Of a stretch of 64,000 bases of DNA, positions 1 through 64,000 are shown piece by piece. The notes beneath the pieces were generated by a model, which saw nothing but the letters and a program-made list of their open reading frames with translations, was not told the origin of the DNA and did no database searches. Both the position numbers and the translations under genes were made by a program. Each line of letters begins with the position of its first letter. Position 1 is the first letter of the stretch. The DNA comes from Dioscorea cayenensis subsp. rotundata (lineage: Eukaryota > Streptophyta > Magnoliopsida > Dioscoreales > Dioscoreaceae), in NCBI RefSeq assembly GCF_009730915.1, contig NC_052481.1, positions 22,046,461 to 22,110,460 on the forward strand. Reading direction: 5' to 3'.

Positions 1-471
1 ATAAATCGAGTAAAATAATTTCTATAAAATCATCAAAATACTTTGGTGGCTGCACTTTCATCCTTGTTTGTTTCTGTTTTGTCATTTTTTTTTCTTTTTT
101 TAGTCTGATTGTTTCTTTGTTTGTTGTATTTTTTTTAAAATAAATGGGTGATTCATCCAATTTTTTTTTTTTTACTGACGAGTAATGTACAGGTATTAAA
201 TAGTACTTTTATATCAATTTAGTTAATTGAAAAAATAAATATTAATGATTTTGAGATCCCAATATTTATGGAGCATGGCAAAAAGTCCAAGACATCTTGG
301 CCCTTGGTTCCCGGACAAAAAAAATACTTAGAAGTTATGGTGTCTGTTGGGTCTTGTTGGAGAGGTCCTCTGTCCGCATGGGCTGTGGCTTACAGACTTC
401 TTTTTTTATTTAAATGATGTAAAACTTCATTTTTACCTCTTCCTTTAAAGAGCTAAAAAATAGTCGTTTAA

Positions 472-506
<35 letters not shown>

Positions 507-1239
507 AAGCCCTGAGCTTCAATTATTTTTGGTTTTGTTGCATATATATTTTAAAAAATATATAGTTAAAAAGAGATCAAACACATGTAGTATAAAAGCA
601 TAACATCAAGCGCACCTATTAGTAATGAAACAAGAAGCATTACAACATCAAAAGGAAAAAAAGCTAAAACAAAGACCATCTTTAAAATGACATAGCATAG
701 GTATGGGACGTCCCTCTGAAGATGTAATCTATGACAAGCTTTTTCAAGTATCACTTGTACTAAGGTTAGACAAAGGTTCTCCAGGATCACTCACATTCCA
801 TGGCCTCTGAGGACACAATTTGTTGCTTATAATTGGACTTTTAATCTATAGAAATAGAGATACTAGAAATTTCAAATAATTGAAAGTTAAGTGAGATGTT
901 AAAGTAATAAAGTCCAACACTCACAGTGCTGTCTTAATATTTAGTTTTGGTTATCTTGTAGCTAGATTTAATTTATTTATCCTCTTTCAATTCTCTGATC
1001 ACATGAAGCAAGTTGCAGAACTGCATCTTGTTGAAATGTTTGTCCTTGATATAAATAATTCACTTCCCAAGAATTTGCAACAGAGATAGCAACCCAACTA
1101 AGATCAGTAATTTTTTTTTTTAATGTAAATGATTTATACATGTTTGGTGAACACTTTCAAACAAATTAGATAGCATGAAATTTTCTTCTCAAAACACATA
1201 AAAAACTATTTAAATGAATGACTTTGCATTTTGCAATTG
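1..1239. other. AT-rich intergenic DNA, no gene seen
   Basis: No reading frame here looks like a protein and no RNA gene is recognisable. A (TA)n microsatellite lies at about 471-497. The short minus-strand frame at 566-790 has low complexity and no relative that I recognise. Confidence 0.6.
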
Positions 1240-1720
1240 AGGTAGAATGTTTCTCCTCCAAAGGTTGGGTACAAGAGGCATCCATCCCTTTGAGCTTCTT
1301 TGATCTTTTACAAGTTCTCCGACTCAACTTCTCATTTCATTGATCACTTTCTTTCAACCTTGAAGGCCTCCCTCTCCTTCACCCTCCAGCACTTGCTCCT
1401 TCTTTTTTTTTGGAAAATGAGCGGGATGAACTCACTAGAGACCCCAGGGACATGCACAAGCCTCGGTGGAACAAGTGGGGATGAGGCCGAGCTCACATAG
1501 GCGCTGGAACCACTCGTACACAACCACTATTTACAACTCCCAGAAATGTACCCTCAGCCGAGAATCAAACTCTCACCACAGTGAGAGCTCTATCGGTGAC
1601 CCATGTACCAATAGACCCGCAGACCGTTGGCAGCACTTGCTCCTTCTTAGCATGCAGCCCAAGTTCAAAGCAACAACCATTCCAAGAACAAGTTTGAGTA
1701 TGAATTTTCTTGCCTCATAG
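1235..1720 (+). pseudogene. BAHD acyltransferase N-terminal fragment, split by a SINE
   Basis: The translation around 1300-1404 (FYKFSDSTSHFIDHF and what follows) closely matches residues 51-80 of the intact BAHD gene at 13.4-14.8 kb. The upstream stretch from about 1240 matches the conserved region around the SPPKGSVPETSIPLSFFDLL segment, but in a shifted frame and without about ten codons before FYKF. The match resumes after the SINE at 1649 for a few codons and then fades. The fragment is on the plus strand, opposite to the two intact BAHD genes. The catalytic HxxxD and DFGWG regions are absent, so it is a dead 5' remnant of a former cluster member. Confidence 0.75.
1405..1630 (-). mobile_element. 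SINE, 226 bp, inserted in the BAHD pseudogene
   Basis: An 18-bp direct repeat (cagcacttgctccttctt) occurs at 1387-1404 and again at 1631-1648. Together the two copies rejoin the BAHD reading frame. Between them is a 226-bp insert that starts with a T run on the plus strand, so it is a SINE in minus orientation with a poly-A tail. On the minus strand the head carries a tRNA-like stretch with a degenerate B box (agtttgattct). Long target duplication, A tail and tRNA-like head are the hallmarks of a SINE mobilised by LINE machinery. The family is not identified. Confidence 0.8.
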
Positions 1721-2792
1721 TTTCTCTCATGTGTCTTTTCTGTTTTTTTAATGTCTAATGGATTTGTTCTTAGTATCTGCTCTCCTGTTTTATTTGTCTG
1801 CACTATTTCTCTAATTTCCTCTTTCTATACTTTGCCTATATGTATTGTTTACCTAATTTGATTTCTCTACATTTTGTCTATACCGCTTGTTTTTATTTTA
1901 ATAAAATTATGATTTATTTATTATCTAAATAAAAGAAAGCATTACTAAATCCATTTTAACTACATTAAAAATTGGCTTTGATATATTTTTCAACCACTAA
2001 GAAAATAGCGTTTAAGCATCTTCATCCCCTTAATTACCATTTGAATACAAAATCTATTATCTTTTCTTCGTATGAAAAAAATTTAATAGAAATAAAATAT
2101 GATAATTTATTTATTTATCTAACTTTTTAAATAAGTAAAAAAAATTTTAAAATAGTGACAAACGCCTAACTCTATGGCCATATGAAATATTTATTTTGGT
2201 GCTACTAACTACTTCAACCAAGTGGTTTTAGTAATATAAATTATTTTTAATAAATAAATTAGAAATACGCATACATATTCAATAAATATGAAATAAATTT
2301 CCGGCAAAATATAGAATCTAATGGCATTTTTGAAATGTCAACTTCACTATTATTTGGAGAAATATTATAAGAATGATTAAAAATATGATATTTTTTGAAT
2401 TTTACATTCATGATTAATAATACACATAATATAGTCCGCAATATTATCTATAATATCTCATGTTTTATTTAATAAAATTTAAAATATACCTTTTAAAAGT
2501 ATAAATATTATTACCAAAAATAACTGATAATACAAAAATAATTAATTTTAAATTTAGAAATCCAAATACCCCGAGTGAAAGTAATTTAAGAAAAAATATT
2601 AAATAATTTACACATAAAAATAACATTTCCAATACCTTAACATCTGATTTTTACTCTTTCATTAGTAAATATAAAATTTCCAATACCCCACATCTCATTC
2701 TTACTGTTAAAGACAAAAGTATCTTGGTAACTAGTCATTTTATAGCCCTTAAAATACATAAAAACAAAATTTATATATTATTTAAATGACAA

Positions 2793-2835
<43 letters not shown>

Positions 2836-2916
2836 TCCAGATCCCACCAAATCACACTACTCTCATGCGGGCCACCAGCTCCCTTCAGTACCTGTTGGCA
2901 CATGAGACATGGTCGA
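1721..2916. other. AT-rich intergenic DNA with an (AAT)n microsatellite
   Basis: No gene is seen. An (AAT)n run covers about 2793-2833, just before the hAT element. Confidence 0.6.
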
Positions 2917-2924
2917 CATGGACG

Positions 2925-4142
2925 TAGGAATGGGGGTGGGGTGGGGCGGGGCAGGGACAGGGCAGGGCGGGGAATGGGATCCCCGTCCCCATCCCCGCCT
3001 TCACGGGCGGGGATTCCCTGCTAGAAATTCTCAGGGAAAAATCCTCCCCATCACTCCCATGGGGATCCCCGCCACCAAAACATTAATATAAAAAAATTTT
3101 TCTATAAATAACTATAATATTTCTAATCGATTTTATACTATACTATACGCTTAAAAGATGCTTATATACTAATTGAAAATAAAAAATATAATGTATGATG
3201 AAAAAAATAAAAAAATTCTCAACCAAAAGTTTTTACAACATACACATCATATATAAAAATAAAAAAATTCACACAAAATATTTCTCCTAATAAAGTCATA
3301 ATATAATGTTTGATGAAACAACAACATTAAAAGTACAAATAACATAAAGTTTAAAAACTAAATTAAAAATTACAAATCCATTAAATAAAATTCATAATGC
3401 AAAAACTAAGACAATAATTTCATGCTCCATCAATTTGTTTCTTCTTTCTCCAAGTCATTTATATTGAAAAATCCAATTCCACTACTCACTAAAGCATCTT
3501 GACATGATAACTCCTCCTTCAATAATAAACAAAATTGTAAATATATAATAAGATTATAAATAATATCAAGATTAAAGATAAAAATTTTTATAAAAAATCA
3601 TATTTACCTCATCATTCTCATCCTCCTCTTCATCAAATGTAGAACAAATAGCTTGAATTGTTGACCATAAACAAGGATCTTCAAAAATAAAGAAATACAT
3701 AATAATAACTAAAAATATATAAATTTAAAAGAAATACCATATATGTTTTAATGAAATATATAAATTTAAATAGTTAATAAGTTGTATGAAATAATTGTGA
3801 GTTCCATAATAATAACTAAAAATATTAATAAATAAATATTTATTGATTATATATATATATATAATATTATGTTAATGTTGAAATAATTTTTAATAAATAT
3901 ATTTAAAATATATAATATATTTTTTTGGGGAATCCCCGCGGGGCACGGGAACCCGTGCCCCACGGGGAGCGGGGCGGGGATCCTTGTGGGGCGGGGAGAC
4001 CATTCCCCGCCCCGCCCTCATCCCCGCTAGGCGGGGAAAAAAATTTTTTTCCCCGCTCCCGCCCATGGGATGTTCGGGGAATCCCGCCCGTCGAGGCGGG
4101 GCCCCATGGGAACGGGGATTCCCCGCCCCACCCCCATTCCTA
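2925..4142. mobile_element. Non-autonomous hAT-like DNA transposon, 1.2 kb, GC-rich ends
   Basis: Perfect 8-bp target duplications (catggacg) lie at 2917-2924 and 4143-4150. The element starts taggaatgggggtggggtgg and ends with the inverted counterpart ccacccccattccta. An 8-bp duplication together with TA-GG termini fits the hAT superfamily. About 150-230 bp at each end is extremely GC-rich, built from ggggcgggg/ggggatcccc words that can fold on themselves. The 0.9-kb centre is AT-rich and holds no transposase. Short frames in the ends are composition artefacts. Confidence 0.85.
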
Positions 4143-4296
4143 CATGGACGTGGGGTTATTAACTTATTATTATTATTTTATTTTAGGATATATATAGTAT
4201 TGAAAAGTATGAATAACTTATTGTTATTTTAGGATATATATAGTATTTTATTTTAGGATATATAGTATTGAAAAGTATGAATAATGTCCAGATTAA

Positions 4297-5271
4297 CGGG
4301 ATTTTTGGATGCCAAGAGTGGAGTGGTAGTTAGGGGGTATTAGATGCAATCCCTTATTTGGGTGTACATCATTGGGAGTGAGGGGGATTGTGGAGGGAGT
4401 GAGACTCACCCATGTGAGTGAGTCTCAATCACCATGCTTTTGGGTGGATTGCCCAATCCTGGATATAGAAAAGACATATATGCCCCTAAGTTATCTTATT
4501 ATTATTTTCAATGTTATTACAAATATTTATTTTGATAATTAATTAGTTAAATTTTTTTGAATGTGTTACACAAATATAATTAAAAATATCTCATTATAGT
4601 TAATACCATTAATTAGCTAATTACTAGCTAATTAATAATATTAATATTTAAATATAATACTTATAACAAAATTATAGTATTATAAAATTAAATAGTTATT
4701 TTTTATAATTAATTAGTTTATTTTTTTTAATGTGTTACATGAATATAATTAAAAATATCTCATTATAGTTAATATCATTAATAACTAGCTAATTAATAAT
4801 ATTAATATTTAAATATAATACTTATAACAAAATTATAGTATTATTAATTTAAGTAGTTATTATTTATAATTAATTAGTTAGATTTTTTCAATATTTTAAA
4901 AATTATAATTAAAAATAATTCAGTATATTTAACATCATTAATTAATATCTAATTAATGATATTAACATCTTATCCCAAAAATTAGATTGAAATTATAGTA
5001 TACTAAAATTAAATATTTATTTTTCATAATTTAAAAATATATATATTTAAAAATAACTCATTATTATATATACAATATCATTTATATGGATGAGGGTCAT
5101 AATTGTCATTTTATCATATTCACTTTCTTTACTTTTCACATTCCCAATAAATTACACTCTCCAAACCTTACCAACCAAACACATTCTTTATTCTCACTCC
5201 TCCTCCATTACCACTCATGTCACTCCTAATCTACTCCTCCCCTAATCCATTTTTGGCATCCAAACACCCCG
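4297..5271. mobile_element. MITE, 975 bp, copy 1 (TTAA flanks)
   Basis: The ends are inverted: ggatgccaagag near the left end, and ttttggcatccaaacacccc at the right end. TTAA lies on both sides (4293-4296 and 5272-5275). The outer 100 bp or so are conserved and the centre is AT-rich with no coding capacity. A second copy lies inverted at 31686-32485. The GGGTGTTTGGATGCC-type terminus and T/A-rich duplication resemble PIF/Harbinger-derived MITEs. The superfamily is inferred, because Harbinger duplications are normally three bases. Confidence 0.75.
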
Positions 5272-5275
5272 TTAA

Positions 5276-5668
5276 TCTATTGATACTGAGTCTCGGCAAT
5301 TCTTAACTCATGTATAGTGATCATAGATGATCATAGATGAGTAGATATGGTAATTTTAGATTTGTACCATATGATTTGTTTATATTCATTAATTTATTTA
5401 TGAACGTTCTCTCCCAACCATTGGATTGAAATCTAATCTATTAAATGTATTACAATAAAAAGTGAGATAAACAGTAATATTTATAAATAGTGTTATACAA
5501 TAAAAAAAATTTTAATCAATTTTTTTTTTTCTATAACACACCGAACCACCTTTTCACAAATTGGGTACAATATAGCTACACTGTAGATGTCATTATTTGT
5601 GTCGTTTTTGGTTCAATTTTTTTTTTCTTTCTCTACTATTCTATCTCTACTACACTGTAGACACAACG

Positions 5669-5712
<44 letters not shown>

Positions 5713-5957
5713 AGTTCAATTTTAATATTTTAACTATGATCAAAATTAAAATTTACATCGACATTATATACTATTATACTTTAGAAGCAGATCGAGGTAA
5801 CTTTTACTATGATAAGCGAAGTATGACGATGCAGAGAAACAAAACAAAAGGATGAATAATTAATATTCGGTAATAATTTAAGTATGCTTGATCATACATT
5901 ATTGGTTTTACTAGCCAAGGTGGTGACAATTTTTTTTATTTTTATTATTTACTTATT
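5276..5957. other. Intergenic DNA, no gene seen
   Basis: Contains a (TA)n microsatellite at about 5671-5708 and a short direct repeat of gatcatagatga near 5320-5340. Nothing else is supported. Confidence 0.55.
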
Positions 5958-6734
5958 TATTTTAATTAGCATATAGGCTGTTTAATATAACCTTCATGTC
6001 TTTCACACCATTATTAGTTAGATAATATAATTTTCATGTCTTTTCCTCCATAATTAGAATCCTATTACATTTGAAAATAAGCTAAACATTTAAATTATTA
6101 TAAGATATAATAATACATAATTTCAAATAGAATTTACATTGGATTTTGCTATTTTCAGTTTTAGTAAAATTTGATGTAAAGGGAAGTAAATTTATTGGAA
6201 CGCTAGCGATTTATGAAAATTAAGTGTTTTATATTTATTTGTGATTATGTCTTACTCTCTCCATTGAATTATTTTTAAAATCAATTTTTTATTTAAATTA
6301 AATAAATTATGGAAAAATTTCATTCGAAATACAGGAGGAAATCAAACTCACAAAAATAATGGCTTTAAATTTGACTCTTTTTCTCTCGAATTTGTTCATA
6401 TCAAACTAATTGCATTTTCAAGTATTTTTTTCATATTTTATGATTCAAAAGAAAATATATAAAAATGAGTCATTAGGTTTAACTTTTCTTCGATGTCCAG
6501 GCTATAACTATGAAAAAAAGGAATTACATGAAAAGATATTTAGAAAAATATGAATTTACATATTGATTTCTAAACTATTGGCCAATTGAAAAACTAATTA
6601 ATTTTTTTTAAGCCTCAAACAAAATATATTTGAGTGACATTTATCATGTATATATGGACATATAGGTTGTATAATATAATCTTCATGTCTTTCCCTCAAT
6701 AATTTGAATCCTAATTAATTTGGAAAAAAAAAAA

Positions 6735-6839
6735 TCTAAACAACAATAATAATAATAATAATATAAAACCAAAACCATGGGCTACCTACCAAAACCATGG
6801 GCTACCTAGAGGTAACCCATGGTTTTGGTTTTGGTTTTA

Positions 6840-6880
<41 letters not shown>
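6735..6880. repeat. Long inverted repeat (hairpin) flanked by AAT/ATT runs
   Basis: On the plus strand an (AAT)n run leads into ataaaaccaaaaccatggg, then a second copy of accaaaaccatgggctacct, then gaggtaacccatggtttt and an (ATT)n run. The halves are complementary over about 50-60 bases, so this would fold into one long hairpin. It could be a tiny foldback MITE or a replication-slippage product. Confidence 0.7.
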
Positions 6881-6899
6881 GATCAAACCAAACTCACTA

Positions 6900-8291
6900 T
6901 GTAGTTCTCATGACCAAAGGACTGGGGTATTTTAAATCTGTTTAATTTTAACCAAGCTCTTTTCGGAAAATAATACTGGAAATTTTTTATTGAACAATTT
7001 GGAGTGGTGCGGAGGTGGTACAATTTAATTATGGGGTATCTAGGTGGAATCTGTTCCCTAGATATTCGGGCATGATCTCTACTTTTGGAAAGGGGTGTCC
7101 AACTGCCTGTCGGCCCTTAGAAGGTGTGTCGCTCACAGTGTTAGCTCGGGGACGGAGACACTCTTTTGGAAAGATCGATGGTTGAATGGGCGGGCGCCGA
7201 TGCTTATTTGGCTGGAGGAATTCAGAGGGTCTCTAAACCCTAATAATTCTATCTGTGACCTTGAGTATCTATGTTCTGAGGAGTCTTTCGCTGAGCATGA
7301 GGATGTCGTTTCTTTTAGAAATCGATCGAAAGTGCCGGGAAAGAACTTTAGGGATAAAAAATGGTTGCGGCTTACTGGAAATGATGCATTTATGGTCAAA
7401 TCATTTTATGGCTTCTTAAATGATGGTGGTTTACTTTGTCAGGTGGCGCAATTCTTTTGGCGCAACTTGTGTCCAAAGAAAATTACTATTTTCAACTGGC
7501 TCGCTTGGAATAATAAAATTCTTACGTTGACAAACCTTGAAACTAGAAGATGTAATCGGCTTCCCACCGCTACTTGTGTCATGTGTCACTCGGCAATTGA
7601 GACTGCAGATCACCTTTTTTTTTAATGCACTTTTGCTAAACAGGTGTGGGAGTACTTTGTTCGGCTTCTTCATCTCCCGGAGGTGCTAAATTCTATGCAT
7701 GAAATTTGGGGAGTCTGGAGAGAGGTTGTGAGACCTAGGTGGAAGATAGTGGGGGAGCTTGTTGAAAAAGCGATTGTGTGGAGCATTTGACTAGCTAGGA
7801 ATGATTGCATTTTTAATACGAATTGCATGTCTGCTTACGCTCTTATGTTAAAAGTTGATCACCTGCTTTTATCCTAGTTCTCTTCAGTGGATGCTGGAGC
7901 TAGTGAGAAGCTAGAGGAGGCCTCATCAGCTGTTCGTCGCAGCCTGGAGTTCTTAGGCCCGCGATTGGAGGAATCAGGAAGTACTTTGCCTTCTGAGGCG
8001 ACGTAGGAGCAGACCTCATGTTAGCTGGTGTTGTGGCTCGGGGAGGTTAAGGAGTCTTCCTTACCGTCCTTGTTTGTTTTGGGGTTCTTTCTGGGCTGTT
8101 TGGTTTGGTTTTGTTTTGTGTTATTTTCTTCATTGTCCTCCGAGTTGGTGTTGTTTTTTGTTTCAACTTCTTGTAGTATGTTCTTTTTTGTTGTGTGTTG
8201 CCAGTGCTGTCGTCTCACACTTCTGTGTTTTGATGTGCTGGTTTCTTCTCTATTTTAATTAAAGTGGTTTATTAACTTTTTTTTTTTAAAA
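6900..8291 (+). mobile_element. 5'-truncated LINE (L1-like), 1.39 kb
   Basis: Direct repeats of 15 bp (aaaccaaactcacta) lie at 6885-6899 and 8292-8306, and a T/A-rich tail ends the insert: the signature of target-primed reverse transcription. The remaining ORF2 starts in the thumb region of reverse transcriptase (GILNLFNFNQALFGK-like, with stops), continues into a zinc-binding RVT domain, and ends with an ARNDCIFN-like segment and a 3' UTR whose last bases read aaagtggtttattaac. It is non-functional: the catalytic polymerase region and endonuclease are gone and in-frame stops are present (for example at about 7623). Confidence 0.85.
7095..7625 (+). pseudogene. LINE ORF2 C-terminal fragment with zf-RVT domain
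   Basis: An open stretch of about 176 codons inside the LINE. It has the SGTETLFWKDRWLNG motif that follows reverse transcriptase in plant LINEs. The zf-RVT zinc-binding module follows: W-x-N-K-I-L-T-L-x-N-L, then RRCNRLPTATCVMCHSAIETADHLFF, seen here as separate short motifs with paired cysteines and histidine. A stop at the end of DHLFF interrupts a frame that otherwise continues to about 8003. It has no host function. Confidence 0.8.
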
Positions 8292-8545
8292 AAACCAAAC
8301 TCACTAAAATAATGGTTTAGAGTTTGATTCTCCTGCGCTCGAACTTGTTATTCATATCCATAGTAAATGCATCTTCGAGAATTTTTTTCTCACGTTCCAT
8401 GATCCAATAAAAGATATACAAACAGAAACAATAAGGTTAAATGTTTCTTTGTTGTGAAAGTAATACTTATGAAAAAGATCGATCTAGACATTAATTTCTT
8501 GACTATTGCCAAATTAAGAACTTAACTATTTTTTTAAATCACAAA

Positions 8546-9949
8546 TTAAATATTATGTAGTTCAAATTTTGGAACTTCATCCCATATAATTAGTTTTCTA
8601 TTTAATGACGTTCTTTTGGTGATTTTCTCCCGGTGGATGGAACAAACTATATATAATTTTTTTCATCCAGTTTTGTTATGTACTCTCTTTTTATTTTTAT
8701 TTATTTTCCTAGCCAATAAATATTATTTATTTATTTAATATATATACATATATAAAGTGAAAATTATCATCTATGTGGAATAATAGATAAGCCACATGAT
8801 GATGCATTTATGATCTATGCTGTGATTATATTTCATTAATCTAATAATTCGACACATTGGATCTGGTTTTGTATTTTAGCTAGATTTTTTTTTTCTTTTC
8901 TTTTCTTTTGAACCATGCGGATCACATTCAAGAAATAGACTGTGGCACTTTAAATAATTCTCATCCGTGAACAAATAAAAACACATCTCCAAAATTATTG
9001 GTGTTTGCATTATTCAACAAACTGCCAATATTTGTACAAGTGGGCAAAAGCATCCCATGAAACACTACTACTTTAAATAAATAAATAAATAAAAACTTTA
9101 AAGAGAGAAAATTACAAAATGATGTAAAACAACAAAGTTATTTACCCATTTTTTACACCTCACATATATAATTTTTTTAATTGTTACTCTTCAATCAAAT
9201 ATTGAAAAAAAAAAAAAAAATCAAACCTGTAATTTTTTATTCGATAATTAAATATTTTACTGTTTTATTTTTACATTAGTGACAAACAACAAAATTATTC
9301 AATTATTTTTCCAAAATATATTATTTTTATTATAGAAAATAAATAAATAAAATTTCATATGATAATATAAATTTATCTCCTCAAAGCTTTGTTTGTCCTT
9401 CAAATATTTTTCACCAAATTATCACTTGTGGTTGGTGCTTTCCTCATGTACTTTTTTAATATACTTCGTTGATTTATTAGTTTATTTATTTAATATATAT
9501 ATATATTAAAAAATTGATAAATCACTAATTAATTGCAAAATGGAACATCTAAATACAAAGAACAAAAAGAAAATAACAAAACAAGAAGAGACTAAAACAA
9601 TATATATACGTATGTCAAGAATCAAGATCAATATAAGAATGTGGCCTCCCAAAAAGCCACACCTTGGGTATTCCATAAATATATAAAAATGACATTAAAA
9701 AAACAGAAGTGAATAATAAAACATATTATTCATTTATTTAACCCACTGTGCCACCTCCAAGCAAACAACATACATATCCATTAGGCATTACATCAACACA
9801 TACTAAATTCTTCAAAAACAGAAATTAATAACAACAGCAACAATAAACAAACCCCAAACATTTATTACACACATAAACAAAGCATTGAAATTATTATAAA
9901 CCGAATTAAAATTTTTAAAAAAAAAAGAAAAAAAAAAAGAAGAAAATCA
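8546..9949. other. AT-rich intergenic DNA and 3' flank of the BAHD gene
   Basis: No gene is seen. The part closest to 9950 should hold the 3' UTR and polyadenylation region of the minus-strand BAHD gene. A/T homopolymers are frequent. Confidence 0.5.
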
Positions 9950-11299
9950 TCAAACCATCAAAGCCTTAAGAGCATCATTAAAACAAACCTCAAAAGCATC
10001 AATTTGCTCCTTCGGAAAAGAGACTCCAAACTCAAGTCCACCACCACCTTCGCCGTCCTCAGCCATGGCCATCGTCTCAACTCCTTTAATGGTGGTCACC
10101 TCCACCTTCACCGGTTTCCCCCACCCAAAGTCCACATCATAAACCCTAAACCTCGTCGATCCGGCGATCCACATCCCCTGGTTCGCCACCACCTCACCGA
10201 GCGTCTGCGGCATCGTCTCACCACCATTAAAAACCCCATCTTTAAGCTCATCAATGGCTTTGCCAATCGCCGCCGCAGCAGCTCCAACTCCGGTGACCTC
10301 ATCGACAATGTCACCAACCTTAGCTTTCGTCGTCTTGAAAGCGAGGCAGCCGCCGAAGAACCCCGCCGGAAGTGGAGGCGAGAGGCGTGGCCGGGCATCA
10401 AGGGGGAAGCCAAAGTAGGCCATCTTCTCCTCCGGCCATCCTTTGGACCGGACCAAACACGCCCACATGAAAGCACATGAGACGACGTACGTTGATAAAT
10501 GGAATGGAGCTTTCCCTTCTGGATATCCAGCCATTATCGCCCCCTTTAGCTTCTCCAAATGCTCCTTTTTTAATCTAAAAGTGGCCAAAAACTCTTCTTT
10601 TTTTGTTGCGCCGGCGCCGGCGTTCTTGTACATCTCTTTCATATATAAAGCGGTTTGGAGATAGATGGAGTAGAGGTTGTAAGGGTCACCGATGTTGGAA
10701 CGGTCGAAGGATGGAGGGGATGAGAAGGAGACTTCGCCGGCGCCGGAAAGGCAGGTGGTAGCCCATGAACGGATGAAGTTGGTGGAGTTTGTGCCGTCGG
10801 AGGCGACCTTACTGACGACGATGCCGAAACAAAGGCCTTGGTTTGGGAATAGAGTGACTTGCAAAGCCATTAGAGGTTCTGATTCGTGAGCCAAGGTTGG
10901 GATTAAAGGTTGGAGCTTTGAGAAGTCACGAGCTTGGTCGCCGGCGAAGTCTTGGAAATCTCCGGTGGATTCGGAGATGGTGAGAGAGACGGAGTCGCCG
11001 TCGGTGTAGTAGAGCTCGTAGACGTCTGGGGAGGAAGGGGATTGACGGACATGGCCGGCGAAAGGGAAGAAGTGCTGGAGAGTGAGTGAAAGAGAGGATT
11101 TGAAGGTCGGAAGATGGTCGGAGATGAAGTGGGAGGTTGGGTGAGGGAACTTGTAGAAGAAGAGACGCTCGACTACGCCGCCGCCGAGGAAGAAGATGTC
11201 GGTGAAGAGGAGAGGGATGGAGGTTTCTGGGACGGAGGACTTGGGAGGGGAGATGAAGCATTGTTCAAGGGTGGTGAGTGATGGGGACGACGACGCCAT
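9950..11299 (-). CDS. BAHD acyltransferase lacking the catalytic histidine
   Basis: A single-exon 449-residue BAHD protein of the usual family length, closest in style to the anthocyanin/phenolic-glucoside malonyltransferase clade, which transfers acyl groups from CoA thioesters to glycosides in the cytosol. DFGWGKP is intact at residues 390-396. However, the HxxxD catalytic motif reads SKVASDG: the general-base histidine position is lysine 164 (codon aag), while Asp168 is kept. The clade motif YFGNC is FFGGC (314-318). The frame is long and open with no stops, and GC-rich at third positions, unlike its lower-GC neighbour at 13.4 kb. Start: ATG at 11299, the first in frame, 89 bp downstream of a TATA box. 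It could be a divergent enzyme, a non-catalytic paralogue or a very young pseudogene. Confidence 0.9.
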   Translation of the reverse strand: MASSSPSLTTLEQCFISPPKSSVPETSIPLLFTDIFFLGGGVVERLFFYKFPHPTSHFISDHLPTFKSSLSLTLQHFFPFAGHVRQSPSSPDVYELYYTDGDSVSLTISESTGDFQDFAGDQARDFSKLQPLIPTLAHESEPLMALQVTLFPNQGLCFGIVVSKVASDGTNSTNFIRSWATTCLSGAGEVSFSSPPSFDRSNIGDPYNLYSIYLQTALYMKEMYKNAGAGATKKEEFLATFRLKKEHLEKLKGAIMAGYPEGKAPFHLSTYVVSCAFMWACLVRSKGWPEEKMAYFGFPLDARPRLSPPLPAGFFGGCLAFKTTKAKVGDIVDEVTGVGAAAAAIGKAIDELKDGVFNGGETMPQTLGEVVANQGMWIAGSTRFRVYDVDFGWGKPVKVEVTTIKGVETMAMAEDGEGGGGLEFGVSFPKEQIDAFEVCFNDALKALMV

Positions 11300-11387
11300 T
11301 GATGATTGTGGAGCTTGAGAGCTTGAGATGAAATGGAGAAGAAGAAGAAGAAGAAGAGTGATGATGAAGCTGAGGGTTTGGTTTTGG

Positions 11388-11395
11388 TTATATAA
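11388..11395 (-). promoter_or_regulatory. TATA box of the BAHD gene at 9950-11299
   Basis: TTATATAA lies 89-96 bp upstream of the start codon, a normal spacing for a plant gene with a leader of about 60 bases. The leader has a GAA-repeat tract (about 11340-11356). Confidence 0.5.
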
Positions 11396-12608
11396 CCCTG
11401 GAAAGATCTGAAATTATTTAGGTAGAATACTGTAAATGTTTTTTCGACTTAGATCACTCTCCTCTTTTAGTTCTTTACTTGAAAATGCTTCAAACTAATT
11501 GTTTTGTTTTTGAAAATTAATTCACGTAATCTCTTTACATTTAAAAATAACCCAACTAGCCTTTCTAATACAGGACTAATTTAATTATTTTCAAAGGTAA
11601 AAAAAAAATTAAATAAACTCATTTTTAAGAGTATAAAAATTAATTTAAAATATTTTTGAGTAGAGGGATTAAAAAAATAGAGTGACCTATTTGGGGAGAT
11701 CATAATTGCAAATATTATATCAATTATTTATGCATGACTTTTGTGGAGTTTTTTTGTCATTTTATATATAAAAAATATTTGTCTTTATGTTTGTGTATGT
11801 CAGTATGTGTTGGAAAAGCTTGTTTTATTATTTATTAAAGAGAGTTTTGTGTGGTGGTGAAAATTGTGGTTCACATGGGATTCTTGATGAGTTGTGTTTG
11901 TTTGTGTAGGCAGTGGTGGGATGGTGTTGGATGGAAAGAATGATGAGCATGGAATTTAATGCTTTAGATTATTAATAATTATTTGTGCATTGATGGAATT
12001 TGAGGGTTGAGATTATTAATTATTGAATGTGCATTAAACGTGGTTATTATTTGTTGAGTTTAGAAAGTATAGAGATCCCTTTTGATTTATTGATGAGGGA
12101 AGTATAAGAAATATAATATAACATAAATAGTTGAGTTGGAGTGCAAGTGCTGCAGTGCATGGATTATTATTATTATTTATACATACTATTAAAGTAGATA
12201 TATAATCTACTCCGAGAACATTTCAAAAAATAATTTTAAATTTTTTTAATAACATTTAAGTTTTTATTTATATTATTTATAATATAAATAATTGAAAGAC
12301 ATTAATTATATTTAATTATTTATATAATAAATATTCAAAAGACTTTTGAAATCCAAAATATAAAATAGTTTCTATAGTAAAAATTGTTTAATTATATTAT
12401 TTTATATATGATATTTCCTCAAAACTTCTCACAAAATTTTAAAATCTCCGATATGAAATCGGGAAAAATGCCTAGTTATTATTATTTTTGATGTTGTTGC
12501 CATATCCAAAGGCATACTATTTTTTCTCTTTAAACTAGTATATGGTAGTATTGGTGTTTTTGCCGTATAATTTTAAGTTTACCAGTATTTTATGATATAT
12601 ATATATAT
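11396..12608. other. Intergenic DNA upstream of the BAHD gene
   Basis: No coding sequence or RNA gene is seen. The DNA is AT-rich with short ATT runs (about 12163-12178). Confidence 0.5.
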
Positions 12609-12616
12609 ATGCACAT

Positions 12617-13195
12617 ACATATGTTTGTGTTTGTCTCTGTATGTGAGAATGATATGTATGATTTTTTACAAAAAAGAATCCTAGTAACAAATTTATCATA
12701 TTGTCCATTGAAAATTCAAATGAACGATACCATGTATTTAAACCGATACTATTTGTACAAACATATATGTTTGTGTTTGTCTCTGTGTGTATATGATACG
12801 TATGATTTCTTAAAAAAAATCATAGTGACAATTTTACCATATTGTCCATTAAAAATTCTAATGTACAATATCATGTGTTTCAACCAATACCACCAGTACA
12901 AACATATATGTTTATACTTGTCTTTATATGCTTATGATATGTATGATTTTTTTTTTAAAAAAAAAATCCTAGTGATAATTTTACCATATTATCCATTGAA
13001 AATTCTAACATATGATACCATGTGTTTTAACCAATACCACTAGTATAAACATATATGTTTATGTTTGTCTCTATATGCCAATGATATAAATTATTTTTTT
13101 AAAAAAAAAAATCCTAATGATAATTTTACCATATTATCTATTAAAAATTTTAATGTACAATATCATGTGTTTCAACAGATATCACCAGTACAAAT
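12617..13195. repeat. Minisatellite: four tandem copies of a unit of about 145 bp
   Basis: Copies begin at about 12617, 12761, 12902 and 13049, each with acatatatgtttgtgtttgt or a variant. Each runs through tccattgaaaattc, and most end in accagtacaa. Spacing is 144, 141 and 147 bp. The open frame of 144 codons across it (12609-13043) is produced by the repeat and visibly repeats itself, so it is not a gene. Confidence 0.9.
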
Positions 13196-13440
13196 AGATA
13201 CACGCTGATTCTATCAATACAGAACAATATAGAATAGCTGAAACAGAACTAATGAAAATACCAATTTAATTAAAGCACAAGAGAAGAGAAAAAACCTTAG
13301 CCCAATTTTTATTATAAAACCTTTATGCAATGGTTTTTGGGGAACACCATATAATAATCCATTAAAATTATATAAAATTTATTTGCATGCCATTTAAATC
13401 CGGATTCTGAGAAAATCATAGAGAAATGCCCAAATAGTGT

Positions 13441-14805
13441 CTAAAGAAGCTCAAGACCTCCAATGAAATGAGCTCTGAACTGATCCATCTCAACTTTAGG
13501 CATAGCAAAACCAATCTCAACACCTCCTGTGTTTCCCCTGCTTTCAGTCATTGCCATTGATAAAGAATTCCTGATTGAAGTTATCTCAACCTTCACTGGT
13601 TTTCCCCACCCAAAATCAGTATCGTAAACTCGAAACTTCGGTGATCCTGCAACTGACAATACCTTCTCCTCCAAAGCCAGTTCTTTGATTATTTCCGGCC
13701 AATTTTCCGCCTCTCGGAGCACACCACCAGAATTTAACTTATAAATACTACTACCAATAACTTCTGCTGCTTTTCGAACACCGTCGTAGTTCACAAGCTC
13801 GGCCACTTTCATTTGTAACATACAGCCTCCAAGACAGTTTCCAAAGTATCCCGGTGGCAATGCCGGCCTCAGACGACCCCGGGCATCGGCCGGGAAACAC
13901 ATGTAAGCAGTTTTGTCATGTGGCCACCCTGTTGACTTGATCAGGCATGTCCAAACATAAGCACAGGCAATCACAAATGTAGAACAATGGAATGGCTGAT
14001 GATACTCTTCATTCTTGTCCAGTACAAATTTCTTGAGCTTGTCTACATGCTCTGCTTTGAGAGAAAACGTAGAGAAAATCACTTCGTCGACAGTCGTGGA
14101 TGAGTTTTCGATCACTATTAATGCACCATCTTCGACCAAGGTTCGGAGAAAGAGGGAATGCAACTTTGAGTCATGGAGCTCTGTTCTGTCATAGAATGGA
14201 GGAGCTGCAACGATGGAAGTAGTTGCTGCAGAGCTACAAGTGGCTGCCCAGGACTTGATGAAGTTGATAGAGCTAGTACCATCACAAACTACATGGTTTA
14301 TAGTGATAGCTAAACAGAGGCCATTGTTGGGAAATACAGTCACTTGCAAAGCCATTAGAGGATGAGAGTGATTACCAGAGAGTGGTACCAAGCTGGGAAT
14401 CAAAGGCTGCAGATGCTTAAACTCTCTATCTTGGTCGCCGGAGAGTGTGTCGAAGTCAGCCTCAGATTCAGCTAGGATGAACGGAACACTGCCTTCACCT
14501 TCAGTAAAATGATAATCAAACTTGTGCTCCGAATCAGGAATGCTTCGAACACGGCTGGCAAGAAGGAACAAGTGCTGGAGAGTGAGGGAGAGGGAGGCCT
14601 TCATGGTTGGAAGAAAGTGATCGATGAAATGAGAGGTTGAGTGGGAGAACTTGTAGAAGAAGAGCCTCTCGACGGCGCCGGCTTGCAGCCATAGAAGATC
14701 AAAGAAGCTCAAAGGGATGGATGTCTCTGGCACTGAACCCTTTGGAGGAGAGATTGAACACTGGTTGAGCACCTTGAGTCCATGGCGTGATGAGGATGAT
14801 GCCAT
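13441..14805 (-). CDS. BAHD acyltransferase (phenolic/anthocyanin glucoside malonyltransferase-like)
   Basis: A single-exon BAHD enzyme of 454 residues predicted to transfer an acyl group, in this clade often malonyl, from CoA to a glycosylated phenolic. All family motifs are present: HVVCD at residues 171-175 (catalytic His and structural Asp), YFGNC at 320-324 (clade signature) and DFGWGKP at 397-403. The best start is the ATG at 14805 in the context ggccATGGc. The frame can be extended two codons, but only to a GTG. An out-of-frame ATG lies 8 bp upstream (14813). It is the intact paralogue of the gene at 9950-11299 and of the fragment at 1.2-1.7 kb. The true acyl donor and acceptor cannot be read from sequence. 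Confidence 0.93.
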   Translation of the reverse strand: MASSSSRHGLKVLNQCSISPPKGSVPETSIPLSFFDLLWLQAGAVERLFFYKFSHSTSHFIDHFLPTMKASLSLTLQHLFLLASRVRSIPDSEHKFDYHFTEGEGSVPFILAESEADFDTLSGDQDREFKHLQPLIPSLVPLSGNHSHPLMALQVTVFPNNGLCLAITINHVVCDGTSSINFIKSWAATCSSAATTSIVAAPPFYDRTELHDSKLHSLFLRTLVEDGALIVIENSSTTVDEVIFSTFSLKAEHVDKLKKFVLDKNEEYHQPFHCSTFVIACAYVWTCLIKSTGWPHDKTAYMCFPADARGRLRPALPPGYFGNCLGGCMLQMKVAELVNYDGVRKAAEVIGSSIYKLNSGGVLREAENWPEIIKELALEEKVLSVAGSPKFRVYDTDFGWGKPVKVEITSIRNSLSMAMTESRGNTGGVEIGFAMPKVEMDQFRAHFIGGLELL

Positions 14806-15283
14806 GGCCACATGTTGGAGATGTGGTCAACTTGCTCGTATTATAGAATATAGATCAGATGACAAACAATCTAATCTCAATTGTGAATCATTCAATATTA
14901 AATAAATGAAAAGAAGACATCAGGTATTACGACAATTGGAAGTCAATAATAACAAGAAAGCACAGCCATTCATTTAAATAATTGTTTCAACGTTTTCCAA
15001 GAAGATATCATGCTATTTGACAAAAATTGTTGACCAAGCATGGGTAAATCATTTGTGAAGAAACAAATGTCGTCAAGAGTTTCATGAATGCATCAGGTAC
15101 TAATCATACATATGGAGAGGTGTGCTACGATGGACATACTGATTTTAGCTGGGCTGCCCCCTCTGTTGCAAATTCTTGGCCATTGAATTATTGATATCAG
15201 AGACAAAAGATTTCAGCAGGTTGTAGTTATGCAGCTTGTGTGTGATATCTGAGAAATGATCAGATTGGGCAGTGAAAAAAAGT

Positions 15284-17806
15284 TCATAATACCCGGGCTT
15301 CGTTCTTCAACTTGTCAATGAGCTCGTCGACCGATGAGATGATGACCCCAGCTTTCCTTTTAGGGGGCTCGGTCACTTGAACAACCTCCAAATCAGACTT
15401 GATCTCCACATTCAGTTCTTCAAGAGTGACCTTCTTAATGACCTTTGATTTTGCTTTCATTATGTTTGGAAGTGTAGCATATCTTGGCTGATTCAAACGT
15501 AGATCCGTGCTGCAACATTAGATATATGCTGAGTTCGGAAGATAAACAGAAGAACGTAAATAATGGTACTAGATACAATTAGCTATCAATTTGTGAGAAA
15601 ATTTGAGGTTCAACTAAATGTGAACTCTCTCATTTAGCCATGATGGCCATTCAAGTCTGCTTTTATCAATTTGAAGATTCCCCTGTAAACAGATACTTCA
15701 CTAAGGAAGAACCAAGACCAATTCTTCTCAAGGAAGATAGAACCTTGTTGATAATACTGAGCGCCCAGATTGACCAAGATCACCCATCTTTCTTGGTTAG
15801 CCAGGAATCATCCAGCATGCTCAGAGATAATAGATATTAATAAATGGAAGAATAATACAGAAGAGGTGTGACAACAAAAGAATGTTACCCAAACGGAGAT
15901 TGAACCATGGGACATCACAAGGAGAAGACACAGACCATAGCTGCTCTTAGAATACTCAGGGTCACAACTAGATTTTGAAATAGGATAAATAACTTAAATA
16001 TATAACATAACCAAATCAAAATATCATGACAGCACTACTGGCGAGTCCAAACGGAGCCTTCACTTTAAACTTTCAATTATTTGAATTGTCTAGTATCTCT
16101 GATTCTCTAGATTAGAATTCCAATTATAAGCAACAACAACAACAACAATAATAATAATAATAACAATAATAATAATAATAATAAAGAGTTGAAGTGCGAA
16201 CTCTACGTGATTACTGCAGGTAAATCTAAAGAGAGAGTCTCAAGTCCGCCATCCACCTCTCTTTCAACTGTTGCTACTTGCTTTTCCTTGTCCAACAGAA
16301 CCTACCATGCATGCAGAGTAAAGCTATCACAAGCCATACTATGGGCCTTCAGCAAATAGAAAGAGAACTCAGGTTACAAAGATTCATGTTGAGTTACAAA
16401 AGATGAGATGATAGAGAGAAATCATAAATTTGTGCAAAGAATCCCTGGCTTAATTTGTAGTTACAGAAGCAATTGTGACAGGATGGTGCCAAAGATTTTA
16501 CATTAAAGGGTTTAAGCATCAATCCCCAAAATCCTGGCTTGAGATCATAATACCAGAAAAGAAATTAGCTAGCAGAAAATAACCGACCTTTGAGGCAAAA
16601 GTTCCTTGTGGCCAATTAAGCAATCCTGCAACCATCTGCCCAGTTTGATTGCAATCATCATCTATTGCCTGGAAGAACAGCAATTTTAATGAATGGCAAT
16701 ATGGGAAACGATGAAGCATATCTAAAAACAAACTGCCCATCCAGGAAAGTTACAAGAATGATGTGTCTCAATGATGGAATTACATACAAATCAAAGTAAA
16801 GATAAGGGGGAAAAAGGATTGCTTTAAACCACAATGTTTCCAGAACCAAAACTTCCTGGCTTTGAAATCTATGACTTTTTTCTGTCAGCAAATATTCTCT
16901 TGCTTGACTTTCTCAAACAATTTACAGAAATCAGCAAATGATATTGAATCATTAATAGAAACATTTACAAGTTTCAAACTTGGATCATACTTCAGAAAAC
17001 CAACCAGCTTTTTTCACAAAACATCAAAATCTGAACTTTAATTAAAAACTAAAGCATACTCAGAATCCAGAAAAGCTAAAAGTTAACATGCATGCTTCAT
17101 GATAAAATCACACACAAATTGAAGGAAAGCAATTTCTTAAGCCCTAATTGTTCCAGCAGGTTTAGGGCATCAAAATCTGTAGTTTTTTCTTCAAAACAAT
17201 ATTGTCCTGCTCTGCCTTCTTACACCAATTGATAAGTAGCATCCAATTGATAGAACGAACGTAGAAAAGTCATATACTCAAGTAAGTATATCAAATATCA
17301 GAAAAAAAACTATAAAAAATTCGTCAAAAATACAAAAATCAGAACTCAAATTAATAATAATAATAATAAAAAGGTACCTGCTTGCCGAGGATCATAAGTC
17401 CAGGGCGTTCAATCTCAGCAAGTGCTTTGAGAATTTTGGCAACAGAGAGTGGGAGAACCAGGCCAAGCGAACCGGAGTCAACATGAATAGCACGGTCAGC
17501 ACCCATGGCGAGAGCCGTGCGGAGAGTATCAGCACACTGTGCAGGTCCAACGGACACGGCGACGACCTCGGACGCAGCACCAGCTTCACGGATCCGCAGA
17601 GCCTCCTCCACCGCAATCTCACAGAACGGATTCATCGACATCTTGACATTGCTCATCTCCACTCCACTCTGCGATCAAACCAACCAAAAACATCAAATTA
17701 TCCATAATCGGACACTGATTAACCATCAGAGAAGTACCTTATCGGATTTCACTCGGATCTTCACGGCATAATCGATGACGCGCTTCACTGCCACCATGAT
17801 CTTCAT
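15284..17806 (-). CDS. ETFB: Electron transfer flavoprotein subunit beta, 5 exons
   Basis: Mitochondrial ETF beta. With ETF alpha it carries electrons from isovaleryl-CoA and 2-hydroxyglutarate dehydrogenases to ETF:ubiquinone oxidoreductase, supporting amino-acid breakdown in dark or starved tissue. Exons on the minus strand: 17806-17738 ([20 protein letters not shown]), 17668-17378, 16668-16588, 16301-16207 and 15509-15284. All introns have GT-AG ends and phases 0,0,0,2, giving 253 codons plus stop, the normal plant length. Recognisable segments are [29 protein letters not shown] (flavin/AMP site region), [13 protein letters not shown] and, in the last exon, [20 protein letters not shown] element (17846-17852) lies 40 bp upstream on this strand. 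It is head-to-head with the TPR gene. No defect is seen. Confidence 0.95.
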
Positions 17807-18015
17807 CTTCTCCTCCAAAGCTCAAAAAAGGAAGAGTTTTGGGAGTTATATAGACGTTCATCTCTAGAACTCGGTGGCTATCCCAACGGCTTCAAGCATC
17901 GCCGTTCATCTCACACTTGATGAAGATCAACGGCTATTATGTAGAGTTTCACAAGGGTTTTAAGAGGCACTAGTTCAACAAGTCTCTTCCCAGATTGCCC
18001 CCGCCATCGCCGACG
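17807..18015. promoter_or_regulatory. 209-bp shared promoter between ETFB and the KLC-related gene
   Basis: The two divergent start codons are only 209 bp apart, so both leaders and core promoters must fit here. A TATA-like ttatata at 17846-17852 suits ETFB. No TATA box is clear for the plus-strand gene. A 17-codon upstream frame starting at 17923 could lie in the plus-strand leader. Confidence 0.6.
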
Positions 18016-20229
18016 ATGAGACGAGCTTCGTCTTTGATATCCAATCTCGTCGGCAAATCCAAAACTTTTTCCCGGAATGCCCCCAAAACTTTCCCTGATC
18101 GCCAGTTGTTCCCGAGATGCCCCTCCCGGCATCTCCAAACCTTTTCCGATAACACCCTTCCTTCTTCTCCAGCGCCGGTTCCGGCTCCGGCTCATACTCC
18201 TTCCCGGCAGCGTAAACTCAGAGAACTCTCCGAGCTCGAGGAAAAGTTTGAGGCGGCCACCAGCACTGATGAGATACTTATTGCGTTTGAGGCGTTGGAG
18301 CCTTTGCTCGCCCCCGATGATCACAAGCTTGGCCTCGCTTGCCTCAAGGTTGGTCAGCACCTTGAATCCATCTCCTTTGATGATCCTCAGAAAACCCTTG
18401 AATTCGCGCTCCGCGCGCTTAGCATACTCGATCGTGACTCCAAGCCATCCATCTCTGTCGCCATGGCGCTCCACTTGGTCGGCGCCGTTCACTACACGCT
18501 AAAGCGATTTAATGACAGCCTCGGGTTCTTGAACCGCGCCAATCGAATCCTCACCGCCATTGAAAAGGAGGGATCTTGCGACTTCGATGTCCGGCCAGTG
18601 GTTCACGCCGTGCAGCTCCAGCTCGCCAACACTAAAACAGCGATGGGGCGCCGTGAGGAGGCTCTGGTCAATCTCCGGAGATGCTTGGATCTTAAAGTTG
18701 AGATCTTGGAGCCGGACAGCCGGGAACTAGGCGCCGCCCATAGGGATTTAGCTGAAGCTTATGCCTCAGTTTTGAACTTCAAGGAGGCATTGCCTCTCTG
18801 TTTGAAAGCGTTGGAGATTCATGAGAAGCAATTGGGATCGAATTCTGTTGATGTGGCTCATGACCGGCGGCTTCTCGGAGTGATATACACCGGTTTGGAA
18901 GAACATGAAAAGGCATTGGATCAAAATGAGAAATCTCAGAAGGTATTGAAGAGTTGGGGAATGGGGCCAGATCTTTTGAATGCTGAGATTGATCAAGCTA
19001 ACATCCAGATTGCATTGGGGAAGTTCGACGAGGCGATCAAGACTCTGAAAGGTGTTGTGGAGCAGACTGATAACAACAGCGAGGTCCGGGCATTGGTGTT
19101 TGTTTCAATGGCAAAGGCATTGTGCAGCCAAGAGAAATTTGCAGATTCTAAAAGATGTTTGGAGATTTCCTGTGAAATCCTCAAGAACAAGGAGCTTGTC
19201 TCCCCTGACATGGTGGCTGAAACTTTTGTTGAGATATCAGCATTGTATGAGTCGATGAATGAGTTCGGTACTGCAATTTCATTGCTTAAGAGAGCTCTGT
19301 CAATGCTTGAGAGGCTTCCGCAACAGCAGCACTTGGAAGGGAATGTCTCAGCGAAGATTGGATGGTTGTTACTCTTGACTGGGAAAGTTGAACTTGCTGT
19401 TCCTTATCTTGAAAGTGCAGCAGAGAGATTGAAGGAGACCTTCGGACCGAAACATTTCGGTGTAGGATATATCTATAACAATTTGGGAGCTGCATATTTG
19501 GAAATGAATCGGCTGCAATCAGCTGCACAGATGTTCGCATTGGCGAAGGACATCATGGATGTTTCCCTGGGACCTCACCATGCTGATTCCATTGAAGCAT
19601 GCCAGAGCCTTGCCAATGCATATAGCACAATGGGAAGGTGAGCTAGCTAGCTTCTCATCATATTGTTTCCTTATTGTTCTATCATAATTGAGCATGCAAA
19701 AGTGATTCTGCTTTGTGGCTAGATAGTAGATTATATAAAACATGTTTCAGCATTGCATAAAGTATGAATCTAGTGAGAATGAATTGTATTGACTATAGAG
19801 CTTTAGAGCATGTTTTAACTTTTAACAATGAATGAAGCAAAACTTGCATGCTTTAATGACGTTACGTGTTTTACTGTGGTAGTATGTTACTGACCAAAAT
19901 CTGATTTATTTGAAACGTGTTGGTGTAGTTGATCTAACGTTCTTTGTTGTATACACTGTGCAAAGATTGGTGTTTCTTTCATGGCTTATTCTTGGCACAA
20001 ATTAGTAACATTTGTTTGCTTCAAACACAGTTATATTCTTGCTTTGGAGTTCCAGCAACGAGTGGTTGATGCATGGGAAAGTTATGGTCCAAATGCTACC
20101 AATGAACTTAGAGAGGCCAAGCGTCTTCTTGATGAGTTAAAGAAGAAGGCCAGTGGATCAATCTCTGAGGCCATTATTCACAAGGCTTTGCCACATGAGA
20201 GTGACTCCCTCCATACCAAATCCAACTAA
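18016..20229 (+). CDS. Kinesin light chain-related TPR protein, 2 exons
   Basis: Exon 1 is 18016-19637 and exon 2 is 20031-20229, spliced inside a serine codon (GT donor after AG at 19637, acceptor cacag before 20031), giving 606 residues. The ATG at 18016 is the first in frame. The open frame extends 21 bases further upstream but without an ATG. The N-terminus (MRRASSLISNLVGKSKTFSR) is basic and serine-rich, like an organellar targeting sequence. A Pro/Ala-rich linker follows (about residues 48-65), then a series of degenerate 42-residue TPRs of the kinesin-light-chain type, visible as repeated A-x-x-x-L-x-x-A-L-x-I/M segments up to about residue 560. Plant KLCR-type TPR proteins scaffold cytoskeleton or membrane partners. 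The exact subfamily and location are uncertain. Confidence 0.88.
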
Positions 20230-20718
20230 CATTAAATTTTGGTTAGTTATTGTTCGTGATAGTTGCTTTTATTCACACACGATGTTTATTATTTATAAAT
20301 CTTGAATATTTTAATTTGCTTTGCAGATAAATAGGAGCCACAATGTGCTATGAATGTCCGTATTTCTGAATTTTATGCTTAGCTGCTGAATGGAATTAAC
20401 GAGGCATGATATCAAAACACAGGAGTGTCATGTTTTCTTCAATCTGAAGTTGTTGAGGAGAAACAGTAACTCTCAAATATCTATTACTAAGAATTAGTAT
20501 TGTTCTAGGAACTCTAAGCTATAGAATTGTCCCAAGATTTTGTTTTTTCCATTGTAAATGTGATAATTTTGCAACTACCAACTATTTCAAAGATTTTACT
20601 ACAATGAAAAACTCTTCTATTGCTGCTGAAACCATGAACAGGAAAATTACTAACCACCAGAAAACAGAATCCGGTCCAAACGAGAAGAAGAATCACCCTG
20701 ATTGTCGCAGTCCCTCCA

Positions 20719-21402
20719 TTACTGCAGGTGTGGATTATGTTGCAGAATCCTCTGAACTAACAAATAGAGTTGTTTGTTGTTCGAAGAATCCATGGAGAAA
20801 GATCGCCTCACTGTTGGAACATCGAACTGCTCATCCTTGTTCCTCAGATCAATGCATTCATCTCCCATGCTACCAACTTTGTGCAACACTGGAGAAGGAT
20901 TGTTGATTTGTGCCTCCATTCTCAGGTCATCATCTCCAACTTGAATCACTAGATTTTCATTATCTTGGCTTATGAAATCCTTGGAACATGAAAACATGTC
21001 TCTGCTACTGATGCCTCCTCTGCAAACAGGGCAATTGGAATTGGATTGAAGCCAAGTGTCAATGCAGTCAATATGGAAGACATGGAAACAGTGTGGCAGA
21101 ATTTTAAGCCTCTCCTCCTCTTGGAACTCATTCAAACATACTGAACATTCATGGAAAGAAGACCTTGTGTCAGCTTTGAACTGAATTATGGGAATTGCCT
21201 GAATTGCTTGCTCTGTGAGGCCCTGGTTCATGCATGGTGACTCTCGCCACCTGCCGATCATGTCTCGACGGCGCCGGCAACACTTGACAACGTAGAGATA
21301 GTAGCTCACTAGAAGGATTGCAGTTGTGATTATTCCTAGCAGTGAAACTGCAAGTATGGGGAAGCTTGTTTCTGATGAAGAATGAGGCTTGTTTGTATCC
21401 AT
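20719..21402 (-). CDS. RING-H2 finger E3 ligase, ATL family
   Basis: An intronless 227-residue protein with ATL architecture. An N-terminal hydrophobic helix (about residues 14-39, FPILAVSLLGIITTAILLVS) anchors it in a membrane. A basic stretch follows (KCCRRRR), then the GLD-like motif (GLTEQAIQAIP). A canonical RING-H2 lies at residues 86-127: C-x2-C-x14-C-x-H-x2-H-x2-C-x10-C-x2-C, with Pro in CPVC and Trp in DTWLQ, the E2-contact positions. The open frame extends 11 codons upstream but without an ATG, so the start is the ATG at 21402. ATL proteins ubiquitinate targets in defence and hormone signalling. It is convergent with the TPR gene. The substrate is unknown. Confidence 0.93.
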   Translation of the reverse strand: MDTNKPHSSSETSFPILAVSLLGIITTAILLVSYYLYVVKCCRRRRDMIGRWRESPCMNQGLTEQAIQAIPIIQFKADTRSSFHECSVCLNEFQEEERLKILPHCFHVFHIDCIDTWLQSNSNCPVCRGGISSRDMFSCSKDFISQDNENLVIQVGDDDLRMEAQINNPSPVLHKVGSMGDECIDLRNKDEQFDVPTVRRSFSMDSSNNKQLYLLVQRILQHNPHLQ

Positions 21403-22519
21403 TGGAGAAGCAGAAAGAAAGAGTGAATGATTCAAAGAGTGTGCATTGATTTGTGCTTAAACTTTGTATATTTGTTTATTTATTTATTTTGTTTTTAACT
21501 ATTTATTTGATGAGACAATGAACAGCTCATGGGCTGTTTGCCTTAAAAGGGTTTGATTGTTGAGAAAAATCAGGGTGGAAAATCAAAGCTTTGCCTGTTT
21601 TTGTCTCTGTGCTTTGTGATATTAGTGCTTTTGATTTGATGTTTGTTTTTTTTTTTCTTTTGAAAAAAAATTACAGGGAATTTGTTTTTCTCTAAGGTGG
21701 TAGTTGAAAATATTATGAATTTTCAATTATATTGTATTTATAAATTCTTAGATTTAAAAATACAGGAGAATCAAATTTGATGTTTAGTTAAAGTATATTT
21801 TTAAAGAATTTTTTTTTTGTAAGAATGTATGAATTTTGACATTTTTGAGTATTTCCAAATGTTGAGTTTACGGTCTTTTTATTTTTTTTTCAAAATAGTG
21901 TGTGACAATTTACGGTCTTTTTATTTTTTCAAAATAGTGTTTGTATCAATTTATCAAAAAAATAAATGCATGTGTAATTTACTTCTTTGATAGATGTTCA
22001 TCCACTTATATATTTTATATTTTTCATATGGTTGTGTTAATAGCTTTTATAAAGACCAGGTCAAGCTAAAAAGTGTCTGCTCATGTAAAACATATCACAT
22101 GTTCATGTCTTGGTAATATATACATAAGAACAAAATTATCTATTTAATTTAGAAGTATTTTAGTTCATTACTTTCTATAAATTTAGAATTCGATTTGAAA
22201 GCTGATGAAATTCTCTTTATATATTATAAGTTTTTTAAGGAATATCTGAATTATTTTAAAGATAACATTTAAATCTATCATATTTTTAATTAATATATTT
22301 ATATATACCATTTATTAACAATATATTATTTTGAGTTCATATATATATAATGCTATTATTTAAAAAAAAAAAAAAATATATATATATATAACTTAGTGGA
22401 AGCGTGGCAAGAATGTTTAGGACTCTACCAAAGCCTATATGTTTAGCTTTTGTATCTTTGTGATGGAAAGAATGAAAAAAAATAGAGTGACATGACACAA
22501 AAAGTTAGCTTTACAACTT
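21403..22519. other. Upstream region of the ATL gene and AT-rich intergenic DNA
   Basis: No gene is seen. A tandem near-duplicate of about 35 bp containing tttacggtctttttattttt occurs at about 21866-21945. A (TA)n run lies near 22376-22391. Confidence 0.5.
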
Positions 22520-23079
22520 TGCTCTTGACCTATTAAATCATGAGTGTTGATGAAAAAGGAGCAAAAGAAGGTTTTACTTCCCATTAATCACTCGCTAATA
22601 GCATGCATCTTAATAATTTTTCTCATATTATTGAATTGGAACTTTGGTGTTCATTTTTAGCATTCAAATCATTTTAAAAAATATTTTTAAATTAACCATA
22701 AATTTAATTAAAAAGGAGAGATACAATAGTAAAATGAAAGAGAATAAAAATACAACACACTATAAATTGATATAAATAATAAAAACGCTATTATTTCAAT
22801 AATCGAACAATTAAGACGTTTGATTATATTAATTGAGATATAAATAAAATTATAAATGCCCCATATTTTTAAAAAAATATAATAAATATATATATATATA
22901 TAACGACACCCATAAAATAACCGCCACTCGGCAAATACGACTATTCATCTAGAGTGAAGTAAGCCAAGATCCACAGAGAAGCTTAGCTGATGTTAGAGTT
23001 GGGTGTTATTTTATTATTATTTTTAAATTAATTTAATTTTTAATAGAATCTCTGACTCGAACATCATACATATGGGAAA

Positions 23080-23720
23080 TTGAATCTAGCATTATCTGTA
23101 GCTATTTACAAGGAATCATTATAGACCTGTGCAACATGGAGATGCCATTCAATTCACAAGAAGAGTGGCAAATAATTGAGGGTCTATAACTTCATTGCAT
23201 CCATGGCTCAAAAAGAAACTTTATATGCTCCATGAGATAACATGCATTGGAAGAAGGCAAAGCTTTTCAGAACTCCATTCCTTTGCTTGTGATCAAACAT
23301 GGAATTCAAAAACCCTTTGACACAACCATTCAATGAAAACCAGACACATTCACACATAAAATATATGTGAAAGTTGGTTTGGTTCAATCATGGGACCCAC
23401 TCACAACTCAAAACTTATCTTTGTGCATTCTTTTCTTCTTCCTCTTGTTCTTCTTGATGATGATGATGAAGTTAATGTTATGTGTTCCATCTGTTTTTAC
23501 TTTGGTTTCATGTGTTTGAACACTAGGAATAAAAGTAAAAGTTCAGTGAATGGAGATGAGAGATCCATGCTGGCTTTTCTTGTCTCTTTTGTTTGATGTT
23601 TTGATTTGATGATACCATGCAGTTGGAGTAGGTGAATTTCATAAATTACTGTGTGCTCTATGTTTGTTGTTTTTGACCAAATTTCACATCACCAAGGATT
23701 TGTCTCACCCATCTTTTTTT
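23080..23720. other. Unusually conserved non-coding island, copy A
   Basis: About 620 bp, 1-1.5 kb upstream of the dioxygenase gene. It differs from the copy at 35540-36185 at only about 16 positions by eye, fewer per base than the coding exons do. A 68-codon plus-strand frame (23390-23596) exists in both copies but shows indels in an aspartate run, no family resemblance and no obvious start context. I do not call it a gene. It may be an enhancer, an ncRNA, or simply a stretch kept alike by gene conversion. Confidence 0.5.
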
Positions 23721-24069
23721 TGGACCACCTAATTAAACAAGTTAATATCAATAAAACTTAAAAGAAGCCTATAAAAAAAAAATTGAATAAACTATCAAAA
23801 ATATATTAAAAAAATAAAAATACAAATACAGAAATAGAGATCAAAACGTTATTAAAAACATAATTGAAACCGGTAACAGTATTGTAAAGTATTATTTATT
23901 AAGACCAGATACTGTATATTAGGTCTCCTATGTGAGAAGCTATAACACACGTGGTATGTATCTATTGTTTCTCGTATTAGTCAATCTTTCATAGTAAATT
24001 TCTAAAAATTATTAAATTTTATAATCGATTTATTTTTATATGTATATCCTTCTAATACTCTATTTAAGT

Positions 24070-24265
24070 TTTTTTTTTTTTGAAAAAAAGATGAACTATT
24101 TCAATTAAAATAAAAAAGTATACAACCTTCCATTAAATAGCAACTAGAAAAACAAAAGCTCCAAAAAGAGTTACAACAATAGACCACTAAAAATGGTGCT
24201 ATAAGAATGGACAAAACAACAAACCACAAAGTTTGGAAAAACAAAAAAACATAATTGAATAGCTT
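24070..24265 (-). mobile_element. Possible LINE 3'-end insertion, minus orientation
   Basis: A T run at about 24067-24082 followed by gaactatttcaattaaaat and about 180 bp is absent from duplicate copy B at the corresponding place (about 36600-36660). A T-rich start on the plus strand suggests an A-tailed retroelement in reverse. Target duplications are not clear. Confidence 0.35.
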
Positions 24266-24668
24266 GGTAGCCACATAGGCGTCTCTCTAGATAATAACAA
24301 ATTAAAGTGGGGAAAAAAATCAAGAGATGGCGTTGATGGTGGTCTATTATTAGTTAGACCGTGTGGAGCATAAAGAGAGTTGAAACGGTGAGTTAATGTT
24401 TATATCCAAATCTCCTAATTTTATTTTCTTTAGTCTAATTGGAATGTAGATAGCTAGCCAAAAGGGAAACATTGGATGCATTTTTATTATAATCCAAATT
24501 ATGAGATTGAGATGTTAATTGAAGATATGGTTATTCCTCACCAACTACATACTATTTCCCGAAAAAAGGCAACCATTTTTGTCCATTAATTAAAGACTTA
24601 TTAAATCCATTTTTATCCATGAGCAGATACCAACAGCACCACCACACACACACACAGAGACACAGAGA

Positions 24669-24922
24669 ATGGAGGAACTCCTGTCAAATGGACACCATGA
24701 AAGCTTGCCAGAAAGCTACATACTGCCAGTGGATAAACGCCCAGATTTGATCATCAACAAAGCCATTCCTGTCATAGATCTTGCTGCTCATAACCATGAA
24801 CAAACTGCCATGCAAATCCTTCAAGCTGGCAAGGAATATGGCTTCTTTCAGGTCTTCTTCTGATCTATTTTTTTTTTTTAATCTCTAATTTCAATAAAAT
24901 ATTGATCTGCATACATACATAC

Positions 24923-24959
<37 letters not shown>

Positions 24960-25991
24960 TATATAAAGGTGGTGAACCATGGAATTGAAGAAGAAGTGAT
25001 AAGAGAGATGCTGAAGATAAGCAAGGAGTTCTTCCAGTTGCCAATTGAAGAGAAGGCTGTGTACTTTTCAGAAGATGCGAACAAGTATCCAAGACTTCAC
25101 ACAAGCACCACCCATGTGAACAAACTGGAGAAAAAATTCTGGAGAGATTATTTCAGGTTTGTCAGCCACCCTGTTAATCCTCAATCCATGGATCAATGGC
25201 CACAAATACCAACCAGTTTCAGGTCCTTAATTTTTTCTTTTCTGTTTATTTATTAATTTGCAACAGAATTAAGTAGCTAAGTAATAATAACTTGTTTGTT
25301 TTACAGAGAGATTGCTCCAAAGTATTCAAAGGTTGCAAGAGAACTGGGATTGAAGATCTTGAAGTTTATTGCTCAAGGACTAAAACTTGATGATAACTAC
25401 TTCAATGGGGAAGTCAGTGATACTTCCATTGTGAACATCAACTTTTACCCACAATGTCCAGACCCAAGTCTGGCACTTGGCTTAATCAGTCACTGTGATC
25501 CAAATCTTATCACCGTTCTTCTCCCAGATGATCAAGTCAATGGCCTCCAAGTCCTTCACCATGGTGATTGGATTGCTGTTGATCCAATTCCCAATGCTTT
25601 TGTCATTAATGTTGGCCATCAATTGGAGGTACATTAATAACTATATATTTTCTGCTTAATTAATTAATTACTTATTGATATAAATATATACTTTGTTGAT
25701 TACTGTTTTTTTTTCCTTCATTTTTTACTGCAGTTTATTACTAATGGGTTATTGAAGAGTGTGGAACATAGAGCAGTGACAAGCTCAACCATGTCTAGGA
25801 TTTCAATTGCAACATTTATTTATCCTAGCTCTGAATGTGTGATTGGACCTGCCAAACAATTGATTGATGAGAAGAATGGTCCAATTTTCAGAGAATTCGA
25901 GTTGAAGGAGTTCATGAGCATTTATCATGGTAGCATTGGTGATACTGCAAACATCATGGATGCTTTCAAAATCAAGGCTTTAAGTTTATAG
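24669..25991 (+). CDS. 2-oxoglutarate/Fe(II)-dependent dioxygenase A (hyoscyamine 6-dioxygenase-like)
   Basis: Four exons: 24669-24851, 24969-25222, 25307-25628 and 25734-25991, all GT-AG, giving 338 residues. The N-terminal DIOX_N domain begins at IPVIDL (residues 33-38) and contains GFFQVVNHGI. The C-terminal double-stranded beta-helix has the complete iron triad His208, Asp210 (HCD) and His265, and the 2-oxoglutarate-binding RIS (Arg275, Ser277). It also has the NFYPQCPDP motif typical of plant DOXC enzymes. Closest in style to hyoscyamine 6-dioxygenase-like proteins of specialised metabolism; the actual substrate is unknown. Such enzymes are soluble and cytosolic. Intron 1 has a long (TA)n tract. 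The gene is the upstream member of a duplicated pair. Confidence 0.93.
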
Positions 25992-26849
25992 TTTATTTTA
26001 TGAGAATAAGACAGCATTGATCTTGCTATGTATTCTTTTCATTTTCAAGTAAACTCTTGAGAAGTTTCATATAATTTGAAGATGATCAAATGAAGTTGAA
26101 GCTTGTCAGTTAATCATTAATAATAAAAATTATAAACTCAAATGATGGATTCCTTGTTGAGAAGACCATTGATGTTTATTTAAATGTGTTCAATGTTTGA
26201 TCAAATATTGTGTGCATTTGAATAGTCTTGGCATTTTAGAAAGATATTATTGTTAATTTTAGTTTATTTAAGAAAAAAAACATATTAAAGACAGTTTCTT
26301 CAGCACGTTCGATATATGGAGTTGCAAAGAAAAACAGTGCTTCTAAAAGTCAACCTTTTAAAAATTTATAAATATACATATGGCCTTTGATTTCTCACAT
26401 TCATAATGGAATAATCATCTCATTATAATTATAGTATTCTTTCTGAGATGAATAAATTATATATTTTATGAGTGATTCAAATATATTTATAAAATACTTT
26501 CATAAATCTCATGTTAATAACTACATATAATTTAATTATTTCATAATAAAAAAACATTTTATTTCTCTTCCAATTCAAAAAGTTGAGAGGGGAATTATAT
26601 AGCTTATCTACATTTATCAATATATATATATGTATATATATATAAACCGTTAATTTGACATCTAAACCCATCTAGTTTGTGTGTGTCGCTGCGCGGCCAG
26701 ATATAAATAATAAATGTAAACTATGGTTGTACTTTCGATGTATTCCAAATTTATTTTAATGAGGTAATTACGTATTACATATGTTTCTTTGTTAGATATT
26801 CTTACATTAGACTTCCATACATTCTAAGATAATTGTACATACGTCATTA

Positions 26850-27650
26850 CATATATCCCAACATTGTATTTATTTCGATCTGTACATATGTTGTTTCTCC
26901 ACCATCCCAAGTACAATACAATAGTAATGCATTTTTCAATGTATTTGAGTATTGTCCTGTTCTTTATTCCGTCTCATCTCGGAACACTGGCCATACTGGA
27001 TACCGCAATGGCATTTTGATATAACGTCATAGGTCTTCAATGTAAAAAACACCCGGTTAGTTGATTATGATCTTCTTCATACATATTATTGAGTACCTAA
27101 GGAAGGACTTTATTAGCGTGTTCGCTTGGTAATTATCATTATCCTCTAATATGTCTTGGAATTTTGGAAGCGCAATTCCTCGGGGTCTTCTATCTTTCAC
27201 AATACACCTACGACACCCTGAAGTACGTATGTTGGCTTCTCATCCACAACCATCATATTCTGCTCTGGCAATTTCAAAATTTTAACACTGCTTGTTATAT
27301 AAAGGGATTTTAACATTATGACAGACTTCTCCCTCTCGTCTTCTTTGGTACCGAGTGATGGTAGACTTAAAAAGTTTACTGATTTGTCACCCACTTTGAT
27401 GATATTTGCACCAAATTTAATTTATTCTGTAATATACTTTATCTTCGAACGTGGTTGTTGTTTCTTCGAGATATACCTTGTATTAATACATCGTGGGTCT
27501 TGACGCCTATCATAGAAGGTTTGTCTGTATGCGTATCTCTTCCTGTTATACATTGTGTTGTACCTGAAACTGGTGTTCGCATATCTATTCCTGTAATGCA
27601 TGTACATGTTAGAAAATGCCATTTTTGCGTCTTATATTAACTGATGGATG
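26850..27650 (-). pseudogene. Fossil geminiviral virion-sense gene (coat / nuclear-shuttle type)
   Basis: Minus-strand translation gives a basic, Tyr/Arg-rich N-terminal part, then a middle part with VKDRRP-like and LPSLGT-like segments, and an end part with NALLLY, the typical closing region of geminiviral coat and nuclear-shuttle proteins. It begins next to the spacer and points away from Rep, as a virion-sense gene should. Whether it derives from a coat protein or a nuclear shuttle protein is undecided. Broken. Confidence 0.6.
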
Positions 27651-27984
27651 GCCATTTATATACATCTAATTGTTCACTATTTCCTGGTATATATTGTACT
27701 CTTCCAGATACTCTATTTTTAAAGATGGTTACCTACTCACCTATACTAAGCATTTTATATGGTTGAACTCCTACTTATACTTATCTTTATTTCTATCTCC
27801 GGTCGTTCAACTGTTACCACGTAGGGGAACTGCATCACAGGCAGCACTATGTTGGCTCTCGAGATATCTCCCAAATAGGCATGTGGTGGGCCCACCTACT
27901 ATTGCAATGCGGAAATACCAAAGGCGAGAACTTTATTTTGAACAGACCAATCCCCAAAGAGTGTAAACCACATATTTATAGTTA

Positions 27985-29091
27985 TGCCACTCATGCCAAA
28001 AAAAATTCAGATTTAATGCGAAATTTTTTTTCCTTACATATCCTAGATGTTCTCTGACAAAGGAAACTGCTCTACAACAACTGCTGGATGTCTCTCTTCC
28101 AAGTAACCGAAAGTTCATACATGTTGCAAAGGAATTACATTATGATGGGAGTCCACACCTGCATGTTTTAATACAGCTTAAGGGTAGAGCTCAGGTCACT
28201 AATCCAAGATTATTCTATCTACATTCAGGTGTTGCATCTATCTCATTCCATCCAAACATACAAAGTGCTAAATCTAATTTAGATGTCAAGGCTTATATTG
28301 AAAAAGGAGGAGATTATATCGATTGAAGTGAGTTTCAGATTGATGGGAGATCTTCCAGGGATGGCAAACATAATTTATCTTTTGTTTATGCTGATGCTTT
28401 AAACTCTGAAACTCCTAACAACGCTTTACAAATTATTAGGGAGAAGGATCAGCGGCCTTTGTTTTACAGTTTCACAATCTTCAAATTTTGAACGTATATT
28501 TGCCAGACAGTTGAAACCTTACATTTCTTATTGAGCTTATTCAATGTTCACAATTACAACATGTATGCAGGCATGGCTTGAGTATAATTTTCAAATTAAT
28601 GCTGCTACGTGGCCTAATAAAAATAATATAATACACAAAGTTAGTTGTCAGCGGCTGACAAGTTTGATCCTTGAGGGGCCAAGCCGTATTAGGAAGACAG
28701 ATTGGGCAAGATCTTTAGGTACGCACAACTACATTTGTGGACATCTAGACTTTAATTCTGCCACATTTCAGAATAATATATTGTACAATGTAATTGATGA
28801 TGTGGCGCCAAATTATCTAAGGATGAAACATTGGCAGGAGTTGATTGGTGCTCAGTGGGATTGACAGACCAATTGTAAGTATGGTAAACCGATTCGAATT
28901 AAAGGTGGAATCCCATCCATCATTCTCTATAATCAGGGACATGATTCAAGCTATAAGGAATACCTGGATAGGTTGGAGAATACAGCATTACGTGACTGGA
29001 CGTTGAAGAATGCCCAATTTGAATTCATAGAGAATCCACTCTATAACACGGACAACAACACTGACTGTGACGGTCTTCTCTTTGCCACTTA
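27985..29091 (+). pseudogene. Fossil geminivirus Rep (replication initiator) gene
   Basis: Plus-strand translation shows the rolling-circle motifs in the right order and spacing: FLTYP (near 28029-28043), the HLHV metal-binding motif (near 28154-28165) and the YIEK catalytic-tyrosine motif (near 28291-28302). The superfamily-3 helicase part follows, with the P-loop region near 28680, YNVIDDV (near 28785) and a [13 protein letters not shown] segment (near 28880-28920). The length of about 1.1 kb matches a begomovirus Rep. In virus life Rep nicks the origin and unwinds viral DNA. This copy is broken by several interruptions and is a fossil. Confidence 0.85.
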
Positions 29092-29099
29092 ATTGTCCT

Positions 29100-29546
29100 T
29101 GCAGCGTCTCCATAGTTATTTCACTTCGTTGTTCATGGATAATAAGACATGTGACATTATCATGGAGACCTAGACTAATATAGGCATATTTTTTTGGGAG
29201 CTGAGTAATCCTTTGTATTTCCGTGTGAAAGATCATATCGACACTTCGACAGACCCTTTCTCCGCAACTGGGACCGCATAATCATCGAATTACATTTCAA
29301 CTACAATCTTCGGCGGGCTTTGCGCTTACACAAATGCTAGATGTTCTTCACCATATGAACAACCTTCCGGCCTCTGAGTGATAGTTTTTTACATGTATGC
29401 TGATGTAATATTATGAACTTTCTACGTAGTTTCAGTGTAATCTCTATTAATTTTGTCATTAGATCTGTCGAACATTTCGTGAGACGGTTTGATCGTAATA
29501 TCCTTGATGTAGAGAATTTGGTCCATGTTCAGTTTGACTTGTATTA
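29100..29546 (+). pseudogene. Fossil geminivirus REn (and overlapping TrAP) region
   Basis: Just past the end of Rep, plus-strand frames show IFFWELSNPLYF and, further on, LHFNYNLRRALRLHK and VISINFVIRSVEHF. These are the conserved blocks of the replication-enhancer protein in their normal order. The overlapping transcription-activator gene should share this stretch but is not clearly readable. Position and order match a begomovirus complementary-sense block. Broken. Confidence 0.75.
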
Positions 29547-29699
29547 GTTTTGATAAAGGGTTGTTCTCTGATGTTTGTCCATTTCCATTACATGTATATG
29601 AGTTGGAAACAATATCTTAAGCTAATACATACATATTTTATTATAGATAACCAACCTTACATTACATACAAATACAACACTTAAACACATATGTTTTTC

Positions 29700-30369
29700 T
29701 AACAACGTAACAACAATCCAAACTACACATCATCAACTGGTATGGTTGATACGGCTCCTTTTGAGGTACCAATATTACCTAAATCCTCAAGATTTATTTT
29801 TTTCTTCAAGCCACTTCTTTCTACGACCGTATACGCTTCGGTGACGTCTTCATCATCTTTACTTGTCGTTGCCACTAATCGTAGCATATGGTATATGGCT
29901 TCTTCGTGTTTCTATAACGCGTTGACGTACTCCAACAAGGGCTGCAGGTTTTCTTCAATGGCTTCTGTAATACATATACCATGAATACATTTAATGAGGG
30001 TGGTTGGCCCGTATATGAGAAATAATAAATACACTGCCATGATCTCCTCCTTCTCCATCTTGTTTACTCATTTCCTTCTCATCGGAGGTATAAATACTTA
30101 TTTTTCTTCCTGTCTACACTTCCTGACGGTCAACTTGTCAACAACAAGCAACTTGTCAGTTCCAATATGTTTAATACCACATGGGACCCGTATTTTGAAT
30201 TTGCTAACCCTTGCTTGCCACTGAATTGATTCTCTCATTCTTATATATTATTTCACTCGAGTAGGTTCCACAACCATTCACATTTTTGAGAAAAGAAAGA
30301 GCAGGGACTTTAATTTGAATGGCCCTATCAAAACTCGACACATAGCAGTACGGACGAGGCGACCATCCG
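29700..30369 (-). pseudogene. Unassigned minus-strand coding-like stretch at the right end of the viral fossil
   Basis: Between REn and the right junction the base composition remains unlike the AT-rich host flank. The minus strand has coding-looking stretches, including a 77-codon one at 30204-30437 that runs over the junction and an acidic one near 29740-29880. I do not recognise the protein. Position after REn suits a virion-sense or second-component viral gene such as a movement protein. It is broken. Confidence 0.4.
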
Positions 30370-30983
30370 TGCTCTTGACCTATTAAATCATGAGTGTTGA
30401 TGAAAAAGGAACAAAAAAAGGTTTTACTTCCCATCAATCACTCGCTAGCATGAATCTTTTTAATTTTTCTCATATTATTGAATTGGAACTTTGGTGTTCA
30501 TTTTTAGCATTCAAATCATTTTAAAAAATATTTTTATGAGATCTCACCTCTGTGTCATTTATTTTTCAGTTCCTATTGTGCATGTCTAGTAACCCGATTT
30601 GAGTTGAGGGCATTTTGATTATTTTGTTCCTTTGACGCTATTGGACTCCTTTATTTTATTAAATTGTTTTCTTTTCTTTTTGAGATTCATGTCATTATTC
30701 TTATTCTTATTTTTATTATTTTTCAATAAGTTGGAGAAGCTTATAATATTATTCTCATTATTACTAATGTGAGAAGGGAAGCTTCTTTTTATTGCTTTTA
30801 TTGTTCTTATTCATATTGGTACTATTTCTATTTTTATTATTTTATTATTTTATTATTATTGTTCTCTTTAATATTGTTATTCTTATTATGATTATCATCC
30901 TTGTGATAATGATTTTCAAAGAGAAGCTTCCATTGGTTTAAATATGATTAGTATTATTATTATTATTAGTAATTTATTATTGA

Positions 30984-31021
<38 letters not shown>

Positions 31022-31685
31022 TGGTGGTTAACTTGAATGAGAAGAAGCTTCTCGTCTCCATGCCTTCCCATCTTCTTCCTAGCTTTTCTCCAAACCGTAC
31101 CTTCTCCAAAAGCTTGAGTTTCATGGTGCTAAGGAAATCAAGGACTTTTCCTCTCTTGATCTCCACTTTTCCATCATCAAGCCAAAGGTAGGTCTTCCAA
31201 GTTTTTCATGGTTAAGCTTTTGGCATTAGGTTTGAGATTTGTTTGGAGAATTTGTTTTGAAGATCTTGTGGTTGATTGGTAGAGCTGTTGCTTTAATTTG
31301 AAGCTCCTTGTATCTAGATTTCAGTTTACCTTGAAAATCCTACTTGTAATCCTTGAAAATATAACAAAATTCTATGTTTTCATTACATTCGCGGGGTTAC
31401 TGTAGCCACACTATAGCACCGGAAATCTTTGGTTATTTCTCTTGTTTCTTTGGTGTATTATGAAGTCTAGAACCTTTGGAATTCCTTGATAACCCTGAAA
31501 TCCAGTTGTGAGCCAAGTTTAGACCTCTTTAGGGTTGCATTGCTTGGTTAGCTAAGGGTTTCATATTTTTGAATTTGTTTGCTTATTCTTATTTGTGTTT
31601 GTAATTGTGGTTGGCTGGTTAGGTGATAAGAACGTGTCGTGCGGCAAGGAGCCAGTGGAAGGATACCCATGGGCTTTTCTCACCT

Positions 31686-32485
31686 AAGTAATGAGGGAGG
31701 AGTGGATTGGGAGTGACATGGGTAATGGAGGAGGAGTGAGAATGAAGAATGTGTTTGGTTGATAAGGTTTGGAGAGTGTAATTTATTGGGAATGAGAAAA
31801 GTAAAAAAAGTGAATATGATAAAATGACAATTATGACCTTCATCCATATAAATGATATTGTATATATAATAATGAGTTATTTTTAATTATATATATTTTT
31901 AAATTATGAAACATGAATATTTAATTTTAGTATACTATAATTTCAATCTAATTTTTGGGATGAGATGTTAATATAATTAATTAGATATATAATAATTAGT
32001 TTTTTTTAATTATATTTTTTTAAAATATTAAAAAAATATAAATAATTAATTATCAAAAATAAATATATAACTTTATAATACTACAACTTCATTCTAATTT
32101 TTTAGATTTAAGCAATAATATCATTAATTATCTATTAACTAATTGTGTTAATTACAAATCAAATTAAAAATAATTTCAATAAAAAAAGTTAACTATAATA
32201 ATTATTTCTTTAGCACAAGAACAACAATGTAATAAAAAATCAAAACATTTAAAAATACCTGGTAAAATATGATATAATATATATATGGGCATATTAGTCA
32301 TTTTATATTCAAGTTGTTCACTCCCCCCACAATCCCCCCAATTGTGTGGTGAGTGAGACTCACTCACATGGGTGAGTCTCACTCCCTCCATAATCCCCCC
32401 TCACTCCCATTGATGTATACCCAAACAAGGGGTTACATCCAATCCCCCCTCATTCCCACTTCAATCTTGACATCCAAACACCCCC
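31686..32485. mobile_element. MITE copy 2, nested in the LTR, inverted relative to copy 1
   Basis: Reverse-complement relative of 4297-5271: the left 180 bp (gtgagaatgaagaatgtgtt and neighbours) matches the right end of copy 1, and the right end has gacatccaaacacccc. The left terminal inverted repeat (about 20 bp) is missing, so this copy is slightly truncated. It has an AT-rich centre without coding capacity. Confidence 0.75.
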
Positions 32486-32930
32486 TGAGTGAGATTAATT
32501 ATCCATAACTTTACTAGGAAATTACCTATATATATACATTATATTACTTGAGTAATGTCTTGTTGGCTTTTATATTTGAATCAAGTTGTTTATTGCCTTG
32601 AAATGAGATTATTTATTGATGCTTCATGTTTGTAAAGTAATATTTTTCAAAGGAAAGGATTTTCGGATTGATACTTAACTTGTAAGTTGTAATTTGATTT
32701 GTGTTAAAAAAAACTTTGGACATGCTTGTATGTTCATCATTTCCTTGTGGAAATGGCAGTGATTCGTGATTATTAAGTTTTATGCTGGATATTGGACTCT
32801 GTGTGGAGTATACTTGAATTATTTAGTTTGTATGGTGTTATCCTACTGCAGTAGACGGTCTCTACTGCCAGCCTTGTAGAGGTGGCGTAGTAGACCGGCT
32901 GATCTTTCATTGGTCTAGTTCAGGTGAAAG

Positions 32931-33142
32931 TAGGGATGGCAATTTGTATCCTACGTACCCGATGGGTATACCCGTACCCGGTTAAAGAAGATATTACCCT
33001 CTTTGACCGGGTATGGATACGGGTAAGGGTATTACTCGTTATTTTTTAAGCGGGTACGGGTCGGGTAAGGGTATGCCCCTACCCTACCCGTACCCTTACC
33101 CGATGAAGAGGATACGGGTTTTACCCGTACCAGTACCCTTAC

Positions 33143-33216
<74 letters not shown>

Positions 33217-34050
33217 GATACATTTTCATTGTTATTAACTAGAAAATAATACTTTAAATTTTCTCTTAATATATTATTTTGAATTTTATTTAATTTTTAT
33301 ATTTATATTTGATATAGCATAATATTTTTTTGATATAAATATTAAGAATCACAATTAAATTAAAAAAAATTAAACATTATGAAATAAATATTAAAATAAT
33401 GTTATAATAATTTATTCTATAAATTATAAAAACATCCTAAAAATAAGATACTAATAAAAAATCAATTGGTTATGAGAATTACTTATACTGTTTTTTATAT
33501 TCAAAATCTCACTAAACATTTATTAAATTTGAAACTCTATAAAATATAAATAGTAGATATATAAAAAAATTTAAAACAACAACCAAGATAGTTAAACAAA
33601 AACAAAAAAAAAAGGTAGAGTTACCATTGAGCCCTAAATAGACGTCAATGAAAATCAACAAACTTGTTATTTTGTATAAATTAATTTGTTACATATAACT
33701 TTTATGTGATTATATAATTTAAGATAAACAAATATATATCAACTTGTAATTTTGAATTTATGGACATGTGTTTAAACATTGTATTATTGCTGTTGTTGTT
33801 GTTTAAATTTATATTTATTTCGATAATTTGAATAACGGGTAAGCAGGTACCCTGTGGGTATACCCGTACTCTTAAATTTTTATTTAATAAGATAATTTGA
33901 ACAATGGGTAAGTTGGTATATCTGTACCCTGTGAGTAAGGGTAAGGATATGATTTTTTATACCCTGGAGGGTACGGGTATGAGATAGGGTTACGGGTACG
34001 GGTAAGGGTTTTGGCATACCCTACCCATACCCTACCCGTTGACATCCCTA
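32931..34050. mobile_element. Non-autonomous hAT element, 1.1 kb, nested in the LTR
   Basis: Starts tagggatggcaa and ends ttgacatcccta (imperfect terminal inverted repeats of the Ac-like hAT type). It is flanked by 8-bp imperfect duplications ggtgaaag (32923-32930) and ggtgggag (34051-34058). About 200 bp at each end is made of gggtacgggtaaggg-like words. A (TA)n microsatellite covers about 33145-33207. There is no transposase. Confidence 0.85.
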
Positions 34051-35539
34051 GGTGGGAGTGTAGAGCCCTAATTGGATGCCATCGGGGAGCGGGAAGCACC
34101 ATACTATGAACTGATGGGTCAACGTTAAAGACATGAGTGTGTGTGTTGGGAGTTGTGTATTCTTTTGAATTATTGTTTCCTTGCTTTTGAGTTGAGATTT
34201 ATCTTATTGTATTTATCTTTGTTTGTCATCTTGAATTTTATGATGAGAGGGCGAAGCCCAGCTGTCACTCTTAGGAGAGCAGTCTCCCATAAATTTGATT
34301 TGGCACGAGTATTATGATTACTTATTCGAAAATCATGTTATTAAGTTGTTAAAATTGTATTTGAAACTATTTTGATTTATATGTTTTATGGTGAATGATT
34401 TGATTCATGATTAGCTTGTCTTCCTAATTTGGAACCCTATGTTCAATATTTTAGGGTTTTGAAGTGGTAAAACGCTAGTTGAGGTAGATTGCCTACTTGA
34501 CTCTATCTTTTTATATTACTATATTACAGTTTGCTATATTAAGACTCATGCTCTAAGCTAGTTATCTTATTAGTAAAATATCATTTTAAAGATTCATGTT
34601 TATTTTATTTTAGTATATTCCTGGTAGAGTTGTGCTAACCTCCCCTTACTGAGTAACTTTAGTTGATCACCCTTCTTTCTTCCTCCCAACTTGTTGTAGG
34701 TAGTAGGTGCGGTTGTGTGGCAGCGTGGTGGCCATTTACTACTGTCCTATCTTCTATGTTTTTGTCCTCTCAGTTCATGTATGTTCATTTTGGTCATGCA
34801 CATGTTATTGAGTCTTGGATCCACTAGTATGTAGAGAACCATGTTGCATGATTTGTATGTTTGTCTAATTTCTTGGAAACTTCGTTGCACTTGTGATCAG
34901 TACAGTTCTTGAACTCTACTATTAGGTCATGTTGTTGATGTTTCTCTTACATACATTTAAATTTCCCTATTTTTGTATGTTTTTGTTAGAGGTTGTTGAT
35001 TCCAGGTTTGTTGGTTGACCTTGCGGTGACTCGATAGTTGAGTTGTAGGGTACCCCTCCTCGGATTGCCGCGGCGATTGTCGTGTCCGCTGGGCCTGCAG
35101 GTCGGGCCGTGATAATTTTTTAATTAACAACAAATTTAATTAAAAAGGAGAGATACAATAATAAAACGAAAGAAAATAAAAATACAACCCACTAGAAAAT
35201 TGATATAAATGATAAAAGCGTCCTTGTTTCAATGATCTTATAATTAAGACACTTGATTTTTACATGAGATCGAGATTAAATTTTTTTTAATATAAATTTG
35301 AGATAAAAATGAACATGTAAGTGGTGTGATTTATAACACTGTTAAAAATATATAATAAAAATAAAAACAGATACAGTGACAATAATCGCCACTCGGCAAA
35401 TAGGAGTATTCATCCTGAGTGAAGTGAGCCAAGATCCACAGAGAAACTTAGCCGATGTTAGAGTTGGGTGTTATTTTATTTTAATTTAATTTAATTTTTA
35501 ATAGAATCTCTGACTTGAGCATCATACATATGGGAAATT

Positions 35540-36185
35540 GGGAATTGAATCTAGCATAATCTGTAGCTATTTACAAGGAATCATTATAGACCTGTGCAAC
35601 ATGGAGATGCCATTCAATTCACAAGAAGAGTGGCAAATAATTGAGGGTCTATAACTTCATTGCATCCATGGCTCAAAAAGAAACTTTATATGCTCTATGA
35701 GATAACATGCATTGGAAGAAGGCAAAGCTTTTCAGAACTCCATTCCTTTGCTTGTGATCAAACATGGAATTCAAAAACCCTTTGACACAACCATTCAATG
35801 AAAACCAGACACATTCACACATAAAATATATGTGAAAGTTGGTTTGGTTCAATCATGGGACCCACTCACAACTCAAAACTTATCTTTGTGCATTCTTTTC
35901 TTCTTCCTTTTGTTCTTCTTGATGATGATGAAGTTTGTGTTATGTGTTCCATCTGTTTTTACTTTGGTTTCATTTGTTTGAACACTAGGAATAAAAGTAG
36001 AAGTTCAGTGAATGAAGATGAGGGATCCATGCTGGCTTTTCTTGTCTCTTTTGTTTGATGTTTTGATTTGATGATACCATGCAGTTGGAGTAGGTGAGTT
36101 TCATAAATTACTGTGTGCTCTATGTTTGTTGGTTTTGACCAAATTTCAGCTCACCAAGGATTTGTCTCACACATCTTTTTTGACT
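35540..36185. other. Unusually conserved non-coding island, copy B
   Basis: Counterpart of 23080-23720, with the features described there. The 67-codon frame at 35855-36058 is the partner of the 68-codon frame in copy A. Confidence 0.5.
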
Positions 36186-37042
36186 ACCAAAATAAACTAG
36201 AAGTTAATAATAAAACTTAAAACTTAAAAGCAGCCTTTTAAAAAAATTTGTATAAACCATTAAAATATATTAGAAAAAATAAAAATACAAATACACTAAT
36301 TGAGATCAAAATACCATTAAAAACATAATTGAGACTTGTAACAATATTGTAGAACAATATTTAGTAAGATCAGATACTAAAATTAAGCTTTAGTACAAGT
36401 CTACTGTATGAAAAATTATATTTTTCATACATTTATAATTGCATGGCAAAGTAATTTATTATCATAAAATTATAATATCTGATATATAATTTTTTGTGTA
36501 TTTGACAAGCACTTGTCACTCCACATACTTTTCTCATATAATAAATTTTTAAAAATCATTAAGCGATAATAACAAATGCATCTATATTTTTATATATTTT
36601 TTTGATTTTATTGAATTGAAGGGTGCTTATCACTTGTTTGAAAAAAATTGAGAAGTATGTCAGCCACAGAGGTGTCTCTGAAAAAAAAAAACAGACAATA
36701 AAATTTTCAGGAGATGGCGTTGATGGTGGTCGATTAGTTAGACTGTGTGGAGCATAGAGAGTTGAAACTATGACTTAATGATCATATATATCCAAAATCT
36801 CCTAATTTGATTTTCTTAACTCTAATTGGAATGTAAATAGCTAGCCAAAAGGGATATATTTGATGCATTTTTATTATAATCCAAAATTATGAGATTGAGA
36901 AGTTAATTCAATTAAAGATATGGTTATTCCTCACCGACCAACTACTATTCTGGGAAAAGCTGCCATTTTTGACCATAATATTGAAGATTTATAAAAGTAC
37001 ATTTTTATCGAGAATAGATAACAACAACACAAACACAGAGAC

Positions 37043-37077
<35 letters not shown>

Positions 37078-37080
<3 letters not shown>

Positions 37081-37330
37081 GAGAAACTCCTCTCAAATGG
37101 TCACCATGAAAGCTTGCCAGAAAGCTACATACTGCCAGTGGATAAACGCCCAGGTTTGATCATCAACAAAGCCATTCCTGTCATAGATCTTGCTGCTCAC
37201 AATCATGAACAAACTGCCATGCAAATCCTTGAAGCTGCCAAGGAATATGGCTTCTTTCAGGTTCTCTCTTGATCTATTACTATTTTTATCTCTAATAATT
37301 ACAATAAAACTATTATTGATCTGCATGTAT

Positions 37331-37380
<50 letters not shown>

Positions 37381-38438
37381 CTTAAGGTGGTGAATCATGG
37401 AATTGAAGAAGAAGTGATAAGAGAGATGCTGAAGATAAGCAAGGAGTTCTTCCAGTTGCCAATTGAAGAGAAGGCTGTGTACTTTTCAGAAGATGTGACG
37501 AAGTTTCCAAGACTACACACAAGCACCACCCGTGTGAACAAACTGGAGAAAAAGGTCTGGAGAGATTATTTCAAGTTTGTTTGTCATCCTGTTGATCCTC
37601 AATCCATGGATCAATGGCCACAAAGACCAACCGGTTTCAGGTCCTTAATTTTTTCTTTTCTGTTTATTTATTTGCAACAGAAATAAGAATTTTTTCTTTT
37701 CTGTTTGTTTATTTGCAACAGAAATAAGTAGTTAGATTATAAAAACTTGTTTGTTTTACAGAGAGATTGCTCCAAAGTATTCAAAGTTTGCAAGAGAACT
37801 GGGACTGAAGATCTTGGAGTTTATTGCTCAAGGACTGAAACTTGATGATAACTACTTCAATGGAGAACTCAGTGATGGTACTTCCATTGTAAACATTAAC
37901 TATTACCCGCAATGTCCAGACCCAAGTCTAGCACTTGGCTTACTGAGTCACTGTGATCCAAATCTCATCACCGTTCTTCTCCCGGATGATCAAGTCAATG
38001 GCCTCCAAGTCCTTCACCATGGTGATTGGATTTCTGTTGATCCAATTCCCAATGCTTTTGTCATTAATGTTGGCCATCAATTGGAGGTATATTAACAACT
38101 GTATATTTTCTGCTTAATTAATTAATTACTTGTTGGAATAATTAAATATATATTTTGTTTACCTTGTTTTTTCATCATTTTTACTGCAGTTTATTACTAA
38201 TGGGATACTAAAGAGTGTGGAACACAGAGCAGCGACAAGCTCAGCCATGTCTAGGATTTCAATTGCAACATTCATTTATCCTAGCTCTGAATGTGTGATT
38301 GGACCTGCCAAACAATTGATTGATGAGAATAATGGTCCAATTTTCAGAGAATTCAAGTTGAAGGAGTTTCTAAGCATTTATAATGGTCACATTGGTGATA
38401 CTGCAAACATTATGGATGCTTTCAAAATCAAGGCTTGA
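37078..38438 (+). CDS. 2-oxoglutarate/Fe(II)-dependent dioxygenase B (hyoscyamine 6-dioxygenase-like)
   Basis: Four exons: 37078-37260, 37387-37640, 37762-38086 and 38190-38438, with the same intron positions and phases as copy A, giving 336 residues. The iron ligands are His209, Asp211 and His266, with RIS at 276-278, so it should be active. Differences from A include one extra codon (SDGTS instead of SDTS), a charge change at residue 3 and an earlier stop (KIKA instead of KIKALSL). The leader contains a (GA)n run ending just before the ATG, and intron 1 has (CA)n/(TA)n. Intron 2 carries a local duplication of about 45 bp. Substrate unknown, possibly split between the two copies. Confidence 0.93.
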
Positions 38439-39383
38439 AGTTTATAGCTTATTTTATGAGAATAAGACAGCATTGATCTTTGCTATAGATGTACTCTTGT
38501 CATTTTCAAGGAAACTCCTGAGAAGTTTCATATACTTTGAAGATGATCACATGAAGTTGAAGCTTGTCAGTTAATCATTAATAATAAAAATTATAAACTC
38601 AAATGATGGATTCCTTGTTGAGAAGATCATTGATGTTTATTTAAATGTGTTCAATGTTTGATCAAATATTGTGTGCATTTGAATAGTCTTGGCATTTTTG
38701 AAAGATATTATTGTTAATTTTAGTTTATTTAATAAAAAGAAAAACATATTAAAAACAGTTTCAGCACGTTTGATATTTGGAGTTGCAAAGAAAAACCGTG
38801 CTTCTAAAAGTCAACCTTTTAAAAATCAATAAATATACATATGGCTTTGCTTTCTCGCATTCATAGTGGAATAATCATCTCGTTATAATTATATATAGTA
38901 TTCTTTCTGAGATGAATAAATTAAATATTTTACTAGTGATTCAAATCTATTTCTAAAATACTTTTTTTTTTAAAATAAATTTCTAAAATACTTTCATAAA
39001 TCTCGTGTTTATAACTACATACAATTTAATTATCTCACAATAAATAATTAATATTTTATTTCCTTTGTAATTCAAAAGTTGAGAGCTCAATCCTGCAGCT
39101 TATTTATATTTATCAATATATATATGCAATTTATTTCAATGTTGATCACCAATCTAATGAGAGTTTTTTTATATTGCACTCTTTTGTTATTTATTATCAA
39201 AATATTTAATAAATTTCTCATTTTTTTTTATCATTAGAGTAATTGGTTGCTACTTCGTACTTTAGGGTTACAAGTATCTCATAAATTATTTTAAACTTTT
39301 AAAGATAATTTTTTTAATGCTATAAGCTCTAATTTTAACTGAGAATATATATATATATATATATATATATAAGTTTATGAATG

Positions 39384-40832
39384 ACAACTATTTGAACTCC
39401 CTAAACGGGTAATATGTAAAATTGATAGGATTAGGCCAGACTTTCTTTTGAATGGACGAGACTTATCTAATGCAAAATGTAGTCTTATGGCATGGTCCCG
39501 GATCTACAAGTCCAAGATTCAAGGAGGCTGGGGTATTTTGAATTTGAGTGACTTCAACCATGCCCTAAATAAGCAATTAATCAACTTTAAAAATATACTA
39601 TTTTTAAAAAATTAAATTTATTATATATTATGAGATAAAATAATAAAAACTAGTTTAAAACAATATAAATTTAGTGTTATGTTATAAATTTTTAATATTA
39701 TTAAAATAATATTGGTAAAAATTTTACGAGAAATTGAGAAGTGTAAAATAGGTCTTCTACTTTAATATATATATATATATTGATATATAGTATTTATTAG
39801 AATTTTATGTAATAAGGGGCGGGGATTCCCCGATCCTGTGGGGATCCCCGCGCGGGGAGTGAGTGGGGCGAATTTTTCCCCACGGGAAATTTAAGGAAGC
39901 GCGAATGGGGACGGGGATCCCATTCCCTTCCCCGCCCCACCCAATTTGCATCCCTATAGAAGAAGGGGTTCTCAGTTAAATCATTTAACACCTTCCTCAA
40001 CGATGAGGGGACGAGATGTCCCCTAAGCAAATTCCTCTGGAGAGGTGTGTGCCCCTTGAAAGTGAAAATATTATTTTGGCTAATTCTCAATGACAAGATC
40101 CTAACTCTGGAAAATCTAGCTCGCAGAAGATGCAATAGGGTTGCCACCACCACTTGTGCCCTTTGCCTTTCGGGTTGTGAGGATGTGAACCATCTTTCGG
40201 TTAGTTGTCCCTTTGCGGCCCGGATTTGGACACATTTCAATGTTGTCTTCAGTGTCTCCACTTCCTCTGCCTCTCTGAGTGAGATTTGGTCCATTTGGGT
40301 TAATAGGCCTTTCCCTCACAAGCCCTTGGGAAATTTACTTGTTCGTGCTACTTGTTGAGCTCTTTGGGCCAAAAGGAATAGCCGTATTTTTTTCCTTGCT
40401 TGGCCTCTAATTTAATTCTCTGCAATCATTTTCAAAATTGACAGGTTGTTTCTCACTTGGTTTTTTGTAGCCTTAGGTTCGGTTCAGGCCCAATTGGCGC
40501 CTTCCATCTCATTGATCAAGCGCAATCTCTCCTTCGCAAAGTCCCTGCCTGGCAACCAGAGTGCCCCTAACGCCCTTGAGAGTGGTATTGAGGATTCACA
40601 CCTCTACCAACATCTCTCCTTTTTCTGTTTGCCCCCGGTTGGGGGCGCTTCCGGGTTTCGTATGTTTTCTTGTCGTTTTGTTATAGTGCTCTGCCTGCTT
40701 TGCTTTTTTTGCATTTTGTTCTTCTACCGATGTCAACTCACTGGTTTATTTGGCCTTCATGTCCCTATCTATTCTTGTTTATTTTTTATGTGATCATATG
40801 TAGTTTATCCATCTTTTTTTTAAAAAAATAAT
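39384..40832 (+). mobile_element. Broken LINE (L1-like), interrupted by a GC-rich hAT fragment
   Basis: At 39400-39560 translation gives the LINE reverse-transcriptase tail (FLLNGRD, then GGWGILNLSDFNHA). The sequence is then interrupted by AT-rich DNA and a GC-rich hAT end (39815-39958). It resumes at about 39959 with the zf-RVT region (VKILFWLILNDKILTLENL, then RRRCNRVATTTCALC and HLSVSCPFA). The element ends at about 40832 in a T/A-rich tail after gtagtttatccatc. In-frame stops show it is dead. Confidence 0.75.
39815..39958. mobile_element. Partial GC-ended hAT element inside the LINE
   Basis: Words such as ggggcggggattccccg and ggggatcccattccc, and the end caatttgcatcccta, are the reverse of the termini of the hAT family at 2925 and 32931. 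Only one end is clear. The left terminus is lost or lies unseen in the AT-rich stretch 39580-39815. Confidence 0.6.
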
Positions 40833-41444
40833 AAATAAACAAAACATCAGTTCATAAAATTTACTATTTGGGCCCTTCAAACAATCATTAAGAAAAAAAA
40901 TTCTATAAATATATATAATTAATTTTTTAATAATTAATATTTAATCTAATTTTACTATAAAATCACAAACTTGATGGAAGGGAGGATTCAAAGTCTAGAA
41001 TGTTCCCCATTTTGTCACTAATTAATTTTTTTTAAAAAAAAAATTACAAAAGTTGATGGGAATGTTAGCGTCAACGAACACGTGACGTGAACCCTTACAT
41101 GAGGGCAAGCCAAAACCTTGTTGTTCAAGTTAAATTCAAAAAATAAAAAGACAATTCCAATAAAGCCATCTCAATAGTTGACACTTTGACTAATCTAGAG
41201 AAAGATATAAGAAATCAAATCCAATTCTCTTATTAATAGGCCCCACTTCTCCCCTGTTTCCACCTCTCCCTATCACAACTCTTCCCAAATACACCCCTAT
41301 AAAACTACATAATCAATTACTCTATTTTTACTATATTATAACTTTTTATGAGGACTTTTATGCAAATCAAACAAAACCAACGGTCTCCATATAAACTCAA
41401 AGCGGGAAGCGGTTACTTTTACCGTCTTAGCACTGCATTGACAA
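40833..41444. other. Upstream region of the ERF096-like gene
   Basis: No gene is seen. It contains acacgtgacg at about 41078-41087 (an ACGT core, as bound by bZIP/bHLH factors). A TATA-like cctataaaac at 41296-41305 lies about 140 bp before the start codon. Confidence 0.45.
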
Positions 41445-41855
41445 ATGGAAGAGAGCTCTCCAAGACAAACCAAGAACGAGAGAGAGGATCCTGAGGTCCG
41501 GTACCGGGGAGTTCGCCGCCGTCCATGGGGCAAGTTCGCTGCCGAGATCCGTGACTCCAACCGGCACGGCGTCAGAGTTTGGCTTGGCACCTTCAACACT
41601 GCTGAGGAGGCTGCCCGGGCTTATGACCGAGCTGCTTATGCCATGAGAGGCAGCTTTGCTGTTCTTAACTTCCCCAATGAGCATCGTTCTTTAACCTCTT
41701 CTTCTTCATCATCATCATCATCTTCTTCTTCTTCTTCTTCTTCTTCTTCTTCTTCTTCTTTGAGGAGTGGGCAAGTTATAGAGTTGGAGTATTTGGATGA
41801 TAAGTTGTTAGAGGAGATGCTTGCTCCTGAGGAGAAGGGAAACAACAACAAATGA
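41445..41855 (+). CDS. Small group IX ERF transcription factor (ERF096/ERF098-like)
   Basis: An intronless 136-residue nuclear DNA-binding protein. One AP2/ERF domain spans residues 20-77 ([19 protein letters not shown] to LNFP), with the GCC-box-contacting Arg and Trp residues and the WLGTF and RAYD elements. After it comes a run of 21 serines (85-105), then the C-terminal activation motif [15 protein letters not shown], typical of the ERF095-098 subgroup of group IXc, which activates jasmonate/ethylene defence genes and responds to ABA. The start is the only in-frame ATG before the domain. Most of its length is the DNA-binding domain, as normal for this subgroup. Confidence 0.93.
41698..41760 (+). 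repeat. Coding trinucleotide microsatellite (TCT/TCA)n in the ERF gene
   Basis: About 21 consecutive serine codons, mostly tct with a block of tca, between the AP2 domain and the activation motif. Length change by slippage would stay in frame. Confidence 0.85.
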
Positions 41856-42924
41856 AATTTATTAGTTTGTTTGTTGTTGTTGCATGTTCTTCTTCTTAAT
41901 TCTTCTTCTTCTTTGCATTTAGTGAAGATTTAATATGACTTCAGTCATGTTTCATGATTGTTGATTTTATTAGTATCAGGATTCATTTGGATTTTTAAAA
42001 GAATGAATGAGGTTTATTGAATTCTTTTGGAGTGTGTTCTTCTTTTAATTTGCATGATTGATGTGAAGATATGTTTTAGCTTCAATTGATCATGTTAATT
42101 TGATTATAGGTTTGGGTAGAAGTTGGTATAAGTAATGTTGATTGTGTTTATATTGATCAGCATTCATTTGTGTTTTGAATAAAAGAAAATGAAGCTTTCT
42201 ACTATTCATCATCTTCTTCTTCTTTGCATGAAGTCGATCGAGATTAACTTCAAAAGTTTGATATATTGTTGATTATATTGATTTGAAGAGATCAACATTT
42301 GATTATTTTTGTAATTGGAAAAGAAGAGGTGAAGTTTGTATGTTGTTGTTGTTCTTTTTCTTCTTCATTTTATGAAATGAAGATATTCAATAATATCAAT
42401 TTTGAATATTGTTTATTAATTGGTTTATAGAGAATATTAGCTATCATTATGTTTTGATAATAAGAGATGAAGTATGTTTCAGGATTTTTTGTTATTTTTT
42501 ATTTTTATTAAGTGGGGGCTTTGAATCCTCCATTCTCGACTTGAAATGAAAATAAAATACTAACCCCTGTGTTAATGGTAAAGATGGTATCTTTAATTTC
42601 TACATTTGTTAATTTATAAATATTTGTTTATAGTAATAATTTTTTTCAACTGATCTTCAGTGGGAAAAAAAAAGAAAGGGCAAGGAGTTGTTATAAAATG
42701 ATGAAAAAGATAATTTAAGTGAAATATTTGGAGAAAATTGCTGATTAGACTAATTAATTGTTTTTTATAATATTGCTTTAATTATAAAGATGTAACACAT
42801 ATTGTATCCAAAGAAATGAAGATGATCCTATGAAAAAGTAAGCAAATTGTGCCAAAAAATGATCAATATCATTTGATGGCATGATGCAATTTATTCAATA
42901 AGTGTCCATGTTGTGTAATAATTT

Positions 42925-42965
<41 letters not shown>

Positions 42966-43234
42966 TGCAAGATCATAGTTAACATCGAGCACTAATTAAC
43001 GATCAACATTAATGGCACAAGAAACCTAAGAGCAAAATATATTAATCATTTAAAAACCGGAAATAGACTCTAATTAATTTGGATGGCCATGGAAAGTAAA
43101 CCAAACAATAGAGAGAACAACAAGAACAATTCAAATTCAGTTTAGTAATATGACTACAATAATTCAAACTGCTTGCCAGAATTCTGAATCTCACACAGGA
43201 CCAAGATCAACCTGACATTAAAACTTGATGTCGT
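41856..43234. other. 3' flank of the ERF gene and intergenic DNA
   Basis: No gene is seen. Poly-T/CTT-rich 3' UTR follows the stop. A (TA)n microsatellite lies at about 42929-42960. Confidence 0.5.
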
Positions 43235-43650
43235 GAAGGCAATGGCGTTTTTTCTCGTTTTACAAATTCCTCAACGATGGTGAACTAAGATGTCTAATAA
43301 GTCAAGCTATATGAAAGGGACCTTATTTTCAGAAAACCAACATTTTCAAATGGAAAAAAAAAACTTACTTGAGAGGACGAGATCTTAATCCTAGTAAACT
43401 TTGCCAAACAAGCCTGTAATAGATTACCTTTTATTACTGATCATACTCTGCCATGTTGCACAGGAAAATGTTGACCATTGCTTCTTTAAATGCCCCTTTG
43501 TCTCCAAATTCTGGATTCACTTTTGTCACATATTCAGTCTTTCTCGATATCTACTCTTAATGAAGGAGTGACCTTGATAAGCACTTTTGGTGTCAAGGCT
43601 ATCATTTGGAATATTTAGCTAAAATAGAACAACTGCGTTTTTAATTTTTA
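43235..43650 (+). mobile_element. Old LINE fragment (zf-RVT region)
   Basis: Broken frames give FYKFLNDGELRC, then FAKQACNRLPF and a cysteine pair, matching the zf-RVT region of the LINEs at 7.1 and 40.0 kb, but with several stops. An even shorter echo (acaaattcttggatggtgga) occurs at about 44202. No tail or target duplication is seen. Confidence 0.55.
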
Positions 43651-43899
43651 TGTCCTCACGATTTACTTGATTATAATCAAAATTGATCATCACATAATTC
43701 CCTCTTGAATATCTACAACCCCTAATGTGAAAAAAAGCAACATGGAGGAATCTTAAGTTACATTAAATGGAGCCTTGACTTTCTTCACTCTCTTGCCAAT
43801 GCTCTTACCTCACAACGACTAACACCTTCCATCTAGGATATCCTCGATTAAGTGATCCAACCCTAGACACTGTCTAGCCTTCTTGTTCTGGCTGCCCTA

Positions 43900-45330
43900 G
43901 CTTTTAGCATTATAAGTTCCTTCTTGTTCTGCCCTACTCAAATTTGGTGGGTCAAGGGACTACCTGTGTATATAATACACCATTTCCTATGCGGCGTACA
44001 ATGCCATGAGTCGTACAACTAGCAAAGTGTACTAGGATTATATATATAATTCTTCCTCGATTATCTAGCCGACAAATTGAATGATGTTTGCTAATTCACA
44101 AAACTAAGAGAGAAATGAATTTAATTAACCAAGATGACGAATCTAGGGTAAATCAAGATGAGAACATGGTACCTTGGACACAAATTCACTTGAAACTACT
44201 TTACAAATTCTTGGATGGTGGAGATTCCTAAGTTAGAATGACCTCTTTCTCAAGCGTCCAAACCCTAATTTCATACAACGACACCAATCGCCATACAATT
44301 GCATCAGAAGGTTCTGTGAGTCCCATTTATATTAGGTTTAACCCTAATCTAGAGAGTTTGACACCATACACCCTATATCTAGGCGTGCGCTCAACCTCTA
44401 TCCTCTATGTGGATCTATGCATGATTGATTTCTCAATCCTAATCATATATATAAATTAGATGTGTGTTTGGGTTTTTACACTAGCAAACACAAGCATAAA
44501 GCAACATAGAGGATAGTAAGAACAACTCAAATAGCTAATATAATTAAAAAGAAAATTAACTACAAATTATCCGAAGATTCAATAATCCAAGGCACCAATA
44601 AAGATTTAACCTCTCATCATACAAGAATCCATGACAAAATCCAAAACTAGAGACATGAATAAAAACATATGAAGAACTTCCTCAGTGGTTCTCTCTATTT
44701 GGATGATGGAATCTCTCTGATTAATTGTCGATTTTGCCCTCAATCTGGTACCTAATGGACTGATATTATAGCGTCAACGTGTCCTGGATTGGTGTCTTTT
44801 GATCTTCGCTTGAAACCCTAGCCTCTAATAAAGCTCTCGCCAAAAGTTCCTCACAAAACCCTAATTGTCAAGCTTTATACTACAGGTAAAAAGATAGTGC
44901 ACACCCATGTATGTTTATAATGTGCTTGACTCGTGCTGATTGTTGTCGACACTTGGGACTTGAATGATCTTCTCAATTTTTGGAACTCCACTAATAACCA
45001 CGCCCAAGAAGCATGCTTATGCTCTTTAAGCATGATCGTGATCTATGCAAGAAAATCGTTCTCTGGATGTGCTTTGAATTTTCTCTATACCCGTAAATCT
45101 GCATGTTCTAAGCATGTTCATGTACGGCCGTGCTCTTATCTGAAAATTGTACTTTCTTACACAAATTGCTCCAATTCGCTTCAATTCCATTCATTTTGTC
45201 CTGATTTCCTAAATACTTGCTCAATAAACATAAAATACCCAACATATATAGCACAAAAATAAAGAAATTCATGTTAAAAGACAAGTTAAGTGCATGAGTT
45301 TTTAATATGAAAAATATGTATTTCATGCAA
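43900..45330. other. Repeat-like DNA of unknown family
   Basis: Composition changes to balanced, with no long open frame. Phrases such as gtttttacactagcaaacac look like non-coding parts of a retroelement, but I cannot identify ends or a family. No gene is claimed. Confidence 0.3.
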
Positions 45331-45339
45331 TCATTAGCA

Positions 45340-45690
45340 TAATTTTTTTAATAAAAGTGGATAAACCACTAATTCATTAAATAAAAAGTGAGAACAATAG
45401 TAGAAAGAGCGAGTACAAAAGTATAGAAAATTAAAGATGGATATTAAAACACCAAGCAAAAAAGAAAAGAAGATATATTCACCAGAAGTGAAAACTGATT
45501 AAATACCCTAGGTAACTTACTAACAACACGGAAGAACATTGGCACTTTGGAGGCAATCCAAGTGAAATCATTCTTGCTTGAGGCAATCCAGTGGTTTATT
45601 TAGTATTGTATCTATGTGTTTTTTTTTTTGTACCCGTCTTTTGTTGTTATTTTAATAAATTAGTGGTTTATATACTCTTACTAAAATAAT
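45340..45690. mobile_element. Two LINE 3' tails in opposite orientations
   Basis: At 45343-45380 (attttttttaataaaagtgg then ataaaccactaattcatt) is a LINE 3' end on the minus strand. At 45590-45690 (attttaataaattagtggtttata) is one on the plus strand. Both resemble the terminus of the LINE at 8291 (aaagtggtttatt). Only short terminal pieces remain. Confidence 0.5.
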
Positions 45691-47290
45691 AATAATAATT
45701 AAAAAATCTAAAAAAAATTAATAGCAACAATTAATCATACCTTCGCTTGATTATAAATAGTGTCTTCGAAGAAATCTCTTCGAGAAGATCGGAAATGTGT
45801 CCAAATTGGACAGTCATTTGAACATGATCATAATTTACTAGGGATGTACGTTCATCTAATTTAATAACATAACTATATATATACAGAAACGGCAACGATC
45901 TAATATAGAGTACTAACCGATATATAATTCGCACCCTTCTTCATCCATCAATGAACAATGACATAAGAAAATCAGACCATAGATGGTTTGATATATTGTG
46001 TGGATATAGATTTATAAAAGGAGTATTCTTCTTGAAAAGCTTAAAATATCAGTCCAATTTGGATGGCCATAAGAAACATGCAAACCTGCAGACCAAACCA
46101 ATTACCAAACCCAAGAACAAGACTTCAGAATTATTGCAGTTCTACCACTAAAATAATAAAAATAAGGAACCCCTAGCCTTCACCTAATAACAATTGTTTT
46201 CAAAGAAATCAGATTTAGAATAACATATATATATATATATGTATGTATGTATGTATATATAGATATATATAATTCAGAAGCAGCCTGGAAGGAAAGAACA
46301 AGGAACCAACAGTTGAAGGTTTTGACCCACTTGATGTTGTTCATCATGAAATAATGAAGATATGGTCATAGTTTGACTGCTTAAGTGTTCTTTAATTGAC
46401 CTGCCTTTAATTTCCTACCTTTGATCATTGCTTATAGATGGCGACCTTTCTGTTTTTGGAACATAAAAGGAGAACCACAAATTCTTCTTGTCTTCAGCTA
46501 TTACCATGTATTTCACTTGATTAATTTCTAGAAATGAAATATATTCATCTACTTGATCAAATCAAATATACATGCATGCAGGTTAACATATATACATTCA
46601 TACCAAGCCAAAAAGAACCAAAATATCTTTAATAAAGATTAATTTTGTTTGCATATATAGATTAGCTATATTATATTGAGTAAACCATAAGTCTAGCTTC
46701 CATGAACTAAAGCTAAACTTTCATTTTAATGGAGGACTACGTTATCAGTTATATATAATCATCTGAATCTAATTAATCCAAACATATACATGCATCAAGG
46801 ACTCATTAATAATATTTTAATCATACAAACATGAAATGACTGTACTTGTACATGGATTTGCTTTGCATGATGGGACGCTTTAAAGCAATACAGTGGAGTT
46901 CAGATTCAAAGAACCTATGCTACCAGTATCAAAACCTATCTTTCTTTTGGAATGAAGGACCACAATTGGAGACTATGAACCAAATTTTATATTGGCTCTA
47001 TTTAATCTATCATGCATGTATTAATTGTTTGACTTTAACTTTGATCTATGTTCTTATAATTCATCTGTGTATTGGATAGAGACGTAGATAAAGACAGAAA
47101 TATGTTCCCTTTTTTACCCTTTTTAGCCAAGTTCATTGCACCAGTTAATACTACACTAGAAGAACAAGTTGCTGATCTGACATGATTCCATTTAGACATG
47201 TGTTGTTTCACTTGATTATAAACTTCTATGTTTTCTTGTCTTTTTTATGTTTGAAATTAATTTGTGTCTATTTCAATTCACACACACTCA

Positions 47291-47334
<44 letters not shown>

Positions 47335-48190
47335 AATTCATATATTCATTCTTAATACAAATATATATACTTAATATATTGAAAAGTTATAGTGTTTTTT
47401 TTATGTATATACATATACATATATATATAAGGAAATATATAGAAAGGTCATTTCTATGTACATGCATCATATTTAAGTTGTACTCATTTATGTATACTTT
47501 TAAAAAATCAGTGAATAAATATATATAGTTTACTTTATTAAAAATATATTGTGGATATATCTTACAATACATGTTCCACCCTCTATAGTCTTGACTTGTA
47601 AATAAAACTAACAAGCCAACTAACAATAGTTAGAATGAGTACTTAAAATATTCACAATCAATGAATTGAAAAGGACTAATAACATAACCCATAAAATGAA
47701 AGGCCACAAATAAAAAAAAAAGAATTGTGTTATTTAAAAAGAAAAATCAAAGATCTTTATCAAATTAAAAAGCATGCAAGTAGGCCATCCACTTGCATAA
47801 ATTTATAAGCTAGCATAATTTATTAATCAATTATATCCTAACTCTTAAACTTTTATAAATAAATAAATCACTCATAATTCTTCCAAAATACACACACATA
47901 TACATGTTAATCAATAAAACTGAAAATTCATGATAATGATACATACAAAAAATATCACAAGTTCCTTTCATGACATTGATATTCTAATTAAAATTTCCAT
48001 TTTATTTAATTTTTGTTTTATAATATAAACCAAAGATAGTTAATGAGATTATTTATTACTAAAATAACCAATGATGTGCATATACGTGTATTATTAATTC
48101 AAATAAAATAATTAAGTTGAAACTAGACCGGGAATGCAGGAGCATGAATAAAATAATATATAAGAAAAGGAGGGGGGTGGAGGACAAACT
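45691..48190. other. Intergenic DNA with (CA)n and (TA)n microsatellites
   Basis: No gene is seen. (CA)n covers about 47281-47330. (TA)/(TATG)n occurs at about 46226-46272. The small frames here are low complexity. Confidence 0.55.
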
Positions 48191-48198
48191 TACAAAAG

Positions 48199-48396
48199 TG
48201 ACGTCATCTAATCTGGACATATACCGCCGCCCTGCGTCACTTTAGCACGTGACCTATTAACATCCCGGGCCCACTGGGCCCACAGGGCCGGGCCCCCACC
48301 AAAAGGAAGCACCCTACCCAGTACCCAACGTCCCATCCATGTAACCCTTCATCCATGGAACTCTTCATCCATGTATTCCCTTATCCACTATAAATA
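48199..48396 (+). promoter_or_regulatory. Dense promoter of the ERF1-like gene
   Basis: Visible sites in order: TGACGTCA (48199-48206, TGA-class bZIP), CCGCCGCC (48224-48231, contains the GCC-box core GCCGCC), CACGTG G-box (48246-48251), two GGGCCCAC TCP-type sites (48267-48274 and 48276-48283), and the TATA box CTATAAATA (48388-48396) 108 bp before the ATG. The block is far more GC-rich than its surroundings. GCC and G-boxes suit jasmonate/ethylene control, and the GCC core could allow ERF feedback. Confidence 0.65.
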
Positions 48397-48503
48397 CTAG
48401 TTTTCCTTTCTCCGCATCCACTTCCAGTAAAAAACCATAACCGGAAAAACAAACAAACTCGGAACTCCACTTCCAAGTTTTCAGTTAAACCAGTTAAAAT
48501 CCC

Positions 48504-48968
48504 ATGGAGCTTCCTAGTGGAAGAGAAGGAGAAAGTGTGGGGAAAGAGAAGAGTTACAGAGGAGTGAGGAGAAGGCCATGGGGGAAGTTTGCAGCAGAGA
48601 TAAGGGATTCAACAAGGAGTGGAGTACGTGTTTGGCTTGGGACTTTTGACAGTGCTGAAGCTGCTGCACTTGCTTATGATCAAGCAGCTTTCTCCATGAG
48701 AGGAACCATGGCTGTGCTTAATTTTCCAGTGGAGAGAGTTGTGGAGAGTTTGAGAGGTGTGAGGTATGGAGATGATGGATGTTCTCCTGTTGTGGCTCTT
48801 AAGAGAAGGCACTGCATGAGAAGGAAGTCACTGAAGAGGAAAAGGGAAGTGAGGAAAGTCAGGGAAGTGAGGGAAGTGAGGTTTGAGAATGTTGTTGTTT
48901 TTGAAGACTTGGGTGCTGAGTATTTGGAAGAGCTTCTTAGTGCTTCAATGGTTTCATCAACTAGCTAG
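48504..48968 (+). CDS. Group IXc ERF transcription factor (ERF1/ERF15-like)
   Basis: An intronless 154-residue protein with an AP2/ERF domain at residues 18-76 ([19 protein letters not shown] to LNFP). Then [10 protein letters not shown] and a basic KSLKRKR stretch (likely nuclear signal), and the C-terminal [16 protein letters not shown], the acidic activation motif of the ERF1/ERF15 subgroup. These factors bind GCC boxes and switch on jasmonate/ethylene defence genes. A near-repeat [10 protein letters not shown] at about 135-144 comes from short DNA duplications (aagtgagg units). The start is the first ATG after the TATA box. It lies 6.6 kb from another group IX ERF on the same strand, but the two are of different subgroups. 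Confidence 0.94.
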
Positions 48969-51409
48969 CTTGTGAATTATATTTATAGTTATATATATTT
49001 ATAAGCCATTGTTAAGAGATATGATCATGAATGCATGGGAGTTTTTCATTAATTTGTAAAGATGCACGGTGTTATCTTAATGAATTTCAAATTTTGATCA
49101 TGCTCTTAAAATAAATTAAAGATTTATATATATGTTATCATATATATATATGATACATGTATGCATGGGCATTCATGCATTCATCCTTGATTTTCTTTTC
49201 TTTGTTTTCATTTAGAGTGATCATAAGATCTTCATTGATTTATGAAGATCATGAGAATGAATGAATGATGGATTGATTGAGACAATATCATCCTTTTCTT
49301 TTTCATTCTTTCTTCTTGTTAGAATAATTTATCTTGAAGCTAATTAACATGTGCCTTGTCAATATTTTATGAAATAATAATAATTAGTGGTAAGTTTTTC
49401 TTTGATTATGATTGGTTTTGTGAAGATGATTAACTTATCAAATTGAATAAGCATCATGGCCTACAATGGTGGGGAGAGAGTAAGTAATTAGATGGAGTTT
49501 TGAGCTTGTTATTTTTGTTATTTTTTAATATTTAACCATTAAAGTGGACATAGATGTTCACAGACAGATGATGTTTATTGAATTTTGAATTAAGGTCAAA
49601 ACCATAATTTATGGTCAAAACAATGTTTGTTGATAGTTTGTATCATTATTATATATTTTGGTCAAAACAAACAAGCTATGCAGAACAGTAGAAATATTAA
49701 TAATATAAGAAGCAAAAATATGAATTCTTGATTAAAAAAAATAGACCACCTCATTGCGTTTAACAAAAACCACTCCCTTATATGTTTTTAATAAATTAAA
49801 AAGCAATTAAATAATTCAAAATGACTTGAAATTTTAGTATAGAAAGTAAATAAGTTAAAGTAAATATAAATGAATTACCAAATGAAGGGAATGCGAAAGT
49901 CAAACCATACCTAATCTAATTAGGAACAATTGTCAACAAAATAAATAGTTTGATAAAGTTGAAATACCTCGCTAACATAACATGTTCGTACAAATTATAA
50001 TTGATTTAATGTAACATAAATTTGACTTTATGATATTTTCATTGTCAAAACAAAAGCTTTAGTTCAGAAAATAATGTATTTAAATGACTATTCATTTTCA
50101 CTGTATTAGAAAAATTCATTGAATCTTAGCCACTAGTTGATATTTAATAATGTCATGTTATCTAAGGACATTTCTATATTTGATATGCTATGGTGGAGCG
50201 GTTAAATTTGAATCTAATGACTGATGTAGTTGTACATAGTATCACACAATATTTAACATATGTTATCAGCAGTGAAGCACAATAACTAGGAGTATTGTAT
50301 AATTTTTTTACAAATAAAAACCATTAAATTATGACTTCATCAAGAGTCCATGACTTTTAAAAAGCTAAATAAACCCGCACAAAAACATATACTATATATA
50401 TTATGAATATTAAAGCTCCAAATATTATTCAATCAAGTTAGATAACATTACTCAAAGCAGTTGGCAATTAATTAATGAAATTCATCACTGGTCCACATCA
50501 AAAGAATGGTCCAATTTTCTTGGGGTTTCAAGAAACATGTTAAGAGGACTAGTTAAATCATGTCCAAAGTCATAACATTTAAGAAATTAAAAAGACTACG
50601 CAAATATTAGATTTCATTTCAGTGTATGATGAGCAAGTACTCCATTCTTGGTGGCCATTCCAATATCTCAACAAGTGGGTAAACTTTTTAGAAAAATTAT
50701 ATATATTTTTTTAAAAAATATTATCTTATATTCATCTGTGTAAAAATCAAATTATCCTCAAATTATATATATATATATATATATATATAAAGGATCTGTT
50801 TAATTGCCGTATAGGTCCCTATAATTATGTAATTTCTGACTTTTTAGTCATTCTAATATTTTTAAGTACAATTAAGTCCTTATATATGGTTGAATTGGGT
50901 CATTCTAGTCCATGGTAATATTTTTAGGTATAATTAAATCTTTACAATTTATATGTACTCATCTATATTATGGATTAGAATGATCTAACTTAACTAAATA
51001 TGATGACTTAATTATATCTAAAAATATTATAAAAATTAAAAAAACAGAAAATACATAATTACAATAACATAACATGTGCAGCAATTTAAACTAAAGGATA
51101 ACAAGGAAAAGGATAACGATCATTACATCATGTCTGGAAAGCCAGATCTCGATAAGCATCCAACGGTGGAGAGAGTTCGGAGAAAACAACAGGACGACAA
51201 AAGAAGAGAATCTATAAATCGGCGGTTGTAATGAAGCCAAATCTAGAATAACATAATCCAACGGTGGATATCATCGTATCAGATAGAAAGAATCCAAGCA
51301 TCAGATAAAGCGATCTCAGCCGTCCAATCCACGTATGAAAGGTCAGCACTTTTCTCTCTTCTCTCTAAACAAAGTCTTCGAATTTTCTCTTCTTTCTTCT
51401 TTCTTCTCT
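48969..51409. other. Intergenic DNA, no gene seen
   Basis: AT-rich, with (TA)n at about 50764-50788. The last 300 bases before 51410 should contain the promoter of the PP1 gene. No TATA box stands out there. Confidence 0.5.
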
Positions 51410-51432
51410 AGAGAGAGAGAGAGAGAGAGAGA
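51410..51432 (+). repeat. (GA)n microsatellite in the PP1 5' leader
   Basis: Uninterrupted AG repeat with CT-rich flanks, about 160 bp before the start codon. CT/GA repeats are common in plant leaders. Confidence 0.7.
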
Positions 51433-51592
51433 ATCTCCTTTTTCTCTCTCTAAAACCAGGGAGAGAGAGAAGGGAATGTTCGAAAAGCCCTTCTTCTCAT
51501 CTCCGCTAGGTTGAAGACCTGGAGAAAGGCGGAAAAGAAGAGAAAAGGAGGGATTTTTTTGGGGGTTGAAGTGTTAGGGTTTGGGGTTTGGG

Positions 51593-54500
51593 ATGGGGGG
51601 GATGGATCCAGGGTTGTTGGATGATATCATAAGGAGGTTGTTGGAAGTTCGGGGAAGTAGGCCGGGGAAGCAGGTGCAGCTCTCGGAGGGTGAGATCCGT
51701 CAGCTCTGTATCGTTTCCAGAGATATCTTTGCGAAGCAACCTAATCTCCTTGAACTTGAGGCTCCAATCAAGATTTGCGGTGCTTAATCTCACTTTTCCT
51801 CTCGCCTTTTCTGTTTATTTTTTTATTTTTTGGTTGATTTTTGAGGTTTTGTAGTTTGGGGATTGGGGTTAAAGTTTGGGTGTTGATTCTTTTGGTTGAT
51901 TTTGTTGATTGAATTCATCTGATTAGCTTAAATGTTGGATTTTTTAAAAATTTTTAAGAGATTTTTTTTAGTTGATCATGGAGTCATGCTATGGGATGCT
52001 CAGAATGGGGTTTTTTAATTTTATTTATAGAAGATGTACATGAATTGTTTAGGGCGAAAAGGTTAGGGTTTTGATTTGACAAGTATGTAAAATGGTGCTA
52101 ATAATAGCTCCTTCATAGGTTTTTAAAAGTTAATTTTTTTTTTCCTTGGCACTTGAAGTTATATGATACAACTGATCGTGATGAAATTTTCATGGATAAG
52201 GTTTATATTCAACTCTTGGTTTAGGTCTAGGGGAACTATAAAGTATAAACAAATTTTCTTTTGCTGCACCCTTATTCCAAAGCGTATAACTTATATTTAA
52301 ACTCTATTTACACATAGTTGAAACTAGTGTAAACAATCTTAGTATTACTTCTATTTCCTTTGGATTCTGTATTACTTTGTAGTTCATGCCTTTTGCCTGA
52401 TGTTGAGATAATTCAGTATCCACAAATTGAGCTAACTCCATTATTCTTTAAGAATGTTTTCCTTGAAAATTTATTGTTCACATGTGATTATTAATTCACT
52501 GCAAGTTTGATTTAGAGAAAGTGATATTCTATATTTCATTTGTTTATTTTTTCATGTCTTATCATAATTTTTATACTTGTAGACTAAGGACAAGAGATGG
52601 AAGTTTTGAATGAGCTCTTAACTGCATTTCTAGCATTCTCAGACTTTGCAAGAAATTTGTTATGATTATTAGAGGAATGACTGGATGGCTTGCCTGGTAG
52701 CTTGATACTAGCTTCTTCTTAGTTCATGAATCATAACATAGTGGCTCAATCAATGTTTAAAAAGGCGTTTGAGGCGTACGCCACAAGGCACGCCTTAAGG
52801 CGAGGTAGAAGAAAACTGCCCCAAGGCGTATGTCTTACCTTTAATATCTGAGGCTTATGTCTTTTCTATATGAGGCGGTACATACCTTGATTCGTTGTGC
52901 CTCAACTAGTTGGGTTATCAAATATGGATCAACACGGATTTTTATAGATCAAATTGGATATTTAAAAAATCCATATGGGTTTAGGGTTTTTTTTTTAGTT
53001 TTAAAACAATTAAAATTATTCAAGCAATCAATAAACAAAATAGAAAAGAGATACAAGAGTTGTCGTCGGCTGGAGAAAAGAAGAGAAGAGAAAGAAGGAC
53101 TAGTCTTGCTATGTATTTTTCTTCTTTTTTTTGCCCCTTCATCTTCAAATCTGCAGTTTTTTTTTTTATTTTTTTTATTTTTCACCAGTTTGAAGATTTC
53201 TGCCTGGAGGAGATGACATGGCAGTGGCTCTTGAAAAGCCCCACTCCCCTTCTTCATACATTCTTATCATATTGTAAATATTTTTCTAAGTAAAGAAAAG
53301 GGACCAATAGTATTGGTGGACGAGGAAGACTTCAAATGAGAAGAGGGTGTTCATGTTGAAGATGAAAAAGAAAATAATGATTTTGCGGGAAAATTTTCGA
53401 GTGATAGTGATTGGTGAGTGATGATGGTGCATATGTTATGTTTTTGGGGGCAACTACAAGACAATTATTTAGAATGAAATAAGTTCAAATTAAAAACTAT
53501 GGAAAATTAAAGATGTCTAATCTTTTTATGAATTTTATGATTGTTTTGTTACTTACTATTTAATTTCTTTTTTCATATTTTTCTATATATATATATGTAT
53601 ATATTTAAAAAAATTTAAGTTGAGGCTTATGCCTTAGTCCACCTCACCTCACAAACGCAAAACGCCTCAGGTATGCCTTTTGCCTTTTTAAACATTAGCT
53701 CAGTGATAGGCTGAAATCAGTAATGTGTAACTAAATAAGTCATAACTAAGATACCCAAACTTTCCATGAATGTGATCATTAAGGTTGCACTAATTCTGTG
53801 AAGGTATCTTCAATAGTGTAAGATTCTTGATATGAAGCCATAGACAGTTTGTTGATTTTGATAGAGAATCAAGTAACTTGAGTCTTGTGAAGTTGGGTGA
53901 GTAATATACTTGTGAATAAGACCATCAAATGAGCCAAGCCATTTGTTAACAGCTTAAGTCTGGCTTGCTTAAACTCGCCTAATTTATAAATCAGAAAGCT
54001 TGAGCTAAAATATTAGTTTCAATATTTATTACTTTAAATTATAAAGAATACTAAGTTTATATATGTAGTCAATTTTATATTTTAAACAGCTTAGTTGGTT
54101 ATACCAAATATTTGTTTATCATTTCATTTTAAACAAAGTAAAAGCTAGTATTTTGATTTGTTGCATTTTCTTTTGTTGGAGTCTGGGAGGGTTCAAACAA
54201 CCATTACTTCATTGTTATTAAAGGCGTGCCTCAGGCACAAGGCATCTTAGGCTTTAACCTAGATGGCTCAGAACCTCGTAGGCAGGTGGCATTAAAGAGT
54301 AGCCCTAAGGCGCTTGCCTTGATTCGAGGCTTAAGGTGATTAGAAGCACAACTTTGTAAAGTGTAGATTTTTTTTTTTTTTGTAACTCTAATTATTAAGA
54401 GTTGGACAAATATGAGGTATTACATAATCATTAAATTAATCTTAATAAAAATAAAAGGGTTTTTTTAGGTTATTGGAGAATGATGATTTGACAGGGGATG

Positions 54501-56951
54501 GGCGGGGAATCCGATGGAGAAAAGAATTGGTGTTTGAGAATAATGATTTGACATGGGTTTGTGGTTGCTTAGGCTAGTGTTAGTTGGGGAGCCATTCTAT
54601 CAAACTAGGTTAACTAAAGGGGAAGATGTGATATCAACATCCACCCTAAGTGTTAGGACAGGTAAAATGCAAAAAAGGTCTTTTGCTAAAGGGAAACGGA
54701 AGCGCATTGATCCTATTAAACTTAGAGATGAGGAGTTTGAATATGAGGAGAAGAAGAAGAATATGAAGATGAGGAGAATGAATATGAGAATGAGTGGGAG
54801 GATAGTGATGAAGAAAATAATGAAGCTATTGAACTTGATAAGGATTAGGATTTCCTAGTGTAGTGGCATTTCTTATTATTAGCAGAGTAGTAGTAGGTAA
54901 TAGTATGGTGATTTTTTTTGCTATGTGGGTAATATGCTATTTTGCTCTAGGCATATTTTATTCAAGTTTGAATTTTAAACTTTGATTTTCCTTATTTTAT
55001 AAAATATTGGTGTGTATTATAAATTTTATGAATTTTTAATTTGTTTAATAACTTTTTTTGCTCCTTGCTTCGGAAATGCACGCTCCTGTGCTTTGCCTTT
55101 TGCTCCTAGGTGAGATGACCTCTATTATCTTGATGCGCCTTTCGCTTTTAATAACTTTGGTTCACTTCAAAAGTATAGAAGCCTTTTAATTTAGTCTCCG
55201 GACACGGTTGACTTAATTCAAGCCATTTTGAGCAACTAATGATCAGATTAAATTAGAACGTGCCAAGCCATTGAGCTAGAGCCAAGCTCAAGGAAAGCTT
55301 CGCTCATTCAAGCTCTGCTCATTTACAGTGTACTTGTCAGTATGTGAATTATCCAACTTGTATTATGATTTAAACACTGATCATGACATGGTAATCTTTT
55401 TTTAGAATTTGATTTCCATCAAACAATGGTCACCCAAATTGTCTGGAAAGCAAAATGGGACAATGTAATGCATGCTACCATGCAGAGGGCACTGCAGAAG
55501 GATAAGGAACTGTTGTTGTATTAATTCTTATCAAATGTTTGGTACAAAGATGAGTAAGTTACTTTTTTGGTTGGTTTATCAAGTAATGTGTTGTAGGTGT
55601 AAAATAGGACAACTTTGTATTTACTGTTGGTGTTACTTTTTCTTTTTCAAATAGACATAAATTAAAGCAAAAACCTATTAAATATTCTATTGACTACTGA
55701 ACATATGGATAACACTGGTGTTGTCCACACTCTTCTTTGGGATAAGAAATTTCAAGAAACTAAAATTGTATTATCTTCTGGCATGCAGGTGACATTCATG
55801 GCCAATATTCTGACTTGCTAAGGCTGTTTGAATATGGTGGATTCCCTCCGGAAGCCAATTATCTCTTTTTAGGTGATTATGTTGATAGAGGGAAGCAAAG
55901 CCTTGAAACAATATGCCTTCTGTTGGCCTATAAGATTAAGTATCCGGAGAACTTCTTTCTTCTGAGAGGGAATCATGAATGTGCATCTATAAACCGAATC
56001 TATGGATTTTATGATGAATGCAAGCGTAGGTTTAATGTGAGTATCTGGAAAATCTTCACAGATTGTTTCAACTGCCTGCCAGTGGCAGCCGTTATAGATG
56101 AGAAGATCATCTGCATGCATGGGGGTCTTTCCCCAGACTTGCATAGTTTGGATCAAATCAGACATTTGGCCCGCCCTACTGATGTTCCTGACACTGGTTT
56201 GCTCTGTGATCTTCTCTGGTCTGATCCTAGTAAAGATATTCAAGGATGGGGGATGAATGATAGGGGAGTTTCGTTTACCTTTGGACCTGATAAAGTTTCA
56301 GAGTTCCTTAAAAAACATGACCTTGACCTTATTTGCCGTGCTCACCAGGTTATAGATTAACGTGTATGAAAGTTTTTTCTTGTGCAAACTTTTGCCAGTG
56401 TGTAATGAATTTTCTTATGTGAACTTTTAGGTCGTGGAGGATGGATACGAATTCTTTGCTAACAGACAACTTGTGACAATATTTTCAGCACCTAATTACT
56501 GTGGCGAATTTGATAATGCTGGTGCTATGATGAGTGTTGATGACACTCTAATGTGCTCGTTTCAGATATTAAAACCTGCAGAAAAGAAGCCTAAGTTCAG
56601 TTTTGGAAGTACAACTACAACTAAAGCAGGAACACCCCCGCCTGGAGTGAAGGTATGAGACAATTCTCAAATATCATCGATAGCATAGCTTGTCACTTAG
56701 GTTTAGATTTTGTTTTTTAATCATCTCTAATTATAAGATGCAGATTGCAATGTATATCATGGAATCAGATTCCATGTATGTCGTGTTGGAAAACATCAAT
56801 TTAACTTGATTTTTCAGACCACATTGTCCATTTTGCATGGGCATTTGCTATCTGCCATATATTTTGTGGAATCAGATTCTACACCTCTTTGGGCTTATTC
56901 TCATTTCTAAAACTTTTGTGTTTGCAGTCATTCCTCGGAGCGAAGGCGTAA
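51593..56951 (+). CDS. Serine/threonine protein phosphatase PP1 catalytic subunit (TOPP type), 4 exons
   Basis: Exons 51593-51779, 55789-56348, 56431-56652 and 56928-56951, all GT-AG, give 330 residues. The metallophosphatase motifs are complete: GDIHG (63-67), GDYVDRG (91-97), GNHE (123-126), HGG (173-175) and the RAH histidine (248), plus [14 protein letters not shown] near the C-terminus. The last exon adds only seven codons (SFLGAKA), as in other plant TOPP genes. PP1 removes phosphate from Ser/Thr under guidance of regulatory subunits, in nucleus and cytosol. ATG 51593 is the best start; it is followed by a second in-frame ATG three codons on. Intron 1 is 4009 bp and holds two DNA-transposon remnants. 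Confidence 0.95.
52751..53697. mobile_element. Non-autonomous DNA transposon (hAT-like) in PP1 intron 1, element 1
   Basis: Starts caatgtttaaaaaggcg and ends gcctttttaaacatta (inverted repeats of about 15 bp), with imperfect 7-bp flanks gctcaat / gctcagt. aaggcg and gaggc words cluster at both ends. A short acidic coding-like remnant lies near 53320-53410. It resembles element 2 in the same intron. Confidence 0.65.
54213..55155. mobile_element. Non-autonomous DNA transposon (hAT-like) in PP1 intron 1, element 2
   Basis: Starts gttattaaaggcgtgcctc and ends with inverted gatgcgcctttcgcttttaataac. A Lys/Glu-rich frame inside (54553-54858, and an acidic alternative frame) looks like the tail of a degraded transposase rather than a host gene. 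The flanking duplication is not clear. Confidence 0.55.
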
Positions 56952-58142
56952 GAACTGCTATGATCACAAACGGCATAGCTGCGCCATTCATGGTAATTCA
57001 GCCGAAGCGAAAGCTTTAGCTTATCGGTCTGTGACAAATATGTGTAAATTAGCTCATGGATCATGCTTTGTTGTCCATACATTATCGGCTTAACCCAAAT
57101 CTCGGTTGATACTTTAAATTTCCGCATTCTTTGTCAGACATTATTATGCCAGAGAAAGGTGAGGAAATACTTGAAAACTCGAATTCCGAAAATAATGTAA
57201 TAAGTTGTTTCTGATTCTTCGCCCTGTTGAAGTCTCTGCCATCTAGAGATATTGCTTTAGCAGGACTTTGGACAGGCAATAAGTGATTGAATTAAGATTC
57301 AATAAAGTTTATCCTCTCTTTGAAGGTAGAGAGCAGGGGGGAAATTGACAAGAAGAACAGAATTTTTAGGAGAAGAGTGACTTGAATGAGGAATGATGAT
57401 TATTTTTTATACTCAATTAATGGTCATATTTTTAATCAAATTATGAAAAATAATAAATATTCTTTATTTTATATTTATTAGTTTAAAGTTTTGTTTCACT
57501 TAACACCCTTTTTAAAAAATATATATATGTTATTGGTGGTTGTTTTAGATGGAACCATTTGTAAATGATTTTTTTATTGCCGTAAATATTCTCTGAAACT
57601 GAATTTAATGTGAAAAATTAGAAATTATATGATTTGTTCATTAAAACTTATATATATATATATATATATATATTCTTCTTAATTTTAATTTGATTTCTAA
57701 AATCTCAACCAATTATATGTATTCTCTACTCATCAACTTCCCATGAATTAATACCTTGATTGAAAATCAATTAGTCCACTACTTCCCATACATAAACTTT
57801 TTCCAAACCATTAACAACGCCCACTAGCCCATTATGAAAACAAAACAAAGTGCATCACGTTTGCACTTCCAATGGCCATAAGCTAAAGAGAAACCAGGAA
57901 ACCAAGAAACCAAGAAACCAAAAAACCAAGAAACTAATCATTCCCTAAACTCCCCTAAAAACAACACCCACCACCAACCTTTCATCCCAATTACAGAGAT
58001 GAAAAACTAAAGAAGGCCAAAAAGATGACAAAAGAATAAACTACAGAATATTTCTCTTAATATTTCTAAATAAAGAACCATCAAATAAAATTAGTTGTCA
58101 AACCTAACTAAAAAGCTTTTTGACCCAAAAGAATCAACCAAA
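56952..58142. other. PP1 3' UTR and intergenic DNA
   Basis: No gene is seen. (TA)n lies at about 57649-57672. A run of aaaccaagaaaccaagaaacc occurs at about 57891-57930, in the distal PHT1 promoter. Confidence 0.5.
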
Positions 58143-58150
58143 GAATATCC
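58143..58150 (+). promoter_or_regulatory. P1BS phosphate-starvation element of the PHT1 gene
   Basis: GAATATCC fits the consensus GNATATNC bound by PHR1-type MYB-CC factors. It lies 172 bp before the start codon and about 25 bp before a TATA-like ccataaata (58175-58183). It implies induction under phosphate shortage. Confidence 0.65.
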
Positions 58151-58321
58151 CTTTTGTGGGATCCTCATATCTTGCCATAAATACTCCACCATTCCCTCCA
58201 TCTTCTCCAGCTTTTCCTTCATTCCATAACTTGTTCAAACTTTAGAGTTTGAGCATTCTTTTCATATTTATCTTTGATATATAGTTTGCAATTTTGCATT
58301 GGTTGATATCAGAGAATTACA

Positions 58322-59908
58322 ATGGCAAATGAGCAGTTGCATGTGTTGAATGCTTTGGACGTAGCCAAGACACAATGGTACCATTTCACAGCCATTCTCA
58401 TCGCCGGAATGGGCTTCTTCACCGACGCTTATGACCTCTTCTCAATCTCACTTGTTACAAAGCTTCTCGGCCGTATTTACTACCATGTTGATGGCTCCCC
58501 AACCCCTGGCACTCTCCCTCCCAATGTCTCAGCTGCTGTCAATGGCGTTGCCTTCATTGGTACTCTCTCCGGCCAGCTCTTCTTCGGTTGGCTTGGAGAC
58601 AAGATGGGTAGAAAGAAAGTATATGGATTGACACTCATGTTAATGGTAGTTTGCTCTTTAGCTTCTGGTCTATCTTTTGGCCACACCTCCAAATCGGTGA
58701 TGATAACTCTTTGCTTCTTTCGGTTCTGGTTGGGCTTCGGCATCGGCGGTGATTATCCTCTTTCAGCCACAATCATGTCGGAATATGCTAATAAAAAAAC
58801 TAGGGGTGCATTCATTGCTGCTGTTTTTGCCATGCAAGGCTTCGGCATTCTCGCCGGAGGAATGGTAACCATTATAGTATCTCTTGCTTTCAAGAACCGT
58901 TTCCCGGCTCCTTCTTACTCCGTTGATCCTTCGGCTTCCACCGTGCCACAAGCCGACTATGTTTGGCGTATAATTCTCATGTTCGGTGCCGTCCCGGCTT
59001 TGATAACATACTATTGGAGGCTCAACATGCCGGAGACGGCGAGGTACACTGCTCTCGTCGCTAAGAACACTAAGCAAGCCGCCGCCGACATGTCTAAAGT
59101 TTTAAAGACAGAGATCACAGCTGATGAATTGAGTGAAAATTCTAAAATTAACTCAAACTTCGGTTTGTTCTCGAAAGAATTTGTCCGGCGACACGGCCTT
59201 CATCTTGTCGGCACTGCCATCACTTGGTTCTTCCTCGACATCGCTTATTACTCACAAAACCTCTTCCAAAAAGATATCTTCAGTGCTATCGGATGGATAC
59301 CGAAGCCGAAGACGATGAGTGCATTAGAAGAAGTGTTCAAGATTGCTAGAGCTCAGAGTTTGATAGCTCTCTGTGGAACAGTGCCTGGATATTGGGTTAC
59401 AGTTGCACTCATTGATATATTAGGGAGGTTGAAGATCCAGCTTTTAGGGTTTTTCATGATGACAGTGTTCATGCTTGGACTTGCTATTCCTTACAACCAT
59501 TGGACAACACCAGGGAACCACATTGGTTTCATTGTGTTGTATGGGTTCACCTTCTTCTTCGCAAACTTTGGACCGAATAGCACGACGTTTATCACGCCGG
59601 CGGAGATATTTCCGGCGAGGTTGAGGTCAACATGTCATGGAATATCTGCAGCGTCTGGGAAGTTGGGTGCAATTATTGGTTCTTTTGGGTTCTTATATTT
59701 GGCTCAGAATAAGGATCCAGCAAAGGCTGACCATGGTTATCCTGCCGGAATTGGTGTTAGGAATTCTTTGTTCTTGCTCGCCGGTTGTAATTTGATGGGT
59801 CTTTTCTTTACTTTCTTGGTGCCGGAGACGAAGGGGAAGTCATTGGAGGAGATTTCAAAGGAAGATGAGCCTGAGAACAAGACTCAATTAGAGACAACCA
59901 CAGCTTAA
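58322..59908 (+). CDS. High-affinity inorganic phosphate transporter, PHT1 family
   Basis: An intronless 528-residue major-facilitator protein, a H+/phosphate symporter of the plasma membrane. Twelve membrane segments are readable in two sets of six, with the large hydrophilic loop between at about residues 235-290. The PHT1 signature [13 protein letters not shown] spans 142-154. The acidic residues of the proton/phosphate path are present (TDAYD at 34-38, Asp306 in LDIAYYSQN). [11 protein letters not shown] (89-99) is the MFS loop 2-3 motif. The C-terminus ends in [12 protein letters not shown] and a hydrophilic tail with a serine site often used for trafficking control. The start is the first ATG after the TATA box. 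The P1BS site predicts PHR-driven expression. Root uptake or mycorrhizal role cannot be told apart here. Confidence 0.96.
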
Positions 59909-62900
59909 ATTTTAGTTTCTGTTTGGTTTGTTAGATTTTGTGGGCTCCATTATGTTGTCTCTTGTTGTTGTTGTTGTTATTGTTATTGTTGTTTGTTGGT
60001 GTCATTGTGTTGAAAGAACTTAATTTTAAGGTTGTTTTAATTAAGAAGGATTTGATGGTTTCAATTTGATTTATAAATGTATATGGAGAGTATAATTAAA
60101 TTGAGAAATTATAAGGTCACTTTTGTTTGCCTCATTTGATGGATGTGGAATTTCATGGTGATTTAAAGGAATTTTCAATTTTTGAAAAGTCATTTTTTTA
60201 TTGATTGATTTAGATAGGTATATTTTATTAATAATATAATTATTTAAAAAAATTCTCTAAATATATGATAACATCGAAGGGTTGATAGCCTGGTCATACT
60301 TAATTTTACCGTGAAAATCAAAGATGAATGATAATAGATTATCGATTTTAGGTATGAGCTCACAACCCATATCCATGACATATAGTTCACATTTTATCAA
60401 TGTATAACAAGGTTTCAAATCTAGTCCACCATGCACCTCTCTCTCTCTCCCTCTCTCAGTTAAAAAGAACAAAACTAATAATACATATATATAATCATTT
60501 TAGCATGTAAATTAAATTTTCACATTTCTTCTTTAATAATTTTTTTTTACAAAAAAGACAACGCAGTTAAATGGACAAATATATATGAAAGTGAACTAGT
60601 TACAATAGTTTAATGATACTTTAGAAATAAATCTCCTCTAACATACAACTCTAAGAGAGAAAATACTAATCTCAGAGGAGACCCACACAAACTCCAACAA
60701 ACATGGATGATAAACACTATTTTAAATCAGTTTTAAGAATAAAAGTTGCGGGGGATTTTGCTACGTCTAGGGCTGTTAACGACTTGAAGCTGTTCTCCGG
60801 CCATTGTTGTTAGCTGGCGCACCCTGCAAGGTTTGCAATGCATGTTTGATAAGGTTGTGAAATTTAAAAAAATATAAACCCTATTGAGATTAATTAGAAA
60901 CTTGTAGCTTTTGCCATGGTGATCATGATACATATTTTGTAACCCTTAGCTCATCTGCATGGTTTGCAATGCTTGCATGGCATGAACCATAGTTAACAAG
61001 TGCGTGCAACTGTTTATCAGTCAAGAAATTAAAAACTAAAACTCATTTGCATGCATGAAATTAAGAAGAGAAAGTATGAACCCTAATTAGTGTTTATTCC
61101 AAAAACTAAAGCATTAAGAAGCACACACACACATATATATATGTTCAAGTGACTACTGTTCCTAGTAAACATGTTTCTAGTGAGTTGATTAGTTATACTA
61201 TAAAAAATAAATAACATGATACATGATCATTAGAGTTTTTCAACCTGACTTCTTGAGATTTTATTACCTAAATCTCCTCTAGGAAAAGCTTGTGATGAAC
61301 TTAAAAATAATAATAATAATAAATAAATAAATAATAAAAAACAATTGATGTACATTCAAATGACTTTCTAACTATCACAATTAGCTTAATAAATTCAGAG
61401 ATATGTGCCACAATAGAAGTACAAATTAATCTTTCCTGAAGGAATATCAAGTGTTCCTATCAATCAGTTTGATTTTCATATTTGTTTGTGGTTTTTGATT
61501 TATAATCCATCAAATTCCCAATAGTACTATCTCATACTTTAATCTTCCAAAAATGGAATGTTCAGTAATTTGACAACATGGTTCCAATTCCAAATGATGT
61601 TGATAGTTCATTATGTCATTAAAATTGGGTGCATGACCTGCACTAAAAGATTCATCTGTTAACTGAACATACATTGACAAACATTTTTCTGCAAAATATT
61701 CTCTTCTTTATTTCTTTTTCTTCTTATTTGTCTCTGAACTAATTAATTAATACCCATCATTGAAAGGTTTTTGGGTCTTTGTGTTTTCAGAAAAAAAAAT
61801 TTCAATTTGACTGGTGATTTAACCAATTTGTTGATTTTGGATATGAGTCCAATATCTTATTGTAATGGGCTTGATTTCAATCCACTTTTGGCACTGTTTA
61901 GCTATAAGATGGTGCTCATCTTGATGTGCATATGAACCAACGTATTAAAATTATAAATTTAAATTTAAATAATTTGAAATATATAATTTATTTATAAAAC
62001 ATTAAACACAATTTCTGGAGATGCTGATATATGTGCTATTGATCCTTTATAATAGTTCTCTGATATATATTATTTATAGTTGAAAATAATACATCATTAG
62101 TGGTTAAGTTATTCATGTACACATTGGATTAACATGAGCTCCCACCCTTGTAATAACATAATCATTTCATTCATTTAATATTTTGTTCAAGAGTAAAATC
62201 CTCTTAGCAGTGGTTTTGTCACAATTTAAAAATAAAATAAAATAACATAAACTCTTAATTAAACATTCGAAGTAGTTTCAAGGTAATAAACCTGCCAAAA
62301 TTTTTAAAGCTAACCCAATTATGAGCAAAATGAATATTTTTTAAGTTAAAACGACAAAATTGACAATTAGTTAAATTCATATATTATATTGTACGTTTTG
62401 TATAAGGGAGTAATTTTCTATATTTATCAGTGAGTGTATCACAATGTATCAGTGAACTAAACATAAAGGCTTTTAATGAACATGATTTTAGTAAATGGAT
62501 AAATAGTATAGAATATTTTTTATTTCTTCATTTTCAACACCACTAAAACTTCATAAATGTAACCTTTGTTGTCATTTATTTATATATAAACTCCAATTTA
62601 AAACAAATTGTAAGTACATATAATGGAGTTTTAACAATCAATTAAATATTTTACCAAAAGGCTTAAAGTCAAACGGTATTGGTCCATTACAAAAATCCAG
62701 CGTGAGATATTAAAAAAAAATTCAAGTTTAAATCTTATTGAACAGAATAGTGATAACAAATTTTTAATTATAGCCGTTGATTATTATTCAAACCCCGTGT
62801 ATTGCTGAGTGAGAAGTATAAATTAGATGATTAATTTTCAGCACGTGTGCATGTTCTAATGTATATAGTATTTATTGTTTACGTTTTAAAAACAATCAAT

Positions 62901-63814
62901 TACCATGAGATATCAACATAATAATAACATTTATGGTTTAGAAATCCAGAGTTTATTAATACCTCCAAGACATATAAATGGCCATCATAAATATACATAC
63001 CAACCTCAATTCAATTAATAAATATAAAATAACAAGAAGGAGAAATAAAGAAATAAAAAATAAAAAGGAGGAAAGAAAGCAAGTAAGAAAGAAAGAAAGA
63101 AAGAAAGAAAGAAAAGCAAAGCAGGGGGAGTGAATGAGAGAGAGTGACTAGTGATTGATGGATGTGGGTTGATAGCTGAGAATGTTTTTTTGCTTCATTG
63201 GAAGTCACAAGGATTCGATTGGATGTCTTTACATGAGATCTCACCCTTAAGATTGACTCAAATATATATATATATATATATGTATTTATTATTTATAATA
63301 TTAAATAATAAATAATAATATTATTATATAGTTAATGAAACATGAACAATATTGGTAGCATTTCTTTTATGTGTCAGAAATAACTCACATGCAGAAGAAC
63401 CACTGCAGTGTGTATGTGTGTCTGTGTGACAGTCTCAGTTCACAGAACACAACACTCAACCACCACTGTGTATTCCCTTTCTTTCTTTCTTTCTTTCCTT
63501 CTTTCTCTGAAACCAAAGCTATATATTTATATTATTTAAAATATTATTATTAGTTTTTAATTAATAAAATTATTTTATGTTGATAGTAAAAATAAATCAT
63601 TATAAAAACATAGTAAATCTAAGTGGTAAAAGATTGATAACTCTTTTTTTTAATTCTGTGGTGCCAAACTTATATACATAATTTGAAATATAATTAATTC
63701 CAAATATTAATTAATAAATTATTTGTATATTAATAATAACAATAACCAAAGAAATCATCTTGTCCGATAAAAATTTGGGTTTTAAAACAAATGATTTTGA
63801 GTATTGAATTTTTA
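59909..63814. other. PHT1 3' flank and intergenic DNA, no gene seen
   Basis: (GTT)n/(ATT)n in the 3' UTR at about 59962-60000. (CT)n is seen at about 60437-60457, (AAAG)n at about 63085-63115 and (TTTC)n at about 63475-63500. Short frames near 63011-63244 and 63371-63553 are carried by these repeats. No RNA gene is recognised. Confidence 0.5.
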
Positions 63815-63980
63815 TTTTTTTTACAAACAAAAAACACATCAATCAAAGATATAGACACAACCAATAATTGAACATGCGCCTTTACCTGATAGCACTAAGA
63901 ATGGGTGACAACCCGTTCTCACATTGAGAATCCTATAGTACCTAGTATATAAAAGACTCTCCACTGTCTGTCAATATTTT
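63815..63980 (-). mobile_element. Possible SINE-like fragment
   Basis: On the minus strand a tRNA-like stretch with a weak B box (catgttcaattattgg) is followed by an A-rich tail (about 63815-63830). No target duplications are seen, and the piece lies near the window edge. Confidence 0.25.
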
Positions 63981-64000
63981 ATCCATTCATTTAGTCCAAT

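Follow-up and report, generated by a model that had tools for sequence, protein, structure and literature searches.

Geminivirus-like DNA flanked by direct copies of a host gene segment in yam, and recurrence of this layout elsewhere in the genome

Results

A viral segment fills the gap between two host copies

We found that a host segment of 4.1 kb, which carries an oxygenase gene, is present in two copies in direct orientation on chromosome C11 of Dioscorea cayenensis subsp. rotundata, with geminivirus-like DNA between them. The limits of host homology coincide with the viral ends, 26647 and 30371, in agreement with an earlier note that had placed a viral fossil at the joint of a duplication. 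Positions refer to the window, i.e. the whole 64,000-nucleotide stretch that was analysed (C11:22046461-22110460, inside a 584 Mb assembly). The same layout was found at a second locus, on C5, and a short direct repeat at a third, on C1045. Endogenous geminiviruses being already known, it is the recurrence of host copies flanking viral DNA that lifts the finding, and virus insertion and host duplication may be linked.

The two host copies

Copy A occupies 22520 to about 26646 on the plus strand. Copy B, on the same strand, consists of 30370-30536, which matches 22520-22689 (94.7% identity in the window self-comparison; 96.4% over 167 ungapped columns), and of 35115-39125, which matches 22683-26629 (83%, gaps counted). 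The copies differ by 13%. Thus both copies that the earlier note had described were recovered, not however as single uninterrupted ones: copy B is split by a transposon-like insert of 4.58 kb (30537-35114, flanked by ATTTTTA and ATTTTTT), which the note had not mentioned and which is absent from copy A. Pieces related to this insert were also seen in L025 (C200), in L027 (C6:5.74M), where the relative stops at the equivalent of 35116, and in the window itself at 4238-5241. The gradual fading of copy A and the sharp start of copy B were as had been claimed: the alignment of A to B ends at 26629 and is followed by a TA repeat (about 26630-26646), while the left limit of B is sharp at 30370.

Copy A contains a 2-oxoglutarate/Fe(II) oxygenase gene, with exon pieces within about 24594-25991 (PF03171, E 1e-20 and 1.2e-5; PF14226, E 7e-5, under its cut-off). 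The exon that was tested is kept in copy B, with 92% protein identity. When it was searched against the genome, the 134 matches listed included just two close ones, A (100%) and B (92%), the next by score being at 46%; a wider tandem array is therefore not visible here. No third host paralogue was close enough, among the matches listed, to serve as a guide to the ancestral flank. Rfam and tRNA scans of the window gave no matches.

The viral segment is a fusion of two modules

The whole gap, 26647-30371, is homologous to other viral copies in the genome, and is therefore endogenous geminivirus-like DNA throughout; it has the host unit on both sides, within C11. It is a fusion of two viral modules, with the joint at 27953/27954, rather than one genome. 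The gap had been described as begomovirus-like, with a structural gene, Rep and REn. Its viral nature, Rep and REn were borne out; the structural gene is more plausibly the shuttle-protein half of a DNA-B-like component, in an element made of two modules. A reading as a Helitron or other transposon was set aside, as no shared ends were seen.

The first, DNA-B-like module (26647-27953, minus strand) comprises a broken shuttle-protein (BR1/coat family) gene and its upstream region, with copies elsewhere. The PF00844 match at 27197-27421 (minus strand, E 2.3e-4) is below the Pfam cut-off, as are the BR1/coat matches of the C4 and L051 copies, and this family lumps BR1 with the coat protein. The sister copies L045 and L051 carry pieces of the BL1 movement protein (PF00845, E 7.8e-6 and 2.7e-24, both above cut-off), which adjoin the shuttle-protein half past the point where the window copy is cut. 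Because of these adjoining pieces we read 26647-27953 as the putative shuttle-protein half of a DNA-B-like component, the window retaining, with its weak match below cut-off, only the BR1/coat-family side of the facing BR1-BL1 pair.

The second, DNA-A-like module (27954-30371, plus strand) comprises Rep pieces at 27982-28326, 28535-28864 and 28865-29092, followed by REn. The Rep catalytic domain was unambiguous in the first piece (PF00799, E 7.7e-40, 135.8 bits against a cut-off of 24) and a weak PF08283 match (E 0.009) was found in the second, while the third matched a retroviral Gag family instead, below cut-off; all three share one stretch of homology with other viral copies. Rep is broken: its open pieces are separated and lie in two frames, and the last two are divided by a stop. 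Broken genes are usual, though not universal, among endogenous geminivirus-like elements. REn was placed at about 29075-29535 with the help of the C4 copy, whose homologous stretch gave a PF01407 match (E 9.6e-25). A remnant of a small virion-sense reading frame, without Pfam match, lies at 29723-30063 (minus strand), presumably on the side where the coat protein is expected. Reading frames of this kind, of about 90-116 codons, recur in other Rep-unit copies (L007 662-1012, also without Pfam match, L023, L025 and L028). The right end of the module (30345-30371, plus strand) is the left side of the origin stem-loop and overlaps host copy B by 2 nt (TG).

Related copies are numerous. We obtained at least 140 genome matches to the geminivirus Rep domain (best 150 of 163 candidates scored), some of them neighbouring pieces of one broken gene, at least 47 to the first module (query 26645-27900) and at least 45 to the second (query 29100-30369). 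In view of the Rep-domain matches, the fossil itself is of a known kind. Elsewhere the second module occurs in tandem, the equivalent of 30371 being separated from the next equivalent of 27954 by about 92 to 100 bases that include the origin, in a unit of about 2.5 kb. Among the copies read, the 27953/27954 joint was found only in the window and at C4:11143960. This second fusion copy (C4:11143960-11147849, L021-L022) lies in other host DNA and passes through the origin into a second Rep start.

The viral ends

Viral sequence goes on to the left of 26647 in all seven other copies that were read there, C4 among them, so the left viral end in the window, which adjoins the TA repeat, is a truncation. 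The C20 copies, none of which starts before 26830, are outside this count. In the window and at C4 the match begins at the same point, 26650, as the left end of a mobile element might, yet this possibility was rejected since all seven copies extend further left.

On the right, the window match ends at the first base of the origin motif, whereas C4 runs on into the complementary sequence of the geminivirus origin motif, GTAATATTA. We surveyed where viral copies end, on one side of the origin and with queries ending there. For the second module (25 right ends, including the window), 10 pass through the origin, 9 stop at it and 6 stop elsewhere. The 9 represent five independent events, one host flank being common to five C10 copies (an internal deletion precedes the end in two of them), and the 6 also represent five. 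Of the first module, 10 other copies were read: 6 stop at the origin, which count as four events since three C20 copies have their flank in common, and the other 4 end elsewhere. For both modules together, about 9 of 18 independent junctions lie, by eye, at the origin stem-loop. The viral origin is thus a recurrent end of viral copies in this genome, and since many copies end there anyway, the sharp right end in the window needs no tie to the duplication. Rep nicks at the geminivirus origin motif, so that nicked linear DNA, a presumed intermediate, would be a natural source of such ends.

Viral sequence to the right of copy B, which the earlier note had named as speaking against a link between the two events, was found neither within the window at E 1e-8 nor among the genome matches listed.

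Host repeats at other viral loci

Flanks on both sides were compared at 10 other loci, and further flank searches (C4, C1:2.93M, C12, C20:17357, C7 and C1514, about 40 candidates scored each) brought the total to 13. In the first 10, direct repeats were found at C5, C1045, C7 and C20:17357; no flanking repeat was found at C4, C200, C1:17.16M, C6:5.74M, C10:2.65M or C11:16.46M, where some of the flanks compared were short (0.8 kb on one side for C11:16.46M). The further searches gave no nearby second copy of the C4 flank and, among the matches listed, no repeat for C1:2.93M. The tally for the 13 loci is one kb-scale repeat, one short repeat, four uninformative loci and seven without repeat, several of the tests being weak.

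The C5 locus (C5:30230622-30237658) has the layout of the window, in that a viral fragment is flanked on the left and right by a 2.6 kb unit of unrelated host DNA (30230622-30233192 on the left, 30235366-30237657 on the right). In the coordinates of that C5 stretch, the host limits are at 3193 and 5367 and the viral limits at 3174-3203 and 5346-5392, each viral limit varying over some tens of bases according to which locus served for comparison. A genome search with the C5 unit gave five candidates, all scored: the unit itself, the right copy, a dispersed insert of small size, and a third copy (30238411-30239649) that is partial and older. The third copy starts at most about 750 bases past the second, a gap too small for the virus.

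At C1045, a 49 bp host direct repeat, 94% identical, was found at L023 5637-5684 and 9214-9262. Its right copy comes immediately after the origin-side viral end. On the left the viral limit could be narrowed only to 5685-5831, so that abutment on this side is partly assumed. In the window and at C5, direct host repeats thus abut the insert at either end, and so they do at C1045 with one end assumed; their lengths are 4.1 kb, 2.6 kb and about 50 bp. As repeat length is not fixed, this is not insertion of the transposase or integrase type.

Three other candidates were set aside. At C7 a 220 bp direct repeat abuts one viral end, but its second copy is separated from the virus by 1.2 kb of dispersed repeat; the C20:17357 repeat is also dispersed, as is, among the matches listed, the C12 flank. 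The C1514 flank has scattered local copies (66-78%) on both sides. Unplaced C1230, near 7590, is homologous to the host flank of C1514:29011 as far as the viral end, beyond which it differs. It was not retained as an empty site for C1514, because homology ends at the viral end and the other side is unmatched (no match in the 1.3 kb to the left of the C1514 virus, weak repeats further right); it is possibly a rearranged or empty counterpart.

We also asked how often random segments have direct repeats within 25 nt of both ends, and found this for 18 of 200,000, the sources including the window and C5, and the 18 being pooled with the viral segments themselves. In this control the left end of C1045 was set from its own repeat, and the control does not address insertion with deletion into an older tandem pair.

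Divergence of host copies and viral DNA

Strict noncoding divergence between copies A and B was 0.152 without 23041-23640 and 0.112 with that stretch. Over 349 codons, with one stop-bearing codon per copy omitted, dS was 0.133 (26.5 differences in 217.5 sites) and nonsynonymous divergence 0.043. Within 23041-23640, only 12 of 597 sites differ from about 35500-36100, against 15-20% on both flanks, a low divergence that resembles gene conversion. At 24261-24649, 73 of 375 sites differ, and from about 23880 to 24260 the copies are barely alignable. This mosaic makes later gene conversion and replacement likely. Per copy, host divergence in the window averaged 0.067-0.076, with 0.028-0.103 for single segments.

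The viral copies of the window and C4 differ at 398 of 3,159 sites (11 stretches). Where outgroup copies agree, the window copy has 78 private changes and C4 has 158, a two-fold gap between the loci; the window share is about one-third of the 0.138 distance to C4, i.e. roughly 0.045. By codon position, in five framed pieces, the private changes number 9, 8 and 14 in the window and 18, 22 and 19 in C4, a roughly even spread as expected for decay after integration. Average host and viral divergences in the window are within 1.7-fold, the host copies being higher, so that the duplication may predate the viral DNA. The C5 host units diverge by 0.102 in their left part and by 0.044 in their right part, or 0.022-0.051 per copy. 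The C5 viral copy is at 0.12 from the closest of the four relatives compared, and carries a private change at 42 of 1,410 sites. Judging from these divergences, the ages appear similar, the window duplication being perhaps older and that of C5 not. This dating is weak because of gene conversion and of the two-fold difference in private changes between the window and C4.

Discussion

The explanation that we favour, while giving it slightly less than an even chance, is that a single event both inserted the virus and duplicated its target. Geminivirus DNA, as a linear piece in which two bipartite begomovirus-like components were fused and of which one end lay at the replication origin (nicked there by Rep), would have been joined to the ends of a broken chromosome of a yam-like plant. 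In mending this break, by a pathway that we can only suppose, the plant would have duplicated local host DNA and left the virus between direct 4.1 kb copies with the oxygenase gene; the outcome would be, in effect, a very long target-site duplication. One event is favoured because just two new joints are needed and because C5 and C1045 are also explained. It is supported by the coincidence of both host-homology limits with viral ends, the left limit being set independently by the sister copies, by the recurrence of the layout at C5 with unrelated host DNA, by the C1045 repeat, whose right copy lies beside the origin-side end, and by the rarity of repeats near both ends of random segments. The presence of just two close copies of the oxygenase exon, among the matches listed, and the comparable average divergences of virus and host (no more than 1.7-fold apart in the window and alike in magnitude at C5) also argue for it. 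The earlier note had proposed that viral DNA was either captured as filler or, by its replication after integration, helped to make the duplication, the second route being purely conjectural here. The recurrence at C5 and C1045 supports a link between insertion and duplication without proving it, while the seven negative loci of 13 and the older look of the window host copies weaken both this link and the single event. The single event is also weakened by the older third copy at C5, which left no room for virus before it, the varying viral limits at C5 and the partly assumed abutment at C1045.

A serious possibility is that the host DNA was already duplicated in tandem, in a unit exceeding the part that is still shared, and that a later viral insertion was accompanied by deletion of the old joint. 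Such a deletion, spanning the joint, makes the exact coincidence of limits automatic. The window dating, in which the host copies look on average older than the viral DNA, and the third, older C5 copy without virus before it fit this sequence of events better than a single one, and the scattered local copies on both sides of the C1514 flank are in keeping with it. It requires, however, an extra event and a joint-spanning deletion at two independent loci and leaves the repeat of about 50 bp at C1045 unexplained, and the dating on which it draws is subject to the same gene conversion and two-fold difference in private changes.

That the viral DNA was filler copied from another endogenous locus, rather than from free virus, during repair of an unrelated break with duplication appears improbable. 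Filler is often copied from elsewhere in plant break repair, and C4 is the only other copy read with the same DNA-B/DNA-A fusion joint; against this, the window copy ends at the origin whereas C4 passes through it, and the two have no host flank in common. An assembly artefact, in which two haplotypes or unrelated contigs were joined at viral repeats, might be suspected in a genome with many unplaced contigs and repeated viral copies, but is very improbable given the 13% difference between copies A and B, the private insert of copy B, the same layout at C5 and the finding of no unplaced contig close to the window's unit among the matches listed.

If insertion and duplication were indeed one event, origin-ended geminivirus integration might repeatedly make long host target duplications, from tens of bases to several kb, and hence be a source of host gene duplication; we consider this generalisation possible but rather doubtful. 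Were it true, viral insertion would join the causes of plant gene duplication. A parallel is offered by Agrobacterium T-DNA, linear DNA that is nicked by a protein, is precise at one end and ragged at the other, and is inserted by host repair, sometimes with a duplicated target. By analogy, the insertion in the window may resemble a T-DNA insertion with rearrangement of the target; the DNA source and the nicking protein differ.

Yam endogenous geminivirus-like elements, EGV1 and EGV2, have been described, with a Rep kept by selection (PMC5014472, Filloux et al. 2015). According to the accessible text of that paper, they consist, like the viral segment of the window, of integrated Rep and REn remnants, with the coat protein gene undetected; they too have a tandem unit (2,642 bp in EGV1) and an origin-like hairpin, which in EGV1 carries TAATATTAC. 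In contrast to their selected Rep, that of the window is broken, and the viral segment of the window differs from them, as there described, in that its Rep half is joined to a DNA-B-like one and in lying between host-unit copies. Clustered Rep loci and potential nuclear shuttle proteins were reported in Dioscorea alata (PMC7758297, Sharma et al. 2020), and the accessible parts of the two studies place the yam elements inside the begomoviruses in one and basal to them in the other (PMC5014472, PMC7758297). PMC7758297 also mentions, in Camellia, a region holding rep and HSP70 for which a duplication subsequent to integration is considered probable; there, as far as the accessible text goes, virus and host gene were probably duplicated together, whereas in the window it is the host segment alone that is present twice. 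A 2011 study of gene transfer from circular single-stranded DNA viruses describes, in its accessible part, viral copies that spread with their flanks by segmental duplication, and a geminivirus-related transposon without obvious target site duplications (PMC3198968).

A literature search that covered titles, the openings of abstracts and few subscription papers, with older tobacco work outside its scope, gave no report of host target duplications at endogenous geminiviruses. In the sources so covered, the entry of geminiviruses into plant chromosomes and its effect on host DNA are little described. Recurrent host copies flanking virus, together with ends at the origin, make the integration route testable by comparing relatives. 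Five viral copies on C10 (near 2.07, 2.10, 2.65, 2.68 and 3.16 Mb) have a common right host flank and seem to have spread by later host duplication or to be assembly duplicates.
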